Shown here: piece by piece, positions 1 through 64,000 of the stretch
How the letters are laid out: each line of letters opens with the position of its first letter
Numbering within the stretch: the stretch's first letter is position 1
From: a bacterium
GTDB taxonomy: Bacteria; Vulcanimicrobiota; Xenobia; Xenobiales; JADMJV01
Direction: 5' to 3'
Length of the DNA: 64,000 nucleotides
NCBI GenBank assembly: GCA_030149525.1
Contig: JASBRJ010000143.1
Coordinates: 1 to 64,000 of the forward strand
The notes under the pieces: generated by a model
Databases searched by the model: none
The model's input: the letters and a program-made list of their open reading frames with translations, nothing else
Told to the model about the DNA's origin: nothing
Position numbers and translations under genes: made by a program

Positions 1-2
1 CG

Positions 3-269
3 TCTGCTCGAGCAGCTGTAGCCAGATTCGTCTACAGCGGCCGAAGAAACGCCGGCAACGTAGTCGCAATCGTCTGCGGTGGCCAGACCGACAAGCTTGA
101 CTTCCACGGCCGTTGGCTTTCGTTGGTTTTGATGCTTCGACAACTCTCCTGGCAGGGTGTTAGAAACGCGTCAGTTGTCTTCTCTGGGCGATTTCTTTAC
201 CTGTTTGAAGTCGATGGATTCGAATTCGCCCAGATAGAACCCGTCCTTAATGTAGACTACCCTGAATAG
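3..269 (+). pseudogene. C-terminal fragment resembling PLP-dependent threonine/serine dehydratase
   Basis: Reading frame 3 is open from the window edge to a TAG at 267-269. Its first 34 residues (SARAAVARFVYSGRR... then VVAIVCGGQTDKLDF) resemble the end of fold-type II dehydratases, where a Ser-Ala/Gly-rich helix is followed by VVAVxSGGNxD. After that the match stops and the frame overlaps the minus-strand gene starting at 539. The true stop may be earlier if a frameshift is present: the neighbouring frame has a TGA at 98-100. Identification rests on a short motif and is tentative. Confidence 0.35.
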
Positions 270-539
270 AATCTCCCACCTAGAATTTCTGTTATCAATT
301 AAGGCGAGGGCTGCTTCATTGGGTACATCTTGAATCCGGAGCCGGACTGGCCCTTTGTCAGTCTCATATGTTTGAAAATATAGTACGGAGGATTTTTTTC
401 GAATACTCACGCTCATTTCTTCTGCACCTTGGTCGTCAGAATTCAGAACAAGTTCTTTAAACATTTGTGCTGACACGAGTGAAGTCAACGTGAAAATGGT
501 CAGTAGGACGAGAATTGTCCTTCGAATGTAATTGCCCAT
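171..539 (-). CDS. Small secreted protein of unknown function
   Basis: A 122-residue protein with a clear N-terminal signal sequence: a few basic residues, a hydrophobic stretch (ILVLLTIFTLTSLV) and a likely signal peptidase I site after VSA. The mature part is about 95 residues, rich in beta-prone segments, with no recognised domain. The ATG at 537-539 is preferred over a TTG just upstream because GGAGG lies 6 nt before it. The 3' end overlaps the open frame of the dehydratase-like fragment on the other strand. Function unknown. Confidence 0.65.
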   Translation of the reverse strand: MGNYIRRTILVLLTIFTLTSLVSAQMFKELVLNSDDQGAEEMSVSIRKKSSVLYFQTYETDKGPVRLRIQDVPNEAALALIDNRNSRWEILFRVVYIKDGFYLGEFESIDFKQVKKSPREDN

Positions 540-602
540 CAAAACCTCCGCACTAATGTTGCAATGCTATCTGCGTCATGGCCTCTTGACGGTTCACTCG
601 CC

Positions 603-2243
603 TCATTCCCCTTCTTTTTCGACTGCGGCCGCGATATTCTCCCAAGCTCTCATCTGAGCAACTCTCCGGTTTTTCTCCAGCAGTTCTTTGACCCGGGAAA
701 CGAACTGTTCAAGAGCATCCACCCTGGTGGAAACGTGGAACACACTTTGATTTTCAAGATCGATTGAGGCTAGATTTACCAAAGGCGGCCCATTTACGTC
801 AGCCCAATCGACCAGGCTTAAGATCCCAGTCTTCTTATTGAAATCCCAACTGAGGCGAAAGAGGCTATCGATGACGCCTTTCCACTCTCGCGAGCCCGGG
901 TGTTTGTTGACGTAGGCCAGCAGGCTATCAAGCTTAGTTTGCTTCGTCCGGGTCTGCAGCTGGGCATCGAGATTTGCAAGGTCTTTGCGAATAGTCGCCT
1001 CTCGCTGCTCTAGCTCTTGTAGTTTGGCGCTGATACTGGCTCCCTGCTCTCCGACTCCGGCCATAATGAACTCAAGGAGATTGTCTTTTGATGCCTCTAT
1101 CGAGGTGAGAAGCGCTGTCAGCTCAGACCGTCTTAAGTCCATCTCTTCGGAGCCGAGCGAGTGATTCTCCAGACATCTCGTTTCATGAACATCGGAGACT
1201 ATCTGCAAGCCTTCCTTTCGCACAAGCTCGTCCAGGATGTCTGCCCTAGTGGCCTTCTGGCGGGTACAGGTCCCCTTCGCCCATCCTGGGCACTGGTAGT
1301 AAGGGTATTTGTAGCCCTTCCCTCCCCCAAAAGCTCCGACGACATCTGAGCCGCAAGCACTGCATGTCATCGTTCCTTTGGCGAGAAGGTAGGGATATAC
1401 GGCTCTTTTGTTTCGCTTCTTGTGGCGTCTCAGGATGCTCTGAACACTCTCCCACAACTCCTCGGAGACGAGAGCGTGACAGCTTCCCGTTACAAGCTCC
1501 TCTGGTTCGCGTCGGGTGCGTCTCCCTTTCGCGGACAAGGACGTTATTCCGTAGCGGAGGACACCTTTGTAGGTTGGATTTCCGAGCCGTTTCAGAAGAG
1601 TCTGGCTAGCCCATTTCTTTCCAGTTGCCGCGTGAATCCAGTCGACCAGCTGTTTCGACGAGAGCCCTGCAGCGTATTTTTCAAATACTTCCCTTACGAT
1701 TGCGGCTTCCTCGGCATGGGGAACAAGAATAGACTTTCCGTCCTCGCCTTCACCCCTCCGATATCCGAAGGGCGGCTTCCCTCCGGTCCATCGGCCGGCT
1801 CGTGTGGCAGCTCGTTGACCCTTGCGGGTCTCCTGGGCTAGGTTGAGGGAGTAGAACTCGGCTATGACCTCCATAAATCCCTCGACCATTCGCTCGTAGG
1901 GGCTCTCTCCCAACTTCTCAGTGAGACTGAAGATCTTGACGCCGTGGCGACGGAGTAAAGCCTTGTACATCACTGTCGTTTCGCGGTCTCTGCCGAACCG
2001 GTCTAGCTTGTGCAATACAAGCGTGTCGAACTTTCGGTCCTTGGCCGCCTTCACCATAGCCTGAAATTCGTCGGCTTGGTCTATGAGAGCGGACCTCGTC
2101 TCTGGCAAGAGGAATCTGTGAGTTATCTCCCACCCCTCCTTCTGGCAATGTCTCTCCATTTCAGACACCTGAGCGTCCAAGCTCAAGCTGTCTTGTAGCT
2201 TGGATGAATACCGAGCAAAGAGCGCGGCTCGTGTTCTTTTCAT
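603..2243 (-). CDS. Large serine recombinase with zinc ribbon
   Basis: A 546-residue site-specific recombinase of the large serine type, expected to cut and rejoin DNA through a 5'-phosphoserine link. The N-terminal resolvase domain has the ARYSSKLQ motif with catalytic Ser13 and Arg11, and the later LDRFGRD helix. A recombinase domain follows, then a Cys4 zinc ribbon (CSACG ... YYQCPGWAKGTC) near residues 290-330 and a coiled-coil-like C-terminal region. AGGAGGA precedes the ATG. It sits near the left of the window and reads outward, so it could be the integrase of a second element. A 12-bp inverted repeat lies just upstream of its ribosome binding site. Confidence 0.92.
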   Translation of the reverse strand: MKRTRAALFARYSSKLQDSLSLDAQVSEMERHCQKEGWEITHRFLLPETRSALIDQADEFQAMVKAAKDRKFDTLVLHKLDRFGRDRETTVMYKALLRRHGVKIFSLTEKLGESPYERMVEGFMEVIAEFYSLNLAQETRKGQRAATRAGRWTGGKPPFGYRRGEGEDGKSILVPHAEEAAIVREVFEKYAAGLSSKQLVDWIHAATGKKWASQTLLKRLGNPTYKGVLRYGITSLSAKGRRTRREPEELVTGSCHALVSEELWESVQSILRRHKKRNKRAVYPYLLAKGTMTCSACGSDVVGAFGGGKGYKYPYYQCPGWAKGTCTRQKATRADILDELVRKEGLQIVSDVHETRCLENHSLGSEEMDLRRSELTALLTSIEASKDNLLEFIMAGVGEQGASISAKLQELEQREATIRKDLANLDAQLQTRTKQTKLDSLLAYVNKHPGSREWKGVIDSLFRLSWDFNKKTGILSLVDWADVNGPPLVNLASIDLENQSVFHVSTRVDALEQFVSRVKELLEKNRRVAQMRAWENIAAAVEKEGE

Positions 2244-2257
2244 TGATCCTCCTGAGC

Positions 2258-2288
2258 GAGGCCGCTCGGTTATATTCCGAGCGGCCTC
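2258..2288 (-). promoter_or_regulatory. Perfect 12-bp inverted repeat before the serine recombinase
   Basis: GAGGCCGCTCGG at 2258-2269 and its exact complement at 2277-2288 flank a 7-nt loop. In the minus-strand transcript the hairpin ends four bases before the AGGAGGA ribosome binding site of the recombinase. There is no T-run, so it is not a standard terminator. It could set read-through or translation of the recombinase, or be a recombinase binding site. Confidence 0.5.
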
Positions 2289-2314
2289 TGGTCGTGGTGG
2301 CCTATCTGGTCCGT

Positions 2315-2659
2315 TTATACGCGAGCAGCAAGTAGGAATTGACCGGCGTATTCATCGGCTTCATCCTCTTGTGCTTCGGAGAGAGTGAGTCCGGCTTCGA
2401 GGTGGGACCGGAACAACCGGAACCTGCCCAGCAAAGACGCCAGGATGAAGGCCCTCTCTTCCTCGGAGAGCGACAGATTGACACCGACAACGCCTGTCCT
2501 TAGAGATAAGAATCCTTCACCCATTGAGGAGACAGGCAGCCCGCAGACCTTTAGTCCGAATCCCTCGATGATATTGACGAGGTGGGCGGCAGGGTTACCA
2601 CGACGGCTGCGGAGCAGCATCTCCGCGTCTCGCTTGCAAGTGATCTGGAGAGTCGTCAT
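2315..2659 (-). CDS. ImmA/IrrE-like protein lacking the HExxH zinc site
   Basis: A 114-residue protein with the ImmA/IrrE layout: a helical N-terminus, a strand region (GFLSLRTGVVGVNLSLSEEE), the helix that normally carries HExxH, and the distal EADEYAGQFLL helix (compare ExxANxFAAxLLMP). In active family members the helix reads F-T-L-A-H-E-L-G-H; here it reads FILASLLGRF (71-80), so both histidines and the glutamate are replaced by Ser75, Leu76 and Arg79. Active relatives cleave ImmR-type repressors of mobile elements. This one should not be a zinc protease and may be a binding or regulatory relic. Its ATG overlaps the stop of the upstream gene (ATGA). Confidence 0.6.
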   Translation of the reverse strand: MTTLQITCKRDAEMLLRSRRGNPAAHLVNIIEGFGLKVCGLPVSSMGEGFLSLRTGVVGVNLSLSEEERAFILASLLGRFRLFRSHLEAGLTLSEAQEDEADEYAGQFLLAARV

Positions 2660-2853
2660 TGTTTCGAGCCTCCAAAACTGTCACAGAGAGAGTTGAACCA
2701 CTTGACGATTTCGGCGGTGAAGTCTTTGACACTGGGGAAACGCGAGCGCTTCTCGCCAAGCTTCGCGTACTCTTCCTCTGTCAATGGCATCTGCAAGCAA
2801 AGAATCTTCTGCAACTCGCCATTGGCCTCGATAATGCAGGTCACTGTGATCAT
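2656..2853 (-). CDS. Small protein, unknown function
   Basis: A 65-residue protein (MITVTCIIEANGELQKILCLQMPLT...) with an N-terminal beta-prone part and a C-terminal helix (DFTAEIVKWFNSLC). No domain is recognised. GGGGAGG precedes the ATG and the gene overlaps the ImmA-like gene by four bases (ATGA), which supports translation and a shared transcript. It is the first gene of the minus-strand operon that starts beside the first structured RNA block and ends with the serine recombinase. Confidence 0.6.
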   Translation of the reverse strand: MITVTCIIEANGELQKILCLQMPLTEEEYAKLGEKRSRFPSVKDFTAEIVKWFNSLCDSFGGSKQ

Positions 2854-2947
2854 CGCGCACCTCCCCTCAATGCCCGCAGGCGAAGGTTCTTGGCCGCTCT
2901 GGCGTTACAAAGAGCAAAGCCTTTTGCAATTCTGCATGCTCGGCGAG

Positions 2948-3316
2948 TACGGTAGAATGGGAAGTAGATTGACCTCGGTCGGTCTGTTGTTTGGGTCCCA
3001 GCTTGCCTTCTACGGGCAGGGTGGGAGTGATTCTCAGGCAACAAGATACCTGAGGGGCGGTCATGTGTGTACTTTGACGGGTATGGCATGACTTAGCCTC
3101 TCTTTCTTTTCAGTTTTGACCGTTCTGGGTCCATTAGAAGAAAGGAAGCATAAGCCAGTGATGCAGGGGTTTGAGGCGCTTAAGGGAAGCCTATTCCTAC
3201 ACTGTGGCCTCGTTTTCGATCTTACCAGGGACTGAAACGGGGCCGCTTTTTTTGCGGTTCATTGGGACTTCTTGGAGCGGCGGAAAGGTCCTCTCTAGAC
3301 AACTTCAGGTCCGTTG
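2948..3316 (+). ncRNA. Candidate structured RNA, copy 1 of 2
   Basis: This gene-free block matches 9919-10277. It opens with a 43-nt segment (2948-2990) identical to 9919-9961. Paired elements on the plus strand: A 3004-3008/3014-3018; B 3033-3038/3049-3054; C 3059-3065/3087-3093; D 3102-3108/3138-3144; E 3206-3215/3235-3244; F 3243-3246/3254-3257. Against copy 2, stems C and E show compensatory double changes, and wobble pairs in A, C and E are valid only if the plus strand is the RNA. F overlaps E by two bases, so they may alternate. Two AGGTCC repeats lie near the 3' end. TAGAAT at 2953-2958 could be a -10 box, but no good -35 is seen. Confidence 0.55.
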
Positions 3317-3416
3317 GCAGTAGCCAAGCCTTCCAAGGGAAGGATGGCCACTATACTCTTGACCCTTTCATCCACCCCCAGGAGGACGACCGAAGACAGG
3401 CCGCAAATCGATAGGG

Positions 3417-4070
3417 ATGACATCAAGAGGCTACCTATCAATTCCTGAAGACGAACGAGATACGCTTCAAAATCTCTTCAATATGGACGATGAGGCATTT
3501 CAGCGAGTAAAGGACGTACTGAAAGAGCCTCACTTAATCCACGAGATTGACGATCCAGAAGAGTACTTTAGGCTTGGCGAGATAGAAGCAATGTTGACCG
3601 GGATGTTTGAGTCACTGTCACGACTGGATCTGGACCCTGAGGATTTCATCGATCTATTGATGAAAACGTGTGAAGTTAAGAACATAAAAATCGGAGATGG
3701 AAGAACGCGCCTGATGGCGTTGCTCTCTCTCGATAACTCATACACGTTGCCCGTGCGGGCTAAAGGCCTCCGGCTCGACAGGCCAAACACTCTCTGCTCT
3801 GCGAATATTTTTACAGACATTCGCCCTGTCTTTTCTGAAGATAAATCAAAGCTTTTGGCCACGACCCCGATTCACTCCTTAGTGTTACGTGTGCATAGGA
3901 GACGCGAACATGGTAGTCTAGGATTGGCTGAACACTATATTTCACTGGTTCGTGAGGATATCGAGGCTCTGAGGGACGTTTGTGAAAAGGCTTTAAGGAA
4001 AGAGGCAACTCTTGGTGCTTTTATAACTAAGAGTGGCACTTCGTGGATCGTAGACGAGGAGGTTGAATGA
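3417..4070 (+). CDS. Unknown protein, first gene of three-gene cassette
   Basis: A 217-residue acidic, soluble protein. The N-terminal third is helical and rich in Asp/Glu (LSIPEDERDTLQNLFNMDDEAFQRVKDVL); the C-terminal half alternates strands and a long helix (HSLVLRVHRRREHG... REDIEALRDVCEKALRKEATLGAFI). No catalytic motif is recognised. Its TGA overlaps the ATG of the next gene, and that gene's GAGGAGG lies inside this one, so the pair is translationally coupled. The gene starts 100 nt after the first structured RNA block and reads the same way. It could be an immunity, sensor or DNA-binding subunit; function unknown. Confidence 0.75.
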   Translation: MTSRGYLSIPEDERDTLQNLFNMDDEAFQRVKDVLKEPHLIHEIDDPEEYFRLGEIEAMLTGMFESLSRLDLDPEDFIDLLMKTCEVKNIKIGDGRTRLMALLSLDNSYTLPVRAKGLRLDRPNTLCSANIFTDIRPVFSEDKSKLLATTPIHSLVLRVHRRREHGSLGLAEHYISLVREDIEALRDVCEKALRKEATLGAFITKSGTSWIVDEEVE

Positions 4071-4942
4071 GCACTTTATCGGTTAAGTCTAAGAAAATTG
4101 GTCGACATCAGGTCTTCGCCTACTGTGATGGGCGAAGGGCTCAGAGCTATCACTATGCTCCACCTGCGCAATGGGAGTTCGAACAAAAGTGTAGACCAGT
4201 AAATCAACCACAGGAAAGCTTTAGGACAAAGAAAACGCTCAAAGAGAGAAACGCACAGTGGATCCTAACAATTGAGAAACAGCTTGAACAAAGCCCGGGG
4301 GCCGCGATACCAGAACTGATTAAGCTACTAGGGCTGAAAAAAAATCAGGAATTGGTAGCTTATGCCGCTCAGCGATTGAGAGTCGTCCCCCTAAGTACAG
4401 AGCAACGTTCCGAAGCGTGGTATATCCTTCACCGCTGGATAGAAAAATGGTCGGATGATCCATCCTGCCAACACTATTTGAATATCTCTTTGCCCTCTGC
4501 GATTCCACTAGGGCGCTCTGCTGCAGTGGATTTTGTCCGGGGTTCAATTCAGACCGCTGAGATAGATGTTGCCGAGTCGTTGGCTTTGGGTTTGTTTACG
4601 GGCTCCCCCAAAGCTGGAAGTCTATTAGGGATTCTTCCTGAGTCGGAAGTTACAACGCTGTTCCTAAGTATATTGAACCGACTTGCTTCCCGGTCTAGAC
4701 CGATGCCTAACTTGGTATGGGCAATAGGACCTACAACAGGCAAACGCAGTCTAAGAGACGCTGTTTCGATGCTGGAGAATATCTTCACTAGACCGAAAGG
4801 CTTTGAGGACGCCGCAGCTATCCGAGCCGGGTGCATGCTTACTAGAGCCTGGGGCCCAGAAACAGTGAAACTGATAAAGGATATCTTCGGTGACGATACT
4901 GGGAGTCGTTATCTTGCGTATTTGGTTCGCCACGGCCGGTGA
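4067..4942 (+). CDS. Unknown helical protein, second gene of cassette
   Basis: A 291-residue, mostly helical protein without signal peptide or clear membrane segment. The basic N-terminus (KSKKIGRHQVFAYCDGRRAQ) is followed by helical blocks that might form a repeat-type scaffold (IPELIKLLGLKKNQELVAYAAQRL; VTTLFLSILNRLASR; DAVSMLENIF). No nucleotide-binding or nuclease motif was found. The start overlaps the upstream stop (ATGA) and the stop overlaps the GTG of the next gene (GTGA). Such tight packing suggests the three products work together. Confidence 0.75.
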   Translation: MSTLSVKSKKIGRHQVFAYCDGRRAQSYHYAPPAQWEFEQKCRPVNQPQESFRTKKTLKERNAQWILTIEKQLEQSPGAAIPELIKLLGLKKNQELVAYAAQRLRVVPLSTEQRSEAWYILHRWIEKWSDDPSCQHYLNISLPSAIPLGRSAAVDFVRGSIQTAEIDVAESLALGLFTGSPKAGSLLGILPESEVTTLFLSILNRLASRSRPMPNLVWAIGPTTGKRSLRDAVSMLENIFTRPKGFEDAAAIRAGCMLTRAWGPETVKLIKDIFGDDTGSRYLAYLVRHGR

Positions 4943-5550
4943 CAACGATACGGGTCGATGAAGACGAGACCGGCCCAGTGCGTACTGGCGATGCAGTATT
5001 TTGCTGTACCAGTGGAGGGGCTTATCCTATCCATGCTGGAATCCATGTTGGTGAGGAGATCGAGAGCATTACCTACGGCTTCAAGCCAGTAAGTGTGTGC
5101 GAAATGTCCGGGCCACCAAACGGTGCGACGGAAGGCCATTGGAACGACATTGGCTCCAACTATTTCGTCGATGTAGTCGGAGTTAGGGACGAAGACACGG
5201 AACCAATGGACCTAAAAATGGTCGCCGTCGTAGCCAATACTGTAAGAAACCATCACTCCGGTTTAACTTGCGGCTGGGCTAAGAAAATGGCCCTCCACAA
5301 AAGTATCAAGGTTGGTGACGGTCTTTCATTATTCCAGTACGGCACCTGTTCTCATTTTGTTGAGTATTGTTATGAGGCAGCCGACCTTGATATCGTAAAC
5401 CAAGCTTTCACATTTGATCCCAATGATAGGGACCGGATATACCCCTCACTTCAGATTTACATTTTTAGTACTGGACGATATGGTGAAGAGATCCCTTGGT
5501 GCGATAATTTTAAAAGCTATCCAGAGTGCGTTGAGTTTTCCAAAGAATAG
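4939..5550 (+). CDS. LRAT-like (permuted NlpC/P60 fold) protein
   Basis: A 203-residue protein with the two signatures of the LRAT/permuted papain fold: an early histidine strand (PIHAGIHVG, His32, after GDAVF) and a later nucleophile helix (GTCSHFVEYCYEAADL, Cys137-Ser-His-Phe-Val, compare NCEHFV of LRAT proteins). Relatives are acyltransferases, lipases or peptidases that form a thioester at the cysteine. There is no signal peptide, so action in the cytoplasm or on membranes from inside is likely. The GTG start overlaps the upstream stop. As the last gene of the cassette it is a plausible effector; the substrate cannot be predicted. Confidence 0.65.
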   Translation: MTTIRVDEDETGPVRTGDAVFCCTSGGAYPIHAGIHVGEEIESITYGFKPVSVCEMSGPPNGATEGHWNDIGSNYFVDVVGVRDEDTEPMDLKMVAVVANTVRNHHSGLTCGWAKKMALHKSIKVGDGLSLFQYGTCSHFVEYCYEAADLDIVNQAFTFDPNDRDRIYPSLQIYIFSTGRYGEEIPWCDNFKSYPECVEFSKE

Positions 5551-5556
5551 GACACT

Positions 5557-5582
5557 GTTGCAAAACCGCTCCCTTTTGCAAC
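5557..5582 (+). terminator. Inverted repeat after three-gene cassette
   Basis: GTTGCAAAA at 5557-5565 pairs exactly with TTTTGCAAC at 5574-5582 across an 8-nt loop, seven bases after the cassette stop codon. The stem is A+T-rich and lacks a following T-run, so it is a weak terminator candidate or a protein-binding palindrome. Confidence 0.4.
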
Positions 5583-5671
5583 ACGCTTGTTTTTCGAAGG
5601 TAGAAAATCCCGACCGGAGAACCTGAAAGTCCGCCGATGGGGGTCGGCTGACGGGCTATTAGGGAGTGGAA

Positions 5672-6484
5672 ATGAAGATCAAACTGATCAGCCTGTTGCT
5701 ACTGTTTGCGATGGTCGGCGCGGTGTTGGCCCAAGAGGTTCCCACGGAGAACCCGTCTGAGGTCTGGGTGAAGGGCCGCAAGCTTGACCATGGTTGGAAA
5801 GACGGCCGCATCGTCGTCAATACCCAAGACCTGTATCCCCTGCTTGGAATAAAGTCCGACCTACCCCGGATTGATTTGCTGAGCGCTCTCGATGAGAAGG
5901 GTGGTTACGTCTGGACCGTTGAGGGTGGCAAGTTTGAAGCAGTGAGGGATAGGAGCCTCTATCGGGAGGCAGACTCTTCCGTTGCAAGGCGGCAGAATCG
6001 AACTGCGGCCAGGAATGCCCAGTATCGGAAACCCAGCAAGTCTAAGAGTAAAGACATCGGCTTGAAGTACCAGGTTATCGAGGTAGACACGGATTGGGGC
6101 TATCGGTGGGGAGCTGTGAAGGTCACCAACACTCTCGACACTCCAAGTGATGTTTGCACCGCCTACTGCCACTTCCAAGACGGCTTTGGGCGCACATACG
6201 CGGAAGATTGGTGGCCAATCCGTTCGCTGCAGCCCGGAGAGTCTATGGTTTTTGAAATTTCGAGTGGGACTCGCTCCGAAGACACATCGATAACGCCGAC
6301 GTCTGACAACGTGGCAGTTTACTTCTTTAGTAATGAAGACGTCACCAAGAATCCAAAGTCGATGAACGAGGCCCGCGCCAGAGCCCGAAAGAACAAGACA
6401 CGTAACAGTAACTCTACCCTGGACTTCAATAGACACACCAGAGGGAAGACTATTCCGGGAAGTGGCATAGTACTCGGGGAATAG
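5672..6484 (+). CDS. Secreted protein with beta-sandwich-like domain
   Basis: A 270-residue exported protein. The signal peptide (MKIKLISLLLLFAMVGAVLA) ends with a likely cut after LA. Residues ~30-95 (EVWVKGRKLDHGWKDGRIVVNTQDLYPLLGI...) recall copper-amine-oxidase-N-like wall domains, and residues ~130-200 (YQVIEVDTDWGYRWGAVKVTNTLDTPSDVC...) look like a beta sandwich of the FxLYD type. The tail is basic and Asn-rich. The ATG at 5672 is chosen because AGGGAG lies five bases before it; a GTG at 5666 is less likely. Function unknown. Confidence 0.7.
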   Translation: MKIKLISLLLLFAMVGAVLAQEVPTENPSEVWVKGRKLDHGWKDGRIVVNTQDLYPLLGIKSDLPRIDLLSALDEKGGYVWTVEGGKFEAVRDRSLYREADSSVARRQNRTAARNAQYRKPSKSKSKDIGLKYQVIEVDTDWGYRWGAVKVTNTLDTPSDVCTAYCHFQDGFGRTYAEDWWPIRSLQPGESMVFEISSGTRSEDTSITPTSDNVAVYFFSNEDVTKNPKSMNEARARARKNKTRNSNSTLDFNRHTRGKTIPGSGIVLGE

Positions 6485-6489
6485 GAAGC

Positions 6490-6855
6490 TCAGCAGCCCT
6501 CATTGAGTTCCATCAGGTGACCCAGGGCTGCTCTCAGTCTTAACTTGTCAACCGGGTCTTCCGTCTCTTTTAGGACTTCCAAAGTGTCGCGCACGGTCTC
6601 GGCGAGAATCTCGGGGACCAATGGAGGTTGAAGTCCTCGAATTCCACTTTCGATGTCGTCGACCAGTTCTGAGCGACCGATTTCGCCATACTGCTTCGGT
6701 ATTGGCTCTTCGAGCAAGACGTGTAGCAGCCGGCGCAAGGCGTACGGTACGCCTCCAGATCTGCCCTTGACTGGCGGAAAGAGTTTATGCGCTTTATCCA
6801 GTGTCTCGCGGTCCACCCTAATCAATATTTGGGGATTCCCCTTCGCCGCGCTCAC
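6490..6855 (-). CDS. Possible ribbon-helix-helix-type protein
   Basis: A 121-residue protein. The N-terminal part (PQILIRVDRETLDKAHKLFP ... GVPYALRRLLHVLLEE) has the strand-helix-helix order of ribbon-helix-helix DNA-binding proteins, but the spacing is longer than in Arc/MetJ, so the match is tentative. The C-terminal half is helical. The GTG start overlaps the upstream stop (GTGA). It is the last gene of a three-gene operon led by a small serine recombinase, so a role in recombination accessory binding or partition is plausible. Confidence 0.55.
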   Translation of the reverse strand: MSAAKGNPQILIRVDRETLDKAHKLFPPVKGRSGGVPYALRRLLHVLLEEPIPKQYGEIGRSELVDDIESGIRGLQPPLVPEILAETVRDTLEVLKETEDPVDKLRLRAALGHLMELNEGC

Positions 6856-7091
6856 AGATCCATCCCAAACCTTGCCCTCAGTTCTTGCGAAAGCTGAGTC
6901 CTCTCCAGTTCCAGCGCTCTTTCGTCGGCCGTCAGTTGGGCAAGGGCTCTGTCCATTATCTTGTCATCGCCGCTCTTTAACGAGAGCATGAACCGGTATT
7001 TCCTGCCTTTAAACTCATCTTCCGCTTGTTGATGAGCCAAGAGCCGCTCCCAGAGCTCAACCGGCAAGCCTGGCGGTTTTTCCGGTGTCAT
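6852..7091 (-). CDS. Small helical protein in resolvase operon
   Basis: A 79-residue, highly charged helical protein (LPVELWERLLAHQQAEDEFKGRKYRFMLSLKSGD... ALELERTQLSQELRARFGMDL) that may form a coiled coil. The start is placed at the ATG sharing its first base with the TAA of the recombinase (TAATG), which implies coupled translation; an upstream start would overlap the recombinase by 49 nt. It also overlaps the following gene by four bases. No family recognised. Confidence 0.6.
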   Translation of the reverse strand: MTPEKPPGLPVELWERLLAHQQAEDEFKGRKYRFMLSLKSGDDKIMDRALAQLTADERALELERTQLSQELRARFGMDL

Positions 7092-7762
7092 TACGCTTCC
7101 ATTCTTTTTACGTATCGCTGCACTGTACCGGGGTTCCATCGGCCACCGCGCTTGGTTTTATAGCCCTCTGATGTCAGTTCGTCGGCAATCGTCCGGTACG
7201 TCAACCCCGAGGATCTCAACTCTCGAATTCGAACGAGGATTGAGGTCTCTTGTTCGTTACGAATAAGCTGACCATCCTCCATATCGTAGCCCAGGGCTGG
7301 GCTACCAACATGCTCTCCTTGAGACTGCTTGTGACGAAGAGCGGCGGTAGTGCGCTCACCGATAGCTTCGCGCTCCCATTCACTGACGGAGGCAAGAACG
7401 TTCAGGACAAGACGACCGGCGGCCGTGCTCGTGTCTATCTTGTCAGCCACTGAAAGGAGGGAGAATTCGCTTCGAAAGTGGCTATCAAGCAGGGCGCCAA
7501 GGTCCTTCACTGACCTTGTCAGACGGTCGAGCTTTGCGACGAGGAGACCTTCAGCTTCTCCGCTATCAAGCATCGAGAGAGCCTGCTGAAGACCGTCACG
7601 ATCGAGACTCTTTGCGGAAGCACCGGCATCTTCAATGATTGCCACCAGGTCAAGGTCGAAGAGTTCCGAGTACTGCTGGAGCTTCTGGCGTTGTGCAGCG
7701 AGGGAAACACCTTCCTCAGCTTGGTCTTGTGTACTGACTCGGATATAGCCGACAACTTTCAT
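7091..7762 (-). CDS. Small serine recombinase (resolvase/invertase type)
   Basis: A 223-residue resolvase-family recombinase. The motif GYIRVSTQDQ contains catalytic Ser10 and Arg8; LVAKLDRLTRS and the long E-helix (LNVLASVSEWEREAIGERT) are present. The C-terminus carries a helix-turn-helix (GLTYRTIADELTSEGYKTKRGGRWNPGTVQRYV). The ATG at 7762 has AGGAGG upstream. It may resolve multimers, invert DNA or integrate a nested element. Two downstream genes overlap it and probably form one operon. Confidence 0.9.
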   Translation of the reverse strand: MKVVGYIRVSTQDQAEEGVSLAAQRQKLQQYSELFDLDLVAIIEDAGASAKSLDRDGLQQALSMLDSGEAEGLLVAKLDRLTRSVKDLGALLDSHFRSEFSLLSVADKIDTSTAAGRLVLNVLASVSEWEREAIGERTTAALRHKQSQGEHVGSPALGYDMEDGQLIRNEQETSILVRIRELRSSGLTYRTIADELTSEGYKTKRGGRWNPGTVQRYVKRMEA

Positions 7763-7919
7763 AGACGCCTCCTTCGATAGATACAGCATACCATAAAGTG
7801 ATATGCACTTCAATTCTTTGCCCATATTCTCTGAGGTCAATTGATTTGGGAAGAAACGGGCGAATGAGGGTACAAGTTGAATTTGTAGCCTTGGGCGGTG
7901 TTCGTCGTGAAAGTAAAGA

Positions 7920-7941
7920 GCGCCCCGGGAAGCCGGGGCGC
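7920..7941 (-). terminator. GC-rich hairpin in a 342-bp gene-free stretch
   Basis: GCGCCCCGG at 7920-7928 pairs with CCGGGGCGC at 7933-7941 across a GAAG loop. On the minus strand it is followed by TCTTTACTTT, so it fits a terminator for the gene ending at 8105. The rest of 7763-8104 holds no convincing gene or repeat. Confidence 0.5.
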
Positions 7942-8104
7942 GAAGCTCGTCGCTACGACGATGCTACTTCTTACCCATCATGTAAACCTAAAGGGCCTCG
8001 TGAGGTTCCGGTCTCGGTACCGCGTAGACGGAAACGACTACCGGTGCCGGAGCCTGCAGGCGAATCCAACTGCACGACCTCGAGGTGTCTCGAGCCGAAA
8101 CCGA

Positions 8105-8566
8105 CTACAACTTCAGCCACTCCTTGACGGCGTCGGGCTTGATCCGGATATTTCGCCCAAACTTGACCACGCAGTTCGACGGAATGCTTCCACTTTGGAT
8201 CATCTTGTAGGTGTTGTTGTCGCTCGGTAGGTTCAGCATGTCTGTCAGCCATGATACTCGCCGCAGATTCTCCGGCTCGGGGAGGTCCTTGGCTGGCCCC
8301 TTGGACCTCTGACCCGTGGCCATTTCAGCGAGGAGGGCTAGTGGACATCCCATGATATGGGCGAGAGTGCGAAAAACGACTTCTATCGCCTCGGTTTTGT
8401 CGGGGGCCCCATCATCTAAAGGCAGGACGAGCCGCCGCATCGGAAAACGATCGTGCTCAAAGACGTACAGCCTGTGGGCGGCCCCCTCTTTTAATGTTCG
8501 CCACCCGAGGGTGGAAAGAAACTCTCTAACACGACTGATCGTAATGCTCGCACCGACACCATCCAT
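8105..8566 (-). CDS. HTH protein with excisionase-like C-terminus
   Basis: A 153-residue protein. The C-terminal ~50 residues (RRVSWLTDMLNLPSDNNTYKMIQSGSIPSNCVVKFGRNIRIKPDAVKEWLKL) form an excisionase/MerR-type helix-turn-helix with a wing. The N-terminal ~70 residues (VREFLSTLGWRTLKEGAAHRLYVFEHDRFPMRRLVLPLDDGAPDKTEAIEVVF) form a separate alpha/beta domain that I cannot name. The ATG at 8566 (GGGAG upstream) is preferred; an ATG eight codons earlier has a poor ribosome binding site. The HTH resembles that of the gene at 16891-17136. Confidence 0.65.
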   Translation of the reverse strand: MDGVGASITISRVREFLSTLGWRTLKEGAAHRLYVFEHDRFPMRRLVLPLDDGAPDKTEAIEVVFRTLAHIMGCPLALLAEMATGQRSKGPAKDLPEPENLRRVSWLTDMLNLPSDNNTYKMIQSGSIPSNCVVKFGRNIRIKPDAVKEWLKL

Positions 8567-8704
8567 AAGCCTACTCCCTTTCTTAGACATTCTTAGGTGT
8601 TTTTTTGGCGGGATGCAAAATTACTTAACAGGCGGATTTCGCGCGGAGCCTGGATTCTCAACGAAAAATTGATTTTAGGATTTTTTTTGATCCGGTCGAA
8701 AACT

Positions 8705-8743
8705 GCCAAAACAAGAAGACCCGCCCGATCTCGCGGGCGGGTC
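8705..8743 (-). terminator. Rho-independent terminator after 8758-9183
   Basis: GACCCGCCCG at 8718-8727 pairs with CGGGCGGGTC at 8734-8743. Read on the minus strand the stem is followed by TTCTTGTTTT, which fits termination of the two-gene operon starting at 9842. Confidence 0.7.
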
Positions 8744-8757
8744 TCTATTTGACGGGC

Positions 8758-9183
8758 CTAGTTATTTGTATCTGTCACCAACTCATTCCACTCTTCCAGT
8801 AAGGCCTCCAGTTCATCGAGACAAGCCCCCATAAGGCCATTCGAGAGATTGAGACTTACTAGGTCTAAGTCGCGCCCAGGTGAGCCGGTCTCGAGAAGGC
8901 GCATTACCTTGAAGACCTCCCTCATCGCGTCATCAATGGCGTGAAGGCGAAGAGTGCAGGGCTTCTCAAGGGCGATCATCACGCGGTTGAAGTCGTCACA
9001 CGAAAGATCGGGAGAAACGATATCGTGAACTCTTTCGTGGTTTTTAACGGCTGAAGAGAAACCCTCGAATCGATGGGGAAACCTCTGGACATCTTCCAGG
9101 TAGACCTCCTCCGGCGGTGGAGCCTGGTCATTCAGGATGTATCGGGCAGCAGTCACGGCTTGAGGTTCGTATCTAATACTCAT
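8758..9183 (-). CDS. Unknown helical protein
   Basis: A 141-residue acidic, helical protein (…DFNRVMIALEKPCTLRLHAIDDAMREVFKVMRLLE…LDELEALLEEWNELV). No domain, signal peptide or membrane segment is recognised. Its ATG overlaps the stop of the ImmA-like gene upstream (ATGA), and a strong terminator follows, so the two genes form a closed operon. Confidence 0.65.
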   Translation of the reverse strand: MSIRYEPQAVTAARYILNDQAPPPEEVYLEDVQRFPHRFEGFSSAVKNHERVHDIVSPDLSCDDFNRVMIALEKPCTLRLHAIDDAMREVFKVMRLLETGSPGRDLDLVSLNLSNGLMGACLDELEALLEEWNELVTDTNN

Positions 9184-9842
9184 CTCGAAAACCCCCTAAC
9201 AATATCGGCAAGGGTTGGTAGGGATGAACCTTGGTCCTGATGGTTCTGGCAGAACGCGGTCCCTGGGGTTCTGAATCCGCGACATTGCTTCCCGTCCGAC
9301 CTGTACCCTTTGCAGAGGGAGTTTCTGGCGTCACGCCGTCTGCCGTAGCCCTCGCCCTCCTCATTCTTTTTCTCAAACGCTGGACCGTTCCGAGTTATCG
9401 CCTCATTTGTACGCGAGTTGTCGGGATACAAGGAAAAGGACGGTTGAATGCTGCCTGCAGTGGAAGCGAGGTAGTTTGTAGCCCAGGCCTCAGCCTTGGC
9501 TCTCCACCTCTCTTCACAGTACAGTTCGGTGGTCACTTCGGAGAGAAATGCTCCCCGGGTGAAGTGCATACCGAGGGCTACTGTAAGGCACCAACGGAAG
9601 TTGGGCCAGGCTTGATTGCGAGCAACATCGATTGCTGGCTCTTCAGGGGTGTAGAGGTATCCCGTTCTCCATTCTTCGAGATTTGAGCGGGAGCAGTAGA
9701 GCGTGATGCCCTCGTTCTTGATGATAACTAGAAGCCTGTGGAGTTGCTGAAAGGCGAGTTTCGGGATTCGCTTTTCATCAAGACCACTCTCTGAGACTAA
9801 CTCGCTGAAGAGCGGATATGGATCTCGTTGAAACTCTCTCAT
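9180..9842 (-). CDS. ImmA/IrrE-like protein without zinc site, with C-terminal Cys/His motif
   Basis: A 220-residue protein. Residues ~30-130 follow the ImmA/IrrE pattern (GYLYTPEEPAIDVARN, then a helix, then KAEAWATNYLA with Glu118), but the helix that should read AHELGHH reads FRWCLTVALGMHF. Val88, Ala89 and Met92 replace His, Glu and His, so metal binding is lost. The C-terminus holds CKGYRSDGKQC...GTAFCQNH (about 177-202), a Cys3His pattern seen in small phage zinc modules. GGGAGG precedes the ATG. The gene starts beside the second structured RNA block, as the operon at 2315-2853 does beside the first. Confidence 0.55.
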   Translation of the reverse strand: MREFQRDPYPLFSELVSESGLDEKRIPKLAFQQLHRLLVIIKNEGITLYCSRSNLEEWRTGYLYTPEEPAIDVARNQAWPNFRWCLTVALGMHFTRGAFLSEVTTELYCEERWRAKAEAWATNYLASTAGSIQPSFSLYPDNSRTNEAITRNGPAFEKKNEEGEGYGRRRDARNSLCKGYRSDGKQCRGFRTPGTAFCQNHQDQGSSLPTLADIVRGFSR

Positions 9843-9918
9843 TCCACACCTCCCGCGCTCTGCGGCTGCTTGCCGTTACAATCAGCAAAGCCTTTTACAA
9901 TTCGGTCGGCTCGGCGGT

Positions 9919-10277
9919 TACGGTAGAATGGGAAGTAGATTGACCTCGGTCGGTCTGTTGTCTGTGCTCCATCTTGCCCTCTGCGGGCAGGGTGGAAGAA
10001 TGTCTCAGGCAATGCAAAGCCTGAGGGGTCGGACGTGGTGTTCATTGGTAGTGGGCTCACGTTCGTACCTCTCTTTCTATTCAGTTGATAATCCACTCGC
10101 AGACGAGGATAGATAGAAAGAGGGCAACGAAGGGGAACAGCCTCGCACAGGGGAAACTGTCTCTTACTGCTGGCCTCACTCTGTCCGTCCAAAGATAGGA
10201 GTGGGGCCACTTATTAGGTGGTCTTAGAAGTTTCTTTGGGCGAAGAAAAGGTCCTTTTGACATTCAAAGGTCCGAGC
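9919..10277 (+). ncRNA. Candidate structured RNA, copy 2 of 2
   Basis: Counterpart of 2948-3316. Stems: A 9975-9979/9985-9989; B 10004-10010/10019-10025; C 10031-10037/10058-10064; D 10071-10078/10115-10122; E 10172-10181/10199-10208; F 10207-10210/10218-10221. Stem E reads GGCCTCACTC/GAGTGGGGCC here and GGCCTCGTTT/AAACGGGGCC in copy 1: three compensatory pairs plus a kept U-G. Stem C differs at two compensatory pairs and two wobbles. Two AGGTCC repeats recur near the 3' end. No plus-strand gene follows, so the RNA need not be an mRNA leader. Confidence 0.55.
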
Positions 10278-10319
10278 AGCAACTCCACTTATTCGGAAAT
10301 TCCAGACAACTGGCAGAAA

Positions 10320-10348
10320 AGAAAAAAGCTGCACCAAAACGGCGCAGC
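10320..10348 (-). terminator. Terminator of the tape-measure operon
   Basis: GCTGCACC at 10328-10335 pairs with GGCGCAGC at 10341-10348, with one mismatch, around AAAAC. On the minus strand the stem is followed by TTTTTTC. It lies about 95 nt beyond the stop at 10444. The remaining gene-free bases (10278-10319 and 10349-10443) show nothing notable. Confidence 0.65.
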
Positions 10349-10443
10349 CAACAGCCTCGGAACTGTTACCTGATTCTAGCACATTTCACGAGCCCAGCGC
10401 ATTGAAGCGACCTAACGGACTTAAGAGCCTCACCGGTCGGCAG

Positions 10444-10782
10444 TCATTGCGGACGAAACACAAGCGCCGGGACAAGATCGATGGCCTCAAAGTTCAGTTC
10501 CATCTCGGTCGGGCGTTGATCCGTAGGAGGGTTGCAACAAAAAGCCCAACCCTTCGCGAGTACGTCTGCAATCTCTCGGCTCATCTCGGCCAGGTATACT
10601 TCAGACGGGTGTGCAGTGTTTACGATACCGAGGAATTTACGACTTTCTAGGTCTACAGCGAAGAAGCCCGGAGGCTTTCGGGGATCAGAGAAGTTCGACA
10701 GGTCCATCCCGAACCCGGCGGCTAATGCCACGGCCTTGGGATGAATCGGTCCGCCTCCAAGATTTTTAGCTCCTATTGGCAT
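10444..10782 (-). CDS. Unknown protein after tape-measure gene
   Basis: A 112-residue protein (MPIGAKNLGGGPIHPKAVALAAGFGMDLSNFSDPRKPPGFFAVDLESRKFLGIVNTAHPSEVYL...). The ATG at 10782 has GGAGG upstream and begins just after the tape-measure stop; a longer reading would overlap that gene by 47 nt. No domain is recognised. By position it could be a tail-related or tape-measure partner protein, but the sequence does not show this. Confidence 0.6.
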   Translation of the reverse strand: MPIGAKNLGGGPIHPKAVALAAGFGMDLSNFSDPRKPPGFFAVDLESRKFLGIVNTAHPSEVYLAEMSREIADVLAKGWAFCCNPPTDQRPTEMELNFEAIDLVPALVFRPQ

Positions 10783-10786
10783 TGTT

Positions 10787-13700
10787 CTACCTCCCTGGTA
10801 GTCTCGGGGCTTGTCGTTCGAAAACCCCAGCATCGAACAAGGTGTTCTCTGTGCTACGGGTCATAGATTGAGCGAAATTGTGAGGGGCGCGGGCGGCCGC
10901 CTTGTTAGCCTGTTGCATAACGGTGACGAGGCCTTGAATTGCCGCAATGAGCGCCTTTGTGTTGGAAGCGGTCAGGGCAAGGTTTGTGCTGTCGGCTTGA
11001 GAGAGCGCCCCTGGTTGGGCCTGGTTTGTCGCTCCTGCTCCTGGCGCGGCCTGCCTGGTCTTACCATCGGGGATAGTCGGAGGATTGGAGGTTTTTGCTT
11101 TTTCTCGTAGCTGAGCAAGCTTCGCCTGGTTCAATTGAACTTGTCGGCTGATATCGGCAGGGGTCTTCCCATCGGCGTCCTTCTTGCGTTGCGATGGCAG
11201 GTTCGACTTACCAAAGCCTTCGCCAAACGAATTGATGTTGTCGATGCCGGACAAGCCCCCAAAGTCGCTGTCGATAGAGAACCCGGCAGCCTTCCGGCGC
11301 TCTTTGTTCTGGTCTTCCAAAAGCTCCTTTTGCTTCTCCAGCTCGGCTGTTTGTGTCCTGAGTTTTTCTATATCGGTGTCGATGATGGCTTGTGACTGCT
11401 TACGTGCCTCTCTCTGAGCGCGTTGGAGTTCGAGAGCGGCGGCCTGGTCATTCAAAACCTTCTGCTCGGTGGATGCTCCCACGTTGGCTTGAGCTTGTTT
11501 GAGTTTAATGATCTCCTGTTCAGCCTTCAGGCGGTCCTGCACTGCTTGGAGTTGCGCTTCGCCCTCTTCCTTGGCTATCTGAGCCAGTTCGGCGCTCGTG
11601 TCGGCTCCTAGTTCAGCCAGTTCCTGAAGTTGGCGCCTTCGCTCCTCGAAGACATCGGCTTGAGCCTGCTTTTCTGAGTCGAGAACCGAGGCTCTCTGTT
11701 CTGCAGTTTTGACCGCTAATTCGGCTTCGCGCTTCTGGCGGGCTTCACCGGCCTTCTTTGCCTTCTCTTCGTAGTCTCGGTTTTTCTCGGCAACCTCTCG
11801 ATTCAGCTTATCTCTCTCTGCTGCTACCCTCTCATTGAGTTGCCGCTCCTGTTCTGCCGCTTGCTTGTTAATCTGATCGGCGTTCGCGGGGTCGGCCTGA
11901 ATCTCAGCGGCTTTTTCCCGTTGAATCCGAAGCCTTTCAAGTGCGGCCTCTTCTTTCAAAATGGCTTGTAATTTCTCATTTTGAGCGGCCGTTTCAGCTT
12001 TGATGAGACCGAGAACATCTTCCCCTTTCTCTAACCGGCGTTGAAGGGCGGTCAGTTCGGGGGAGTCTTTAGCAAGTTCGGCCCGTTGTTGGAGTGCGGC
12101 CTTCTGGAGGTCCAACTCTCTTTGCTGGAGAGCGCGGGTTCGCTGAAGGCGCTTCTCTTGGATCGCCTGGATGGAATCCGAGAGATCTTCTTCGGCTTTA
12201 GCCTTCTGGTCGGCGTTTGCTTTGTACTGTGCTAGGAGCCGGGCTTGTACACTCCTGGCCTTTTCAGCCGTTACCTCTTCGGCGCTCAGCCGTTTCTTCA
12301 GGTTGGCTAACTCGTCGTTAAGGACAGACTGCCGCAGGCTACGCAAAGCCCCGATGGCTTCCTTTTGACCGCCACTATCAAGACGGGAAAAGATACTCTC
12401 GAAAGCCTGTAGTTGCTTCTTGGCGCTGTCAAAATTGCCCGCTTCAACCTCGTTTTTGTACTCCCGGAAATCATTGGACGCTTGCCGATAACGGGCCTGA
12501 GTCGCCTTCTCTGCTGCCTGCTCAGCTTCCACTTCCGCTTTCTTGCGTTGATCGACAGTCACACGGAGGCGGCGGGCCTGGTCAAGCCTTCTCTGCGCTG
12601 CCTGAATGGCTTCTCTGTCACCAGAAGACTCAGCAGAAGAAAGTGCGTCCTGAGCCTCCAGGACAGCCCTGGTGGCCTTGTTGCGGGCTTGTGCCAGGTC
12701 CTCGGTAGCGTCAACCTCCGCCTTAATCTGAGTAATAGTCTCCTTGCGAAGTTCGAGGATCTCTTTGTCCTGCTGGATCGCCCTTGTTTGGGTCTGAATG
12801 AGAGCGGCTTGAGCTTTATCGGCGTCTTCTAGAGAGTCAACCCATTCCGAAGAGGCCTCCGCTGTTTTGTAGGCAGCCAGGGCGAGAGCACCGAGGACAA
12901 CGGCAGACCCACCCGCACCGGTCGCAAAAGACTTCAAGCGCGGCAGAACGTTGGTGAGTTTGCCGGACAGGTTACCGAAAGCACCGGCGGTTTTTTCCAC
13001 CCCTGCGGCTCCCACTGAACCACCAGAACCGACAAAGTTGAACAGGCTCGCCACCTTGCCTAACCCTACGGCGAGAGCCCCCAGCGGCGCGGCGGTCAAA
13101 GCTAGACCGGCAGTGAACTGGATGAACCCTTCGGGCAGGTTATTGAGAGCCTTCGCGACCGGAAGGAGTCCCTTCGCGGCCAAGTCCTTCAGGTCGTTAA
13201 CTGAATCCCCGACTTCCCTTTTGAACTTACCAACCTCATCGGCTAGCTCGCTTTGGGCATCCCTGGCGCGGTTGGCAATATTGGCATAGCGGTCATTCTC
13301 GTCTAGGTATCTTTGCAAGGCCCGTTGCGCGGCTCTCTGTTGGTCTACGGTGTCACCCAGGATTTTGCCGGTGGAATCTAGTTCAGCCCCGTACTGGCGA
13401 AGGGCCTCCCCACCGATCCCGTATTGAGCCCTAAGCTCCTCGAAAACCCCGATGTCAAAGTTCCCCGATTCGAGAGGGGCCAGTGCCTCGCCGAACGTGT
13501 CGGCGGCATCAGAGAGGTCTTTCCCGGCGTCCAGGGCGGCTTTGGTAATTCGGCCAAGGTTCGCTTCACTAGCGGCAGCCAGGGCATCTAGCCGTTTCAC
13601 AGCCTGCCCGATATCGTCCTCCTCGACCAACTCCCCATACGCGTCTTTCAGGTCACGGGCAGCGTCAACAAACTTCTGAGCATCGGCAGGATTAGAGAAG

Positions 13701-14227
13701 GCCTGCTTGATCGAGCGTTCCATATCGCGAGATGTTGCGGCGGTCTCGGTAAAGGTCGAACTGAGTTCGCTGAGCTTGCCAAGGAGGCTCTCGGCGCTTT
13801 GAAGGGCTGCTTGCAGGCTGATAGCTTTGGCGGCGTCACCGGCACCTCTGAGCCCGTCCTCCACATCCTTGAGTTCGCTCTTCAGTTGGGCCACTTCGGC
13901 GGAACTGTCGCCTAACTGGCTAAGCTCACGGCGCAGGTCGCGGAACTCCTTGATGAGGCGGTCCACGGCGTCGTCGGCACCGTCAAAGCCGCCTTCTAGG
14001 TCGTCTCTTGTGCGAGAGGCTTGGTCACCTAAGTTTTTGAGCGAGGCTTCTCCCTTGGCGGAGGCCTTTGAAACCGAATCCCCAAACTTCTCGGCCCTGG
14101 TTCCGGCATCGGTGAAACTCCCGGCGATGTTCTTGCCGCTCTTCTTTGCCTGTTGTTCGGCCTGTCGGAAGCCTCTTTCGAGATCATCCATTTTGGCGGC
14201 GATGATGATATCTAGTCTGTTAGCCAT
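10787..14227 (-). CDS. Phage tail tape-measure-like protein
   Basis: A 1,146-residue protein with the composition and layout of tail tape-measure proteins: long Ala/Gln/Glu/Lys-rich coiled coils, two hydrophobic stretches (GFIQFTAGLALTAAPLGALAVGLGKVA near 370-395 and SAVVLGALALAAYKTA near 440-455), and an opening (MANRLDIIIAAKMDDLERGFRQAEQQAKKSGKNIAGSF) typical of this family. Such proteins set tail length and pass into the host envelope during DNA entry. AAGGAAGGC lies upstream of the ATG. No other tail, head or packaging gene was recognised in the element. Confidence 0.75.
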   Translation of the reverse strand: MANRLDIIIAAKMDDLERGFRQAEQQAKKSGKNIAGSFTDAGTRAEKFGDSVSKASAKGEASLKNLGDQASRTRDDLEGGFDGADDAVDRLIKEFRDLRRELSQLGDSSAEVAQLKSELKDVEDGLRGAGDAAKAISLQAALQSAESLLGKLSELSSTFTETAATSRDMERSIKQAFSNPADAQKFVDAARDLKDAYGELVEEDDIGQAVKRLDALAAASEANLGRITKAALDAGKDLSDAADTFGEALAPLESGNFDIGVFEELRAQYGIGGEALRQYGAELDSTGKILGDTVDQQRAAQRALQRYLDENDRYANIANRARDAQSELADEVGKFKREVGDSVNDLKDLAAKGLLPVAKALNNLPEGFIQFTAGLALTAAPLGALAVGLGKVASLFNFVGSGGSVGAAGVEKTAGAFGNLSGKLTNVLPRLKSFATGAGGSAVVLGALALAAYKTAEASSEWVDSLEDADKAQAALIQTQTRAIQQDKEILELRKETITQIKAEVDATEDLAQARNKATRAVLEAQDALSSAESSGDREAIQAAQRRLDQARRLRVTVDQRKKAEVEAEQAAEKATQARYRQASNDFREYKNEVEAGNFDSAKKQLQAFESIFSRLDSGGQKEAIGALRSLRQSVLNDELANLKKRLSAEEVTAEKARSVQARLLAQYKANADQKAKAEEDLSDSIQAIQEKRLQRTRALQQRELDLQKAALQQRAELAKDSPELTALQRRLEKGEDVLGLIKAETAAQNEKLQAILKEEAALERLRIQREKAAEIQADPANADQINKQAAEQERQLNERVAAERDKLNREVAEKNRDYEEKAKKAGEARQKREAELAVKTAEQRASVLDSEKQAQADVFEERRRQLQELAELGADTSAELAQIAKEEGEAQLQAVQDRLKAEQEIIKLKQAQANVGASTEQKVLNDQAAALELQRAQREARKQSQAIIDTDIEKLRTQTAELEKQKELLEDQNKERRKAAGFSIDSDFGGLSGIDNINSFGEGFGKSNLPSQRKKDADGKTPADISRQVQLNQAKLAQLREKAKTSNPPTIPDGKTRQAAPGAGATNQAQPGALSQADSTNLALTASNTKALIAAIQGLVTVMQQANKAAARAPHNFAQSMTRSTENTLFDAGVFERQAPRLPGR

Positions 14228-14323
14228 TGTCTTTCTTAGCCTTCCTTTTGATAACGGGGATTAACTCTCGTTGTGCGGCCGTTTTAGGTGCGGTTTTGTG
14301 TAGGTACGTGGCCCTTCTGGCGT

Positions 14324-14563
14324 TCATAGCGGGAGGCTCTCGTGATCGAAAACGGAAAGGCAATTCGATAGGTACGCGGCAACAGGTTTGGAGTCTCGGC
14401 AGGCGGCAGTGATAGCATCCTGCTCTATGACTCGCTTAATCTGCAATATCTGCCGCAGGATTTCGCGGCCTAACAGATCATCCGACTCGGCAAAGCCATC
14501 GCCTACGGTTATCGCTAAGTCTTCGAGAGCTTCATATATCTTGTTTTGGGTGTCCTGGGTCAT
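14324..14563 (-). CDS. Small acidic protein upstream of tape-measure gene
   Basis: A 79-residue helical protein (MTQDTQNKIYEALEDLAITVGDGFAESDDLLGREILRQILQIKRVIEQDAITAACRDSK...). The ATG at 14563 has GGAG before it; the upstream reading crosses a terminator hairpin and is unlikely. It is co-directional with the tape-measure gene, 97 nt apart. It might be a tail chaperone by position only; function unknown. Confidence 0.5.
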   Translation of the reverse strand: MTQDTQNKIYEALEDLAITVGDGFAESDDLLGREILRQILQIKRVIEQDAITAACRDSKPVAAYLSNCLSVFDHESLPL

Positions 14564-14587
14564 TGGTTCTCCATTCTGGTTTGGGAA

Positions 14588-14617
14588 ATAAAAAAGGCCC
14601 GGTGCGCTGCCGGGCCT
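14588..14617 (-). terminator. Rho-independent terminator after excisionase-like gene
   Basis: AGGCCCGG at 14595-14602 pairs with CCGGGCCT at 14610-14617; on the minus strand a T-run follows. It separates the excisionase-like gene from the genes downstream. Confidence 0.75.
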
Positions 14618-14636
14618 GAAGATAGGGTAAATGGTG

Positions 14637-14846
14637 TTAGTCGTTGGCGACGGGTATCCGAACGCTCTCCACATAGGCGTTCAGATCGCTTAGGCGGTAG
14701 CGATAATGGCCGCCTTCAGTGCGGAAATGACCAAGAATCCCCTTCGCGGTCAATTCCATGACTTTTCTTGAGCTGATCGAGAGGTATTCTGCTGCCTCAG
14801 TTCGTCGCATGGCGGGGTCATAGGCGAGTGCCTGGGTCTTGTTCAT
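14637..14846 (-). CDS. Excisionase-like helix-turn-helix protein
   Basis: A 69-residue single-domain MerR/HTH_17-type DNA-binding protein: RRTEAAEYLSISSRKVMELTAKGILGHFRTEGGHYRYRLSDLNAYVESV holds the helix-turn-helix and the wing with the usual GGHYRYRLSDL. Proteins of this size in phages and integrative elements act as recombination directionality factors or as small regulators. GGAGG precedes the ATG. It stands alone between two terminators, so it is expressed from its own promoter. Confidence 0.75.
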   Translation of the reverse strand: MNKTQALAYDPAMRRTEAAEYLSISSRKVMELTAKGILGHFRTEGGHYRYRLSDLNAYVESVRIPVAND

Positions 14847-14877
14847 GGTGATTTTCCTCCGTTTTTTCAGGGAATAG

Positions 14878-14908
14878 AAAAAGCCACCCGGTTCTCAGGT
14901 GGCTTTTT
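14878..14908. terminator. Bidirectional terminator
   Basis: AAAAAGCCACC at 14878-14888 pairs with GGTGGCTTTTT at 14898-14908. The A and T flanks make it usable from both strands. It closes the minus-strand replication operon before the excisionase-like gene. Confidence 0.75.
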
Positions 14909-15052
14909 GTCTGTCTGGAACTTCTAAGGGGCCCAGCGCCCTTGGCTTGTCTCTAAACCCAAAAGGGCAGAGGGGTACAGGTCAATTGTATGGCACATTA
15001 TCCAACTTTTCAACCCACTTTTCTGCATTTGGACATAGTTCGACAAGGGTCA

Positions 15053-15174
15053 TTTTCCCATAGAATTGGATCCGCTTGAACCATTTCTATGGGAAAACTT
15101 GGTTTGATTTTGGGTTGAGGGGGCTTAAGTCGAATCTTACATAGAAACGCGGTGATGGTCTATGATTTCTATGT
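15053..15174. repeat. Paired CATAGAA repeats downstream of replication gene
   Basis: This gene-free stretch (14909-15240) holds two inverted pairs of one motif: TTTTCCCATAGAA at 15053-15065 with TTCTATGGGAAAA at 15085-15097, and ACATAGAAA at 15139-15147 with TTTCTATGT at 15166-15174. The spacers are 19 and 18 nt. Four copies of CATAGAA in alternating orientation, next to an initiator gene and in A+T-rich DNA, suggest binding sites for a replication or regulatory protein. No coding sequence was seen. Confidence 0.55.
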
Positions 15175-15240
15175 ATTTTTCCTTGTTTGAACAACGTTTC
15201 GCCACGGTTTAGCACACAATTGAACCGAAGGCGGCAGAAG

Positions 15241-16494
15241 TTAGCCAGTTTTTCTGGGCCTCCCGGCGTTGCAGGCATCATTGTATAGCTGACTTACGCG
15301 ATCAAGGCAAAGATCAGGAGTATCTAAGCGGCCCTGCTCAGCCTCCTCTATTGCCTCTTTGAAGCAACGAAAAAATCCGGTCACTGTTGCAACGTTTGCC
15401 CCTGCCAAAAAAGCCCCGGCCTTCGAGAAACGTGTTTGGGTTTCGACAGATAGGTCTCCATAGAGGCGCGAGAGTTCGAATTGCATCTGCTCTGTATAGT
15501 CTTGCGCTCTCTGTTCTCTCTGTCGCCTCTCGTTCTCTTCGTGGAGTCTTACTTCCGCCAAATCGTCGGCAGCGCGAATCAAAGTTTGCTTAACTGGGTC
15601 TCCGTAGTGAGACTTCCCGGCGTCTCTCAAGGCCCTGTTAGTATTGACAACCTTAGGGTAGGCATAGTGGACACCTAGCAGGACCTGACTAGGGGTATAT
15701 CCTTTCAAGAGGTTGCCTAAGAGTTCGTCGTGTTGTTCTTCAGTTTTTATTCCACGGCCCCAAAACCGTCTCATGAACTCATCCACTTGCCAGACAACCT
15801 CGTCAGCAGTCAGTTTCTCCCGTTGCCTTATCTCATCAAGGTTCTTCAAAAATGAAAAATTAACACCCTCCGCGTCTAATACACGTAGTGTATTTTCTTT
15901 TGATTTCTTTTGGTTTCTTTCGGCGGGCGCGGCCTCAGTATTGGCGGGGGATTGCGGCTGTCGACTAGTCACCTCTAGGTTACTACTAGTAGTCACCTCT
16001 AGGTTACTACTACTAGTCACCTCCAGGTTACTGCTACTAGCAGGAGTAGTAACCTCCAGGTTACCGCTACGTTGACACCCATCGTACAAATCGGAAGTTG
16101 GAACAACAGGGTCCAGAGTGCCGACAGCCCACGTGGACGCATCATAATTTAGTGCGTAGCGGTTTGCTCTACGGCCGTGGCCTAACTCGGTGACTATAAC
16201 GACATTGAGTTCCTGGAGGGCGTTAAGAGCATCGACAGCGGCTTTTCTAGATATTTTTGCATGTTTCGTTATCATCGAGAGCGACAGATTGACTTCAGCG
16301 AAAGAGGAGTTCACGTTTCGATCATTGCCCTTGTAACCGGTCCAGCCAGCAGTGAACCGGACCAATATGAGCAGGACCTGGATCTGTGTTCGTGTTAGAT
16401 GACTGCCGGACGCAAGATCAATAAAGACGTTGGAAACTGCCGTCCAGTTCCCAGATTTTGGGCTAAAATAGAGCAAAAGCTCACCTTTTTCCAA
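15241..16494 (-). CDS. Phage-type replication initiator with internal origin
   Basis: A protein of up to 417 residues. The N-terminus (SPKSGNWTAVSNVFIDLASGSHLTRTQIQVLLILVRFTAGW...) matches the winged-helix DNA-binding domain of phage replication O/DnaD-type proteins, followed by an HTH (SMITKHAKISRKAAVDALNALQEL). Residues ~144-176 hold four NLEVT repeats encoded by the origin iterons. The C-terminal part is charged and helical and may recruit helicase or its loader. The start is uncertain: TTG at 16494, or a later TTG that fits AAGGTGAG better. It is the last gene of the leftward operon. Confidence 0.75.
   Translation of the reverse strand: MEKGELLLYFSPKSGNWTAVSNVFIDLASGSHLTRTQIQVLLILVRFTAGWTGYKGNDRNVNSSFAEVNLSLSMITKHAKISRKAAVDALNALQELNVVIVTELGHGRRANRYALNYDASTWAVGTLDPVVPTSDLYDGCQRSGNLEVTTPASSSNLEVTSSSNLEVTTSSNLEVTSRQPQSPANTEAAPAERNQKKSKENTLRVLDAEGVNFSFLKNLDEIRQREKLTADEVVWQVDEFMRRFWGRGIKTEEQHDELLGNLLKGYTPSQVLLGVHYAYPKVVNTNRALRDAGKSHYGDPVKQTLIRAADDLAEVRLHEENERRQREQRAQDYTEQMQFELSRLYGDLSVETQTRFSKAGAFLAGANVATVTGFFRCFKEAIEEAEQGRLDTPDLCLDRVSQLYNDACNAGRPRKTG
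15891..16064. other. Lambda-like replication origin inside the initiator gene
   Basis: Four 16-bp units with dyad symmetry, GTNACCTCNAGGTTAC, lie at 15968-15983, 15992-16007, 16016-16031 and 16049-16064 (steps of 24, 24 and 33 bp). In coding-strand order they are followed by an A+T-rich tract with all-purine/all-pyrimidine bias at about 15891-15922. Lambdoid phages have the same plan: iterons bound by O inside the O gene, then an A+T-rich unwinding tract. The encoded NLEVT repeats fall in a linker, where sequence is free to serve the DNA site. Confidence 0.65.
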
Positions 16495-16534
16495 CCGCCC
16501 CCGGAGTGCTCTTTCTGTGTTATACTGGGGGCGG
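16495..16534 (-). promoter_or_regulatory. Inverted repeat around a -10-like box before the initiator gene
   Basis: CCGCCCCC at 16495-16502 and GGGGGCGG at 16527-16534 form an inverted repeat enclosing TATAAC (minus strand, 16519-16524). No consensus -35 is seen at the right distance. It may be an operator for the initiator promoter. Confidence 0.35.
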
Positions 16535-16550
16535 TCAATGGTTTTTAGTC

Positions 16551-16582
16551 CGCCTCGCTCAACCCGAGGCGTTTCTTTTTTT
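16551..16582 (+). terminator. Plus-strand terminator antisense to the replication operon
   Basis: CGCCTCG at 16551-16557 pairs with CGAGGCG at 16565-16571 and is followed on the plus strand by TTTCTTTTTTTC. All genes here run the other way, so it would stop an antisense transcript coming from the initiator region, or be a chance hairpin. Confidence 0.45.
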
Positions 16583-16604
16583 CGAAGGGGTTCAGAAAAA
16601 TGAA

Positions 16605-16889
16605 CTAGTTGCGGTCTCGCTCTATCAGGGTTATCCTCATGTCAAGCTCCTGAATTATGCCCAAGAAGAACTTCCGCTCCGCAGCTCTCACGACTTCCGT
16701 CTGGGCTAGTAGACCGAGGATAAATCTTTCACGGCTTGTCGTCTGACCCAACTCTAACAATCGTGTTGCTTTCGCAGCCAAGATAGACAGGCTTTGCGCC
16801 GCGTCGTACATGCTCCGGGCGTTCTCCAGGCTCTCTGAAGAAAGCGCGTCAAACCATCCTTCAACTTCGGAATATTCGAATTCATCCAT
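16605..16889 (-). CDS. Small unknown protein in replication operon
   Basis: A 94-residue helical protein (MDEFEYSEVEGWFDALSSESLENARSMYDAAQSLSILAAKATRLLELGQTTSRERFILGLLAQTEVV...). The ATG at 16889 directly follows the upstream stop at 16891-16893; longer readings overlap the upstream HTH gene. No domain is recognised. Its place between HTH regulators and the initiator suggests an early phage-type gene. Confidence 0.5.
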   Translation of the reverse strand: MDEFEYSEVEGWFDALSSESLENARSMYDAAQSLSILAAKATRLLELGQTTSRERFILGLLAQTEVVRAAERKFFLGIIQELDMRITLIERDRN

Positions 16890-16890
16890 G

Positions 16891-17136
16891 TCAGTATGCG
16901 GCCCCTGCTCCTGGGGTATCGCTGCCGAGAATCCATTCAATAGCCTTCTCTTCAATGATTCGAATTCGTCGGCCGAATCGCAAGACGATATCAGGCGGAA
17001 CCTGCTGAGCAGCGATAGCGTCATAGGTCTGTTTTTCCGAAATCCCCAGCAGTTCTGCCAGCCAACCGACCCGGTGCAGTGTCGGCAGTGCAGCCGTTGG
17101 CGGCGGTACCGCTGTCAAGTGGCGCGGCCTATCCAT
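16891..17136 (-). CDS. Small excisionase-like HTH protein
   Basis: An 81-residue DNA-binding protein: HRVGWLAELLGISEKQTYDAIAAQQVPPDIVLRFGRRIRIIEEKAIEWIL matches the helix-turn-helix and wing of excisionase-like HTH proteins. The pattern is shared with the C-terminus of the gene at 8105-8566 (VSWLTDMLNL...VVKFGRNIRIKPDAVKEWL). The start overlaps the upstream gene by eight bases. Confidence 0.65.
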   Translation of the reverse strand: MDRPRHLTAVPPPTAALPTLHRVGWLAELLGISEKQTYDAIAAQQVPPDIVLRFGRRIRIIEEKAIEWILGSDTPGAGAAY

Positions 17137-17338
17137 TGTCTCGCTCCCTCACTAATTGCCTGACCGGAATTCCCGTAGCGCTTTCAAGCGCGAGGGCAAA
17201 TCTCAGGCTCACCCCGGTACGGCCTCCAAGTTGCTGGTAGATCGTCTCAGGCCTGACATTGGTTTGATGGGCTAGCCAGGTCCAGGTTTTCCCAGATACG
17301 TCCTTCCATTTTTCAAGCTTTTGCCGGTTAAGCATCAT
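17129..17338 (-). CDS. Cro/XRE-family HTH protein
   Basis: A 69-residue helix-turn-helix protein (KLEKWKDVSGKTWTWLAHQTNVRPETIYQQLGGRTGVSLRFALALESATGIPVRQLV) with the five-helix spacing of the lambda repressor-like fold. It overlaps the genes on both sides by about 10 bases. As the second gene of the leftward operon, opposite the repressor-integrase operon, it may act like Cro or CII. Confidence 0.6.
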   Translation of the reverse strand: MMLNRQKLEKWKDVSGKTWTWLAHQTNVRPETIYQQLGGRTGVSLRFALALESATGIPVRQLVRERDNG

Positions 17339-17564
17339 GGCTTGCCACCTCCGGGAAAAGCGTCTCCTCGGGTAATTCTAGGGCCGCCGACAATCTTGAC
17401 CTCCAGCCAGGAAAGACTCTAATCAGACCTCGCTCTATCTGGGACAGGTCGGAAACGTAGATGTTTGAAATACGCGAAAGAGCCCGTAATGACAGGCCTT
17501 TCTCCCTTCTTTTTTTGCGAATCAGGTTACTCATAGGATTAGTTTGACTAACCAACGAACTCAT
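17328..17564 (-). CDS. XRE-family HTH protein, first gene of leftward operon
   Basis: A 78-residue lambda repressor-like protein: NLIRKKRREKGLSLRALSRISNIYVSDLSQIERGLIRVFPGWRSRLSAALELPEETLF. The start may be the ATG at 17564 or that at 17534; neither has a Shine-Dalgarno, so the first may be translated leaderless. It is divergent from the HTH gene at 17605 across 40 bp. That head-to-head arrangement of small HTH genes is the classical lysis-lysogeny switch layout. Confidence 0.65.
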   Translation of the reverse strand: MSSLVSQTNPMSNLIRKKRREKGLSLRALSRISNIYVSDLSQIERGLIRVFPGWRSRLSAALELPEETLFPEVASHDA

Positions 17565-17607
17565 GTCTAAACCAATTCATCTCTAGAGAAAGAAATTTTC
17601 AGACATG
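17562..17607. promoter_or_regulatory. Divergent switch region between two HTH genes
   Basis: Only 40 bp separate two divergent HTH genes. Both start codons sit in arms of an inverted repeat, CATGTCT at 17562-17568 and AGACATG at 17601-17607, and TCTAGA lies between them at 17582-17587. The region must hold both promoters and is the likely operator. A repressor on the arms would cover both start sites. Confidence 0.45.
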
Positions 17608-18765
17608 CACGATTTTAGAAAAGAACAGGGGCGTGAACTCGCCAGACTTCGGAAATTTTTGGGTCTAAGCCAGACAAAAATGGGCGAACTATTGGACGCT
17701 GAGCAGAAAACCGTCTCACACTGGGAACGTGGGCAGGGTCGAATGCAACTCAGCGCCCTTCGGGCCGCGCTAAAGCATCCCATAAAGCTATTTGAGTTCT
17801 TAAACAAACCGCCAAAGCCGAACTCTCCGCTTCTCCTCTGCCCCTTTTGCCCGGAAGAAATACGCGAGGGGAAATTGGTACCCAGTGCAACACATAGGGC
17901 CCGTCTCGTAGATGAGTTCATCGATCAGATTGAGTCGCGAACCCCTAGAGTCCACCGAGGCAAGTTTGGAAACCCTGACTGGATTGGGCTTCGAAGCTCT
18001 GATTGGACTCAGCTTGGTTGGACTACGAGCCTGAACCCGTTCGATGAGATTGCAACGGTAACGCCGGACGGAAGACTCTTAAGCGGAGACCGCTACCTTA
18101 ACGAGCTTGCTGACACTCTCAAAACCCACGGGGTGACGTTTGTGAACTTCCTGCAACAAGCAGTCAAGGACGGGCGCGTAATTAGAGATAAGGCCGGGAG
18201 AGAAATCAGACCAAACAGAGCAAGACAAAACTTGCTCAAGCGATACGAAAGACTACTGCAAACGAAATTGTTTGCTCAATTCCCAGGCCTCAAGGAAGTT
18301 TGGGGTTCGACGCCTAGAACTCTTCTGTGGTTCAAAAAAAGTTCGAATGCCAGAGAGGCAAGAGAGTTACTCGAAGCCCTCGGGCAGTACGAGCGCAAAG
18401 TTCAGACTGCGGCGAATAAAATAAAGGAGCAATGGACCGAACGCACTCAAAAGCGTCAAGAAGAAGAACGCCTTGAAAGAGAAAGGATCTTGATGGCCGC
18501 AAAGAAGTCTGAACTGAACGAAGTTTGTCAAGACGTTCTTCCCTCGACCGTGTCAGGTCAATCAATTGAGGAGTTTATGACCAACAGAGATAAACTTCTA
18601 GAAGACTTGAGAAGCCTTGCAAACAAGGTCCCTCGATTGAGAAAGTGTGAGTCCTACCTATCGAAGGTAAGATTCTTGGAGTCAATTTCCCCAGATGAAC
18701 TTGAAGACGATTTTAATGGGGCAGGTCGGGTTTTTCTCATCCCGTCAGAAGCGGTGAAAGAGTGA
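17605..18765 (+). CDS. Repressor-like HTH protein with long C-terminal region
   Basis: A 386-residue protein. Residues 5-60 form an XRE-type HTH (GRELARLRKFLGLSQTKMGELLDAEQKTVSHWERGQGRM). A CPFC pair (79-82) may bind metal together with residues further on. The remainder is unknown, with a charged coiled coil near 270-300 (KEQWTERTQKRQEEERLERERIL). There is no LexA/CI-type Ser-Lys peptidase domain. Its TGA overlaps the GTG of the integrase, so repressor and integrase are co-expressed, as in many temperate elements. Confidence 0.7.
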   Translation: MHDFRKEQGRELARLRKFLGLSQTKMGELLDAEQKTVSHWERGQGRMQLSALRAALKHPIKLFEFLNKPPKPNSPLLLCPFCPEEIREGKLVPSATHRARLVDEFIDQIESRTPRVHRGKFGNPDWIGLRSSDWTQLGWTTSLNPFDEIATVTPDGRLLSGDRYLNELADTLKTHGVTFVNFLQQAVKDGRVIRDKAGREIRPNRARQNLLKRYERLLQTKLFAQFPGLKEVWGSTPRTLLWFKKSSNAREARELLEALGQYERKVQTAANKIKEQWTERTQKRQEEERLERERILMAAKKSELNEVCQDVLPSTVSGQSIEEFMTNRDKLLEDLRSLANKVPRLRKCESYLSKVRFLESISPDELEDDFNGAGRVFLIPSEAVKE

Positions 18766-19892
18766 CCGGTTCAGTAATCAAAAGGAAGAACGGGTCCTAC
18801 CTTATTCGAATCTCTCTCGGCCGTGATTCGACCGGCAAGCGCCTCTACCACACCGAGACGGTTAACGACACCAAGAAAGAAGCGGAGCGACGCTGCCGCG
18901 AGCTGGTAGCTCAGTTCGAACGCGGCGGAGTCGTATCTCAGGACAAAGTTTCTCTCAACGTCTACTTGAGAGAGTGGCTGGAAGTTGCTAAGAAGCCGAA
19001 GATATCGGCACGGACACTCGGCGACTATGCGGATGTCCTGGAGCGATATGTAGAGAAAGGAATCGGCCGGCTGCCGCTTTCCAAGGTGACGGTTCTCCAT
19101 GTCCAAGGTCTCTACGCCGAAATGAACGATAACGGCCTCTCGGGGCTTACCATCAGAAATCTGCATAGCGTTCTGAATCAGGCCTTCAAACAGGCGGTCA
19201 GGTGGAGAAAGCTCTCCTACAATCCAGCCGCCGATGTAGAGCTACCATCCCGTAAGCGTCAAAACATCATTCGAGCCTTCACTAAAGAGCAAGCCCTCAT
19301 ATTTCTGAGAACCGTGGACGGTAAACCTAAGGGACTGCTGTTTGAAGTCGCGCTCCACTCGGGCATGCGGCCTGGTGAGTACTTAGGAATGACCTGGGAC
19401 TGCGTCGACTGGGAAGCCGGGACTGTGCGCGTAGAGAAGGCCGTAACCCGCCCCAAGGGTCAGAAGCCGTTCCTCGGACCTCCAAAGACACCGGAGAGCA
19501 GGCGAACCATTCCACTTCCCCAGTCTCTGATGAAGAAACTCCGAGTTCACCGAACGGAACAACTTCAAGAACGCCTGCTAGCCGGGGCGCGGTGGGAAGA
19601 CCTTGACCTTGTGTTTCCGAACTCCTTGGGTAGAATCCAGAACGAAAGAAACCTCACTCAGAGATACTTCAAGACTTCGCTGAAAGAGGCCGAACTGTCG
19701 AAGGAGTTCAGACTCTATGACCTCAGGCACACCTGCGCGACCCTCCTACTTCTGGCCAACGAAAACGTCAAGGTGGTCTCTGAGCGGTTAGGCCACGCAT
19801 CGGTCAGGCTCACCCTAGACACCTACCAGCACGTCCTCCCCAGCATGCAAAAACAGGCGACCGAGACGCTTGCCAATATGCTCGAATCTTAG
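18762..19892 (+). CDS. Tyrosine recombinase (phage integrase)
   Basis: A 376-residue integrase with three parts: an AP2-like arm-binding N-terminus (VIKRKNGSYLIRISLGRDSTGKRL), a SAM-like core-binding domain (~65-150) and a catalytic domain. Catalytic residues are Arg203 (SGMRPGE), Lys242, Arg322 (LYDLRHT, with Tyr319 in the usual His place), His345 (LGH) and Tyr355. The GTG start overlaps the upstream stop. The gene ends 107 bp from the 3' end of tRNA-Trp, the expected place for an integrase using a tRNA 3' end as attachment site. Confidence 0.93.
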   Translation: MTGSVIKRKNGSYLIRISLGRDSTGKRLYHTETVNDTKKEAERRCRELVAQFERGGVVSQDKVSLNVYLREWLEVAKKPKISARTLGDYADVLERYVEKGIGRLPLSKVTVLHVQGLYAEMNDNGLSGLTIRNLHSVLNQAFKQAVRWRKLSYNPAADVELPSRKRQNIIRAFTKEQALIFLRTVDGKPKGLLFEVALHSGMRPGEYLGMTWDCVDWEAGTVRVEKAVTRPKGQKPFLGPPKTPESRRTIPLPQSLMKKLRVHRTEQLQERLLAGARWEDLDLVFPNSLGRIQNERNLTQRYFKTSLKEAELSKEFRLYDLRHTCATLLLLANENVKVVSERLGHASVRLTLDTYQHVLPSMQKQATETLANMLES

Positions 19893-19908
19893 CCTCAAAA
19901 ATCTGGAG

Positions 19909-19927
19909 GTGATCACCAGGTGATCAC
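19909..19927. repeat. 19-bp palindrome between integrase and tRNA-Trp
   Basis: GTGATCACC, one base, then GGTGATCAC: a perfect 9-bp inverted repeat at 19909-19927, within the attachment-site side of the integrase. It could be an arm site for integrase or a site for the excisionase-like protein. Confidence 0.5.
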
Positions 19928-19969
19928 ACGCGACAAACTCGGCGATCAAGCGTGAAATTGAGACAATAA

Positions 19970-19995
19970 AAAAAGCCCGTGGTTACGGGCTTTTT
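19970..19995. terminator. Bidirectional terminator, integrase and tRNA-Trp
   Basis: AAAAAGCCCGT at 19970-19980 pairs with ACGGGCTTTTT at 19985-19995. It serves the integrase from the left and tRNA-Trp from the right, since both strands end in a T-run. Confidence 0.85.
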
Positions 19996-19999
19996 GATT

Positions 20000-20075
20000 T
20001 GGCAGGGACAACAGGACTCGAACCTGCGACCTACGGTTTTGGAGACCGTTGCTCTACCAGCTGAGCTATATCCCT
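20000..20075 (-). tRNA. tRNA-Trp (CCA anticodon)
   Basis: A 76-nt cloverleaf on the minus strand with encoded 3' CCA. The acceptor AGGGATA pairs with TGTCCCT (one U-G), the anticodon stem ACGGT/ACCGT encloses CTCCAAA with anticodon CCA, and the T arm carries TTCGAGT. Its 3' end faces the integrase, so the element probably uses it as attachment site, and the gene stays intact. Confidence 0.97.
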
Positions 20076-20087
20076 TTGGGTGCCGCT

Positions 20088-20116
20088 ATTATAGGCACGG
20101 TCTTGGGAAAGGTCAA
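20088..20116 (-). promoter_or_regulatory. Sigma-70-type promoter of tRNA-Trp
   Basis: On the minus strand TTGACC (20111-20116) and TATAAT (20088-20093) are separated by exactly 17 bp, 12 bp before the tRNA 5' end. Confidence 0.85.
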
Positions 20117-20139
20117 CCCGTGTTTTGGACTTCTCTGAA

Positions 20140-21000
20140 TTAGAACGCAACATTCTCGGTGAGAATGGGGCAATTGGCGAACCCGGTGAGAGTTTCTAAT
20201 TTTCCTGGCATAAAGGTATCCATAACGGAATCGCGGCCACGGCTCATCATGACAACCAGATCCGGTTTGAAGTGAGTGACCTCTTTATTGAGTTCGTCGA
20301 GCACGTCACCCGGTCGGCTAACGTATTCCCAGGTCATTTTCTCCGAGTCCTCGACATCAATGGCGGGACCGTCGCCTTGGTCACCGATATAGATGAGACG
20401 GGCCACCACTTGCTTGCAGTTGAGAGTGGCCACAAATCTCCCCGCGAGCTTGACCGCTCGGGCCGGCGCCACTTCAGGTGAGATGGGGATGAGAATCCTC
20501 TCGAGAGTCAGCTTGCCGGTGTTTTCTTCCACCAGCCCTTCGCTTCCATGTGGCACCATAAGAGTGGGAAGATGACTATAGCGCGCAACTTTCTTACATA
20601 GACTGCTCTGAAAGATTCGAGCCAAGCCCACACGAGCATGGGTGGCCATCACAATGAGGTCCGGTCGAGTAGCTTGTAAATCCTTCAGTATAGCTTTGAC
20701 CGGGTTACGGGTTCGCAGAAAAAACTTGGTGGGCTCAACCCCGAGATCCAGCACATCGGACTTGTCGGAATTGCGCTCGAGCACCCCCCAACGGGCTAGC
20801 GTATGGCGAACCCCGGGAAACTCGTCCCAGGGGGGATTTTTGTCTTTGCCGACATGGAGAAGACGCAGCTCGGTTTGGCCGTCCACGGCTAGACGGAGAG
20901 CGTGCTCAAAGGCGCGGTGACTCCCTTGAGAAAAGTCAGTGGGAACATGCACCGACCGAAACGGTACGATCCCTCGCGATTCTATTGTTTCTGTTTTCAT
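20140..21000 (-). CDS. Tandem-domain universal stress protein
   Basis: A 286-residue cytoplasmic protein made of two UspA domains. The first (FRSVHVPTDFSQGSHRAFEHALRLA...DLIVMATHARVGLARIFQSSLCKKVARYSHLPTLMVPH) and second (ERILIPISPEVAPARAVKLAGRFV...PDLVVMMSRGRDSVMDTFMPGKLETLTGFANCPILT) both have the Usp fold, with only partial nucleotide-loop motifs. Members help cells survive stress and often bind ATP. The ATG at 21000 is preferred over a start nine codons earlier because it begins a more typical N-terminus; neither has a strong ribosome binding site. Confidence 0.85.
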   Translation of the reverse strand: MKTETIESRGIVPFRSVHVPTDFSQGSHRAFEHALRLAVDGQTELRLLHVGKDKNPPWDEFPGVRHTLARWGVLERNSDKSDVLDLGVEPTKFFLRTRNPVKAILKDLQATRPDLIVMATHARVGLARIFQSSLCKKVARYSHLPTLMVPHGSEGLVEENTGKLTLERILIPISPEVAPARAVKLAGRFVATLNCKQVVARLIYIGDQGDGPAIDVEDSEKMTWEYVSRPGDVLDELNKEVTHFKPDLVVMMSRGRDSVMDTFMPGKLETLTGFANCPILTENVAF

Positions 21001-21090
21001 AGACACCCCAACGAAATCCCCAATCACCTATAGCCATACACTCGGTGTGAGAAGGCCACCATAAGCCGAACGAGAACTTGGCCCACTATC

Positions 21091-21963
21091 TTGTTTTTGT
21101 CCAAGATTCAAATTCTTTTCGGCGTTGGCTTAACACTGCTGGTGAGCACGGTCGCTTCAGTTGGTCTGAAGAGGAAAAATCCGACCAGAAAACCGCTCGT
21201 TCCGCCGCAACGCTTTCGCGCTTGGTGGATGATCGTAGCAGGGCTTCTCGTCAGCCACCTGCTCGGTACAAATCCCCATTTAGGTCCCCTGCCCCAACTA
21301 CTCGGCTTCACCGCTCTGAGTTTACTGGCGCTTTACCAATTTATGTCTCACCTGCCCCAAACTCCTTCGGTCCATACCAGATTTGTTTGCTACGTGGCAG
21401 TGCTGTTGCAGTATTATTGGGTTTACATTCATTGGTACGGGTTCTTTGTGGTCTTTATTCCGGTCTTTCTCTTTCTCTACTTGCCCGTGAGCGACAAGCT
21501 CGGTCCGACCACTACATCCCCCATACTCAATCTCGCCTCCTTACACTGGTCGATGATGACATGCGTTTTTTGCCTCTCGCATGCCGCCTACTTACTTATA
21601 TTGCCTGCCGGACCGGGTCTTCTCTTTTTTGTGGTTCTTTTAACGGAAGTATCGGACGCGGTGAGGATGCTGCTGGCGCGAAATCCTGCAGCAAAGAAAT
21701 GGAGCCCGCTTCTCTCCTGCCTCACGGCCGTTGTAGTAGCGGTGACCGTCGCTCCGGCATTCACTCCCCTCACCACCGAGCATACCATACTTGCGGGATT
21801 TGTTTTAGGACTAGCAGGCAGCATCGGTCATGGCAACGTCTCCGCCATTTCTCAAGAACTCAACATTGAGCGCGGTGGAGCTCTGGAAAGAATCGAGAGC
21901 CTGGCCTATACCGCCCCCATCTTTCTCCATGGCTATCGTTACTTTGATTATCCCTTAGGTTAA
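21091..21963 (+). CDS. CdsA-like integral membrane protein
   Basis: A 290-residue membrane protein with about eight hydrophobic segments. The C-terminal part (GNVSAISQELNIERGGALERIESLAYTAPIFLHGYRYF) lines up with the phosphatidate cytidylyltransferase signature, where KRxxxxKDxG...HGGxxDRxDS is usual. The KD pair is absent and the final Asp residues read Glu (ERIES), so CDP-diacylglycerol synthase activity is doubtful; it may act on another lipid or be a paralogue. The start is probably TTG at 21091; no ATG or ribosome binding site fits. The 3' end overlaps lhgO by nine bases. Confidence 0.6.
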   Translation: MFLSKIQILFGVGLTLLVSTVASVGLKRKNPTRKPLVPPQRFRAWWMIVAGLLVSHLLGTNPHLGPLPQLLGFTALSLLALYQFMSHLPQTPSVHTRFVCYVAVLLQYYWVYIHWYGFFVVFIPVFLFLYLPVSDKLGPTTTSPILNLASLHWSMMTCVFCLSHAAYLLILPAGPGLLFFVVLLTEVSDAVRMLLARNPAAKKWSPLLSCLTAVVVAVTVAPAFTPLTTEHTILAGFVLGLAGSIGHGNVSAISQELNIERGGALERIESLAYTAPIFLHGYRYFDYPLG

Positions 21964-23136
21964 AGCTTTCAGCACTTTGTCGGCCACAGTCTTACCGATA
22001 GACAAAGAAGCGGTAGCCGCAGGTGAAGGAGCGTTGAGGACATGGAGACTTCGAGGCCCTTCCACAAATCGAAAATCGTCTTCTAGAGTTCCATCGGAGC
22101 GTAGTGCTTGAGCCCGGATACCGCTGGGTGCCGGCAGAAGATGTTCCTCTTTCAGCTCCGGACAGAGGCGGTTCAGTGCCTTCACGAACGCCTTCTTCGA
22201 CCAGGAGCGATGCATCTCCTGAAGCCCCATCTTCCAGTGGCGCGAAGCCAACCTCAAAAAGCCCGAATAGCTCAAAGTCTCTAAGAGATCCAGCAGATTG
22301 AAATCGGCCTTCCCGTAGGCCTCTCTCCCCAAGGCGAGGACCGCATTCGGGCCAACTTCCAGCCCACCGTCGATCATCCGAGTCAAATGCACACCCAAAA
22401 ATGGAAACCGGGGATCGGGAACGGGATAGATGAGGTGGCGACAGAGATGCCGGGCCTCTTCTTTCACCCGAAAATACTCCCCTTTGAATGGAACTATCTT
22501 AAGCGGTACCGGGCTCCCAGCTCTCTCACAAACCCGATCGCATTGGAGACCTGCACAATTGATGACATAGTCCCCTCGAAGAGTCGCAAGCGTCGTTTCG
22601 ATTCGCAGAGGTCTTTCGTCCACGATTTCAACGACCTCGGCTCCTGTCATCAGACGACCGCCGAACTGCTCAGCAAGAGCCTGGCAAACGCCCCGATAAT
22701 CCACAATTCCGGCATCCTCAACATGCAGGGCTCCTATACCACGAGCATGCGGTTCCAACTCAGCCAGCTCGTCCACACCGATGCTTCGGCACACCACACC
22801 GTTCTCCACGCCTCGCTGCCTCAATGTCTGAAGCCTGGGAAGCTCGTCCCGACAGGTGGCCACAATCACCTTCCCACATACCTCATGGGACACTCCGAAC
22901 CGCCGGCAAAAGTCCAGCAGTAGACGCCTTCCCTCTCGACAGTTACGAGCCTTGGCCGAGCCCGGTAGATAGTAAATCCCAGAATGGATGACGCCGGAAT
23001 TTCTGCCTGTTTGGTGAAGACCTACGGCCTGTTCTTTCTCCACGACCGTTATCTCAAGCTTGGAGTCGGCCTCTCTCAGCTGAAAAGCTGTTGCCAAGCC
23101 CACAATTCCGGCCCCCACGATGATAATACTTTTCAT
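21955..23136 (-). CDS. lhgO: L-2-hydroxyglutarate oxidase
   Basis: A 393-residue FAD enzyme of the DAO family that oxidises L-2-hydroxyglutarate to 2-oxoglutarate. The N-terminal dinucleotide fold IIIVGAGIVGLATAFQL and EKEQAVGLHQTGRNSGVIHSGIYYLPGSAKARNCREG are the signature of the LhgO/L2HGDH family. Full family length, including the C-terminal NAPSPAATASLSIGKTVADKV. Its ATG overlaps the msrA stop (ATGA), so it is coupled to msrA. The two together suggest oxidative-damage and metabolite repair. Confidence 0.9.
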   Translation of the reverse strand: MKSIIIVGAGIVGLATAFQLREADSKLEITVVEKEQAVGLHQTGRNSGVIHSGIYYLPGSAKARNCREGRRLLLDFCRRFGVSHEVCGKVIVATCRDELPRLQTLRQRGVENGVVCRSIGVDELAELEPHARGIGALHVEDAGIVDYRGVCQALAEQFGGRLMTGAEVVEIVDERPLRIETTLATLRGDYVINCAGLQCDRVCERAGSPVPLKIVPFKGEYFRVKEEARHLCRHLIYPVPDPRFPFLGVHLTRMIDGGLEVGPNAVLALGREAYGKADFNLLDLLETLSYSGFLRLASRHWKMGLQEMHRSWSKKAFVKALNRLCPELKEEHLLPAPSGIRAQALRSDGTLEDDFRFVEGPRSLHVLNAPSPAATASLSIGKTVADKVLKALT

Positions 23137-23786
23137 TCTGACGTGGCTTTAGGAAAGACTGAACTCAACAACGAACCGAAGAACGATTTAGGCCGATTGA
23201 GAAGCAGATTCGAGACCTGAGAGGAAAAACCGAGTTCAGTGAGAGCCTCCGGGGTTGGACTCCAGAAGCCTGCGAGGGCGGCGTTCGCCCGGGCTGCAGC
23301 AGTGGAGTTGACCAACTCTTCTAGAGACGGATATCTCTGCTTTAGCTCACGAACGACTTCCCGACTGCGCCTCAGATAGTATTTCTGATGATAGTCTTCG
23401 GCCCAGGTAAATCCGTGATAGTCGGCAATTTCGCTCCGAACCTTTCTCTTCTTGTCTTCAATCTGGGGTAGAATCATCTCCACCGCCTGCCTCTGCTCTT
23501 GGTTATGCAGCAGAATGGCGGACATATACTGCCGCGCATAGGGTTTGCGAAAAGCATTGTGCCACTGGAAGAATTTCTCCAGAAGTTTGTGGTAAGAGAT
23601 CTCATTGGGATCGAAATCCAACTCTACGCATTCAGCGTGATCGCCCATATCGTAATATGTGGGGTGGAGCTTAGTCCCGGCGGCATAACCTACTCGCGTC
23701 CGATAAACCCCATCAAGACTCCCAAACTGGGCGTCCGGTCCCCAGAATCACCCCAGGGCAAAGGTCGCTGTCTGTAACTCTCTCAT
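23133..23786 (-). CDS. msrA: Peptide methionine sulfoxide reductase A, likely selenoprotein
   Basis: MsrA reduces methionine-S-sulfoxide in proteins. Read from the ATG at 23784-23786 the protein is MRELQTATFALG-(TGA)-FWGPDAQFG..., with TGA at 23748-23750 exactly where MsrA has the catalytic Cys of GCFWG. The rest is a normal MsrA (GYAAGT, GDHAECVELDFDP, FFQWHNAFRKPYARQYMSAIL, WAEDYHQKYY). A stem-loop follows the TGA at the distance expected of a bacterial SECIS, so residue 13 is read as selenocysteine. Reading from the internal ATG at 23648 would remove the active site. The C-terminal ~45 residues are an uncharacterised extension. No sel genes lie in the window. Confidence 0.85.
23717..23735 (-). 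promoter_or_regulatory. Candidate bacterial SECIS element in msrA
   Basis: On the mRNA strand GAC-G-CCCA pairs with TGGG-A-GTC around a GTT loop. The loop begins 21 nt after the TGA, within the 16-37 nt window described for bacterial SECIS elements, and has the expected guanine at its start. Confidence 0.65.
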
Positions 23787-23825
23787 ACTTTTTCCAACCT
23801 GCTCCGGGCGGTAAAGTTCCACGAC

Positions 23826-25838
23826 TTACGACGGTGAACTTACCTTAAGGACTCGATCTCGTGGATAAACCGACAAAACTTTGACCTTGACCAAGTCTCC
23901 AGGCGCTCGAGTAGCCCCACTCCCCTGGGGAACATCCACTTCCCGCAGAGACTCAGTTAACTGTAGGACGTAACGCTCGCCGTTCGCCGCGAGGATGACA
24001 GCCTCCACCTCCTGACCTCGCTTCTGCTTGAGCAGTTTATGAAGAAAATAACTCTTGCGATTTCTCTCCATTTTCTCGGCCTGACTCACGGGAGTGCTGG
24101 TGATGGTGAGAATTTCTTCGAGATTCTCCTTGCTGTAGAGTGTGGCACCGGTCTGCAAATGGTGTTTTATCTGACGCTGAAGAATGAGATCCCGATAGCG
24201 ACGAATGGGGGACGTCGCTTGAACATAGCAATTCAGACCGAGACCGGAATGCCGGATGGGCTCCAAGCCCTGGGAGCTTCGAGAAAAACTCTTGCGGGCC
24301 TCATAGAGATGATGGGGCTTCCACTCAGGCCGTTTCTCAATGGGCGGATCCGGATCTTTCTGCCCCCGATAGATGGCCGGCAGATCGTTCTTAGCCAGAT
24401 ACTCGGCCGCGATTCGATTGGCAAGAATCATCAACTCGCTGACGATGGTTTGGGAGGCGGAGTCTCGCCCGTCGGGCACCAGGCGTATCTTGCCTTCGTC
24501 GAGTTCGACATCCATTCTCGGAAAGGGCAAATTCACCGCGCCGTTCGCCTCCCGCTGGGCTTTCAACTTTTCGCCAATCCGGGCAAAAGTCGCCCAATAC
24601 TCTTCCCCCTGAGCCACCCACTCGTCGGTGGTCGTGTAGTCGAGTCGCTCAGCGACCTGAATGATGGACGTCTGCATCCTGGCCGATAGAAGTTTTCCCT
24701 GCTCGTCGATTCGGGCGATGAAAGAGAATGCCGGACGCCTCTCCCCGGCCTTTAAGCTCAGAGCGTCGTCGGAAAGAGAAGAGGGTATCATGCGAATTTT
24801 CAGGTCCGGTAGGTAGACGGACGTCCCCCGATAGCGAATCTCCTCCTCAAGAGAAGTCAATTCCGGACGAACCAGAGCTGAGGCGTCGGCGATGTGGATG
24901 GCCAACTCGTAACCTTCATCGGCGGTTCGCCAGGCCAAAGCATCATCGATTTCCGTGGTATCGGGATCGTCGATAGAGTGACAAGGCCAGTCGGTCACAT
25001 CTACCCGCTCGGGCTCAGCCAGAACCTTCTCCAGAAATCCGGCCGCTTGCTCGGCCTGGGCAAGAACCTCATCGCTGAAATGTTGGGGAGTTTGGTTGGC
25101 CAAGATCTCTACATTCTCGTCGGCGGTCCACTCTCCAAGGCGCACCATGAACTGAAAAGCGGTGTCCAGGCTCTTACCGTCGAGCTCTTTAAGATAACGG
25201 GCGACATGCTGGAAGTGGGACGATTCTTCGCCAAAGACGGCCGCATCACGAATCCGCTTTTTCCATTCCTCAATGACCTCCTGATGAGGTCCTTCAATTG
25301 GTGGATTCTTACGCTCCCAAACCGACCGTAACCACTCTTTCACAGAAGCTCGCTCGGCTTCCCTTTGGGCCTCTACCTGCTCACGTTGGATGGCTTCAGC
25401 CACCTGCTCTTCAGTCCGCGTGACAAAATTATCGCCTTTACGGGAGAAGCGATATCTATCGTTGATAAGCGCTCGGTAGAGGATAGACTTTTCCCACAAG
25501 CCCACCTCAGGGAAAAGGTAGCCTGCCAACTCGTCGAGAGTCCATTCGCGGTCAGGTCCCTCTTCGGCCAGAAGTTCCCAGAGTTCCTCGGTGTCCAGAA
25601 CATCTGATTCAGAGTTCTTCCTATTCTCTACCGACTCCAGGTGAGCCAGGACATCCTCTCTGACGCTGGTGGGCACAAGGGGGCTCTTGTGGGAGAACAA
25701 CACCTTCTTGGTAGCAAGACTGTCTTTCTTGCCAGCCGAGGTCATGATGGGGATCTTATTCTTGTTGACCGGGCCCAGACAAAAACCCAGAGCGAGTTCT
25801 TTACCTTGGAAATACTCAACAACACTTGCCGGTTCCAT
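23826..25838 (-). CDS. RNase II/R-family exoribonuclease
   Basis: About 670 residues with a complete RNB catalytic domain. SIDDPDTTEIDDALAW holds the metal-binding aspartates, YRGTSVYLPDLKIRMIPSSLSDDALSL and YVQATSPIRRYRDLILQRQI are typical RNB blocks, and a short S1-like barrel closes the C-terminus (PGDLVKVKVLSVYPRDRVLKVS). The N-terminal ~250 residues are unusual and lack a clear cold-shock domain. It would degrade RNA 3' to 5'. The start is ATG at 25838 or GTG at 25862, both weakly supported. Divergent from the inositol phosphatase gene. Confidence 0.88.
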   Translation of the reverse strand: MEPASVVEYFQGKELALGFCLGPVNKNKIPIMTSAGKKDSLATKKVLFSHKSPLVPTSVREDVLAHLESVENRKNSESDVLDTEELWELLAEEGPDREWTLDELAGYLFPEVGLWEKSILYRALINDRYRFSRKGDNFVTRTEEQVAEAIQREQVEAQREAERASVKEWLRSVWERKNPPIEGPHQEVIEEWKKRIRDAAVFGEESSHFQHVARYLKELDGKSLDTAFQFMVRLGEWTADENVEILANQTPQHFSDEVLAQAEQAAGFLEKVLAEPERVDVTDWPCHSIDDPDTTEIDDALAWRTADEGYELAIHIADASALVRPELTSLEEEIRYRGTSVYLPDLKIRMIPSSLSDDALSLKAGERRPAFSFIARIDEQGKLLSARMQTSIIQVAERLDYTTTDEWVAQGEEYWATFARIGEKLKAQREANGAVNLPFPRMDVELDEGKIRLVPDGRDSASQTIVSELMILANRIAAEYLAKNDLPAIYRGQKDPDPPIEKRPEWKPHHLYEARKSFSRSSQGLEPIRHSGLGLNCYVQATSPIRRYRDLILQRQIKHHLQTGATLYSKENLEEILTITSTPVSQAEKMERNRKSYFLHKLLKQKRGQEVEAVILAANGERYVLQLTESLREVDVPQGSGATRAPGDLVKVKVLSVYPRDRVLKVSSPS

Positions 25839-25911
25839 AACCACCGCGTTCGCCAGGAACACTCTCGGGCCTCTCGGAAGGCCAAGCCGTTACCAAGACG
25901 AAGGCGACTCA

Positions 25912-26688
25912 ATGACGGAGCGTGCTCTGCGCCGACTGAACAGCGCTAAAAAAGCAGCTAAAGCTGCGGGGGCGATTATTAAGAACCGGTTCGGTACCGA
26001 CTTTGAGGTCGAATATAAAGGATTCAAAGATCCGGTCACCGACGTCGACCGCCTTTGTGAGGACACGATCAAGAGTATCCTCACCTCCGAACATCCCGAT
26101 ATCGCCTTCTGGGGCGAAGAGACGGGAAACGCGAGGCCCTCGGCAGACACAACCTGGATTGTAGATCCCCTCGATGGGACCAAGAATTTCGTCCACGGGT
26201 ACCCTTTTGTCGCTGTTTCTATCGCTCTGGTGGAGAGGGACGTTCCTAGATTAGGCGTTGTCTACGACCCGGTTCGAGAAGAGATGTTCCACGCTGTCGA
26301 GGGCGAGGGTGCTTTTCTCAACGAGCGGCCGATAACCGTGAGTGAAAATAATAAGATGAGTGACGCGCTGGTGGTCACGACACTCAGTAATTATCCTCCC
26401 CACCAGGGTCAATTGATTCTTATGGCTTGCGAATATTGTCAGGGTGTGCGGCGCGGGGGAGCCAGTGCTCTCGATATCTGCCAGGTCGCCGCCGGTCGCT
26501 TAGACGCCGTTTGGGAATGGTTTTTGAAGCCGTGGGACGTTGCCGCCGGGGCGATTATTGTTCAAGAGGCCCAGGGCACGGTCACCCAACCGGACGGCTC
26601 ACCTTTCGATCTGTATCAGGGCTGTCTTCTGGCGACTAACACCAATCTTCATGCTGATTTTCATCGCATGCTCAATTCTGTTCAGTAA
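25912..26688 (+). CDS. Inositol-monophosphatase-family phosphatase
   Basis: A 258-residue Mg-dependent phosphatase of the IMPase/FBPase fold. Metal-site motifs: DPVTDVDRLCE, WGEETGN, WIVDPLDGTKNFVHGYPFVAVSIAL (DPxDGTxNF) and WEWFLKPWDVAAGAIIVQEAQG (WDxAAG). The substrate may be inositol phosphate or related sugar phosphates; SuhB-type roles are possible. GAAGG precedes the ATG at 25912; the upstream extension of the frame is antisense to the exoribonuclease. The 3' end overlaps the kinase gene by seven bases, tail to tail. Confidence 0.9.
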   Translation: MTERALRRLNSAKKAAKAAGAIIKNRFGTDFEVEYKGFKDPVTDVDRLCEDTIKSILTSEHPDIAFWGEETGNARPSADTTWIVDPLDGTKNFVHGYPFVAVSIALVERDVPRLGVVYDPVREEMFHAVEGEGAFLNERPITVSENNKMSDALVVTTLSNYPPHQGQLILMACEYCQGVRRGGASALDICQVAAGRLDAVWEWFLKPWDVAAGAIIVQEAQGTVTQPDGSPFDLYQGCLLATNTNLHADFHRMLNSVQ

Positions 26689-28340
26689 GACCGCGGTAGG
26701 TTCTCCAGCACTTCGATAATCTTGTCGATGTCCCGAATCCGCTGGGTCGGGTCCTTTTGGATCAGGCCACTTACCAACTCGTTGAGAGCGGGGTCGAGAT
26801 CGGAACGAAATTCCTTGAGTTGATAGGGCTTATTTTGAAGGTGGGCCAACATTACGGACATGGGGTCTTCCCCCACCTCGAACGGTATCCGTCCGGTGAG
26901 CAGTTCAAACGCCATGATTCCCAAGGAGTAAAGATCGGAAGCCCCGTCGATGGCACCGCCGGAAATTTGCTCAGGGCTCATGTAGATCGGTGTTCCGAAG
27001 GCGTCTCCGGTGCGGGTGAGATCATGACCTGGCTTATTGGCTTTAGCCAGACCAAAATCCATGAGTTTGACCACGTCGGTAGGGGTGATCATAACGTTGG
27101 ACGGCTTGAGATCACGATGGATGATCCCCTTGGCATGTGCGGCTTTCAGAGCCTTGAGAATGGGAATAAAGATGTGGACGAATCGAGCCTGGCTCAGAGG
27201 CTTCTTGCAAGCCTGCTTAAGAGTTTGCCCTTCGATCAATTCCTGAACCATGAAAAGAAGCGGACCTTGTTCTCCCCAGTCGATCAACTTTACAGTGTTA
27301 GAATTGTTGAGGCTGGCGCACACTTCAACCTCACGGTGAAAACGCGCTCGATACTCGTCTGACTCGGCCAATTCTTCGTCGATCACCTTGACTGCCACGG
27401 CGTCGTCGAGATCGAGGGTGCTTTCCGGTAGTCCACGGTACACCTTACTCATTCCACCCCGACCGATTCGAGCTGTCAGGTAATAGCCACCCATCACCTT
27501 CTTCAAAAGAGGATCGGTATCGGTGATAACCGATTCCAACATCTCTTTGCGCTTCCACAGCTCTTTCTGTTTACGATGAGCCTGATACCGAGGAATGAAA
27601 AAGGCTGGAAAACTGAGTAAGACCCCCAGAATCACGAGATCGTAAAAAATGGCGAGCGGCGTACGGTATCGATGAAGGACTTTGATCTGTTCCCACCTGT
27701 TTTCCCAGCCCTCCAAAGGCTCCAGATCGATTTGTCCTAGATTGGCGATATCGCTACCCGGTTTAGCCAAAGAATTGAGAGGAATCTCTCGACGCCACGG
27801 CGCGTAGCCATCGCGCTCCAGGAGGAGGTTGACCAACAGAAACTTTCCCTGGCTCAGGTCGTACTTATCCGCCACCGTGAGGTGAGGGAAGCGTCCTAGA
27901 TACTGTGGCTTCATTCCCTGACTTGAGATTTGCTCTAAGCTGAGCCTGGCGTCGGGTGGATAGCTGTCGAATTTTACAAGAACTTGTTCTCGGTAGAGCA
28001 GAGTCGGGCTCAATTCAAATTTTCGCCCGGACTTATCAGCAAGGATACTTTGGTTGAGAAATCTCGCTTGGCGCGCGTATCCGGGCGCTTGAAAAATCAG
28101 GCGCAGACTCCCTTCCTGATTGAAGTCGGCCTTAAAGACTGTGAATTCCTGGGTCGACTTCACCGTACGGGGAGTTCCTCCACTGGAGTTGATGAGAATC
28201 TCCGCCGCAGGCACCGATGGGGCTAAAACCTCTCGGGATTCCTGGGCCAGGGTCAAAGAGGTTAAAAGGAACAGCAAACAGGACCCGATAAGAATCCGGC
28301 CTTCAAGAATCGTTGCCTTTATTAGGGGGGTATTCCTCAA
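26682..28340 (-). CDS. Membrane Ser/Thr protein kinase with exported N-terminal domain
   Basis: A 552-residue protein with reversed topology for this class: signal sequence or anchor (1-32), exported part with a PEGA-like region (~105-200), one membrane segment (~227-248) and a cytoplasmic kinase domain at the C-terminus (~285-545). Kinase motifs: GRGGMSKVY, VAVKVI, HRDLKPSN, MDFGLA and YMSPEQ. Most bacterial Hanks-type kinases place the kinase first, so a signal read outside could be passed inward here. The start is probably TTG; an ATG is lacking. Next to the pilus operon on the same strand. Confidence 0.88.
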   Translation of the reverse strand: MRNTPLIKATILEGRILIGSCLLFLLTSLTLAQESREVLAPSVPAAEILINSSGGTPRTVKSTQEFTVFKADFNQEGSLRLIFQAPGYARQARFLNQSILADKSGRKFELSPTLLYREQVLVKFDSYPPDARLSLEQISSQGMKPQYLGRFPHLTVADKYDLSQGKFLLVNLLLERDGYAPWRREIPLNSLAKPGSDIANLGQIDLEPLEGWENRWEQIKVLHRYRTPLAIFYDLVILGVLLSFPAFFIPRYQAHRKQKELWKRKEMLESVITDTDPLLKKVMGGYYLTARIGRGGMSKVYRGLPESTLDLDDAVAVKVIDEELAESDEYRARFHREVEVCASLNNSNTVKLIDWGEQGPLLFMVQELIEGQTLKQACKKPLSQARFVHIFIPILKALKAAHAKGIIHRDLKPSNVMITPTDVVKLMDFGLAKANKPGHDLTRTGDAFGTPIYMSPEQISGGAIDGASDLYSLGIMAFELLTGRIPFEVGEDPMSVMLAHLQNKPYQLKEFRSDLDPALNELVSGLIQKDPTQRIRDIDKIIEVLENLPRSY

Positions 28341-28392
28341 ATCGGCATAAGACCGACAGCCCGAGAGGACAAATAGAAGCGAAAGAACGTCC

Positions 28393-29055
28393 CTAGAACG
28401 AGTTTCTCAATGTGTAGAATCGATCTATGGTGAACTCCGCAAAACGTTCGGATGTGGAAAGCGGTCTCCTTACTTTTAGTCGCAACATGAGAGGTTGCGA
28501 CTGGAATAGCGTCTTCTGATCCTTTCGGTCCGAAATCCAAAATTCTTCGACGTAGGGAGAAAGTTTTCTAATTTTGCCGGTATTGGAGTTGAAAACATTC
28601 ATCAACTCCGTATCGGTGGGGAGATACGGTCGAGTATCAACCAGTTCGTCAGAGTATTTCGGAGATGTCTTTGGAGTAGCGTCAGACTCCTGAGAGTAGT
28701 AGCCTCGATAAAGTGAACCTTTCGTCTTATCAAAGCCATAAACAACCTGTTCTTTGTTCCAGGTCACGTCGCTGTTGTTGTTCCACCCCTGGAGACGAGT
28801 CAAGGCCAGCACATAAGCGTCGCTGTTATCCACAGCGGCCATCGCCTTGGCGGAAGTCTTATTGAGATCCCGTTCGAGGATCTTCAGAACAACCATAGCG
28901 CTTTGTTGAATATCGACCCTCAGTCGGGAGTCTTCAGTGCGTTTACTCGCCATGATGAAGACTTGAGCCAGAAGGGTCAAGAACATGAGGCCGACCACGC
29001 TGAAGATCATGACCTCTACGACAGTAAAACCCCTATGTTTTTTAATCTTGGTCAT
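28393..29055 (-). CDS. Type IV pilin-like minor pseudopilin (PilW/GspJ-like)
   Basis: A 220-residue protein with a prepilin leader: basic MTKIKKHRG, cleavage before FTVVEVM with Glu+5, then a hydrophobic helix (MIFSVVGLMFLTLLAQVFIM). The remainder is a soluble pseudopilin head. It should be cut and methylated by the prepilin peptidase and join a type IV pilus or type II secretion pseudopilus tip. The start overlaps the upstream pseudopilin stop (ATGA). Size fits PilW/GspJ better than GspH; assignment to one system is not possible. Confidence 0.8.
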   Translation of the reverse strand: MTKIKKHRGFTVVEVMIFSVVGLMFLTLLAQVFIMASKRTEDSRLRVDIQQSAMVVLKILERDLNKTSAKAMAAVDNSDAYVLALTRLQGWNNNSDVTWNKEQVVYGFDKTKGSLYRGYYSQESDATPKTSPKYSDELVDTRPYLPTDTELMNVFNSNTGKIRKLSPYVEEFWISDRKDQKTLFQSQPLMLRLKVRRPLSTSERFAEFTIDRFYTLRNSF

Positions 29056-29456
29056 CGGGACAATGAGTGGATGTAGGTCTCGTGGACTTCCTTCTTGCTA
29101 GAAGGTCCCACTCGATAAGAAATTTCCACCTTCACTCCTCTCACTATGAGCGGGTCGGTCCCACTCACATCGTATATGGTCACTTGAGGACTGTATGTAA
29201 TCCCGTCCACCTTTTTCAAGTCGAAGGGGACTCCGGACTTCGTATAAGGACCGCTATTGAGTTGGTCAAAAGGTGTCATCCGCAGTTCTTCAATTATCGA
29301 TTTCGCCAACATATCTGCCTGAAGTTGCGTTTCACTTCGTTTCACAGAAAGATAGGCTCCAGGAAAAAGGTTGATAATGGCCAGAACCGTTAGGGAAATG
29401 AACAGGGTTGAGAAGATGGTCTCAACCAATGTGAATCCACGAGAATTCCTACCCAT
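29052..29456 (-). CDS. Prepilin-type pseudopilin (PilV/GspI-like)
   Basis: A 134-residue protein with leader MGRNSRG, then FTLVETIFSTLFISLTVLAIINLFPGAYL, a textbook class III leader with Glu+5. The soluble head is short. The ATG at 29456 has GGAG upstream and overlaps the end of the preceding gene by eight bases; the longer frame is antisense-free but lies inside that gene. A minor pilin in the same operon as the PilC/GspF protein. Confidence 0.8.
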   Translation of the reverse strand: MGRNSRGFTLVETIFSTLFISLTVLAIINLFPGAYLSVKRSETQLQADMLAKSIIEELRMTPFDQLNSGPYTKSGVPFDLKKVDGITYSPQVTIYDVSGTDPLIVRGVKVEISYRVGPSSKKEVHETYIHSLSR

Positions 29457-31284
29457 CGACAAGCTCCGTCCAGTCGGCCCAGTACAACACTTGCATTCGG
29501 TCACTGTGTTTGTTGTAGAACTCCGACAAATCGAGGCTGAACTCAAAAGGTGTTGTGGATGGGTCACTGGGATTTGAGCCTCCCCCGGTGTAGTCCGCAG
29601 CAGCCTTAGAAATCCAGTAGCCCGGTGTGGACATCAGATAAACCCGACGAGCTTCCGACTTTATGGTATCTCTCTCCACGGCAGTGACGGTCTTCCCGTC
29701 GGCCAGCATCTGTGCTTCGATATTGGCCAGAGCCACGCTCTCCGCCTCGGCGACAGAGTTCACCGGCTGTCCAAACATCTTCATCCCTACGGAACTCCCA
29801 TCGATAACAAAGGGATCAGGACCTGTTGTTTCCTGCGGGATAGGGTTCCCGGGGACCATTTTCCCATATCCGGTCGATGAACCGGCGTAGGCAAACTTGA
29901 AAAGATAGTCAGGTTCGCTAGGACCTGTGTTCGGGTTGCGATAATTCTCGATATTGCTTTGCAACTGACTCATATCGGCCTGGACTTCGATGGGATAACC
30001 GTAGGCCGTTGTTGCGTCAGGTTCTATATTCGTGGGGATCTCGAACGACACCTGACTATCGATGTCGATAACGGCCTTCGACACGTCTTCATACACTTCT
30101 GTATCCTTAAATTCGACGTCACTAGAGTCACCGGCAGCAACGAACACGCCGGCGAGGCGCAAATACTCTGCCTTCAGGTTGCCACGAGTGTAGATTAGAC
30201 CTGCGAAGCTCGCTTTCTCAGCGCTCGATCCCTGCAAACTGATGTTTCCATCCGCGACGATGGCTGCCTGGTTATCTGACTTGGCTTCTCCGTCGCCAAA
30301 GATGGTGATGTTGCCGGTGGAGACCAGAGCCCCACGTCCACTGACTCCGCCCGCCGAGACGGTCAAATCGCCGTCCACGTAGAGAACGCCACCATCGAGA
30401 TAGACTCCGTTATCGACCGTCAAGTCTCCATAGGACTTGTTGTAACCTTGGATCTCCAACTTACCGGCGCCTGAATTGACGGTTTGCATGCCCGGCTTAC
30501 CTTCAGGGTCGTAGTCGGAGGCACGCGTCTGGGGCAGAACCTCTTTCTGGGCGTCGGTCCGGATCTCGCCCAAGACCGATGTATCGTTTTCAATGGTGAC
30601 ACCTGAAGACGACTGCAGGTCTCCGTAGATTTTATTTTCCCCAGACAAGACGACTGCCGAGTCACCAGCCTTGGAATTACTTACCAGGTGGCCCGGTTGG
30701 AGGTCATCTTCATGGATGGGATAGTTCAGGTCGTATTGCACATTGGAGCGCACCGACGCAACAACGAGGCCTCCAGTAGACTTAATCTGGCCCTCCGCCG
30801 CGACGGAGAAGGGAAATTTGGGAACCGTGATGATCGCCTCTACGGTGCAAAAGGAGTTCTTGACTTTCCCTTTGGCGACTAGATGAAAACTCTCTCCGGG
30901 TACGAGCCGATTGCCGCCTCCGTAGACCGAGCCTTCCGTCCGGTTATTGGTGGAAACTGGGACGCCTTCCGCAGTAGCCGTGCTCTCGTCGAAAGTGAGA
31001 ACGCCTTCGCTCCCTGCAGGCAAAGAGTCCAGGCTGACTCGAACAGTCTTTTCACTAGCCGTTCCGAAACGCCCAAAATCCTGATCTTTATAGATAGAAT
31101 CCACTGCCCGTGCCAGGGTGGCTTCCGCCAAATGCTTGGCCTTAGAATTGTTAGAATTCTTGAAACTGAGATTGAGATGATTGAATGCGATAGCGACCAC
31201 CGTGAAGGCCAGTGTCATCATCATCGCTACCACCATCATCACGGTGGCGAGGCTCGCGCCAAGTTTTCGCCGTTGAGACAGCAT
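29449..31284 (-). CDS. PilX-like membrane-anchored protein with polymer-like repeats
   Basis: A 611-residue protein. The N-terminus (RRKLGASLATVMMVVAMMMTLAFTVVAIAFNHLNLSF) resembles PilX-type minor pilins. Residues ~190-400 hold short beta repeats (NKIYGDLQSSSGVTIENDTSVLGEI; YGDLTVDNGVYLDGGVLYVDGDLTVSAGGVSGRGALVSTGNITIFGDG), the pattern of a right-handed beta helix, similar to bactofilin-like and DUF2345-type passenger regions. The rest is unknown. It lies between pilC-like and minor pseudopilin genes, so it is probably a large tip or anchor subunit. Confidence 0.7.
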   Translation of the reverse strand: MLSQRRKLGASLATVMMVVAMMMTLAFTVVAIAFNHLNLSFKNSNNSKAKHLAEATLARAVDSIYKDQDFGRFGTASEKTVRVSLDSLPAGSEGVLTFDESTATAEGVPVSTNNRTEGSVYGGGNRLVPGESFHLVAKGKVKNSFCTVEAIITVPKFPFSVAAEGQIKSTGGLVVASVRSNVQYDLNYPIHEDDLQPGHLVSNSKAGDSAVVLSGENKIYGDLQSSSGVTIENDTSVLGEIRTDAQKEVLPQTRASDYDPEGKPGMQTVNSGAGKLEIQGYNKSYGDLTVDNGVYLDGGVLYVDGDLTVSAGGVSGRGALVSTGNITIFGDGEAKSDNQAAIVADGNISLQGSSAEKASFAGLIYTRGNLKAEYLRLAGVFVAAGDSSDVEFKDTEVYEDVSKAVIDIDSQVSFEIPTNIEPDATTAYGYPIEVQADMSQLQSNIENYRNPNTGPSEPDYLFKFAYAGSSTGYGKMVPGNPIPQETTGPDPFVIDGSSVGMKMFGQPVNSVAEAESVALANIEAQMLADGKTVTAVERDTIKSEARRVYLMSTPGYWISKAAADYTGGGSNPSDPSTTPFEFSLDLSEFYNKHSDRMQVLYWADWTELVDG

Positions 31285-31293
31285 AGATTCTCC

Positions 31294-32430
31294 TTACAGG
31301 GTCTGGAGTACAGTGATCATCGGAAGCATTGAGGAGACGACTAAAACTCCTACCACTACTCCGATAAACACCATGACTGCAGGTTCGAGCAAAGCCACCA
31401 CTACTCCCAATTGGTGGTCGACTTCGCCCTCGGCAAGTTCCGAAGCCCGGGCCGTCATGTCGGCCATGGTCCCCGTCTCTTCACCCGCTTTAAGGAACTC
31501 GTGAAAGTAATTTCGAAGGTGAGGGATTCTCTCGATGGCTCGGGTGAAATCATCACCGTTCTCCAGCCTGTAGAGCGCCTCAACACCTGCTTGTTTGTAA
31601 TCGGTCGTTCCAACTTCCTCGCCGGCCAGCCGAAGAGCCATGGCCGGTGGCACGCCCGCTTCCAGCATGGTGCTGAAGGCACGTCCAAAGCGAGCGGTGA
31701 TGAGGCTCTCGGCCAGTCGGTTGGTGAGGGGAAACTTCACCGCCGAGGTCAGGAGACCACTCTTGAACTTCTCGGAATGAACGATTTTAGGATAGTAGTA
31801 GATGAACACGCCCACACCGACGGCAAAGAGAAACTGAAACATGGGGTGTCTGATGACCGTAAAAACCCCTTGGACCATCACGGTGATCATGGGCAATTGA
31901 GCGCCCGTCACGGTGATGGCGTCGAAGAGTCCGTCCATCAGATAGGGGGGAACGAAGAGGAGAAAGCCCATAGCTATCAGCATCGTCCAAGCCGGATAAG
32001 TGAGGGCCGACTTGAGCTTCATGCTCAAGACTCCCGCCTTCTCTTCAGCCAGGGCCAACTGCTCCAGAGCGTCGTCCATTTTTCCGGACATTTCCCCTAC
32101 TCGAATCATGCGGACATGGTAAGAAGTGAAGACTTCAGGTGCGCGACTGAAGACAGCCGTGAGAGAGTGCCCGTGGACGAGATCTTTTGCCATGCTCTGG
32201 ATCAACATCCGAAATCCCTGATCGGTGGTTTGCTCGGAAAGAATCTCAAGAGAACGTTCGATGGGGACACCGGCCCGAAAGAGACAGGCAAACGACCTGA
32301 AGAAGAGTGTCCTCTCCTTGACCGACGGTGGAGATAGTCCCTTTGGCAAGCCCGCTTTGGGCTTGATTTTTGCGGGAATGAGAAAGGAGACGTCGCTGAG
32401 AGCAGTCCGCGCTGGAGCGCTGGCCGGCAT
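31294..32430 (-). CDS. Type IV pilus/type II secretion inner-membrane platform protein (PilC/GspF)
   Basis: A 378-residue platform protein with two T2SSF domains. The first (FFRSFACLFRAGVPIERSLEILSEQTTD...HVRMIRVGEMSGKMDDALEQLA) and second (GRAFSTMLEAGVPPAMALRLAGEEVG...FHEFLKAGEETGTMADMTARASELAE) are each followed by membrane helices. It turns with the assembly ATPase at the inner membrane during pilus or pseudopilus assembly. First gene of a four-gene operon, divergent from guaA. The ATPase and secretin genes are not in the window. Confidence 0.92.
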   Translation of the reverse strand: MPASAPARTALSDVSFLIPAKIKPKAGLPKGLSPPSVKERTLFFRSFACLFRAGVPIERSLEILSEQTTDQGFRMLIQSMAKDLVHGHSLTAVFSRAPEVFTSYHVRMIRVGEMSGKMDDALEQLALAEEKAGVLSMKLKSALTYPAWTMLIAMGFLLFVPPYLMDGLFDAITVTGAQLPMITVMVQGVFTVIRHPMFQFLFAVGVGVFIYYYPKIVHSEKFKSGLLTSAVKFPLTNRLAESLITARFGRAFSTMLEAGVPPAMALRLAGEEVGTTDYKQAGVEALYRLENGDDFTRAIERIPHLRNYFHEFLKAGEETGTMADMTARASELAEGEVDHQLGVVVALLEPAVMVFIGVVVGVLVVSSMLPMITVLQTL

Positions 32431-32632
32431 CGCTTTACCTTTCGTATTCTTCGCTCTATCCTTTGGCCTGGAATCTTTTGCCCCAGTGCCTTTTTTCCTG
32501 ATAGAGCGATGAACACCGCTTCCTGTATCTGATTCTAGCAGATTTATCGGAGGATCTCCAAGTAGTTAAAGTTTTCTCCCCTTCTCAATAATCCGAGGTA
32601 GGAAGCCAAACCCCTTCTTCGAACCGCGGGTC

Positions 32633-34159
32633 ATGAGTTTAGTTCCCGAAGTGGTCGTATTGGATTACGGCTCTCAGTTCAACCTTCTTATCACCCGTAG
32701 ACTCCGTGAACACGGGGTTTTCTCCGAGCTCATCCCACCTCCGGAACGCTGGAATCCCGCTCAATTTGAAGGAACGCGTGCGGTCATTCTTTCCGGCGGA
32801 CCCCAGAGTGTTTACGACCCGGAGAGCGCAAAATTGCCGCTGGGGCTCCTGGAGAGCGGAATTCCGGTGCTTGGAATCTGCTACGGAATGCAGCTGATTT
32901 GTCAAAACTTGCAGGGCGAGGTGAGCCGCTCCGATATTCGCGAGTACGGTCCGGCGAAACTCTCCCAAGTGACCCCACATCCTCTCACCGAGGGGGTGGC
33001 GATCGGCCAGACTTGCTGGATGAGCCATGGTGACAAAGTGAGTAAACTCCCCCCTCATTGCCATACTCTCGCCACCACCGCCGACTGTGACGCTATTGTT
33101 TACCACAGCGAGAAACCGATCTACGGGCTTCAGTTTCACCCCGAGGTCTCCCACACAGAGTGCGGTAGTCAACTGCTTGAGAACTTCCTCCGGTTAGCCG
33201 GCTGCAAGTTCGACTGGACGGCGGAACACTTCATCGACGAAGCTCTCCAGGACATTCGTGAGAAGGTAGGTTCAGCCAAGGTGTGCTGCGCTCTGTCCGG
33301 AGGGGTGGACAGTTCAGTGGCCGCAGCGCTTGTGGGCCGGGCCATAGGCGACCAGCTGACCTGTGTCTTCGTAGACAACGGGCTTCTTCGCCACCAGGAA
33401 GGCGACCGGGTTCTTGAGTTGATGGCCGAGGCAGGTGTCAAGGTTGAGAAAATTGACGCGGAAGCTCTCTTTCTCGAAAGACTCGCCGGGGTCTCCGACC
33501 CTGAGCAGAAAAGAAAAATCATCGGGCACACTTTCATCGAGGTGTTCGATAAGGCGGTGGAGGATCAGGATGTCACCTTCCTGGTTCAGGGAACTCTCTA
33601 TCCCGACGTCGTGGAGTCAGGACATGGCCAGGCTGCCACTATCAAGACCCATCACAACGTGGGTGGGCTCCCTGAGGACATGAAGCTCAAGCTTCTAGAG
33701 CCTCTTCGGGAGCTGTTCAAAGACGAAGTGCGTCGAGTGGGAGCGGAACTGGGACTTCCCGCCTCTGTGGTGTCTCGTCAACCGTTCCCCGGTCCGGGGA
33801 TGGCCGTTCGGGTACTGGGCCCGGTGGACAAGCAAAGACTTGACATGGCGCGTGCCGCGGATCATATCGCCACCTCGGAAATCGAGCGAGTTCACCCTGT
33901 GGGGGAGCGTCCCTGGCAATACTACGCTGCGCTCCTTCCGGTGCGTTCGGTGGGCGTCATGGGGGATGGACGTCAGTACGGGGAGACCGTGGCAGTGAGG
34001 GCGGTTCGCTCTCACGACGCCATGACAGCCGATGTTTTTCCCCTCGATTGGGCTTTGCTGGAACGGATTGCGGTGCGGATTGTCAACGAGGTCGAGGGGG
34101 TCAATAGAGTGGTCTACGACATCACTCCCAAACCTCCGGGAACCATAGAATGGGAATAA
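32633..34159 (+). CDS. guaA: GMP synthase (glutamine-hydrolysing)
   Basis: A 508-residue enzyme that aminates XMP to GMP. The class I glutamine amidotransferase domain has LGICYGMQ (Cys83) and LQFHPEV (His169, Glu171). The ATP-pyrophosphatase domain begins with LSGGVDSSV (222-229), and the C-terminal dimer domain ends in VYDITPKPPGTIEWE, as in all GuaA proteins. Full family length. The upstream 200 bp divergent from the pilus operon must hold its promoter; no consensus was clear. tyrS follows after 58 bp. Confidence 0.97.
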   Translation: MSLVPEVVVLDYGSQFNLLITRRLREHGVFSELIPPPERWNPAQFEGTRAVILSGGPQSVYDPESAKLPLGLLESGIPVLGICYGMQLICQNLQGEVSRSDIREYGPAKLSQVTPHPLTEGVAIGQTCWMSHGDKVSKLPPHCHTLATTADCDAIVYHSEKPIYGLQFHPEVSHTECGSQLLENFLRLAGCKFDWTAEHFIDEALQDIREKVGSAKVCCALSGGVDSSVAAALVGRAIGDQLTCVFVDNGLLRHQEGDRVLELMAEAGVKVEKIDAEALFLERLAGVSDPEQKRKIIGHTFIEVFDKAVEDQDVTFLVQGTLYPDVVESGHGQAATIKTHHNVGGLPEDMKLKLLEPLRELFKDEVRRVGAELGLPASVVSRQPFPGPGMAVRVLGPVDKQRLDMARAADHIATSEIERVHPVGERPWQYYAALLPVRSVGVMGDGRQYGETVAVRAVRSHDAMTADVFPLDWALLERIAVRIVNEVEGVNRVVYDITPKPPGTIEWE

Positions 34160-34217
34160 ACCAGAAGGTTTGACAGCCTGGGGTTGGAAGCCAAAGTTAC
34201 GAAATAGAATTGGATAG

Positions 34218-35411
34218 ATGAGAATGTCTCCTGAAGAGCAGCTAGAAAAATTGAAGCGCGGCGCGGCCGAAATCATTTCCGAGGAAGACCTCCTGAAACG
34301 ACTCAAGGAAGGAAAGCCGCTTCGGGTCAAATTGGGACTGGATCCCACCGCCCCCCACATCCACCTCGGGTTCGCCGTTGTGTTGCGAAAACTTCGCCAA
34401 TTTCAAGACTTCGGACATCAGGTAGTCCTTCTCATCGGCGACTTCACGGCCCGCGTGGGTGACCCGACAGGTCGAAGCGAAACACGGAAAGTCCTCACTC
34501 CAGCGGAAATAGAGGCCAACGCCGCAACCTATCGAGAGCAATTCAATCTGATTCTGGACCCGGACAAGACCGAAGTTCGTTTCAACTCGGAGTGGCTGAT
34601 GAAGATGAACTTCGCCGATGTGATCGGTCTTGCCAGCCTGACCACGGTAGCCCGAACTTTAGAACGAGACGACTTTGAGAAAAGATACAAAGAGGGGGTC
34701 GCTATCGGCCTGCACGAGTTCCTCTACCCCCTCATGCAAGGCTATGACTCGGTCGCCCTCGAGGCCGACGTGGAGATGGGTGGCACAGACCAAAAGTTTA
34801 ACAATCTCATGGGTCGTACTCTACAAAAAGACTACGGCCAAACTCCCCAGGTCGTTTTTCTCATGCCGATTCTCGAAGGAACCGACGGCGTCCAGAAAAT
34901 GTCTAAGAGTCTGGGCAACTACATCGGCATCACGGAATCGCCCACCGAAATGTTCGGCAAGGTCATGTCCATCCCCGACGAGATTATGCGTCGTTATTTC
35001 GAACTTTGCACCGATGTCGATATGGATGAAGTGGATCGCCGCCTCAAGTCGGATCATCCCAGAGACAGCAAGCGCTGGCTAGGCCGCGAAATCGTTTCGA
35101 TCTATCACGGCGAGGAAGCTGCCAAAGCAGCCGACGAAGAGTTTATACGGGTGTTCAGCAAAGGGGGACTTCCCGATGAAGTAGAGCCGGTGTCTGTGAG
35201 CCGAGAAGAACTGGAAGACGGAGCTATCTACATCGTTAAGCTCATTACCATGGCGAATTTGGCGAGCTCCAACAAGGATGCCCGCCGCAAAGTTGAGCAG
35301 GGCGCGGTGAGCCTGGACGGTGAGAAGATCACTTCAGCGGGGAATATTCCGGTGAAGGGCGGCGAAATTCTTAAGGTTGGCCGCCGACATGTCTGTTTAC
35401 AGCTGAATTAG
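34218..35411 (+). CDS. tyrS: Tyrosyl-tRNA synthetase
   Basis: A 397-residue class I synthetase charging tRNA-Tyr. HIGH-type motif PHIHLG (46-51), [17 protein letters not shown], and KMSKS in [16 protein letters not shown]-terminal S4 domain (~335-397, [17 protein letters not shown]...[15 protein letters not shown]) binds the tRNA. The [15 protein letters not shown] form fits the TyrZ-like subgroup. Co-directional with guaA at 58 bp, so the two may share a transcript. Confidence 0.96.
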
Positions 35412-35464
35412 ACCCGGCCGCCAAGTCAAGAGGTTGCGCGTCAGGTGCTACGCTTGACGGTAGG

Positions 35465-35493
35465 TTGACACTTTTTTAACACTGACCTTCTAT
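35465..35493 (+). promoter_or_regulatory. Candidate promoter of 35524-36582
   Basis: TTGACA at 35465-35470 is a consensus -35. TTCTAT at 35488-35493 is a weak -10 at 17 bp; TATTCT at 35491 would be at 20 bp. It lies 30 bp before the gene. Confidence 0.5.
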
Positions 35494-35523
35494 TCTTTCC
35501 ATAACGCAACTATGGAGAATCAC

Positions 35524-36582
35524 ATGAAAGCCAATGCCTTTAATCTGAAGCAATTGAAGAATCAGAGACTCGTCTCGCCGCCCAAGAAAAGAGCTTTGCA
35601 GGCCGCTCCTACGGCAGCCGCCGAACCTGTCGATACGGTACGGATTTCAGGTGAAAAGACCCAAGTAGAAGCCCCGGTTACCTATCAGCCTAAATGGGCT
35701 GGTGCGAGAACCAAGGACAATGAAGCCAAATTGACGGGATTCCAAAAGACCGCCCTGGTTTTGGGCTCCGTGGCTGCTCTGGCCGGCACTCTTGGAGCGG
35801 CCATCGGGGTCTCCGGCCCGCCCTCAACAGATCGCCCTGAGCCGGCGGTCGAAATTTCCAAGGAAGCCCCTCAGCAAGTAGGGTCGCAACAAGAGACCGA
35901 CCTGACCGCACCAATCACCGAGACGCAGGAAGTTAAACAAGAGGCTCGCTTCGAAGACGGTCGAGAACTGCTGGTCAGCCGGCCTCACCTCGTTCACGCC
36001 GATCAGTTTGCCCCCGATCCTTCTCAAGCCATTGCACAGCGAGGCTCCATCATCACCTACGATGAGGCCTACATCGATAGCCTAGTAAGCAGAAATTTGA
36101 CCGAAGTTCCCCAAGGACAGCCCAGCTTTACGGCTGAGGGTGTCGACCCCGGGCAGCGCAGCAAGCTCTACTTCGACAGCGATCTGCAGCCGACTTCGTG
36201 GGGGTACGGCGCCGTCAAGACAGGCAACTTCAACACCCGCCCCTCCCGCATGAATTCCGGGATGGGTCTGAGAGACGAAATCATCCAGCACCAGATTTCT
36301 GCGGTTTATCGCCTGGAAAGTCAGGCCGAGATGGATGGAGTCACGCTCGAGCCCGGACTCTACCGCCTCATTACGCTTGAAGCTTCGAGCCGTGTCGCCA
36401 CTCCAAACATGCATCGCTCGGTGGCACCTGGTCACCGGCTGGTACCCAGCGGCTCGGGATTTGCCAACGATTTCAAACCGGTTCAAACCGACGAGGCTGG
36501 ACGCCCTCTGAAAGTCAATCCGGACGACATTGTGCAAGTTTGGACTCTCACCGCTGAAGAGGCCGCTGAATACAATCAGTAA
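35524..36582 (+). CDS. Unknown membrane-anchored protein
   Basis: A 352-residue protein. A disordered N-terminus (about 1-70, Pro/Ala/Lys-rich with VDTVRISGEKTQV) leads to one hydrophobic segment near 72-95 (FQKTALVLGSVAALAGTLGAAIGVSG) and a soluble C-terminal domain (~140-352) with no recognised family. The ATG at 35524 is chosen because GGAG lies just before it; an ATG four codons earlier has none. The 3' end overlaps the ABC protein gene on the other strand by 35 bases. Confidence 0.7.
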   Translation: MKANAFNLKQLKNQRLVSPPKKRALQAAPTAAAEPVDTVRISGEKTQVEAPVTYQPKWAGARTKDNEAKLTGFQKTALVLGSVAALAGTLGAAIGVSGPPSTDRPEPAVEISKEAPQQVGSQQETDLTAPITETQEVKQEARFEDGRELLVSRPHLVHADQFAPDPSQAIAQRGSIITYDEAYIDSLVSRNLTEVPQGQPSFTAEGVDPGQRSKLYFDSDLQPTSWGYGAVKTGNFNTRPSRMNSGMGLRDEIIQHQISAVYRLESQAEMDGVTLEPGLYRLITLEASSRVATPNMHRSVAPGHRLVPSGSGFANDFKPVQTDEAGRPLKVNPDDIVQVWTLTAEEAAEYNQ

Positions 36583-37843
36583 ACTCTTTCGCCCGACCGT
36601 TCTCAAGCCACACGAACTTCACCGATTCCGATCCCACCCACTCTCGGCTACTACTCGTCATGATGAAGGCTCCGCCTTCCATGAGAAAGCGATTTAGGAG
36701 GCCCCAGAGTTTCAGTCTCAGGGTGCCGTCGAGCCCCTGGAAAGGGAGATCGAGAAACAGAAGAACTGGGCTTTGCCAGAGCAGGCAAACCGTGCCAAAG
36801 AATCGGAGCTGTCCGTGAGACAGTTGTGCCGGGGACCTCTTTAACCAGCTTCCCGGAATAGCATCCTCCAGCAAGGGAACCAACCCGTTGGGCACCTTTC
36901 CAAAGGCCGCACGACTCGCCTCAATCTCCATTTGAACCGATGATCTCCAGAACGAGGGGCCGACCATCTGGCGCAAGAGACACCGACTCTCCACCTGCGG
37001 AGTCATTCGCCACTCTTTCGACATCGGGAGACCGTAGAGCCAATTCAAAACCCTACTCTTGCCGGCGCCTGCCGCTCCCCCTAGCAACAGCATTTCTCCC
37101 TGCGATAACACCAGGCTCTGCTCTGCGTGATGAATTTCACAAAGAGCCGCCCCCCGGGGCCGCCCTTCAAACTGTCTCGGCTCGCTCAGGCTACGAAATC
37201 CTGCGCGAGCGGCCAGGTCATCAGAAAATTCCTTGGGAGATCCGCAGAAAGCCAGACGCCGGTCCTCCATCATTACCACCTGATCGGCAAGCTCCAAAAG
37301 CGATTCTTGATGAGTCACCACAAGAATACCGATCCCGGCATCACGCGCACATTTCAGAACGCCTGTGAAAAGTTTTGCCGAGTCCGAATCGAGATGCGAG
37401 AGCGATTCATCCAGAATAAGGAATCGAGCCCCGGCAACCAGAGCGCAAAAGAGCAACAAACACTGTTGTTGCACAGCCGAAAGTTCCTGAGGGTCCCGCG
37501 TAGCTAGGTGTTTCAGTTGCTCCCAAAGCGAACTTAGAGCCGTTTCAAGCTCAGCCCCAACAGCCTCACCTCCGCCCGCCCTCTGAGCAATCTCCACCTC
37601 TTCCGCAACGGTGGAGCCCACAAGTTGATTGACAAAATCATGGGCGATGAAACCGAGACGAAGATCTTCAGGCCGCTCTACCCTACCCTCGGAAGGCTCT
37701 TGGCGCTCGCAAAGCAGTTGGCAGAGCGTGGACTTTCCGCTGCCGGATAAACCGCACAGCACAGCAAGTCGGCCGACTTCGAATTGGACGGTGACAGGGC
37801 CAAATGCACGCTCATCAAGCACAACGTTATGAAAACGAATCAT
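36548..37843 (-). CDS. Fused double-ATPase ABC protein (EcfA1-EcfA2-like)
   Basis: A 431-residue protein with two ABC ATPase units. First: Walker A GLSGSGKST, signature LSAVQQQ, Walker B FLILDES, switch His in VVTHQ. Second: GAAGAGKSR, LSHGQLR and LLFLDLPFQGLD, where Leu stands in place of the catalytic Glu, and no clear switch His. Position after rplQ matches the conserved rplQ-ecfA1-ecfA2-ecfT order of ECF vitamin transporters, but no EcfT membrane gene follows here. It may energise vitamin uptake with one active and one degenerate site. Confidence 0.75.
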   Translation of the reverse strand: MIRFHNVVLDERAFGPVTVQFEVGRLAVLCGLSGSGKSTLCQLLCERQEPSEGRVERPEDLRLGFIAHDFVNQLVGSTVAEEVEIAQRAGGGEAVGAELETALSSLWEQLKHLATRDPQELSAVQQQCLLLFCALVAGARFLILDESLSHLDSDSAKLFTGVLKCARDAGIGILVVTHQESLLELADQVVMMEDRRLAFCGSPKEFSDDLAARAGFRSLSEPRQFEGRPRGAALCEIHHAEQSLVLSQGEMLLLGGAAGAGKSRVLNWLYGLPMSKEWRMTPQVESRCLLRQMVGPSFWRSSVQMEIEASRAAFGKVPNGLVPLLEDAIPGSWLKRSPAQLSHGQLRFFGTVCLLWQSPVLLFLDLPFQGLDGTLRLKLWGLLNRFLMEGGAFIMTSSSREWVGSESVKFVWLENGRAKEFTDCIQRPLQR

Positions 37844-37852
37844 ATCACTGCA

Positions 37853-37882
37853 ACAAAAAAAGCCCCCACCGGAGCGAGGGCT
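37853..37882 (-). terminator. Terminator at the end of the ribosomal operon
   Basis: AGCCC at 37861 onward pairs with GGGCT near 37877-37881; on the minus strand it is followed by TTTTTTTG. It ends the long transcript after rplQ, with the ABC gene beyond it. Confidence 0.75.
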
Positions 37883-37899
37883 CTTTCTCAGACGGTCAC

Positions 37900-38358
37900 T
37901 TAATCTTCGTGACCGACCAGTTCAATCAGGGCGCGGGAAGCACCGTCACCTTTTCGAGGGGGATAGATCTTGAGGACTCGGGTGTAACCACTAGCCCGCT
38001 CAAACTCTCCACCTTTGCAATACTGGGGTGCCACGCGGTCGAAGAGTTCCTGAGCTACCTCACGGTGAGGCTTTCTGTTCTTCATTCCACGCTTGCGACG
38101 ATCCGCGTTGGACGTCTGTGAAGAGAAGTGTCGAAAAACTCTACGCTTGTAGTTGAGTTTCTTCACATCATCTTCAGCTTCGTGGGCTTTCTTCGCGTCG
38201 GTAATAATCTTCTCGACGAATGAAGAGAGCTCTTTGGCTCTTGTCTCGGTGGTCACGATCCTTCCATGTTTAATGAGGGAACGAGTCATGTTCCTCAGCA
38301 TGGAAATGCGGTGCCCAGTGGGACGTCCTAAAGTTGTACTTTTTACTCTGTGTCTCAC
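37900..38358 (-). CDS. rplQ: Ribosomal protein bL17
   Basis: A 152-residue 50S protein, last gene of the main ribosomal operon, 15 bp after rpoA. The N-terminus (MRHRVKSTTLGRPTGHRISMLRNMTRSLIKHGRIVTTETRAKELSSFVEKIITDAK) is fully typical. A C-terminal extension (~35 residues beyond the ~117 common length, ending RALIELVGHED) keeps the usual final FERASGYTRVLKIYPPRKGDGA block. Confidence 0.97.
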   Translation of the reverse strand: MRHRVKSTTLGRPTGHRISMLRNMTRSLIKHGRIVTTETRAKELSSFVEKIITDAKKAHEAEDDVKKLNYKRRVFRHFSSQTSNADRRKRGMKNRKPHREVAQELFDRVAPQYCKGGEFERASGYTRVLKIYPPRKGDGASRALIELVGHED

Positions 38359-38373
38359 TTGAGACTCCTCCTT

Positions 38374-39327
38374 CTAGCCGGGGGTGCTAGGCTGGAGCGA
38401 AAGATTCCGCTCAGCCAGCTTTTCGGCGATTTCGTCGAGCGACTTTTGACCGAAGTTCTTGAGCTTCATAACATCCTCTTCCGAGTAAGTCAAGAGCTCG
38501 CCAACAGTTCGGATACCAGCACGCTTCAGACAGTTGAGTGACCTTACCGAAAGCTGCAGATCCTCGATGGGAGTATCCAGCAGTTCCGACTCGGGGCCGC
38601 TCGGCTCTTCTTCTTCCCTGGTGGGGGGTTCAATTTGACTGAAGAGACTTAGTTTTCTTTGCAGAATGGCTGCTGCCTTAGAAATAGCTTCATAAGGCTT
38701 GATAGACCCGTCGGTGTAGACCTCCAGAGTCAACTTGTCGAAGTCGGTGCGTTGTCCCACGCGGGTATCTTCGACGATATAGTTCACTTTGGTGATGGGG
38801 CTAAAGATGCTGTCCACCGGAATAACTCCGATGACCTGCTCTTGGTCCTCTTGTCGCTCAGCGGGCACAAAGCCGACGCCGTTCGAAACATAGAGGTCCA
38901 TACCAAGACGCCCACCCTTGGACAGGGTGCCAAGCTTCAGCTCGGGGTTCAGGATCTCGGCTTCGGGGTCCATCACGATGTCTGCCGGGGTGACGACACC
39001 CGGTCCGGCAGCTTCAAGACGAAGAACCTTTTTGGTGCCTGTGGTCAGACGAAGATTCAGCTTCTTAATGTTAAGGGTAATTTCGGTGATATCCTCACGG
39101 ACGCCGGGAAGGGTGGCGAACTCGTGAAGCACTCCGTCGATTCGTACATGAGTCACTGCAGCGCCGGTGAGGGCGGATAGCAAAACTCTACGAAGCGAGT
39201 TGCCGAGTGTGATTCCAAAACCACGCTCGAGCGGCTCGACAACGAACTTGTTGTCGGAAATAGCCTTGAGAGTTGGCTCAATCTTCTCTTCAGGACGAGC
39301 CGCTGTCTGCATCAGTGCGTCTAGCAT
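38374..39327 (-). CDS. rpoA: RNA polymerase alpha subunit
   Basis: A 317-residue subunit. The N-terminal domain (GFGITLGNSLRRVLLSALTGAAVTHVRIDGVLHEFATLPGVREDITEI) forms the dimer that nucleates polymerase. A linker rich in Glu/Pro leads to the C-terminal domain (SVRSLNCLKRAGIRTVGELLTYSEEDVMKLKNFGQKSLDEIAEKLAE), which touches UP elements and activators. Between rpsD and rplQ as usual. Confidence 0.98.
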   Translation of the reverse strand: MLDALMQTAARPEEKIEPTLKAISDNKFVVEPLERGFGITLGNSLRRVLLSALTGAAVTHVRIDGVLHEFATLPGVREDITEITLNIKKLNLRLTTGTKKVLRLEAAGPGVVTPADIVMDPEAEILNPELKLGTLSKGGRLGMDLYVSNGVGFVPAERQEDQEQVIGVIPVDSIFSPITKVNYIVEDTRVGQRTDFDKLTLEVYTDGSIKPYEAISKAAAILQRKLSLFSQIEPPTREEEEPSGPESELLDTPIEDLQLSVRSLNCLKRAGIRTVGELLTYSEEDVMKLKNFGQKSLDEIAEKLAERNLSLQPSTPG

Positions 39328-39356
39328 CTTTTATATTCTCCTCGATGGTTGTCGGG

Positions 39357-39986
39357 TTACTTGGAGTAGAATTCTACGATGAGCTGCTCGTTGACCTGGG
39401 TGTCGATTTGCTCCCGGGTCGGCAACGCTACAACCTTGCCTTTGGGCTTGTCATCGTCGAGTTCCATCCACTGAGGGACCTGACGAATACGGGCCTTTTG
39501 CAAAGCCTCCTGCACAAACGCATTATTCTCGTGACGCTCAATGACAGAGATTTCTTCACCCGCTCTTACGATGTAAGCGGGAATATCCAGCTTGCGACCG
39601 TTGACGGCTACGTTACCGTGAGCCACAAGCTGTCGAGCTGCCGCACGAGAGGCGGCGAAGCCCATTCGAAAAACCACGTTATCAAGACGACGCTCTAGGA
39701 GAATCAGGAAGTTATCACCCGAAACACCAGGCTGGGAAGCAGCTTTACGAAAGTAAGCGCGAAACTGCTTTTCATTGACGCCGTAGATGCGACGAAGCTT
39801 CTGCTTCTCACGCAGCTGAATGCCGTACTGAGAGAGTTTCTTCTGACGACCCGGTCCGTGTTGTCCCGGAGGGTAAGCGCGACGCTCGATAGCGCACTTG
39901 CTGCTATAGCAACGCTCACCTTTCAGAAAAAGTTTTGTCATATCACGCCGGCAAAGGCGGCATACTGGTCCAGTATATCTAGCCAT
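39357..39986 (-). CDS. rpsD: Ribosomal protein uS4, zinc-binding form
   Basis: A 209-residue primary assembly protein of the 30S subunit. The N-terminus has CRLC (9-12) and a later Cys pair (RCYSSKC), the C+ zinc form. The S4 RNA-binding domain ([47 protein letters not shown]) is complete. In many bacteria S4 represses its own operon. Confidence 0.97.
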
Positions 39987-40000
39987 TTCTCTATCCTATC

Positions 40001-40396
40001 CTACACGCGACGTTTCTTGGGGGGTCGGCATCCGTTGTGGGGCATGGGGGTCACGTCACGAATGACTGTGATCTGCATACCAACGGACTGAAGGGACCGA
40101 ATAGCGGCTTCACGTCCGGCTCCGGGGCCTTTGACATGAACCTCGAGAACTCGTACACCATGCTCGGAAGCGGCGCGCGCGGCTACTTCAGCAGCGACAC
40201 CCGCAGCGAAGGGAGTACTCTTTCTCGAACCCTTGAAACCCTGACCACCAGCAGAGGCCCAAGAGATGGCGTTCCCCTGCATGTCAGAAATAGTCACAAT
40301 TGTGTTATTGAAGCTCGACTGGATATGAGCTACGCCTTTCGGCACATTTTTGGCGACTTTACGTCGGCCGCGGGTTTGTCTTCCGCCTTTAGCCAT
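40001..40396 (-). CDS. rpsK: Ribosomal protein uS11
   Basis: A 131-residue 30S platform protein: [50 protein letters not shown] and the C-terminal [18 protein letters not shown] are universal. 14 bp after rpsM. Confidence 0.97.
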
Positions 40397-40409
40397 TTAA
40401 TCGCGCTCC

Positions 40410-40778
40410 TTACTTCTTCTTGCGTCCAACCGTACGCTTAGGCCCTTTACGGGTACGCGCATTGGTCTTAGTACGCTGTCCTCGAACGGGAAGTCCCCGT
40501 CGATGACGTACGCCTCTGTAACAGTTGATCTCAATGAGGCGTTTGATGTTGGTCGTGATGTCACGACGCAGATCACCTTCGACTTTGAGATTTGAATCGA
40601 TGTATTCACGAATACGGTTCACCTCGTCTTCGGTGAGGTTTCGAACGCGTGTGGCAACATCGATGCCGATGGCATCGCAAATCTGTTGGCTAGTAGTACG
40701 CCCTATTCCGAAGATGTAGGTGAGCCCGATCAGAACTCGCTTATCACGCGGCAGGTCAACACCTGAAATTCTGGCCAT
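40410..40778 (-). CDS. rpsM: Ribosomal protein uS13
   Basis: A 122-residue 30S head protein with the helix-two-turn-helix start [33 protein letters not shown] and the basic tail [27 protein letters not shown] that reaches tRNA in the P site. Nine bp after rpmJ. Confidence 0.97.
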
Positions 40779-40787
40779 ATTTAGCTC

Positions 40788-40901
40788 CTAACCCTGTATC
40801 TGCTTGTGCTTAGGATTCGAACAGATGACACGCACCCGTCCTTTCCTAACGATTATCCGGCACTTCTCGCACCTTTTTTTAACCGACGGCCTGACTTGCA
40901 T
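40788..40901 (-). CDS. rpmJ: Ribosomal protein bL36, zinc form
   Basis: A 37-residue protein, [14 protein letters not shown]... ending [10 protein letters not shown]. CxxC, Cys and the HK residues form the zinc ribbon of the C+ type. GGAGGAG precedes the ATG at 40901; a longer in-frame reading runs into infA and is rejected. Standard place between infA and rpsM. Confidence 0.96.
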
Positions 40902-40914
40902 CCGTCTCCTCCTC

Positions 40915-41151
40915 TTACCGAGGTGAACTCGGTCGATGTTCAATAATTCTTCCGCGCTTGGGGTCGTACTCAGAGAGTTCGACAGTGACTCTGTCACCTT
41001 CCAACACACGTCCAATAGTGTTCCGTACCGGCAGCGCCACGTGGCACAACACGTCACGCTCGTCCTCAGTTCTAACCCGAAAGAGTGACCGAGGCAACAC
41101 TTCTACCACTTTTGCGACAAGTTGTCGACGGTTTTTCGCATCTTTACTCAT
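40915..41151 (-). CDS. infA: Translation initiation factor IF-1
   Basis: A 78-residue OB-fold factor binding the 30S A site. [64 protein letters not shown] is the family pattern, with a few substitutions (usual G-K-M-R-x-N-x-I reads ALPVRNTI). The ribosome binding site is inside a hairpin directly before the ATG. Confidence 0.93.
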
Positions 41152-41157
41152 TTTTTT

Positions 41158-41176
41158 GCCCCCAAAGTCTGGGGGC
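41158..41176 (-). promoter_or_regulatory. Hairpin covering the infA ribosome binding site
   Basis: GCCCCCA at 41158-41164 pairs with TGGGGGC at 41170-41176. In the mRNA the GGGGGC arm is followed by six A and then the infA ATG, so the only purine-rich site that could bind 16S rRNA is held in the stem. Confidence 0.5.
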
Positions 41177-41206
41177 CCGCAAAAGATACCCGGCGATTAT
41201 AAGGAT

Positions 41207-41956
41207 TTACCTACCGGCCGTCAAGATTTGCGGGCCATCTTTTGTTACGGCGATAGTATGTTCAAAATGAGCCGAGCGAGAACGGTCCAACGTCTCGATC
41301 GTCCATCGGTCTCTCTTCAGCCGAACTTCACATCCGCCGACATTGACCATGGGCTCGATTGCGATAACCAGACCTTCTTTAAGTTTCGGCCCTCTCTGAG
41401 CCGTCACGTAGTTAGGGATCTGGGGATCTTCGTGCATCTCACGACCCACTCCATGACCCACCAGCTCGCGAACCACGGAGAAACCGTGCTTCTCAACCCA
41501 CTCTTGAACTACTTGAGAGATATCTCTCACGTAGTTGCCCACGCGGGCCTGGTCGATCGCTTTGTAGAGGGACTCCTCGGTAACCTTCAACAAAGTCGCC
41601 GTCTCCTCATCGATGTCGCCCACAGGAATCGTTGTAGCGCTGTCGGCCACAAAACCCTCCCACACGACACCACAGTCCACAGAAACGATATCGCCCTCTT
41701 TAAGACGACGATTACCGGGTATTCCGTGCACTACCTCTTCGTTGACCGATATGCAAAGGGTGCCGGGAAACCCCTGATACCCTTTGAATGCCGGTCGACC
41801 ACCACGCTCGAGTATAAACTCCTCGGCCATGGCATCCAGTTCTTTTGTCTTCACATTAGGCTGACAGGCTTCTCGCACGAGCTTTAATGCCCCGGCAAGG
41901 ATATCGCCACCCGTCCTGATCAGTTCGATCTCTTTCGGTGTCTTGAGCTGAATCAT
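41207..41956 (-). CDS. map: Methionine aminopeptidase, type I
   Basis: A 249-residue two-metal peptidase that removes the initiator methionine. Metal ligands in the usual blocks: SVDCGVVWEGFVADSA (two Asp), GHGVGREMHEDP (His), IEPMV (Glu) and FEHTIAV (Glu). GFPGTLCISVNEEVVHGIP is the substrate His region. The ATG at 41956 has GGAG upstream; the longer frame overlaps adk. Standard place between adk and infA. Confidence 0.96.
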   Translation of the reverse strand: MIQLKTPKEIELIRTGGDILAGALKLVREACQPNVKTKELDAMAEEFILERGGRPAFKGYQGFPGTLCISVNEEVVHGIPGNRRLKEGDIVSVDCGVVWEGFVADSATTIPVGDIDEETATLLKVTEESLYKAIDQARVGNYVRDISQVVQEWVEKHGFSVVRELVGHGVGREMHEDPQIPNYVTAQRGPKLKEGLVIAIEPMVNVGGCEVRLKRDRWTIETLDRSRSAHFEHTIAVTKDGPQILTAGR

Positions 41957-41963
41957 CAGTCTC

Positions 41964-42632
41964 CTATCCTTCCAGGGCTCTCTCGATATCGATCTGGACA
42001 CGGAGAATCTCGCGTGACGCATCGATCGCTTTGAGTAGCCCCTTTTCTTTATAGAACGCTACCACCGGCTGTGTCTGCTCGTGATAGATTCTCAGCCGGT
42101 TGCGAATGGCGGTCTCGTTGTCGTCCGGACGCTGAATCAGGGTGGCCCGACAGTGGTACTCGTCGCATCTATCTTCCGTTTTAGGCGGATGGTTGATGAG
42201 ATGGTACACACGACCACATTCCGGACAGACCCGGCGATTACAGAGCCTTTTCACAATCGTCTCGTCATCAAGCACCAGCAATATCGCCGCCTTGATGTTT
42301 TGACCCTGACGCTCTAGCAGAGCATCAAGCGCTTCGGCCTGCGCATGGGAACGGGGGAAGCCGTCTAGGACGTACCCCCCCTGTGAGTCAGACTGGGATA
42401 GCCGGACTCTCAACATGCTGAGGATCAGTTCGTCTGGAACAAGATTCCCATCGTTGATGTAGCCCTTGGCTTCTTCTCCGAGGGAGGTTCCCTTCCGAAT
42501 CTGTTCGCGTAGCATATCCCCGGTGGAGATATGAGGAACGCGATACCGCTCCGTCAGCTGCTTGGCTTGCGTGCCTTTACCGGACCCCGGGGGCCCGATG
42601 AGGAGTAGTCTCACTCCTTCGTCGGTAGCCAT
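41964..42632 (-). CDS. adk: Adenylate kinase
   Basis: A 222-residue long-type kinase interconverting ATP, AMP and ADP. P-loop GPPGSGKGT, AMP-site STGDMLREQI and GFPRSHAQAEAL, LID domain with CPECGRVYHLINHPPKTEDRCDEYHC. The LID has CxxC and further cysteines, so it may hold zinc, though the second pair is not in the usual spacing. Between secY and map. Confidence 0.96.
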   Translation of the reverse strand: MATDEGVRLLLIGPPGSGKGTQAKQLTERYRVPHISTGDMLREQIRKGTSLGEEAKGYINDGNLVPDELILSMLRVRLSQSDSQGGYVLDGFPRSHAQAEALDALLERQGQNIKAAILLVLDDETIVKRLCNRRVCPECGRVYHLINHPPKTEDRCDEYHCRATLIQRPDDNETAIRNRLRIYHEQTQPVVAFYKEKGLLKAIDASREILRVQIDIERALEG

Positions 42633-42643
42633 TCAAACCTCAA

Positions 42644-43927
42644 CTATTTCATAAATCCTTGATAGTGGCGCATGACCAGTCGAGCTTCAATCTGCTGCAT
42701 GGTGTCTAGCGCAACACCAACGATAATCAGCAGTGACGTAGCCCCCAAATAAAAGTTCTGAACGCCGGTTGCTTGAACCAACAGAGTCGGGGCGACGGCC
42801 AGAGCCGACAGAAACAACCCGGCAACGCAGTTCAAGCGGTTGGTGATTTTGTCCAGGTACTCCATGGTTTGTCGACCGGGACGAATACCGGGAATAAAAC
42901 CACCGGCCTTCTTCAGATTGTCTGCCAAATCTTCCGTGTTGAAAGTGATAGCAGAATAGAAATACGTGAAGAAGACGATGAGAGCCATATAGACCAGATT
43001 GTACAGGATGGTTCGGTCGTTGAAGTAAACTCCCAAAAACTCTGCGAGCCTGGGCCCGTATGGCGCCGGCAAAACATTGGACAAGGTCAGGGGTAAGAAC
43101 ATCAAAGAAATCGCGAAAATCAGCGACATAACGCCGGCGTTGTTCAACCGAATCGGGATAAAAGAGGACTGACCTCCGTAGATCTTACGCCCGACCTGAC
43201 GCTTCGGGTATTGGACCGGAACTTTACGCTGACCCAAGGTTACCGCAACGATGGATGCGATGAGACCCACAGCGATCAGGAAGAACATTCCAACCCTGAC
43301 ATAAGCCCCGGTCGCCTGAGCTCCTACGAACGTTTGGTAAACGTAGGTAGGATAGCTCATGACGATACCTGCAAAAATAAGCAGAGACACACCGTTACCG
43401 ATGCCCCGCTCGGACATCATCTCACCTAGCCACATAAGGAAGGCCGTACCGCCCACCAGCGCCGTGATCACCATCAGGTAGTAAAAGATGCTGTTGCTCT
43501 GGAACACCTGGGCCTCAACAGCCTTGCGGATAGTGGTCACCATGATGGTGGCCTGAATGACCGCAAGAACCATAGTGAGTTGGCGAGTCCAACTCTGAAT
43601 CTTCTTACGCCCGTGCTCGCCCCCTTCTTTCTGCAGATCCTTCAGATAAGGGAAAACCACCGTGAGGAGCTGCATAATAATGGATGCGTTGATGTATGGA
43701 GTGATACCCATTGCTGCGATGGAAAATTTTGCCAACGCACCGCCGGTGAACATACCTACAAGCTGAAAAAGTGCACCTTTTTGAAGCGCCGCCGACCAAG
43801 CCACCCTGTCCACTCCCGGAATGGGAATGTGAACGCTAATAGCGAAAATGGCAAAGCCGCCGAACAGCCAAAAGATACGGTCCCGGACTTCCGGGACCGA
43901 AAATGCACGAACGAAAGTACCGATCAT
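42644..43927 (-). CDS. secY: Protein translocase subunit SecY
   Basis: A 427-residue channel subunit with ten membrane helices. PIPGVDRVAWSA, GIMPYI-like GITPYINASIIMQLL, GIGNGVSLLIFAGIV and GFIPGIRPGRQTMEYLDKITNRL are the family blocks. Forms the general secretion pore with SecE and SecG. Five bp after rplO. Confidence 0.97.
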   Translation of the reverse strand: MIGTFVRAFSVPEVRDRIFWLFGGFAIFAISVHIPIPGVDRVAWSAALQKGALFQLVGMFTGGALAKFSIAAMGITPYINASIIMQLLTVVFPYLKDLQKEGGEHGRKKIQSWTRQLTMVLAVIQATIMVTTIRKAVEAQVFQSNSIFYYLMVITALVGGTAFLMWLGEMMSERGIGNGVSLLIFAGIVMSYPTYVYQTFVGAQATGAYVRVGMFFLIAVGLIASIVAVTLGQRKVPVQYPKRQVGRKIYGGQSSFIPIRLNNAGVMSLIFAISLMFLPLTLSNVLPAPYGPRLAEFLGVYFNDRTILYNLVYMALIVFFTYFYSAITFNTEDLADNLKKAGGFIPGIRPGRQTMEYLDKITNRLNCVAGLFLSALAVAPTLLVQATGVQNFYLGATSLLIIVGVALDTMQQIEARLVMRHYQGFMK

Positions 43928-43930
43928 GGT

Positions 43931-44368
43931 TTAGATAACCTCTGCTTTTCCACCAGCCCCTTCGATTGCGGCTTTGGCGCTCGCGGTGAAACCGTGCAAG
44001 TTCACCGTGAGGTTTTTGGTAAGTTCTCCATTGCCGAGAACCTTAATGGGCTGACGGATGTTTTTGACGAACCCTTTCTCAAGAAGAGACTCGGGATTGA
44101 CCGTCGACTTGGCGTCGAACGTCTCTAGATCGGAAAGGGATACTTCTTGGTATTCCGTCCGGAACGGATTTTTAAACCCTCGATACTTAGGGAGTCTACG
44201 ATACCAGGGTGTTTGACCGCCTTCGAAACCGGGATACTTGGTTCCACCAGAACGTGACTTTTGACCGTTGTAGCCTCGGCCACCAGTCTTACCGAGTTTA
44301 CCGCCACGGCAAACTCGACGTCTGCGATGACGCGAGCCTTCATTTGGTTTTAATTCATTGAGTTGCAT
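43931..44368 (-). CDS. rplO: Ribosomal protein uL15
   Basis: A 145-residue 50S protein: MQLNELKPNEGSRHRRRRVCRGGKLGKTGGRGYNGQKSRSG and the LPKYRGFKNPFR region are typical. Follows rpsE after 15 bp; no rpmD lies between. Confidence 0.97.
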   Translation of the reverse strand: MQLNELKPNEGSRHRRRRVCRGGKLGKTGGRGYNGQKSRSGGTKYPGFEGGQTPWYRRLPKYRGFKNPFRTEYQEVSLSDLETFDAKSTVNPESLLEKGFVKNIRQPIKVLGNGELTKNLTVNLHGFTASAKAAIEGAGGKAEVI

Positions 44369-44383
44369 TTTCTTTCCCTCGAA

Positions 44384-44968
44384 TTAAGCGTGATAGGTTC
44401 CGCTGAAATCAACGGGTTGTGAGGCTTGCGCTCGGCGTTCGGCTACCAGACCGGCGATCTTAGGACCAACCAGCTCTTCTACCGTCTTGCCGCGGCGCTC
44501 AGCGACGTCCTCGGCCCACATCAGCTCACCCAGACCCTTGAGAGTCGTGTAAACGATGTTGGTGGGATTGTCGGAGCCCATGCTCTTGGTCAGAATATCG
44601 TGAATTCCGGCCAATTCGACCACGGCACGAACGGCACCGCCGGCAATAACGCCGGTACCGGGGGCGGCAGGCTTCAGCATAACTGAAGTCGCGCCGAACT
44701 GGGCAATGTGGAAGTGAGGAATGGTCGAACCTTCGATAGGAACGCGGATCAAGCTGTTTTTAGCAGCCTCGGCTCCCTTACGAATGGCTTCAGGAACCTC
44801 ACCGGCTTTACCGAGTCCAACTCCCACGTGCCCGCGACCATCGCCGGCCACGACCAGGGCGGAGAACGAGAAACGCTTACCACCTTTAACCACTTTCGAT
44901 ACGCGGTTAATGCGTACGACCTGTTCTTTTAAATCTAATCCACTGGGATCAATTCGTCGTGTTCTCAT
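44384..44968 (-). CDS. rpsE: Ribosomal protein uS5
   Basis: A 194-residue 30S protein with a double-stranded RNA-binding-like N-terminus ([64 protein letters not shown]) and the C-terminal fold ([36 protein letters not shown]). A longer than usual C-terminal tail ([25 protein letters not shown]) is present. Confidence 0.97.
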
Positions 44969-44976
44969 GATTTCTC

Positions 44977-45339
44977 CTAAAAGTTGAGACCCTTCTCCCG
45001 GGCACCTTCGGCCAGAGCAGCTACGCGTCCGTGATACTTAAAACCACCACGGTCGAACACTACGTCTTCAAGTCCTTTTTCCTTAGCACGCTCGGCGGCC
45101 AGTTCGCCGACCAGACGCGCACGCTCGATAAAGGTAACTTTTTGGCCTTTGATTGACTTGTCCAAGGAAGAGGCAGCAGCAAGAGTTACGCCATCATCAT
45201 CATTGATGAACTGTGCGTAAATGTGCCTGCCGGAACGATAGACAGCCATACGTGGGCAATCTGCGGTTCCGTGAACTTTACTTCGCACGCGCTTATGGCG
45301 GGCTTTTCTTGATTGACTTCTGGGCTTTTTATTAATCAT
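44977..45339 (-). CDS. rplR: Ribosomal protein uL18
   Basis: A 120-residue 50S protein that carries 5S r[54 protein letters not shown] and the [25 protein letters not shown] end. Between rplF and rpsE. Confidence 0.97.
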
Positions 45340-45342
45340 TGT

Positions 45343-45897
45343 TTACGCCTTACCAGCCTTACCGGCTTTCTTGATGATATGCTCATCAACGTAACGGATA
45401 CCCTTGCCTTTATAGGGCTCAGGCGGACGTAGACCGCGAATGTCAGCGGCAACCTGTCCAACCTTTTGCTTATCGATACCTAGAACGTGAAGCTTGTTCA
45501 CTTTCGCGCGGTTGTCGACTTCTACCTCAAAGGTGATTCCGTCCACTGGGTCCACAATCACGGGGTGCGAGAAGCCTAGGGCCATCTCAAGACCCTTCCC
45601 TTTGGCAGCTACCCGATAACCGATACCGATGATCTGAAGGGAAGTTTTAAAACCGTTGGTCACCCCTTCCACCATGTTGGCTATCAGAGTTCTGGCCAAT
45701 CCGTGTTGGGCTTTGTTCGTACGACTGTCGTTGGGTCGTGTCACCGTGACTTCGTCGGAGCCAACTTCAACTTTCAGCTCGGAATAGATATCCTGAGAAA
45801 GTTGTCCTTTGGGTCCTTTCACGGAAACGGTTGACCCGTTTACCTTAACTTCGACTCCCTTGGGGAGTGCAATCGGTTTCTTACCAATTCTCGACAC
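45343..45897 (-). CDS. rplF: Ribosomal protein uL6
   Basis: A 184-residue 50S protein with two repeated domains: [35 protein letters not shown] and [33 protein letters not shown]. It supports the factor-binding site near the sarcin-ricin loop. Confidence 0.97.
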
Positions 45898-45907
45898 GGG
45901 TCACTCC

Positions 45908-46306
45908 TTACCAGACGTAGGCGAGAATCTCGCCGCCCACGTTCTGTTTTTTGGCTTTGCGACCAGTCATAATTCCCTGAGGAGTAGACATGATGACCGT
46001 TCCCATTCCACCGTAGATGGTGGGGATATCGGTCGCGCCGCAGTACTTACGAAGACCGGGACGGCTGATGCGTTTAAGCCCACCAATAACGTCTTTGCGG
46101 TCGTGAGTATACTTGAGTGTTATGCGGATAACACCTTGAACTCCAGTGTTGAGAACTTGGTAGTCCTTGATGAATCCTTCACCCTTTAAAACTTTAGCGA
46201 TTTGCTCTTTCATCTTGGAAGCCGGAATATCACACTGTGCGTGTTTAGCGTGGTTGGCGTTCCGGATTCGGGTGAGCATATCTGCAATGGGGTCTGTGGT
46301 TGCCAT
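45908..46306 (-). CDS. rpsH: Ribosomal protein uS8
   Basis: A 132-residue 30S assembly protein: DPIADMLTRIRNANHAKHAQCDIPASKMKEQIAKVLKGEGFI and GGMGTVIMSTPQGIMTGRKAKKQNVGGEILAYVW. It follows rplE directly (19 bp) where rpsN is normally found. Confidence 0.97.
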   Translation of the reverse strand: MATTDPIADMLTRIRNANHAKHAQCDIPASKMKEQIAKVLKGEGFIKDYQVLNTGVQGVIRITLKYTHDRKDVIGGLKRISRPGLRKYCGATDIPTIYGGMGTVIMSTPQGIMTGRKAKKQNVGGEILAYVW

Positions 46307-46324
46307 TCTTCTATCTCCCTCTTC

Positions 46325-46891
46325 TTACTTTTCCCTGAGCGGACAACCGAGAAGACGCAACAGATGTGCAGCTTCCTCATCCGTCTGAGCGGTGGTTACG
46401 ATACAGATGTTCATTCCGCGAACCTGACTGACTTTATCGTAGTCGATTTCAGGAAAGAGAATCTGCTCTTTGATTCCCATGGAAAAGTTTCCACGCCCGT
46501 CAAACTGTTTGGGCGATATTCCAGCGAAGTCACGGATACGAGGGAGAACGATATTGAAAAGCTTATCCAGGAATACCCACATACGCTTTCCTCGGAGGGT
46601 CACTTTGCATCCCAGCTTTTGACCTTCGCGAAGTTTAAAGTTCGAAATCGATTTGCGGGCCTTGGTTACCATGACCTTTTGACCGGCAATCGCTTCCATC
46701 TCCTTAACGGCGGAGACCAGAACTTTGGGATTTCCGACGGCGTCGCCGACACCCATATTCAGAACAACTTTTTCGAGACGGGGAATCTGCATAACGTTCC
46801 CGTACTTGAACTGTTCCTGAAGGGCGGATCGGACGTCGTCTTTGTACTTTTGCTCGAGGCGGAGAACCGCATCAGCCGTAGCATTCGACAT
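46325..46891 (-). CDS. rplE: Ribosomal protein uL5
   Basis: A 188-residue 50S central-protuberance protein that binds 5S r[65 protein letters not shown] and [10 protein letters not shown]. It follows rplX after an 80-bp gap with no feature seen. Confidence 0.97.
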
Positions 46892-46971
46892 AACCTTGGT
46901 CGGAGAGCCGTTTCCGCACAGGCATCGCGGACGTGTCTCTCCCCTTCTTCCTTAATAGTGTTTCGAAGAAC

Positions 46972-47250
46972 TTACTTCTTCTTGGCCTGAGTTTTTTTCT
47001 TAGAAGCCTTCTTGCTCTTTGCTTCAACTTTTTTAACGTTGCTTGCATGAATCGGAGCAGGGATCTCTTTGATCCCGCCTTCCGGCTCAGCCGGAGGACG
47101 AGGCTTCTGGTGCTTCTTCACAATGTTGACGCCATCGACGACAACTCTGTTTTTCTTAGGAAGCACCTCGAGTACCGTACCGGTCTTTCCGCTATCGCGG
47201 CCGGTGAGGACAACAACCTTGTCCCCTTTCTTTACGTGTACCTTACTCAT
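46972..47250 (-). CDS. rplX: Ribosomal protein uL24
   Basis: A 92-residue KOW-domain protein: [48 protein letters not shown] Lys/Ala-rich tail ([20 protein letters not shown]) extends it, as seen in some lineages. Starts the 50S assembly. Overlaps rplN by one base. Confidence 0.96.
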
Positions 47251-47618
47251 TAGAGTACCTCCGGAGCCAGAGCTACGATTTTCATGAATTCCTTGTAACG
47301 CAATTCACGCGCTACAGGGCCGAAAATACGGGTACCTCTGGGGTTACGATCTTCCTTGATGATGACAGCCGCATTATCGTCGAAGCGGATGTAAGAACCG
47401 TCATCTCGACGAATCTTCTGCTTCGTGCGAACGACGACAGCTTTCACGACATCACCCTTTTTGATTGCGGCACCAGGCTGAGCCTGCTTAACAGACGCAA
47501 CGATGATGTCGCCCACCCTGGCGTAACGTCGGGTGGAGCCGCCGAGAACGCGAATGCAAAGAATCTCTTTGGCACCGGTGTTGTCGGCTATTCTGAGTCG
47601 GCTTTCTTGCTGAACCAT
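47250..47618 (-). CDS. rplN: Ribosomal protein uL14
   Basis: A 122-residue 50S protein at the subunit interface: [46 protein letters not shown] and [30 protein letters not shown] are universal. Confidence 0.97.
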
Positions 47619-47634
47619 TGTCTAATTCTCCAAC

Positions 47635-47907
47635 CTAACGTGCTTTCTCAAGGATGGTGACCACACGCCAGCGCTTCTGCTTGGAGTAGGGGCGGGTTTC
47701 CATGATTCGAACCACGTCACCTACGCCGCAAGCATTCTCTTCGTCGTGTGCCTTGAAGCGCTTAGAGCGCTTAATGATTTTCTTGTAAAGCCTGTGGGGA
47801 AACTGACGAACAACTTCGACCACCACAGTCTTGTCCATCTTGTCGCTGACTACGGTTCCGATCCGAGCTTTGCGACGATTTCTATCGGCATCAGTGGCTT
47901 GACTCAC
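47635..47907 (-). CDS. rpsQ: Ribosomal protein uS17
   Basis: A 90-residue OB-fold 30S protein: [72 protein letters not shown]. Overlaps rpmC by four bases (ATGA). Confidence 0.96.
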
Positions 47908-48131
47908 TTGTTATCTCCCTTGGCCGCTTCCAGCTCTTTTTCTCGGATGACCGTATGAATACGAGCGATCTCCTTCTTGGCTTTGCGGATGTTTCTGTGA
48001 TTTTCCAGATTGCCGGTGGCACGCTGGAATTTCAGATTGAAGAGTTCTTCTTTGGCGTCGACGAGGACTTGTCGGAGATCCTCTACCGACTTACCGCGAA
48101 GCTCTTCTTTATGCTTCTTCAGTCCTGGCAT
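47904..48131 (-). CDS. rpmC: Ribosomal protein uL29
   Basis: A 75-residue two-helix 50S protein near the exit tunnel: [59 protein letters not shown]. Start four bases after rplP; overlaps rpsQ. Confidence 0.96.
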
Positions 48132-48135
48132 CTCT

Positions 48136-48552
48136 CTAACCTAACTCTTCTCGCTTGATAAAGCGGGTCTTCATGGGGAGCTTGAACTCAGCCAAGCGGA
48201 TAGCTTCCCTGGCCACATCTTCATTCACACCTGCGATCTCGAACATGATGCGGCCTGGCTTAACCACGGCTACCCAAAATTCGGGACTTCCTTTACCGGA
48301 ACCCATTCGAGTTTCGGCAGGCTTCTTGGTGACAGGCTTATCGGGAAAGACTCGAATCCAAACTTTACCACCACGTTTGATATAACGGGTCATGGCAATA
48401 CGAGCAGCCTCAATCTGGCGGCTAGTAATCCACGACGGCTCCATCGCTTGAAGGCCGTAGGTTCCGAATTGAACCTTGTTGCCTCGATGCGACTTACCTT
48501 TCATGCGACCACGATGGGTCTTTCTAAACTTAACTTTGCGCGGGCTTAGCAT
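48136..48552 (-). CDS. rplP: Ribosomal protein uL16
   Basis: A 138-residue 50S protein near the peptidyl-transferase centre: [88 protein letters not shown]. Typical length. Confidence 0.97.
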
Positions 48553-48558
48553 CTTAAG

Positions 48559-49218
48559 TTAACCTTTCTCTCCGGTAGCGGGAGCCTCAGCACCGCCCGG
48601 CAAGATCTCACCGCGGTAAACCCACACTTTTACGCCGATGACACCGGCGGGCGTGGAAGCCTCAGTGAGAGCGTAGTCGATGTCGGCACGAAGCGTGTGC
48701 AGCGGCACCTTCCCTTGGAAGTTACGCTCGGAACGAGCAATTTCATTACCACCCAAGCGTCCGGACAGCTGAACTTTCACGCCTTGAGCGCCGGCCTTCA
48801 TAGAGCGACCAACCGCTTGCTTCATAGCACGACGGAAAGCTACACGCTTCTCCAGAGCTTCAGCGATATTCTGACCAACCAGGTGAGCATCCAGCTCTGG
48901 TCGCTTGACTTCTTTGACCGAGATCTTAATAGACTCTTTGGTCAACTTCTCCAGTCGGCGACGCAGTTCTTCGATACCGGAACCACGTTTACCGATCACT
49001 AGACCGGGCTTGCCGGTGTTAATGATCACGTGAGTTCGGTTGGCTCGCTCAATCTCAATGCGAGATACACCTGCGTGACGCAGATAGTCTCTGAGATATT
49101 TACGAATCTTGTTGTCCTCCTGAAGAAACTCACCGAACTTCTTCTCTTCGAACCAACGAGATTCCCAACCACGGATAATACCTACTCGAAATCCAATTGG
49201 ATGAATTTTCTGACCCAT
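48559..49218 (-). CDS. rpsC: Ribosomal protein uS3
   Basis: A 219-residue 30S protein at the mRNA entry site with a KH domain ([28 protein letters not shown]) and the C-terminal fold ([36 protein letters not shown]). [22 protein letters not shown] opens it as usual. Confidence 0.97.
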
Positions 49219-49221
49219 AAC

Positions 49222-49599
49222 TTAGGCCTCTCCTTCCGGCGCCACAACGACAGTGATGTGACTGGTTCGCTTTTTGATGGCGCTGGCACGACCACGAGCG
49301 CGAGGGGTGAATCGCTTAAGAGTAGGGCCTTCATCGACCATAACGCGATGGACGCGCAAGCTCTCGGGAGCGATATCGTTGTTGTTCTGCGCATTGGCGA
49401 TCGCCGATTCCAGACACTTCTTCATGGGACCAGCCGCACGCTTAGGAGTGTACTCAAGGATAGCCCAAGCTTCCTGAGCACTTTTGCCTCGAATCAGGTC
49501 GGCCACGAGCCGCATTTTTCTAGGTGAGGTCCTGATGTATTTTGCAACGGCGCGAACCTGAACTTCAGGCTCACCTTTGACCGCTTTACTTTTACCCAT
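49222..49599 (-). CDS. rplV: Ribosomal protein uL22
   Basis: A 125-residue 50S protein with a loop lining the exit tunnel: [59 protein letters not shown] and [23 protein letters not shown]. Confidence 0.97.
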
Positions 49600-49610
49600 C
49601 GTCAGAATTC

Positions 49611-49898
49611 CTACCTTCGTTTACTCTTCTTTTCATTCTTACCGCCGGCGTGGCCGCGATAGAGACGAGTCATAGCGAACTCACCCAACTTGTGACCCAC
49701 CATATCCTCGGATACATAGACCGGGACATGCTTACGCCCATCGTGCACTGCTACAGTGTGGCCGATCATTTCGGGAAAGATCGTACTGGCGCGAGCCCAG
49801 GTCTTAACAACTTTCTTCTCATTAGCTTCGTTGAGCTTGAGAATCTTGTTGAACAGATTCTTGTCCACATAGGGACCTTTTCTAATAGAACGTGACAC
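49611..49898 (-). CDS. rpsS: Ribosomal protein uS19
   Basis: A 95-residue 30S head protein: [70 protein letters not shown]. Between rplB and rplV. Confidence 0.97.
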
Positions 49899-49911
49899 CT
49901 TAGTTCCTCTC

Positions 49912-50736
49912 TTACTTCTTGCGGCGCCTGATAATCAGTCGGTCGCTGGCCTTCTTGCGGCGGGTCTTCAAGCCGAGTGCAGGCTTACCCCAAGGGGTGC
50001 TACTGGGACGACCGGGGGTCGCTCGAGCCTCACCACCGCCGTGAGGGTGGTCACACGGGTTCGTGGCAACACCACGAATTCGACCGCGCTGGCCTTTCCA
50101 TCGGGTACGCCCGGCTTTACCAAGCTGGACGTTTTCGTGCTCGACATTTCCTACTTGACCGATGACGGCGCGGCAGGAGTTCTGAACGAGGCGAACCTCA
50201 CCGGACGGAAGGCGAAGATACGCCATTTTACCTTCTTTTGCCATCAACTGAGCCGAAGTACCCGCGGCACGCGCCATCTGGGCACCTTTGCCGGGTTTCA
50301 ACTCAATAGCATGGACCTGGGTACCAACGGGAATGTTGACCAGGGGAAGACAGTTTCCGACCTTAATGTCGGCACCCTCGCCCGAGACGATGGTTCCTCC
50401 GACCTTGAGACCTACAGGAGAAAGGATGTAGCGCTTCTCACCATCGGCATAATGCAGAAGGGCAATGTGAGCCGAACGGTTGGGATCATATTGAACCGAG
50501 TCCACTTTTGCAGGGACCCCGTCCTTGTCACGCTTCCAATCAATAATACGATATCGACGTTTATGCCCGCCACCACGGTGACGAGCGGTAATACGCCCGT
50601 TGGAGTTTCGTCCACCACTCTTTTTGAGCGGCGCAAGCAAACTCTTCTCAGGCTTGCTGGATGTTACCTCAGCAAAGTCCTCGACGCTCATGTGGCGTCG
50701 GCCCGGACTTGTCGGATTAAATTTGCGGGTTGGCAT
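49912..50736 (-). CDS. rplB: Ribosomal protein uL2
   Basis: A 274-residue 50S protein near the peptidyl-transferase centre. [32 protein letters not shown] and the C-terminal [41 protein letters not shown] are universal. It starts a new cluster after a 274-bp gap with its own promoter candidate. Confidence 0.97.
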
Positions 50737-50774
50737 TACTATATTTCCTTAACTTAAACTCCAGACGTTCGACC

Positions 50775-50803
50775 TTTTTACCAGTCGAACGCGGAAAGGT
50801 CAA
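50775..50803 (-). promoter_or_regulatory. Candidate promoter inside the S10 operon, before rplB
   Basis: On the minus strand TTGACC (50798-50803) and TAAAAA (50775-50780) lie 17 bp apart, about 40 bp before the rplB start. Confidence 0.6.
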
Positions 50804-50922
50804 CCCATACGGGTGCTTTTTTGCAACTTGCGAACAAGCTGTTAACACTGCATCCCATTTCTGGGAGCTCTTGAGACTCGCTCTCCCCTATTAGAGGCTT
50901 TTTGAAGCGGTCTCATATACGC

Positions 50923-50952
50923 GAAGTTGAGCCGGCAAACCGGCTCAACTTC
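50923..50952 (-). other. Perfect 13-bp hairpin between rplW and rplB
   Basis: GAAGTTGAGCCGG at 50923-50935 pairs exactly with CCGGCTCAACTTC at 50940-50952 around a four-base loop. On the transcribed strand the T-run lies before rather than after the stem, so it is not a standard terminator. It may be a processing site or a protein-binding leader for the rplB cluster. A weaker stem lies at 50975-50994. No gene is present in 50737-51010. Confidence 0.6.
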
Positions 50953-51010
50953 AAAAAACCCTTTTTTCTATGGCCTCTCTTCTCACAAAGAGAGAATCAG
51001 AGAATTGTCT

Positions 51011-51349
51011 TTAGACTTCGAAAAGCGGAGTGCCGCCGATTTCGATCTGGTCGCCCTCGCGCAGAGTGACAGTGGCCTTTCTGCGAGTGGCGGAATATCC
51101 AGTGCTTCGACCTCGTCGACGGAGCTTCCCGGGGTTCTTGCCGGTAGTAATCTTGAGAACTTTGACGTCAAAAATCTGCTCAACAGCGTTTTTGATCATC
51201 GGCTTGGTCGCGGTGGGGTGCACTTCGAAAGTGAAGCGGTTTGCCCCAGCCTGACCCATGGTCTTTTCCGTGATCAGCGGACGAATCAACACATCTCTGT
51301 ATGTGACTCCTCGCAAATCAGCGACTGAACTTGCAACCTTTTCGCTCAT
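51011..51349 (-). CDS. rplW: Ribosomal protein uL23
   Basis: A 112-residue 50S protein at the exit-tunnel mouth, docking site for trigger factor and SRP: VLIRPLITEKTMGQAGANRFTFEVHPTATKPMIKNAVEQIFDVKVLKITTGKNPGKLRRRGRSTGYSATRRKATVTLREGDQIE. Overlaps rplD by four bases. Confidence 0.97.
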   Translation of the reverse strand: MSEKVASSVADLRGVTYRDVLIRPLITEKTMGQAGANRFTFEVHPTATKPMIKNAVEQIFDVKVLKITTGKNPGKLRRRGRSTGYSATRRKATVTLREGDQIEIGGTPLFEV

Positions 51350-51972
51350 GAGAGCACCTCCTGAATCTTCTCCAAGGCTTCCTTGGTGGCGACTACACGA
51401 TCATGCTTGAGAAGATCTATCAGATTAACGGTGCTGGCGTGGGCGACGTTGAGAGCGGGAATGTTAGAAACACTCTTCTCAACGAAAGCGTTGGGCTCAG
51501 CGATAATCAGCAGAGTCTTACGGGTCTCAACCTTGATCGCCTCAAAGAAGCCGAGCATGGCCTTGGTCTTAAACTCAGACAGCTCGATAGCCGAAACTCC
51601 GGTGAGACTCTCATCTCTTAGTTTCTGACTCAAAACGCAACGCAGTGCTGCGTGACGCATCTTTTTGGGGAGAGATTGATTATAACTTCTAGGCCTGGGC
51701 CCAAAGGTAATTCCGCCTCCTCTAAAGATAGGGGAAACCCTGGAGCCATGACGCGCCATACCAGTACCTTTTTGACGATAAGGCTTGCGTCCACCCCCAC
51801 GGATCTCACCGCGAGTCTTTGTGCTTGCAGTACCGCGTCGCTTGTTGGCGCGGAGACCGCAGAAGATTTGATGAACCAAACCTTCGTTAAAGGGTACATC
51901 GAAGACGTCAGGAGACAGGTCCATCTCGCCAGCCGACTTACCTTTCATATCAAGTAGAGATAGTTTTGGCAT
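51346..51972 (-). CDS. rplD: Ribosomal protein uL4
   Basis: A 208-residue 50S protein with an extended tunnel loop: RRGTASTKTRGEIRGGGRKPYRQKGTGMARHGSRVSPIFRGGGITFGPRPRSYNQSLPKKMRHAAL. In E. coli it also represses the S10 operon. Confidence 0.97.
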   Translation of the reverse strand: MPKLSLLDMKGKSAGEMDLSPDVFDVPFNEGLVHQIFCGLRANKRRGTASTKTRGEIRGGGRKPYRQKGTGMARHGSRVSPIFRGGGITFGPRPRSYNQSLPKKMRHAALRCVLSQKLRDESLTGVSAIELSEFKTKAMLGFFEAIKVETRKTLLIIAEPNAFVEKSVSNIPALNVAHASTVNLIDLLKHDRVVATKEALEKIQEVLS

Positions 51973-51976
51973 TGGT

Positions 51977-52609
51977 CTAACCCTTCACCGACTTTTGAAC
52001 AACCACAATGCTGCCCTTAGAGCCGGGAACGGCCCCCTTGACGAGGAGAAGATTTTTCTCTGCGTCAACCTGAGCGATTGAGAGCCCTTGAGTCGTAACT
52101 TTTTTGTTCCCCATCTGACCGGGGAGTTTTTTGCCTTTGAAAACTCGCGCCGCGTCAACCGAACCGTTAGAGTTAGGCATACGGTGAATCTTCGAAATAC
52201 CGTGACTGGCAGGGGCGCCGCCAAAGTTGTGGCGCTTCATTACACCGGCAAAACCTTTACCTTTGGAAATGCCTGTCACGTCTACTTTTTGACCAGCCTC
52301 GAAGATACCGACCCTGACCACATCATCAACAGCCGAAGCATCATCAACCTGGAATTCGTGAAGTTTGCGCAGCAGCGTGTCGACACCGTGCTTTTTCAAA
52401 TGACCGCGCTGAGGCTTAGTCATGGCACGCTTTCGATCTTTAATTTCGTCAAATCCAAGCTGGACCGCTTCATAACCGTCCTTATCCTTGGTCTTCCGCT
52501 GGATGACCGGGCAGGGCCCTGCTTCCAGAACGGTCACAGGAACGACGGCACCTGACTCGTCAAAAATCTGAGTCATACCAAGTTTTCGTCCTAGTATCGC
52601 TTGCATCAT
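51977..52609 (-). CDS. rplC: Ribosomal protein uL3
   Basis: About 210 residues: MQAILGRKLGMTQIFDESGAVVPVTVLEAGPCPVIQRKTKDKDGYEAVQLGF and GKGFAGVMKRHNFGGAPASHG...NSNGSVDAARVFKGKKLPGQMG. Two ATG codons are adjacent; the second (52606) is at a better distance from AAGGAG. 106 bp after rpsJ. Confidence 0.96.
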   Translation of the reverse strand: MMQAILGRKLGMTQIFDESGAVVPVTVLEAGPCPVIQRKTKDKDGYEAVQLGFDEIKDRKRAMTKPQRGHLKKHGVDTLLRKLHEFQVDDASAVDDVVRVGIFEAGQKVDVTGISKGKGFAGVMKRHNFGGAPASHGISKIHRMPNSNGSVDAARVFKGKKLPGQMGNKKVTTQGLSIAQVDAEKNLLLVKGAVPGSKGSIVVVQKSVKG

Positions 52610-52715
52610 TATGCTCCTTTACAGCCTTAAGGCTCGCAAACTCCGTAGATGGGCTGAGAGATTAACCTGAATCAACTCAAAAAATCAAGCCCTATTTTGA
52701 GTCCTTGGGGCTGTT

Positions 52716-53027
52716 TTAACCTTTTATTTCAATATCCACACCAGCGGGCAGGTCTACACGCATGAGTTGCTCGATGGTCTTTTGCGAAGGATCGAAGTAA
52801 ATGTCGATCAGACGCTTGTGTGTGCGAATCTCGAAGTGTTCGCGGGACTTTTTATCAACGTGAGGACCACGCAGAACGCAGTAGCGGCTCTTAACAGTCG
52901 GAAGCGGCACGGGACCGGAGATAGCTGCACCGGTTTGCTGTGCGATTTGGACAATCTTTTCCGCCGACTCATCAAGCACGTTGTGCTCATATGCCTTCAA
53001 TTTGATCCTGATGCGTTGCTTTGCCAT
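52716..53027 (-). CDS. rpsJ: Ribosomal protein uS10
   Basis: A 103-residue 30S protein, also NusE in antitermination: [99 protein letters not shown]. 154 bp after tuf. Confidence 0.97.
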
Positions 53028-53135
53028 ATCTTGACTCCTTGAGGGCCTTTCGCGAGTAAATCGAACAGCCTCCGAAGCGAAAACCTCCGCTCAAAAGACT
53101 GTACGATTATCCTTGCGAAAAGCTCTTAAGACTGA

Positions 53136-53161
53136 GCCTCGGCCGCTCGCGCAACCGAGGC
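53136..53161 (-). terminator. Possible terminator or attenuator after tuf
   Basis: GCCTCGG at 53136-53142 pairs with CCGAGGC at 53155-53161, about 20 bp beyond the tuf stop. The following bases on the minus strand are only moderately T-rich. Confidence 0.4.
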
Positions 53162-53181
53162 CCAACCTTAATTAATCGAGA

Positions 53182-54381
<1,200 letters not shown>

Positions 54382-54444
54382 ACTTTTAGCCTCCGTTTCC
54401 TTTCTTAACGGCCGTTGACGGCCGACCTGTGTACTTTACGTGAT

Positions 54445-56544
54445 TTAGACAGCAACTCCACCGCTCATGCGGCCGACGATGTTGTCTTGGATCGATTTCG
54501 GAACGCCTTCATACTTGGCGAACTCCATCGAGAAGTTCCCACGACCCTGCGTTTTAGAGCGCAGCGTCGTTGAGTAACCAAACATTTCTGATAGGGGCAC
54601 GAATGCCTTTATAAGCCGGGAATTTCCTGGCGACGGTTCCATCCCGGTAATGTCGCCTCGCCGACCATTCAAGTCTCCCATGACCTCCCCGAGGTACTCC
54701 TCGGGCACAATCACTTCAACTTCCATGACCGGCTCCTTCAAGAAACACTCACACTTCCAGAGGGCATCTCGAACAGCCATTGAGCCGGCAACTCGGAACG
54801 CCATCTCGGAAGAGTCAACGTTGTGGAAAGAACCGTCGTACAGTGTTACCTGTACGTCCACTACGGGATAACCTGCGAGCACCCCCGCTGTCAACCCCTC
54901 TTTGACACCGGTTTCCACGGCAGGGATAAACTCTTTGGGTATAACTCCGCCGGTAATCTTGTTAATAAACTCAAACCCGGCGCCCGCGTCAAGGGGTTTA
55001 ACCTCAATCCAAACATGACCATACTGGCCACGCCCACCGGACTGGCGAATAAACTTACCCTCAACCTTAGCTGACTTACTGAGCGCCTCTTTGTAAGCCA
55101 CCTGCGGCTTACCGACGTTCGCGCCAACCTTAAATTCGCGCAAGAGCCGGTCGACAATAATCTCCAGATGAAGCTCGCCCATCCCGGAAATCATAGTCTG
55201 ACCCGTCTCGTCATTGGTGTTCATGACGAAGGTAGGATCCTCATCCTGAAGACGAGACAAAGCTTGCCCCATCTTGTCTTCATCAGCCTTCGTCTTAGGC
55301 TCAATCGCCACCGAGATAACCGGGTCGGGGAACTCGATTTTCTCCAACAAAACAGGAGATTTGATCTCTGCTAGAGTGTCTCCGGTTCCAGAATTCTTAA
55401 GACCGACAATCGCTCCAAGCTCTCCGGCTCGCAACTCCTCGACATCTTCACGCCTATCGGCATGCATCTTCATCAGACGCCCGATACGCTCTTTCTTTCC
55501 GGTCCCGGCGTTCACCACCCCTTCGCCCTTTTTCAGGACGCCGGAATAGACGCGAACAAAACCCAGACGCCCGACATACGGGTCGCTAATCACCTTGAAG
55601 ACCAACGACGACATCGGCTCTTCCGGGGTCAGTTTTCGCTCAACCTCTTTCTCAGTGTGAGGATGAACACCGACCACCGGCGGGAGATCTGTAGGAGCAG
55701 GCAAGTAATCAACCACGCCGTCCAACAAAGGCTGAACACCTTTATTTTTGAAAGCCGACCCGCAGAAGACAGGCACAACCTTCAACGACAAGGTGAGCTT
55801 ACGAAGCCCCTTTTTAATCTGCTCAGGAGTCAACGTACCAGCCTCAAAATAGGCCGACATCAACTCATCATCAGCTTCAGCCGCCGCCTCCATGATCGCC
55901 TCATGAAGCTCGGAAGCCCTCTCCTCAAGCTCGGCCGGAACGGGCCCCACTTCGAAGTTTGAACCCGAGTCGTCCTTGTAGACAATCGACTTTAGCTCGA
56001 TCAGGTCTACCACGCCCTCGAAGCCGTCTTCCTCTCCGATAGGCATCTGAACCGCAAGAGCGTTCGAACCGAGACGCTCCCGAATCTTCTCCACCACACC
56101 GAAAAAGTTAGCTCCTATTCGGTCCATCTTATTGATAAACGCGACCCTCGGAACCTTATACTTATTGGCTTGACGCCAAACCGTTTCAGATTGAGGCTGG
56201 ACACCGCCGACCGCACAAAAGACGAAGACGCCGCCGTCGAGAACCCTCAACGACCGCTCCACCTCAACCGTGAAGTCTACATGTCCCGGAGTGTCAATAA
56301 TATTGACGCAGTGATCTTTCCAGATCGCCGTTGTCACCGCAGAGGTGATAGTGATGCCACGCTCTTTCTCCTGAACCATGTAATCCATGGTCGCATTACC
56401 CTCGTGCACTTCACCAACTCGGTGAACCACACCAGCGTAAAACAGAATACGCTCTGTCGTCGTCGTCTTACCGGCATCGATATGGGCAGCAATCCCGATA
56501 TTACGAAACTTAGAGAGCGGTATAGAGGTCGTTACATCGGACAC
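54445..56544 (-). CDS. fusA: Elongation factor G
   Basis: A 699-residue translocase. GTPase motifs [40 protein letters not shown] and NKMDR; domains II-V complete ([34 protein letters not shown]). A regular EF-G, not a mitochondrial-like or ribosome-release paralogue by the motifs seen. Between rpsG and tuf. Confidence 0.98.
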
Positions 56545-56580
56545 GGAAATACTACTCGTTATTACTTTGACTAAATCTCG

Positions 56581-57051
56581 CTACCACTTGTAGTGAGCGA
56601 AGGCTTTATTCGCTTCCGCCATGCGGTGAGTATCCTCACGCTTTTTGACGGCAGCGCCGACACCTTGAGCAGCATCAGCCAATTCACTGGCCAGCTTCTC
56701 CATCATGGTGCGACCGGAGCGGTTTCGCGCCCCGTTAATAATCCAACGCATAGCAAGCGAGTTGCGACGCTCGGCGCGAACTTCCACAGGAACCTGGTAA
56801 GTGGCACCACCGACTCGACGAGCACGAACCTCTACGAGCGGCATAGCGTTTTCCATGGCATCCTGGAAGACAACCAGAGGATCCTTGCCGGTACGCTGCG
56901 ACACGATATCGAGCGCGCCGTATACGATTCTCTCGGCAAGACCCTTTTTTCCACCGCGCATTAGCATGTTCATAAACTTTGCCAAACGCAGATTTTTGAA
57001 ACGAGGATCAGGAATGATAGCCCGCTTCGGGGCTGGTCCTTTTCTTGACAT
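56581..57051 (-). CDS. rpsG: Ribosomal protein uS7
   Basis: A 156-residue 30S head assembly protein: [103 protein letters not shown]. Typical length. 24 bp after rpsL. Confidence 0.97.
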
Positions 57052-57075
57052 TGTTAACTCCTAGCGAAAAAGGCC

Positions 57076-57495
57076 CTACGACTTAGGACGCTTTGCTCCA
57101 TACTTCGAACGACCCTGACGACGATTTGCTACGCCGGCAGTGTCCAGTGTTCCACGAACGATGTGATAACGAACACCGGGCAAGTCCTTCACACGGCCGC
57201 CCCTTACAAGCACAACTGAGTGCTCTTGCAAGTTATGCCCAACTCCACCGATATAGGCCGTAACCTCGATACCGTTAGTTAGACGGACACGCGCAACCTT
57301 ACGAAGAGCCGAGTTAGGCTTCTTGGGGGTGATCGCTTTCACTTGAGTACAAACACCGCGCTTCTGAGGCGAACCTTTTCGGCTTTTGATGATCTTCGAT
57401 TTTAGCGAATTGTATCGGACTTGAAGGGCTGGCGACTTACTCTTGCGCTTAACCGCTTTTCGTCCTTTTCTCACCAGCTGATTGATGGTGGGCAT
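57076..57495 (-). CDS. rpsL: Ribosomal protein uS12
   Basis: A 139-residue decoding-centre protein: [25 protein letters not shown]..., [60 protein letters not shown]. The Lys and Pro positions linked to streptomycin response are the usual ones. AGGAG precedes the ATG at 57495. First gene of the str operon, with a strong promoter about 180 bp upstream. Confidence 0.97.
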
Positions 57496-57674
57496 AAAAA
57501 AACTCCTTGTGTCCTGCATCGGTCATCCAAAAGGAGGGACGGACTAAGATAAACTCTGAAGACAAGACACGGCCTTACGGCCACGCTCTTTAGAGAATTC
57601 CCTCCTCCACTCTAGACGTCCCAAAACCCCGTAAAATAAGGCTTCGGGGGACAACCTGCAAAAATTGCTTCCAC

Positions 57675-57703
57675 ATAATAGCACCGGCCATATAGGGTGT
57701 CAA
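57675..57703 (-). promoter_or_regulatory. Strong promoter of the str operon (rpsL)
   Basis: TTGACA (57698-57703) and TATTAT (57675-57680) on the minus strand are 17 bp apart. A ~170-nt leader before rpsL leaves room for regulation. Confidence 0.85.
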
Positions 57704-57758
57704 CCCGATTTCCCCATGCAAATACTGGGTTTGCGCTTCCGGCAGCACTTAAAGCCGA

Positions 57759-59711
57759 TCAATAGCTAAAGAAGGCCTGAATCTTTCGCAGTAACTGATC
57801 CGACAACTGCTCCAAACTCTTGCTTCCTTTACCCTTGTCTTTACCGCTCCGGGTCGCACGCTCCTCTTCCGCCTCTTGCTGAGCTTGCTCCGTTCGCAAC
57901 TGACGCTGCGCAAGAACCTTGGAGATAATCTGCTCCACCTCCGGATAGGCCACAATGACCTCTCTAAGGTCTTCCTTGGACACAGTCAACAGCTCCGCAT
58001 CCGTGACAGCCGCGACCGTCGCAGAACGCGGCTCACCGGTCAACAGAGCCATCTCTCCGAAATAGTTCCCCACAGCCATCTCAAAATTAAGAATGGTCTC
58101 CCCTTGATCATCCTTCACGCTCACCTCGACCCGGCCACTCCTGATGACGTAAAACGAATCTCCCGGCTCGCCTTGAACGCAAACCTTTTCGCCGGCTGCA
58201 AACAGCTGAAAGCGAGCCCTCTCTGCCAGAACGGCGAGACCCTCTTCGCCCAACGCCTCCAAAAAGTCCACCGTGGAAAGAAAACCGAGAACTTGCTCCT
58301 TCGTCTTCTCTTTTCGATCCGGCTCTTGAACCAGCGTACGAATCGGGAACGGAATCTCAAGCCCCCCACGATTAAAGGCATACCAAAGACCGATGCGGAC
58401 CTCCGTGTCGATCTGGTAGCGCCTCTCATACTCGGTTATCCAGTACCGGATTCGATAACCGATCGATGAATCATCAAAACTTAGAACATGAAACTCTGGA
58501 GCGGGCGTCTTGAGAACCGACTCGATGTCGTCCACCACCACCTTCATCACCTCAATAACCTGATTGGGGGGATGACGATAATGCAACCCAACCCTTATGT
58601 CTCGAGCATGCAACGTCGAGGGCGACGAGTAATTATTGATCGGCTCTTTGGCCAACATGGAATTGGGCAGAATCATGTAGTCACCCGTAAAGGTGAAGAC
58701 GGAGGTCTGTCGCCAATCGATCTTATCGACCCGACCCGTGATACTGCCCACCTGCACAAAATCCCCTAGAGCGTAAGGCCTCGAAAGCCGTAGAGCCAGA
58801 CCTGCAAAAAAGTTCCCCAGCGTCTCCTGAAGCGCAAAACCGATAGAAACCGTAATGACAGCGGAACCTACCAGCAAGGAATCCAAATCACGCTTCAGCA
58901 CAAAGCCAACGAAAGCCAAAAACAATCCGATGTAAACGAGACCTCGGACCAGGTCTCGAAAAAGAGTGGGGATTTCAGACTTTTTGGCTACCGGGAAATA
59001 AAAATCGAAAATCGTAGCGAGCCCGGCCTCGGAAAGAACCAGAACACCGAGCAGCACGAGCGCTCCAGCCAACCCCTTTACGAGTTGCTCCCCAACACCC
59101 AAACCAGGGTAGCGAAGCATGGCGAAATAGATGGTAACCCCGACTATGCCAAGATAGACCCAGGGCCCAAGACGCTTGCGCAACACCATGGACAGGGGAT
59201 GGCGCCAGGGAACCCAGCGAAATAGATAGGTATAGACCAGGTGCAGGAAAAGAAATACAACAAGAACCGTGCCTAGAGCATAACCAGTCGCGCCTTCAAG
59301 AACATCGATCTGAAGAACCGACACGACATAGACGAGAGTCGGTACGACATAAACCACCAGAGCGAGCGCGGTTTCCGAAAAACTGAACTTCTTTGAAAGA
59401 ACCGTCCGAACAGACTCCAGAAGCATGACCACCGACAGGAATGCCGCCGTCAAAAACAGCTCAGCCGAGACAAAAAACAAGCTCTCCAACTGAGTCGCCG
59501 CCCACCAAAGTGGCACCAGAATAAGTATGGGAAGACTCAACCACCTGAGACGATCCCGAACGGCCCTCTCCACCTCCCATTTGCCCTTCCACCCCTTAAA
59601 GATGAGGCGATGGGCAATGACCATGGTGATAAAAAGGCCAAGCGCACCAAGAGCGACATACAGATTATGTCGCTCGATCTCAACCAGATTTGGCAATGCT
59701 TCCGGTGTCAT
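57759..59711 (-). CDS. MscS-family channel with cyclic-nucleotide-binding domain
   Basis: About 650 residues. Several N-terminal membrane helices lead to the pore and MscS core (GSAVITVSIGFALQETLGNFFAGLALRLSRPYALGDFVQVGSITGRVDKIDWRQTSVFTFTGDYMILPNSMLAKEPINNYSSP, ~300-390). A cNMP domain follows (FAAGEKVCVQGEPGDSFYVIRSGRVEVSV ... NYFGEMALLTGEPRSATVAAV), then a charged coiled coil. It is likely a cyclic-nucleotide-gated or nucleotide-tuned channel of the bCNG type. The start is ATG at 59711 or TTG at 59756. It lies between rpoB and rpsL, where rpoC is expected. Confidence 0.85.
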   Translation of the reverse strand: MTPEALPNLVEIERHNLYVALGALGLFITMVIAHRLIFKGWKGKWEVERAVRDRLRWLSLPILILVPLWWAATQLESLFFVSAELFLTAAFLSVVMLLESVRTVLSKKFSFSETALALVVYVVPTLVYVVSVLQIDVLEGATGYALGTVLVVFLFLHLVYTYLFRWVPWRHPLSMVLRKRLGPWVYLGIVGVTIYFAMLRYPGLGVGEQLVKGLAGALVLLGVLVLSEAGLATIFDFYFPVAKKSEIPTLFRDLVRGLVYIGLFLAFVGFVLKRDLDSLLVGSAVITVSIGFALQETLGNFFAGLALRLSRPYALGDFVQVGSITGRVDKIDWRQTSVFTFTGDYMILPNSMLAKEPINNYSSPSTLHARDIRVGLHYRHPPNQVIEVMKVVVDDIESVLKTPAPEFHVLSFDDSSIGYRIRYWITEYERRYQIDTEVRIGLWYAFNRGGLEIPFPIRTLVQEPDRKEKTKEQVLGFLSTVDFLEALGEEGLAVLAERARFQLFAAGEKVCVQGEPGDSFYVIRSGRVEVSVKDDQGETILNFEMAVGNYFGEMALLTGEPRSATVAAVTDAELLTVSKEDLREVIVAYPEVEQIISKVLAQRQLRTEQAQQEAEEERATRSGKDKGKGSKSLEQLSDQLLRKIQAFFSY

Positions 59712-59760
59712 AAGCTTGAAACGTTCGGTTCTTGGCCGCTCAATCCAAACCTCCAAAACA

Positions 59761-59792
59761 AAAAAGCCTCGGGGCTAACCGAGGCTTTTTTT
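59761..59792. terminator. Terminator after rpoB
   Basis: AAAAAGCCTCGG at 59761-59772 pairs with CCGAGGCTTTTT at 59779-59790. It works from both strands and lies 15 bp beyond the rpoB stop, so rpoB transcription ends here. Confidence 0.88.
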
Positions 59793-59806
59793 GTGGATTC
59801 TTTTTC

Positions 59807-62800
59807 CTATAGCGAAGACAGAGCTTCCTGACTGAGGTCCAAACCAAGCTCGCGAGCCGTGGACTTAACATCCGACTCCTCGACCGCCTTGATCTCAACT
59901 TCTCTCAGGTCGCCGGTGCGGTCAAAGCTCTTAACTCGAACATCCAGACAAAGCGACTGAAGCTCCTTGATCAGAACCTTGAACGACTCAGGCACACCAG
60001 GCTCGAGAACATTCTCACCCTTAACGATGGACTCATAAGTCTTCACACGACCGATGACGTCGTCGGACTTCACGGTCAGAAGCTCCTGCAGGGTATAAGC
60101 CGCGCCGTACGCTTCCAAAGCCCAAACCTCCATCTCACCAAAACGCTGACCGCCGAACTGCGCTTTACCACCGAGCGGCTGCTGAGTAATAAGCGAGTAA
60201 GGACCGGTTGAACGGGCGTGAATCTTGTCATCCACGAGGTGAGCAAGCTTCAGCACGTACATCTGACCCACGGTCACCCGGCGGTCATACGCCTCACCGG
60301 TTCGACCATCAAACAGCACCGTCTTATAGTCAGACGGGATCGTGCGGTAGCGACTGATAAACGTCGCCAACTTGGAAATCTCAGCCTCTCCTGGAGGCTG
60401 CGGCTTCGTATTCAAGACTCGGGCGAGACGCTCTTCAAGAGTTCGCTCGGCGATAACCTCTTCCAGAACTTCATCCGAAGGCAGCAGAGACTTATCTTCC
60501 AACTCACCCTTAATGAACTCACGAACACGCTTAAGAAGGTCTTTTTCAGAACCAGCCGCGATCATATCCTCAACTTCGCTCTGAGTAATGACCACGTCTT
60601 CGAAGTCGTTCAAGAAGAACAGCATTCGATCGACTCGACTCTCGTCAGAGAGAACATAGTCGGTCTCGTTGGTTGTCAGGTCGTAACCCATTAAACCGAG
60701 CGAATAGCGAGTCCGCGCAAGCTTCATGAGGTCGTCGATCTCCGACTCCTTGGCGGAGTCGAACACAGGCACTTCGACGCGCATCTTCTTCCCGTCGGGA
60801 CCGACGAGCATACTTGCCGCCATCCCCAAGTGGGTTTCCAGAATCTGACCGATATTCATCCGCGAAGGAACACCGAGCGGATTCAGCACGATTTGAACCG
60901 GTGTACCGTCAGGCATGTAAGGCATATCTTCGATAGGCAGAACCTTCGAAATCACACCTTTGTTACCGTGACGACCGGCCATCTTGTCACCCTGCATAAT
61001 CTTCCGACGCTGGGCAACATAGACGCGAACCAACTGATTAACGCCGGGACTGAGTTCCTCGGTGTCATCTCGAGTAAAGACCTTAACATCGATGACTTTA
61101 CCCTTACCGCCGTGAGGCACTTTAAGGGAGGTATCACGGACGTCGCGAGCCTTTTCACCGAAGATGGCTCGAAGCAGACGCTCTTCGGCCGTCAGCTCGG
61201 TCTCACCCTTAGGCGTCACCTTACCAACCAGGATATCGTCGGTTTGAACTTCGGCACCGATGCGGATGATTCCGCGCTCGTCGAGATCCTTGAGAGCCTC
61301 TTCGCCCACGTTGGGGATATCCCGAGTGATCTCTTCGGCCCCCAACTTGGTGTCACGAGCTTCACACTCATACTCCTCAATATGAATCGAGGTAAAGACG
61401 TCGTCTCTGACCAGCTCTTCGGAGATGAGAATAGCATCCTCGTAGTTGTAACCGTCCCAGGGCATAAAAGCCACCAGAATATTGCGACCCAGAGCGAGCT
61501 CACCATTCACAGACGAAGCACCGTCGGCCAGAACGCGACCCTCTTCAATTCTCTGCCCCGGCACAACGGTAGGACGTTGATTGATGCAAGTACCAGCGTT
61601 CGAACGAAGGAATTTCTGCAGATGATAGGTGGTTACGGAACCGTCGTCACAGGCGATTTTGATCTCGTCTGCAGACACATCCATGACGGTACCCTCTACC
61701 TTAGAAACCAGCAGAGCGCCGGAGTCTTTAGCAGCACGATACTCTACACCGGTACCCACAAAGGGAGCTTCCGGCTCCACCAGAGGGACGGCCTGACGTT
61801 GCATGTTCGCGCCCATCAAAGCGCGGTTAGCATCGTCGTGCTCCAGGAAAGGGATGAGAGCGGTAGCGATCGACACGATCTGCTTGGGCGAGATGTCCAT
61901 GTAGTCCACCCCGGCCTGACCGACAATCTGCGTTTCATGCTTGGCCCGCACAACAACCCGAGGGTCGATAATGCGGGAACGCTGGTCCAGACGAGTGTTT
62001 GCCTGAGCGATGACGTGACGATCTTCCTCGTCGGCGGAGAGATAATCGATCTGCTCGGTCACCTCGGCCTGCAGAGGAGCATCGGCATCATGAATCAGAA
62101 TTTCGTTAACGTCGTTTCTCTCGAGAATCGCGCCTTTCTTGAAACTCTTTTTACCAACCTTAATATCCTCGAGAGCTCTCACGATAACACGGCGATAAGG
62201 GGTCTCCATAAAGCCGAAGTGATTCACACGAGAGTAGGTTGCCAGAGCTCCGATGAGACCGATGTTCGGACCTTCGGGAGTTTCAATGGGACAAATACGA
62301 CCGTAGTGAGAGTAGTGAACGTCGCGAACTTCGAAGCCGGCACGCTCTCGAGACAGACCACCAGGCCCGAGTGCCGACAAGCGCCGCTTGTGGGTCAACT
62401 CTGCCAGACTATTGGTCTGATCCATAAACTGCGACAACTGAGAGCTACCGAAGAATTCCTTGATCGCCGCTACCACGGGTCGAATATTAATCAGCGCTTG
62501 AGGAGTTACCGTCTCCAAATCCTGTACGGTCATTCGCTCACGAACAACGCGCTCAAGACGAAGAAGACCCACGCGGAACTGATTTCTCAACAATTCGCCA
62601 ACAGCGCGAATACGACGATTACCAAGGTGGTCGATGTCGTCGACTCGGACCGGGACGGGGTAGTGCTCATCACTTACCGGAGTGAGGTAGGTTAAACCGC
62701 GGTCTTCATACAGCTCGATACCACCTTCGGGAACTCCCTCGGCAGGAGGCTTATCCAACAACTGCTTCTTCATAAGAGCGAGGATATAGCGGATGGTGGA

Positions 62801-63760
62801 GACCAAATCTTCCTTGTCAAGAACCTGAGGGTACCGAATCACGGAACCAGATTCAGGGTCTTCAATCACACCGGGCTTGACCACCACGCCGGTATCTTCA
62901 CAGGTGATGAGGCGACCGATCTTTCGAGCCAGTTTGTAGCGACCCACTTTCGCCTGGTTGTAGCGCTTGGAACTGAAGAACAGATTGTTCAAGAGTGCGC
63001 TGGCACTCTCCACAGAGGGAGGGTCACCTGGGCGCTGCTTGCGATAAATCTCGATGAGAGCTTCCTCGGTGGACTCGGAGGGGTCCTTTTCGAGGGTAGG
63101 CTCGAGCAGCGGCTCATGATTGAAGAGCTCTCTGATCTCGTCGTCGGAACTGTAGCCGATTGCGCGTAGCAAAACCGTTGCCGGCAACTTTCGAGCCTTA
63201 TCAATGGACACATTGATGATATCATCGGCGGTGGTCACAAACTCAAGCCAGGCACCGCGGTTAGGGATAACGGTGGCAGAGTAGGCTTCTTTACCGGTCA
63301 GGTCGGGCGTTGCGTCGAAATAGATACCCGGCGAACGAACCAGCTGACTTACGATAACCCGCTCGGCTCCGTTAATGACGAAAGTACCCTTCTCCGTCAT
63401 ACACGGGAAGTCACCCATAAAGATGTCTTGCTCTTTGACCTCTTTGATATCTCCGCCCTCTTTCGTGATGAGTCGAACTCTCACTTTCAGGGGTCGAGCG
63501 TAGGTCGCATCCCTGTCGCGACACTCAAGAACCGTATAGGTGGGCGGCTCCAAAGTATGCTCCAGGAACTCCAGGACCAGATTCCCAGTAAAATCTTCAA
63601 TGGGAGAAATATCCTGAAAGGTCTCCTTGACCCCCTCCTTCAGAAAACTCTCGTACGACGAGCGCTGGAGATCAATAAGATAGGGAAGGTCGAGAACCTT
63701 CGGGATTTTTTGAAAAGAAATCCGACCTGTTTCCGGATTTACTTGACGCAACATGGACAT
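59807..63760 (-). CDS. rpoB: RNA polymerase beta subunit
   Basis: A 1,317-residue subunit. Full set of conserved regions: [67 protein letters not shown] (rifampicin pocket), [57 protein letters not shown], and [39 protein letters not shown]. The start is the ATG at 63760 with GGAGGAG upstream. No rpoC follows; a terminator and a channel gene do. Confidence 0.98.
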
Positions 63761-63860
63761 GGAGAAACTCCTCCTGACTCTCTCTCGTTTTGGGCCTTTG
63801 CGGCCCCTCTAAATTCTTTATCAGTCATCATTGGCTGAAAACTTCTATAAACAGCAGAAC

Positions 63861-63888
63861 AAGCAAAGTCGACATATCGACTTTGCTT
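63861..63888 (-). other. Perfect 12-bp hairpin upstream of rpoB
   Basis: AAGCAAAGTCGA at 63861-63872 pairs exactly with TCGACTTTGCTT at 63877-63888 around CATA, about 100 bp before rpoB. A second stem, TGCGTAC/GTACGCA, lies at 63954-63972. Neither has a T-run on the minus strand. The rest of 63761-64000 holds no gene, so rplL is not immediately upstream. Confidence 0.5.
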
Positions 63889-64000
63889 TCCTTCAGATCA
63901 CATCAGTTTTTTTATGATTGCACAAATCTTTATAAGGAATCACACGATCCTCAGTGCGTACCTTTGTACGCAACGGCCATAATAGTCAGAACTCAGGCCA

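Follow-up and report, generated by a model that had tools for sequence, protein, structure and literature searches.

The stretch of DNA analysed here (the window, 64,000 nucleotides; contig C56 of an 8.27-Mb genome) carries two related blocks, copy 1 at 2948–3316 and copy 2 at 9919–10277, which raise the question of whether they encode a functional RNA and, if so, on which strand and to what end. As first described, both blocks open with the same 43 nucleotides (2948–2990 is identical to 9919–9961); the two copies are 79–83% identical over the first ~180 bases and diverge beyond. The preliminary description had counted two copies, which proved to be an undercount, because a blastn search of the window's own genome with copy 1 returned two extra copies, C53:432–673 and C10:25772–26014 (referred to below by their contigs, C53 and C10), and a covariance model comprising stems B, C and D (R1; 122 positions, 35 pairs) recovered exactly these four copies in that genome with E values of 3e-20 or better, the next match having an E value of 8.6.

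When R1 was run against 149 genomes of the phylum, only the same four copies were found. Zero Rfam 15 families, the GOLLD and ROOL models included, matched the window at the gathering threshold, and a permissive search of all four copies yielded as its best below-threshold matches unrelated families with E values of 0.24–5, in agreement with the earlier remark that no described class with these motifs was known. A blastn search of phages and plasmids gave zero relatives, as did a covariance search around recombinase relatives in IMG/VR, and every candidate fetched after pattern scans of IMG/VR and GTDB contigs, which required exact conserved bases and could be escaped by distant relatives, was rejected by R1.

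The stems of this region are conserved in all four copies, including the two that were not known at first. In four-copy alignments that had been padded to fit the structure, so that the two-sided counts from these four sequences lean towards structure, 97.1% of the cells of stems B, C and D were paired (alignment A5) and 9 pairs had changed on both sides, compared with a shuffled mean of 3.5, none of 500 shuffles reaching 9 and slid controls giving at most 2, and in stems E and F (alignment A9) 100% of the cells were paired with 4 two-sided changes, a value reached by 5 of 500 shuffles and not by slid controls (0–1). N letters were used in the alignment where hairpin C is shifted by one base in register and where copy 2 has a gap. 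Even so, the double changes in stems C and E can be read directly from the raw sequence; the three double substitutions and the conserved U-G pair reported for stem E were confirmed, and the compensatory changes reported for stem C amount to three two-sided changes across the four copies. Single-sequence folds also beat their shuffles (z-scores of -2.98, -5.87, -5.32 and -2.32 for the four copies). These data indicated that the stems are indeed kept through compensatory changes more often than expected by chance. Outside the four-copy core, a possible long-range closing helix was observed in copy 2 (GTTGTCTG/CAGACAAC, 9957–9964 with 10303–10310) and another in copy 1 (GTTGTTTGGG/CTCTAGACAAC, 2986–2995 with about 3292–3302).

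The blocks had been described as gene-free, but the minus strand of every copy contains a ribosome-binding site, a start codon and an open frame (Table 1). Conservation in the region peaks in the block CCTCTCTTTCTnTTCAGTT, which on the minus strand is AACTGAAnAGAAAGAGAGG, with two extra bases within it in the C10 copy, and in all four copies AACTGAAnAGAAAGAGAGG is followed after exactly 7 nt by a start codon (ATG in copy 1, C53 and C10, GTG in copy 2), whose spacing is unchanged in copy 2 despite the altered intervening bases and stem C. The distance from the start codon to a common TTGCC is 87 nt in 4 of 4 copies, and about nine indels fall in the other half of the alignment. Elsewhere in the genome the block had two imperfect matches, versus one in a backward control. 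The 5' arm of hairpin D, CTTTCTnTTC, which complements this ribosome-binding site, is nearly invariant, while its 3' arm varies.

The frames that begin at the shared start differ among the copies. Those of copies 1 and 2 are short leader ORFs that end in ATGA overlaps with the next gene, and serial overlaps continue downstream (2656/2659 and 9180/9183). The C53 frame extends for at least 168 aa and runs off the contig, and that of C10 encodes 303 aa with no separate leader, the two being fused. In C10 no start is better placed than the shared ATG, and a candidate start inside the gene, at codon 139, has a weaker ribosome-binding site; residues 31–160 are coding-like in composition, and the C-terminal part is homologous to ORF-A, located downstream of copy 2. 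Open frames as long as those of copies 1 and 2 have a chance of about 6% each, and a plus-strand frame is open there too; because frame length alone is not rare, the antisense case developed below rests jointly on the ribosome-binding site, its spacing, the start codon and the ATGA overlaps. Leader ORFs 1 and 2 differ at 21, 23 and 17 first, second and third codon positions, respectively, with no third-position bias. The leader peptide is thus unconserved although its frame is open, and the leaders are like those ORFs whose translation, rather than whose product, matters (PMC5304414). A conserved protein on either strand of copies 1 and 2 was rejected for want of codon-position bias.

Table 1. 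Positions in the window of the RNA copies, their predicted signals and hairpins, and the genes of the operons that they head.
Feature	Position	Copy 2 counterpart	Strand	Remarks
Putative RNA, copy 1	2964–3253		+	Likely extent; would start after the -10-like TAGAAT and stop at the U-run after stem E; predicted ends
Putative RNA, copy 2	9935–10221		+	Likely extent; 43-nt identity, fold z-score -5.87, four-copy covariation; predicted ends
-10-like TAGAAT	2953–2958	9924–9929	+	Within the 43-nt identical block
Hairpin A, AGATTGAC-CTCG-GTCGGTCT	2966–2985	9937–9956	+	Two adjacent U-G pairs, plus strand only; confined to copies 1 and 2
Hairpin B, CTCAGG..CCTGAG	3033–3054	10004–10025	+	Two pairs altered on both sides
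Hairpin C	3055–3099	10026–10070	+	3' arm antisense to the minus-strand start codon; helices 2 and 3 of the four-copy alignment
Hairpin D	3102–3144	10073–10120	+	Helices 4 and 5 of the four-copy alignment
Stem E, then GCTTTTTTT	3206–3253	10172–10208	+	11 pairs; terminator-like; poorer U-run in copy 2
Ribosome-binding site AACTGAAAAGAAAGAGAGG	3097–3115	10068–10086	-	7 nt ahead of the start codon
Leader ORF, copy 1	2850–3089		-	79 aa, ATG; ATGA overlap (2850–2853) with the next gene
65-aa ORF	2656–2853		-	Putatively coupled to leader ORF 1; ATGA overlap
Degenerate M78/ImmA-IrrE-like gene	2315–2659		-	Overlaps the 65-aa ORF; Pfam PF06114, E 4.4e-4, below the curated cut-off
Large serine recombinase	603–2243		-	Operon 1, downstream of copy 1
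Leader ORF, copy 2	9839–10060		-	73 aa, GTG; ATGA overlap (9839–9842) with the gene at 9842
220-aa gene	9180–9842		-	Putatively coupled to leader ORF 2; has a Cys/His motif and is locally similar to the M78 protein of the sister element C273
ORF-A	8758–9183		-	Sole homologue in the genome is the gene starting inside RNA copy C10
Small serine recombinase	7091–7840		-	Downstream of copy 2
Terminator-like hairpin	10327–10349		-	End of the tape-measure operon; conserved in C273

To which strand the structure belongs is crucial for its interpretation. In the interiors of helices C, D and E, all non-Watson-Crick cells are plus-strand G-U pairs and none is A-C (about seven independent events), although the G+T-rich plus strand favours G-U by composition alone, and RNAalifold scored the same alignments at -36.9 for the plus strand versus -30.0 for the minus strand, and at -22.7 versus -14.0. 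In contrast, dinucleotide-shuffle z-scores were nearly equal on the two strands (mean about -3.6 for minus and -3.4 for plus). The earlier statement that the wobble pairs fit only the plus strand was therefore too strong in its "only", but the wobbles and the consensus folding do favour that strand, and we consider it likely that the structure is formed on a plus-strand RNA. These observations bear on the possibility that no plus-strand RNA is made and that the minus-strand mRNA itself would fold into a cis-regulatory leader that masks or frees the ribosome-binding site between its stems D and C, in the manner of an attenuator, a riboswitch or a thermosensor. Such a leader would be in agreement with the position of the ribosome-binding site and start within stems D and C, with the location of each copy at the head of a gene or open frame of that strand, and with the equally good minus-strand z-scores. 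Nevertheless, the plus-strand G-U pairs, including the two adjacent ones of hairpin A, turn into A-C mismatches on the minus strand, the minus-strand consensus structure is weaker and breaks stem E, and both the 43-nt identical block and stem E with its U-run are left unexplained, so that we regard a minus-strand leader as unlikely.

The predicted ends of the plus-strand RNA are of unequal quality. The TAGAAT that would precede its start was not accompanied by a good -35 and was not listed by a consensus promoter scan, and a conserved plus-strand promoter was not seen in C53 or C10. At the other end, stem E is followed by GCTTTTTTT in copy 1, GCTTTTATT in C53 and C10, and ACTTATTAG in copy 2, and with this U-run it resembles an intrinsic plus-strand terminator; the terminator scan used does not admit a loop as large as that of stem E. 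The length of ~350 nt proposed for the structured RNA was revised, ~290 nt being likelier because the part shared by the four copies ends at stems E and F (~3261) and a terminator made of stem E and its U-run would place the end of the RNA near 3253. On the minus strand, the terminator-like hairpin upstream of copy 2 closes the tape-measure operon, and the copy 2 leader therefore begins a new minus-strand unit. Copies 1 and 2, but not the others, also have direct repeats GGACCT..AGGACCTTT spaced by about 20 nt on the minus strand (3281–3316 and 10246–10277), possibly an operator or promoter for the operon of that strand.

A multi-stem covarying structure with its own promoter-like and terminator-like signals, located in a prophage-type setting and lacking an Rfam match, might instead be a stand-alone large structured non-coding RNA that acts in trans or within an RNA complex, the minus-strand ribosome-binding site and ORF being fortuitous. 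GOLLD and ROOL are the obvious models, as structured phage and prophage RNAs of unknown function (PMC12286853), but these are about 660 to over 800 nt long, have Rfam models of their own that were not matched here, and have not been described as lying opposite a start site. Moreover, the most conserved stretch of the region is a ribosome-binding site at exact spacing from a conserved start in four copies, two of the ORFs end in ATGA overlaps, and in C10 the site provides the best-placed start of a coding-like gene. For these reasons a stand-alone RNA seems to us quite improbable, and we are just as doubtful about its more specific version, an unreported class of RNAs of ~290–350 nt that capsid-less, satellite-like elements would carry as accessory cargo and that would act in trans, with the minus-strand starts secondary. 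The preliminary interpretation as a functional RNA thus stands as regards a conserved structure, a likely plus strand and no Rfam family, but its free-standing, GOLLD- or ROOL-like framing is not the best fit. An antisense control module is preferred because in every copy the complementary strand holds a ribosome-binding site with its start codon and because the leader appears to be coupled to the next gene in both window copies.

We therefore favour, with a probability of about 0.5, the interpretation that the region is a portable antisense control cassette heading minus-strand operons of tRNA-integrated, satellite-like elements, which builds on the covarying stems, the four copies, the anatomy of ribosome-binding site, start codon and overlap, and the absence of the RNA from a sister element. 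The plus strand would give a folded RNA of ~290 nt with hairpins A to E, ending at stem E and its U-run, which would be perfectly complementary to the leader 5' region, the ribosome-binding site, the start codon and the following codons of the first minus-strand ORF. Pairing of this RNA would block leader translation, and translational coupling through ATGA would extend the block to the whole operon (M78/ImmA-like protein, ORF-A and serine recombinase). In C10 the main gene itself begins within the cassette. Several points weigh against the antisense model: the plus-strand promoter is weak by consensus (a good -10 only), the U-run of copy 2 is poor, the two strands are not told apart by single-sequence z-scores, the leader frame of C53 is cut by the contig end, and an antisense regulator of ~290 nt is long. 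Sok RNA, of the hok/Sok system, is far shorter.

Although the sequence family is new in the databases searched, its probable mode of action is already known. As summarised in PMC5304414 (after Blomberg 1992 and Wagner 1987), repA of plasmid R1 is coupled to a leader ORF whose translation is blocked by CopA, and it is the translation of the leader that matters and not its product. The REx-C control modules of Pseudomonas plasmids are portable and exchangeable and have varied leader ORFs, and in some exchangeable modules without a leader the main gene starts beside the stem-loops (PMC5304414). With CopA/CopT-tap-repA and REx-C the region described here would share stem-loops with an opposite-strand antisense RNA, a coupled leader ORF, an unconserved leader peptide and an exchangeable module, copies 1 and 2 looking like the leader-bearing form and C10 like the leaderless one. 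Unlike them, it is carried by tRNA-integrated elements, and its targets would be accessory operons rather than an adjacent replication gene, and its RNA is longer, has more stems and has no sequence or Rfam match. In hok/Sok, the antisense RNA faces the ribosome-binding site of the leader ORF mok, which precedes the controlled gene (PMC8309996), but a toxin-like gene was not recognised downstream here. The small hydrophobic toxin gene of a type I toxin-antitoxin system was not found: on inspection the 65-aa ORF does not encode a membrane peptide, and it lacks a Pfam match, and the gene putatively coupled to leader ORF 2 encodes 220 aa. If the antisense interpretation is correct, the control of a coupled leader ORF by antisense RNA, as seen in plasmids, also occurs on satellite-like elements integrated in the chromosome, in the form of a mobile cassette that heads different operons (M78/ImmA-like protein, serine recombinases), and would provide a concrete off-switch for elements of a little-studied bacterial lineage. 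It would also caution that calls of gene-free structured RNAs need a check of the opposite strand for start sites.

The claim that the RNA is carried by mobile elements was supported by the surroundings of the copies. The C10 element is complete (18.2 kb, from C10:22951 to about C10:41221), lies at a tRNA-Met and is flanked by 55-bp exact repeats (L010:952–1006 and L030:11167–11221); it carries a tyrosine integrase, a primase and a coiled-coil protein that is tape-measure-like by appearance alone, with no profile match. A capsid or terminase was not recognised among the proteins of this element that were searched, and it is possibly of satellite type. The window element has a tyrosine integrase adjoining a tRNA-Trp and a tape-measure protein, its other end lying beyond the contig. 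Its sister element C273 carries a tape-measure protein 90% identical, the same terminator region, a small serine recombinase 68% identical, a Prim-Pol/PriCT primase-helicase and an M78 protein with an intact HELGHH motif, but the R1 search of the genome detected no RNA in it, and the cassette is therefore accessory. A PADLOC defence search of the neighbours gave nothing convincing.

This distribution also bears on whether the hairpins might act as DNA, in a recombination site, a replication origin or a regulator-binding site, for example as the target of the nearby serine recombinases. Two direct copies do flank a serine recombinase, and the homology borders in C53 and C10 are sharp, but C10 has the block without a small serine recombinase, C273 has the recombinase without the block, and pairing that tolerates G-U is not expected of DNA, which makes a DNA-level site very improbable. 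A serine-recombinase site in particular was rejected, since RNA and recombinase each occur without the other. A plus-strand leader of a downstream gene was likewise rejected, the downstream genes on that strand being different or absent. The M78/ImmA-IrrE-like proteins of both RNA-headed operons (2315–2659 and 9180–9842) seem to be without HExxH. On contig C53 the RNA copy is preceded by several palindromic repeats like ACAAGTTCAACTTGTAGG (L031:150–310).

Follow-up and report, generated by a model that had tools for sequence, protein, structure and literature searches.

The window analyzed here (64,000 nt, positions 1 to 64,000 of contig JASBRJ010000143.1) holds two copies, A and B, of what is, judged from sequence comparison, a previously undescribed structured RNA of approximately 270 to 320 nt that constitutes a new family. 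We assign a probability of about one-half to the reading that it is a stand-alone noncoding RNA, encoded on the plus strand, which is carried as cargo by satellite-like integrative elements and would act in trans. The original prediction had described a recurring unit made up of a structured RNA block and, reading away from it on the minus strand, an operon for an ImmA-like protein, with one perhaps regulating the other. The back-to-back arrangement of both blocks was confirmed, and the RNA itself proved real, with four copies in the genome rather than two, three of which have a divergently oriented minus-strand operon next to them; the ImmA-like protein, however, did not hold up as its partner. 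The features of the window are compiled in Table 1.

Table 1. Position of the RNA copies and of neighboring features in the window
Feature	Position	Strand	Remarks
Large serine recombinase	603..2243	-	Paired with ImmA-like gene; pair also on contig C18
ImmA/Peptidase_M78-like protein without HExxH	2315..2659	-	Adjoins copy A; no constant partner
65-aa protein, no recognized family	2656..2853	-	First gene in operon divergent from copy A
Divergent leader and promoter region, copy A	2892..2950		Common to A and B (blastn)
RNA copy A	2951..3258	+	Likeness to copy B runs on to ~3330; 3' end uncertain
A/B-identical 5' stretch, copy A	2951..2990	+	Not in C53 and C10 copies
Core helices P2 (CTCAGG/CCTGAG) and P3 (GGGC-GGTCATG/CATGACT..GCCT)	3033..3098	+	Compensatory changes, four copies
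Helix P7 (GGCCTCGTTTT/GAAACGGGGCC) then TTTTTTT, copy A	3206..3253	+	Terminator-like
141-aa protein	8758..9183	-	Sole relative in 148-genome sample adjoins C10 RNA copy
220-aa protein, C-terminal Cys/His (zinc-type) motif	9180..9842	-	Adjoins copy B
Divergent leader and promoter region, copy B	9864..9921		Common to A and B (blastn)
RNA copy B	9922..10240	+	Likeness to copy A runs on to ~10275
A/B-identical 5' stretch, copy B	9922..9961	+
Helix P7, copy B	10172..10208	+
Terminator of minus-strand tape-measure operon	10318..10350	-	Faces copy B

Copies A and B share 79% identity over 229 nt (2892-3115 versus 9864-10086; blastn, E = 6e-46), a match that covers the minus-strand leaders (2902-2947 and 9873-9918) for which a likeness had been predicted. 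From positions 2951 and 9922 on, the two run for approximately 40 nt without a mismatch; past the main match their homology is weaker, with pairing retained, up to approximately 3330 and 10275. The 5' stretch of copy A features a TAGAAT -10-like box, followed by a hairpin (AGATTGAC/GTCGGTCT) at approximately 2966-2985. With a covariance model built from A and B (R1), contigs C53 and C10 of this genome were each found to carry one more copy, and a second model built from all four copies (R2) returned the same four and no fifth, the matches of both models having E values of 1e-63 or better. All four copies come from one assembly of 398 contigs (97% complete, 4.5% contaminated); chromosomal genes are present on the same contig for C56 and C10, whereas the C53 contig is short and could be of foreign origin.

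The core common to all four copies begins with TTGCC and ends past a GGGGCC-GC-U-run, with identities of 76% between A and C53, 73% between A and C10, 88% between C53 and C10, and 55% between A and B. It is preceded by a 5' part of either the A/B type or a different C53/C10 type. Since the cores of A and B are only 55% alike although their 5' part is in common, the RNA is a mosaic. The GCAAA/TTTGC stem that had been thought to pair better on the minus strand is present, but it comprises only 5 bp, with a substitution in copy B that yields a G.U pair on that strand; located in the 5' flank of A and B, which C53 and C10 do not have in common with them, it carries no weight as evidence.

Two-sided changes were found in 14 of 65 tested pairs across the four copies, compared with 5.4 ± 1.8 in shuffles and 2 to 4 in slid controls, where it should be considered that a structure derived from these same sequences is favored over its slid versions, the shuffle control being independent of that. 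Overall, 88.8% of the cells were paired, and none of 500 shuffles matched either value, with the caveat that related sequences, too, can beat shuffles. This excess of two-sided changes over expectation, together with its absence from all 500 shuffles, argues for a real structured RNA. Folding z-scores were -2.8 for 2950-3345 and -5.6 for 9920-10285. The P3 stem of copy B is fully paired after a one-base shift read by hand, and helix P5, which pairs badly as written due to a shifted alignment, was found by hand to pair in A, C53, and C10. The U-run that follows P7 forms the loop region of another hairpin, P8, which is small and conserved. In the window at 3206-3262, P7 and the small hairpin GGCCRC-U7-GYGGUY both use the GGCC strand and could compete. 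A separate two-state switch via UGUUGUUUG/CAGGCAACA, considered for A and B, was dropped because this pairing is impossible in C53 and C10.

Transcription most likely proceeds from the plus strand. Specifically, the U.G pairs and the A-to-G changes in 3' strands fit the plus strand only, the A-U/G.U exchanges fit it as well, the consensus fold of A and B has an energy of -100.9 on the plus strand versus -68.1 on the minus strand, and the absolute folding energy is better on the plus strand in all four copies; the z-scores do not favor this strand in C53 and C10, so that they do not decide the strand there by themselves. No sigma-70 promoter and no clear terminator were called, the latter also applying to the P7/TTTTTTT element of copy A in a consensus scan. 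Protein coding on either strand was considered, as the minus-strand frames stay open, and judged unlikely because the differences lack a codon-position bias.

A search of Rfam 15, of which the GOLLD and ROOL models are part, gave no family at the gathering threshold or at relaxed thresholds, chance matches lying far below threshold; neither the GOLLD nor the ROOL family model was matched. Neither blastn nor R1 nor R2 detected a relative among 148 further genomes of the phylum; a match in genome G136 (17.7 bits, 125 nt) is weak, contains a large deletion relative to the model, and was set aside. No match was obtained by blastn in phage and plasmid records, and none of 54 viral contigs that encode related primase-helicases contained the RNA. 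In a separate search of viral contigs, the two divergent proteins had no relatives. Scanning IMG/VR with exact patterns (a 25-mer, a 5'-end 16-mer, CCTCTCTTTCTNTTCAGTT, and CTGAGGGGCGGTCATG) yielded either no match or chance matches. An 18-base pattern run against the collection-wide genome contigs gave six chance palindromes; as this pattern covered the A/B-specific 5' hairpin alone, core-only copies may exist in other genomes.

GOLLD and ROOL, which occur in phages and prophages, are large orphan RNAs with a defined structure and no assigned function, often encoded near tRNA genes, and many members of GOLLD are longer than 800 nt (PMC12286853). The RNA described here resembles them as a structured orphan RNA in phage-like elements but is much shorter. 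In the PLE satellite, the most abundant transcript is noncoding and may regulate PLE genes, like the P4 RNA (PMC7567579). The PLE IIR transcript and P4-type RNAs are similar to ours in being noncoding RNAs of satellite-type elements, ours being a predicted transcript; they differ by antisense matches to their own gene leaders, whereas the search for antisense targets in the present elements gave matches of 13 to 14 nt only and none above 14 nt. Being alike in kind to these RNAs but without an Rfam match, the RNA is called a new family.

Up to the tRNA-Trp gene at position 20000, the window encodes a tyrosine integrase, a repressor, an excisionase, an O-like replication protein, and a tape-measure protein, and similar elements with primase-helicases adjoin tRNA-Met on C10 and C273. 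They share with PICI and P4-like satellites an integrase at a tRNA gene, a repressor, an excisionase, a primase-helicase or O-like protein, and the lack of a recognized capsid gene, but differ in carrying a tape-measure gene (10787-14227 in the window, L026:12573-16085 on C10, and L027:4128-7517 on C273), their putative satellite nature being read from gene content. No capsid, portal, or terminase family was matched among the scanned element proteins, the tape measure being the sole recognized virion gene. The tape measure of C273 is 90% identical to that of the window, yet C273 carries other genes in place of the RNA, which marks the site as one of variable cargo. A convergent minus-strand tape-measure operon lies opposite the RNA in B and C10, whereas on C53 the RNA is codirectional with the genes that follow it and with the tape measure; hence, neither position nor orientation of the RNA is fixed.

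The neighborhoods of the copies have further features of their own. Copy A is followed by three overlapping plus-strand genes of unrecognized family (window 3417-5550). Directly upstream of the C53 RNA (L025:160-310), AAGTTsAACTT palindromes occur at four sites with a spacing of approximately 70 nt, possibly an operator array or extra RNA hairpins, and several TGTCCA/TGGACA repeats lie just downstream of the C10 RNA (L026:11080-11215). A Schlafen AlbA_2 protein adjoining the C53 copy (L025:3954-5078) and, next to the C10 copy, a PADLOC HEC-09-like protein with an NYN domain (L026:8272-9225) are possible defense cargo; in the scan of the RNA neighbors for defense families, the NYN type in C10 was the only match.

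The four copies have diverged but keep the same fold, while their neighborhood varies and their orientation is not fixed; this is most simply accounted for by a self-contained RNA acting in trans. Such an RNA would be transcribed, would be neither an mRNA leader nor bound by ImmA-like proteins, and would serve the element as a regulatory or interference RNA directed at its host, at a helper phage, or at a rival element, with the ImmA-like genes belonging to the recombination or lysogeny side of the elements.

It is conceivable, though unlikely, that the RNA instead forms a unit with the protein encoded at 8758-9183 in the divergent operon, be it as a ribonucleoprotein, a toxin-antitoxin pair, or a regulator. 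The 141-residue protein and its C10 relative (34% identity over 116 aa, E = 1e-12; E = 3.6e-15 in another search) are the two occurrences of this family in the 148 phylum genomes, both times divergent from a copy of the RNA, and a Cys/His motif protein accompanies the family at both loci. This makes it the best candidate for a protein partner of the RNA, but two cases are few, and the family is absent from the divergent operon of copy A and from the C53 contig. We consider it rather unlikely that the RNA represents a new class of satellite RNA which, with or without this protein, serves to protect its element or to interfere with a rival element or a helper phage, in elements that have a tape measure as their sole recognized virion gene.

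A role as a cis-acting leader, i.e., a riboswitch or attenuator of the next plus-strand gene, appears quite doubtful. P7 and the U-run are followed by such a gene at a distance of approximately 160 nt in A (3417-4070) and 90 nt in C53 (L025:761-1390), where a leader role is possible; the two downstream proteins, however, show no mutual match at an E value of 1e-3, and in B and C10 the RNA runs toward minus-strand genes only, their convergent operon precluding a plus-strand leader role there. Improbable, too, is a structured DNA site, single or double stranded, for replication origin, recombination, or packaging: the block always resides in mobile elements and is flanked by palindrome arrays on C53, but its pairing is preserved in an RNA-like manner, through G.U pairs that work on one strand, and the sister element on C273 does without it.

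As for the ImmA-like proteins, both minus-strand neighbors had been described as having the ImmA fold pattern without a zinc site. For the product of 2315-2659 the ImmA likeness is sound: it matches Peptidase_M78/ImmA in Pfam (E = 4.4e-4; 20.5 bits versus a gathering cutoff of 22), scores 23.5 bits with a local ImmA hidden Markov model (HMM) against a maximum of 6.8 in 4000 shuffles, and is 34% identical over 119 aa (E = 2e-10) to an intact ImmA with HELGH from the same genome. It reads ASLLGR at the place aligned with HExxH, so peptidase activity as in the ImmA/IrrE anti-repressor proteases, whose family it shares, is not expected. Like those, it lies beside a recombinase, and the gene belongs with the latter, since contig C18 carries an ImmA with HELGH next to a serine recombinase (47% identical) and no RNA; the end of another reading frame occupies part of the 300 bp that precede the C18 ImmA. 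For the product of 9180-9842 the likeness is marginal: it has no Pfam M78 match, its 6.2 bits with the ImmA HMM fall within the shuffles, and its top alignment to a local active ImmA (27.3 bits, E = 0.11) barely differs from the top shuffle (26.2). In that alignment, RWLLAHELGHH of the active protein corresponds to RWCLTVALGMH, with V, A, and M replacing the HExxH residues. On C273, an ImmA with HELGH (L027:10526-11139) precedes a gene for the same Cys/His motif that ends 9180-9842 (E = 8e-8); the latter could be regarded as one fused version of these two genes that has lost the zinc site. This gene order and the resemblance make its ImmA status plausible, the N-terminal part possibly being a degenerate ImmA domain. 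Single-sequence AlphaFold2 models of both proteins (pLDDT of 39 and 65) were too poor to use, and Foldseek with the model of pLDDT 65 gave no significant match.

The other copies differ. No ImmA-like gene was detected near the C10 copy (PF06114 at E <= 0.01 across the whole genome; BLAST), an RNA without such a gene being what the original prediction had itself named as refuting the link; the C10 protein of unrecognized family L026:9933-10844 could contain a very divergent ImmA domain in its N-terminal half. None was found on the 5.4-kb C53 contig, where approximately 400 bp upstream of the RNA are visible. Although a certain or possible ImmA-like gene adjoins two of the four RNA copies, it is very improbable that RNA and ImmA-like protein regulate one another, given the C10 RNA, the intact-zinc-site ImmA genes on C18 and C273 that lack the RNA, the pairing of the gene with a recombinase in A and C18, and the marginal likeness of 9180-9842.

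To our knowledge, phage satellites have yielded few structured RNAs so far, and no function has been assigned to any of the large orphan RNAs from phages. The result corrects a tempting link between the RNA and ImmA, and the four diverged copies in one genome, together with a sister element without the RNA, provide a natural comparison for the role of the RNA.
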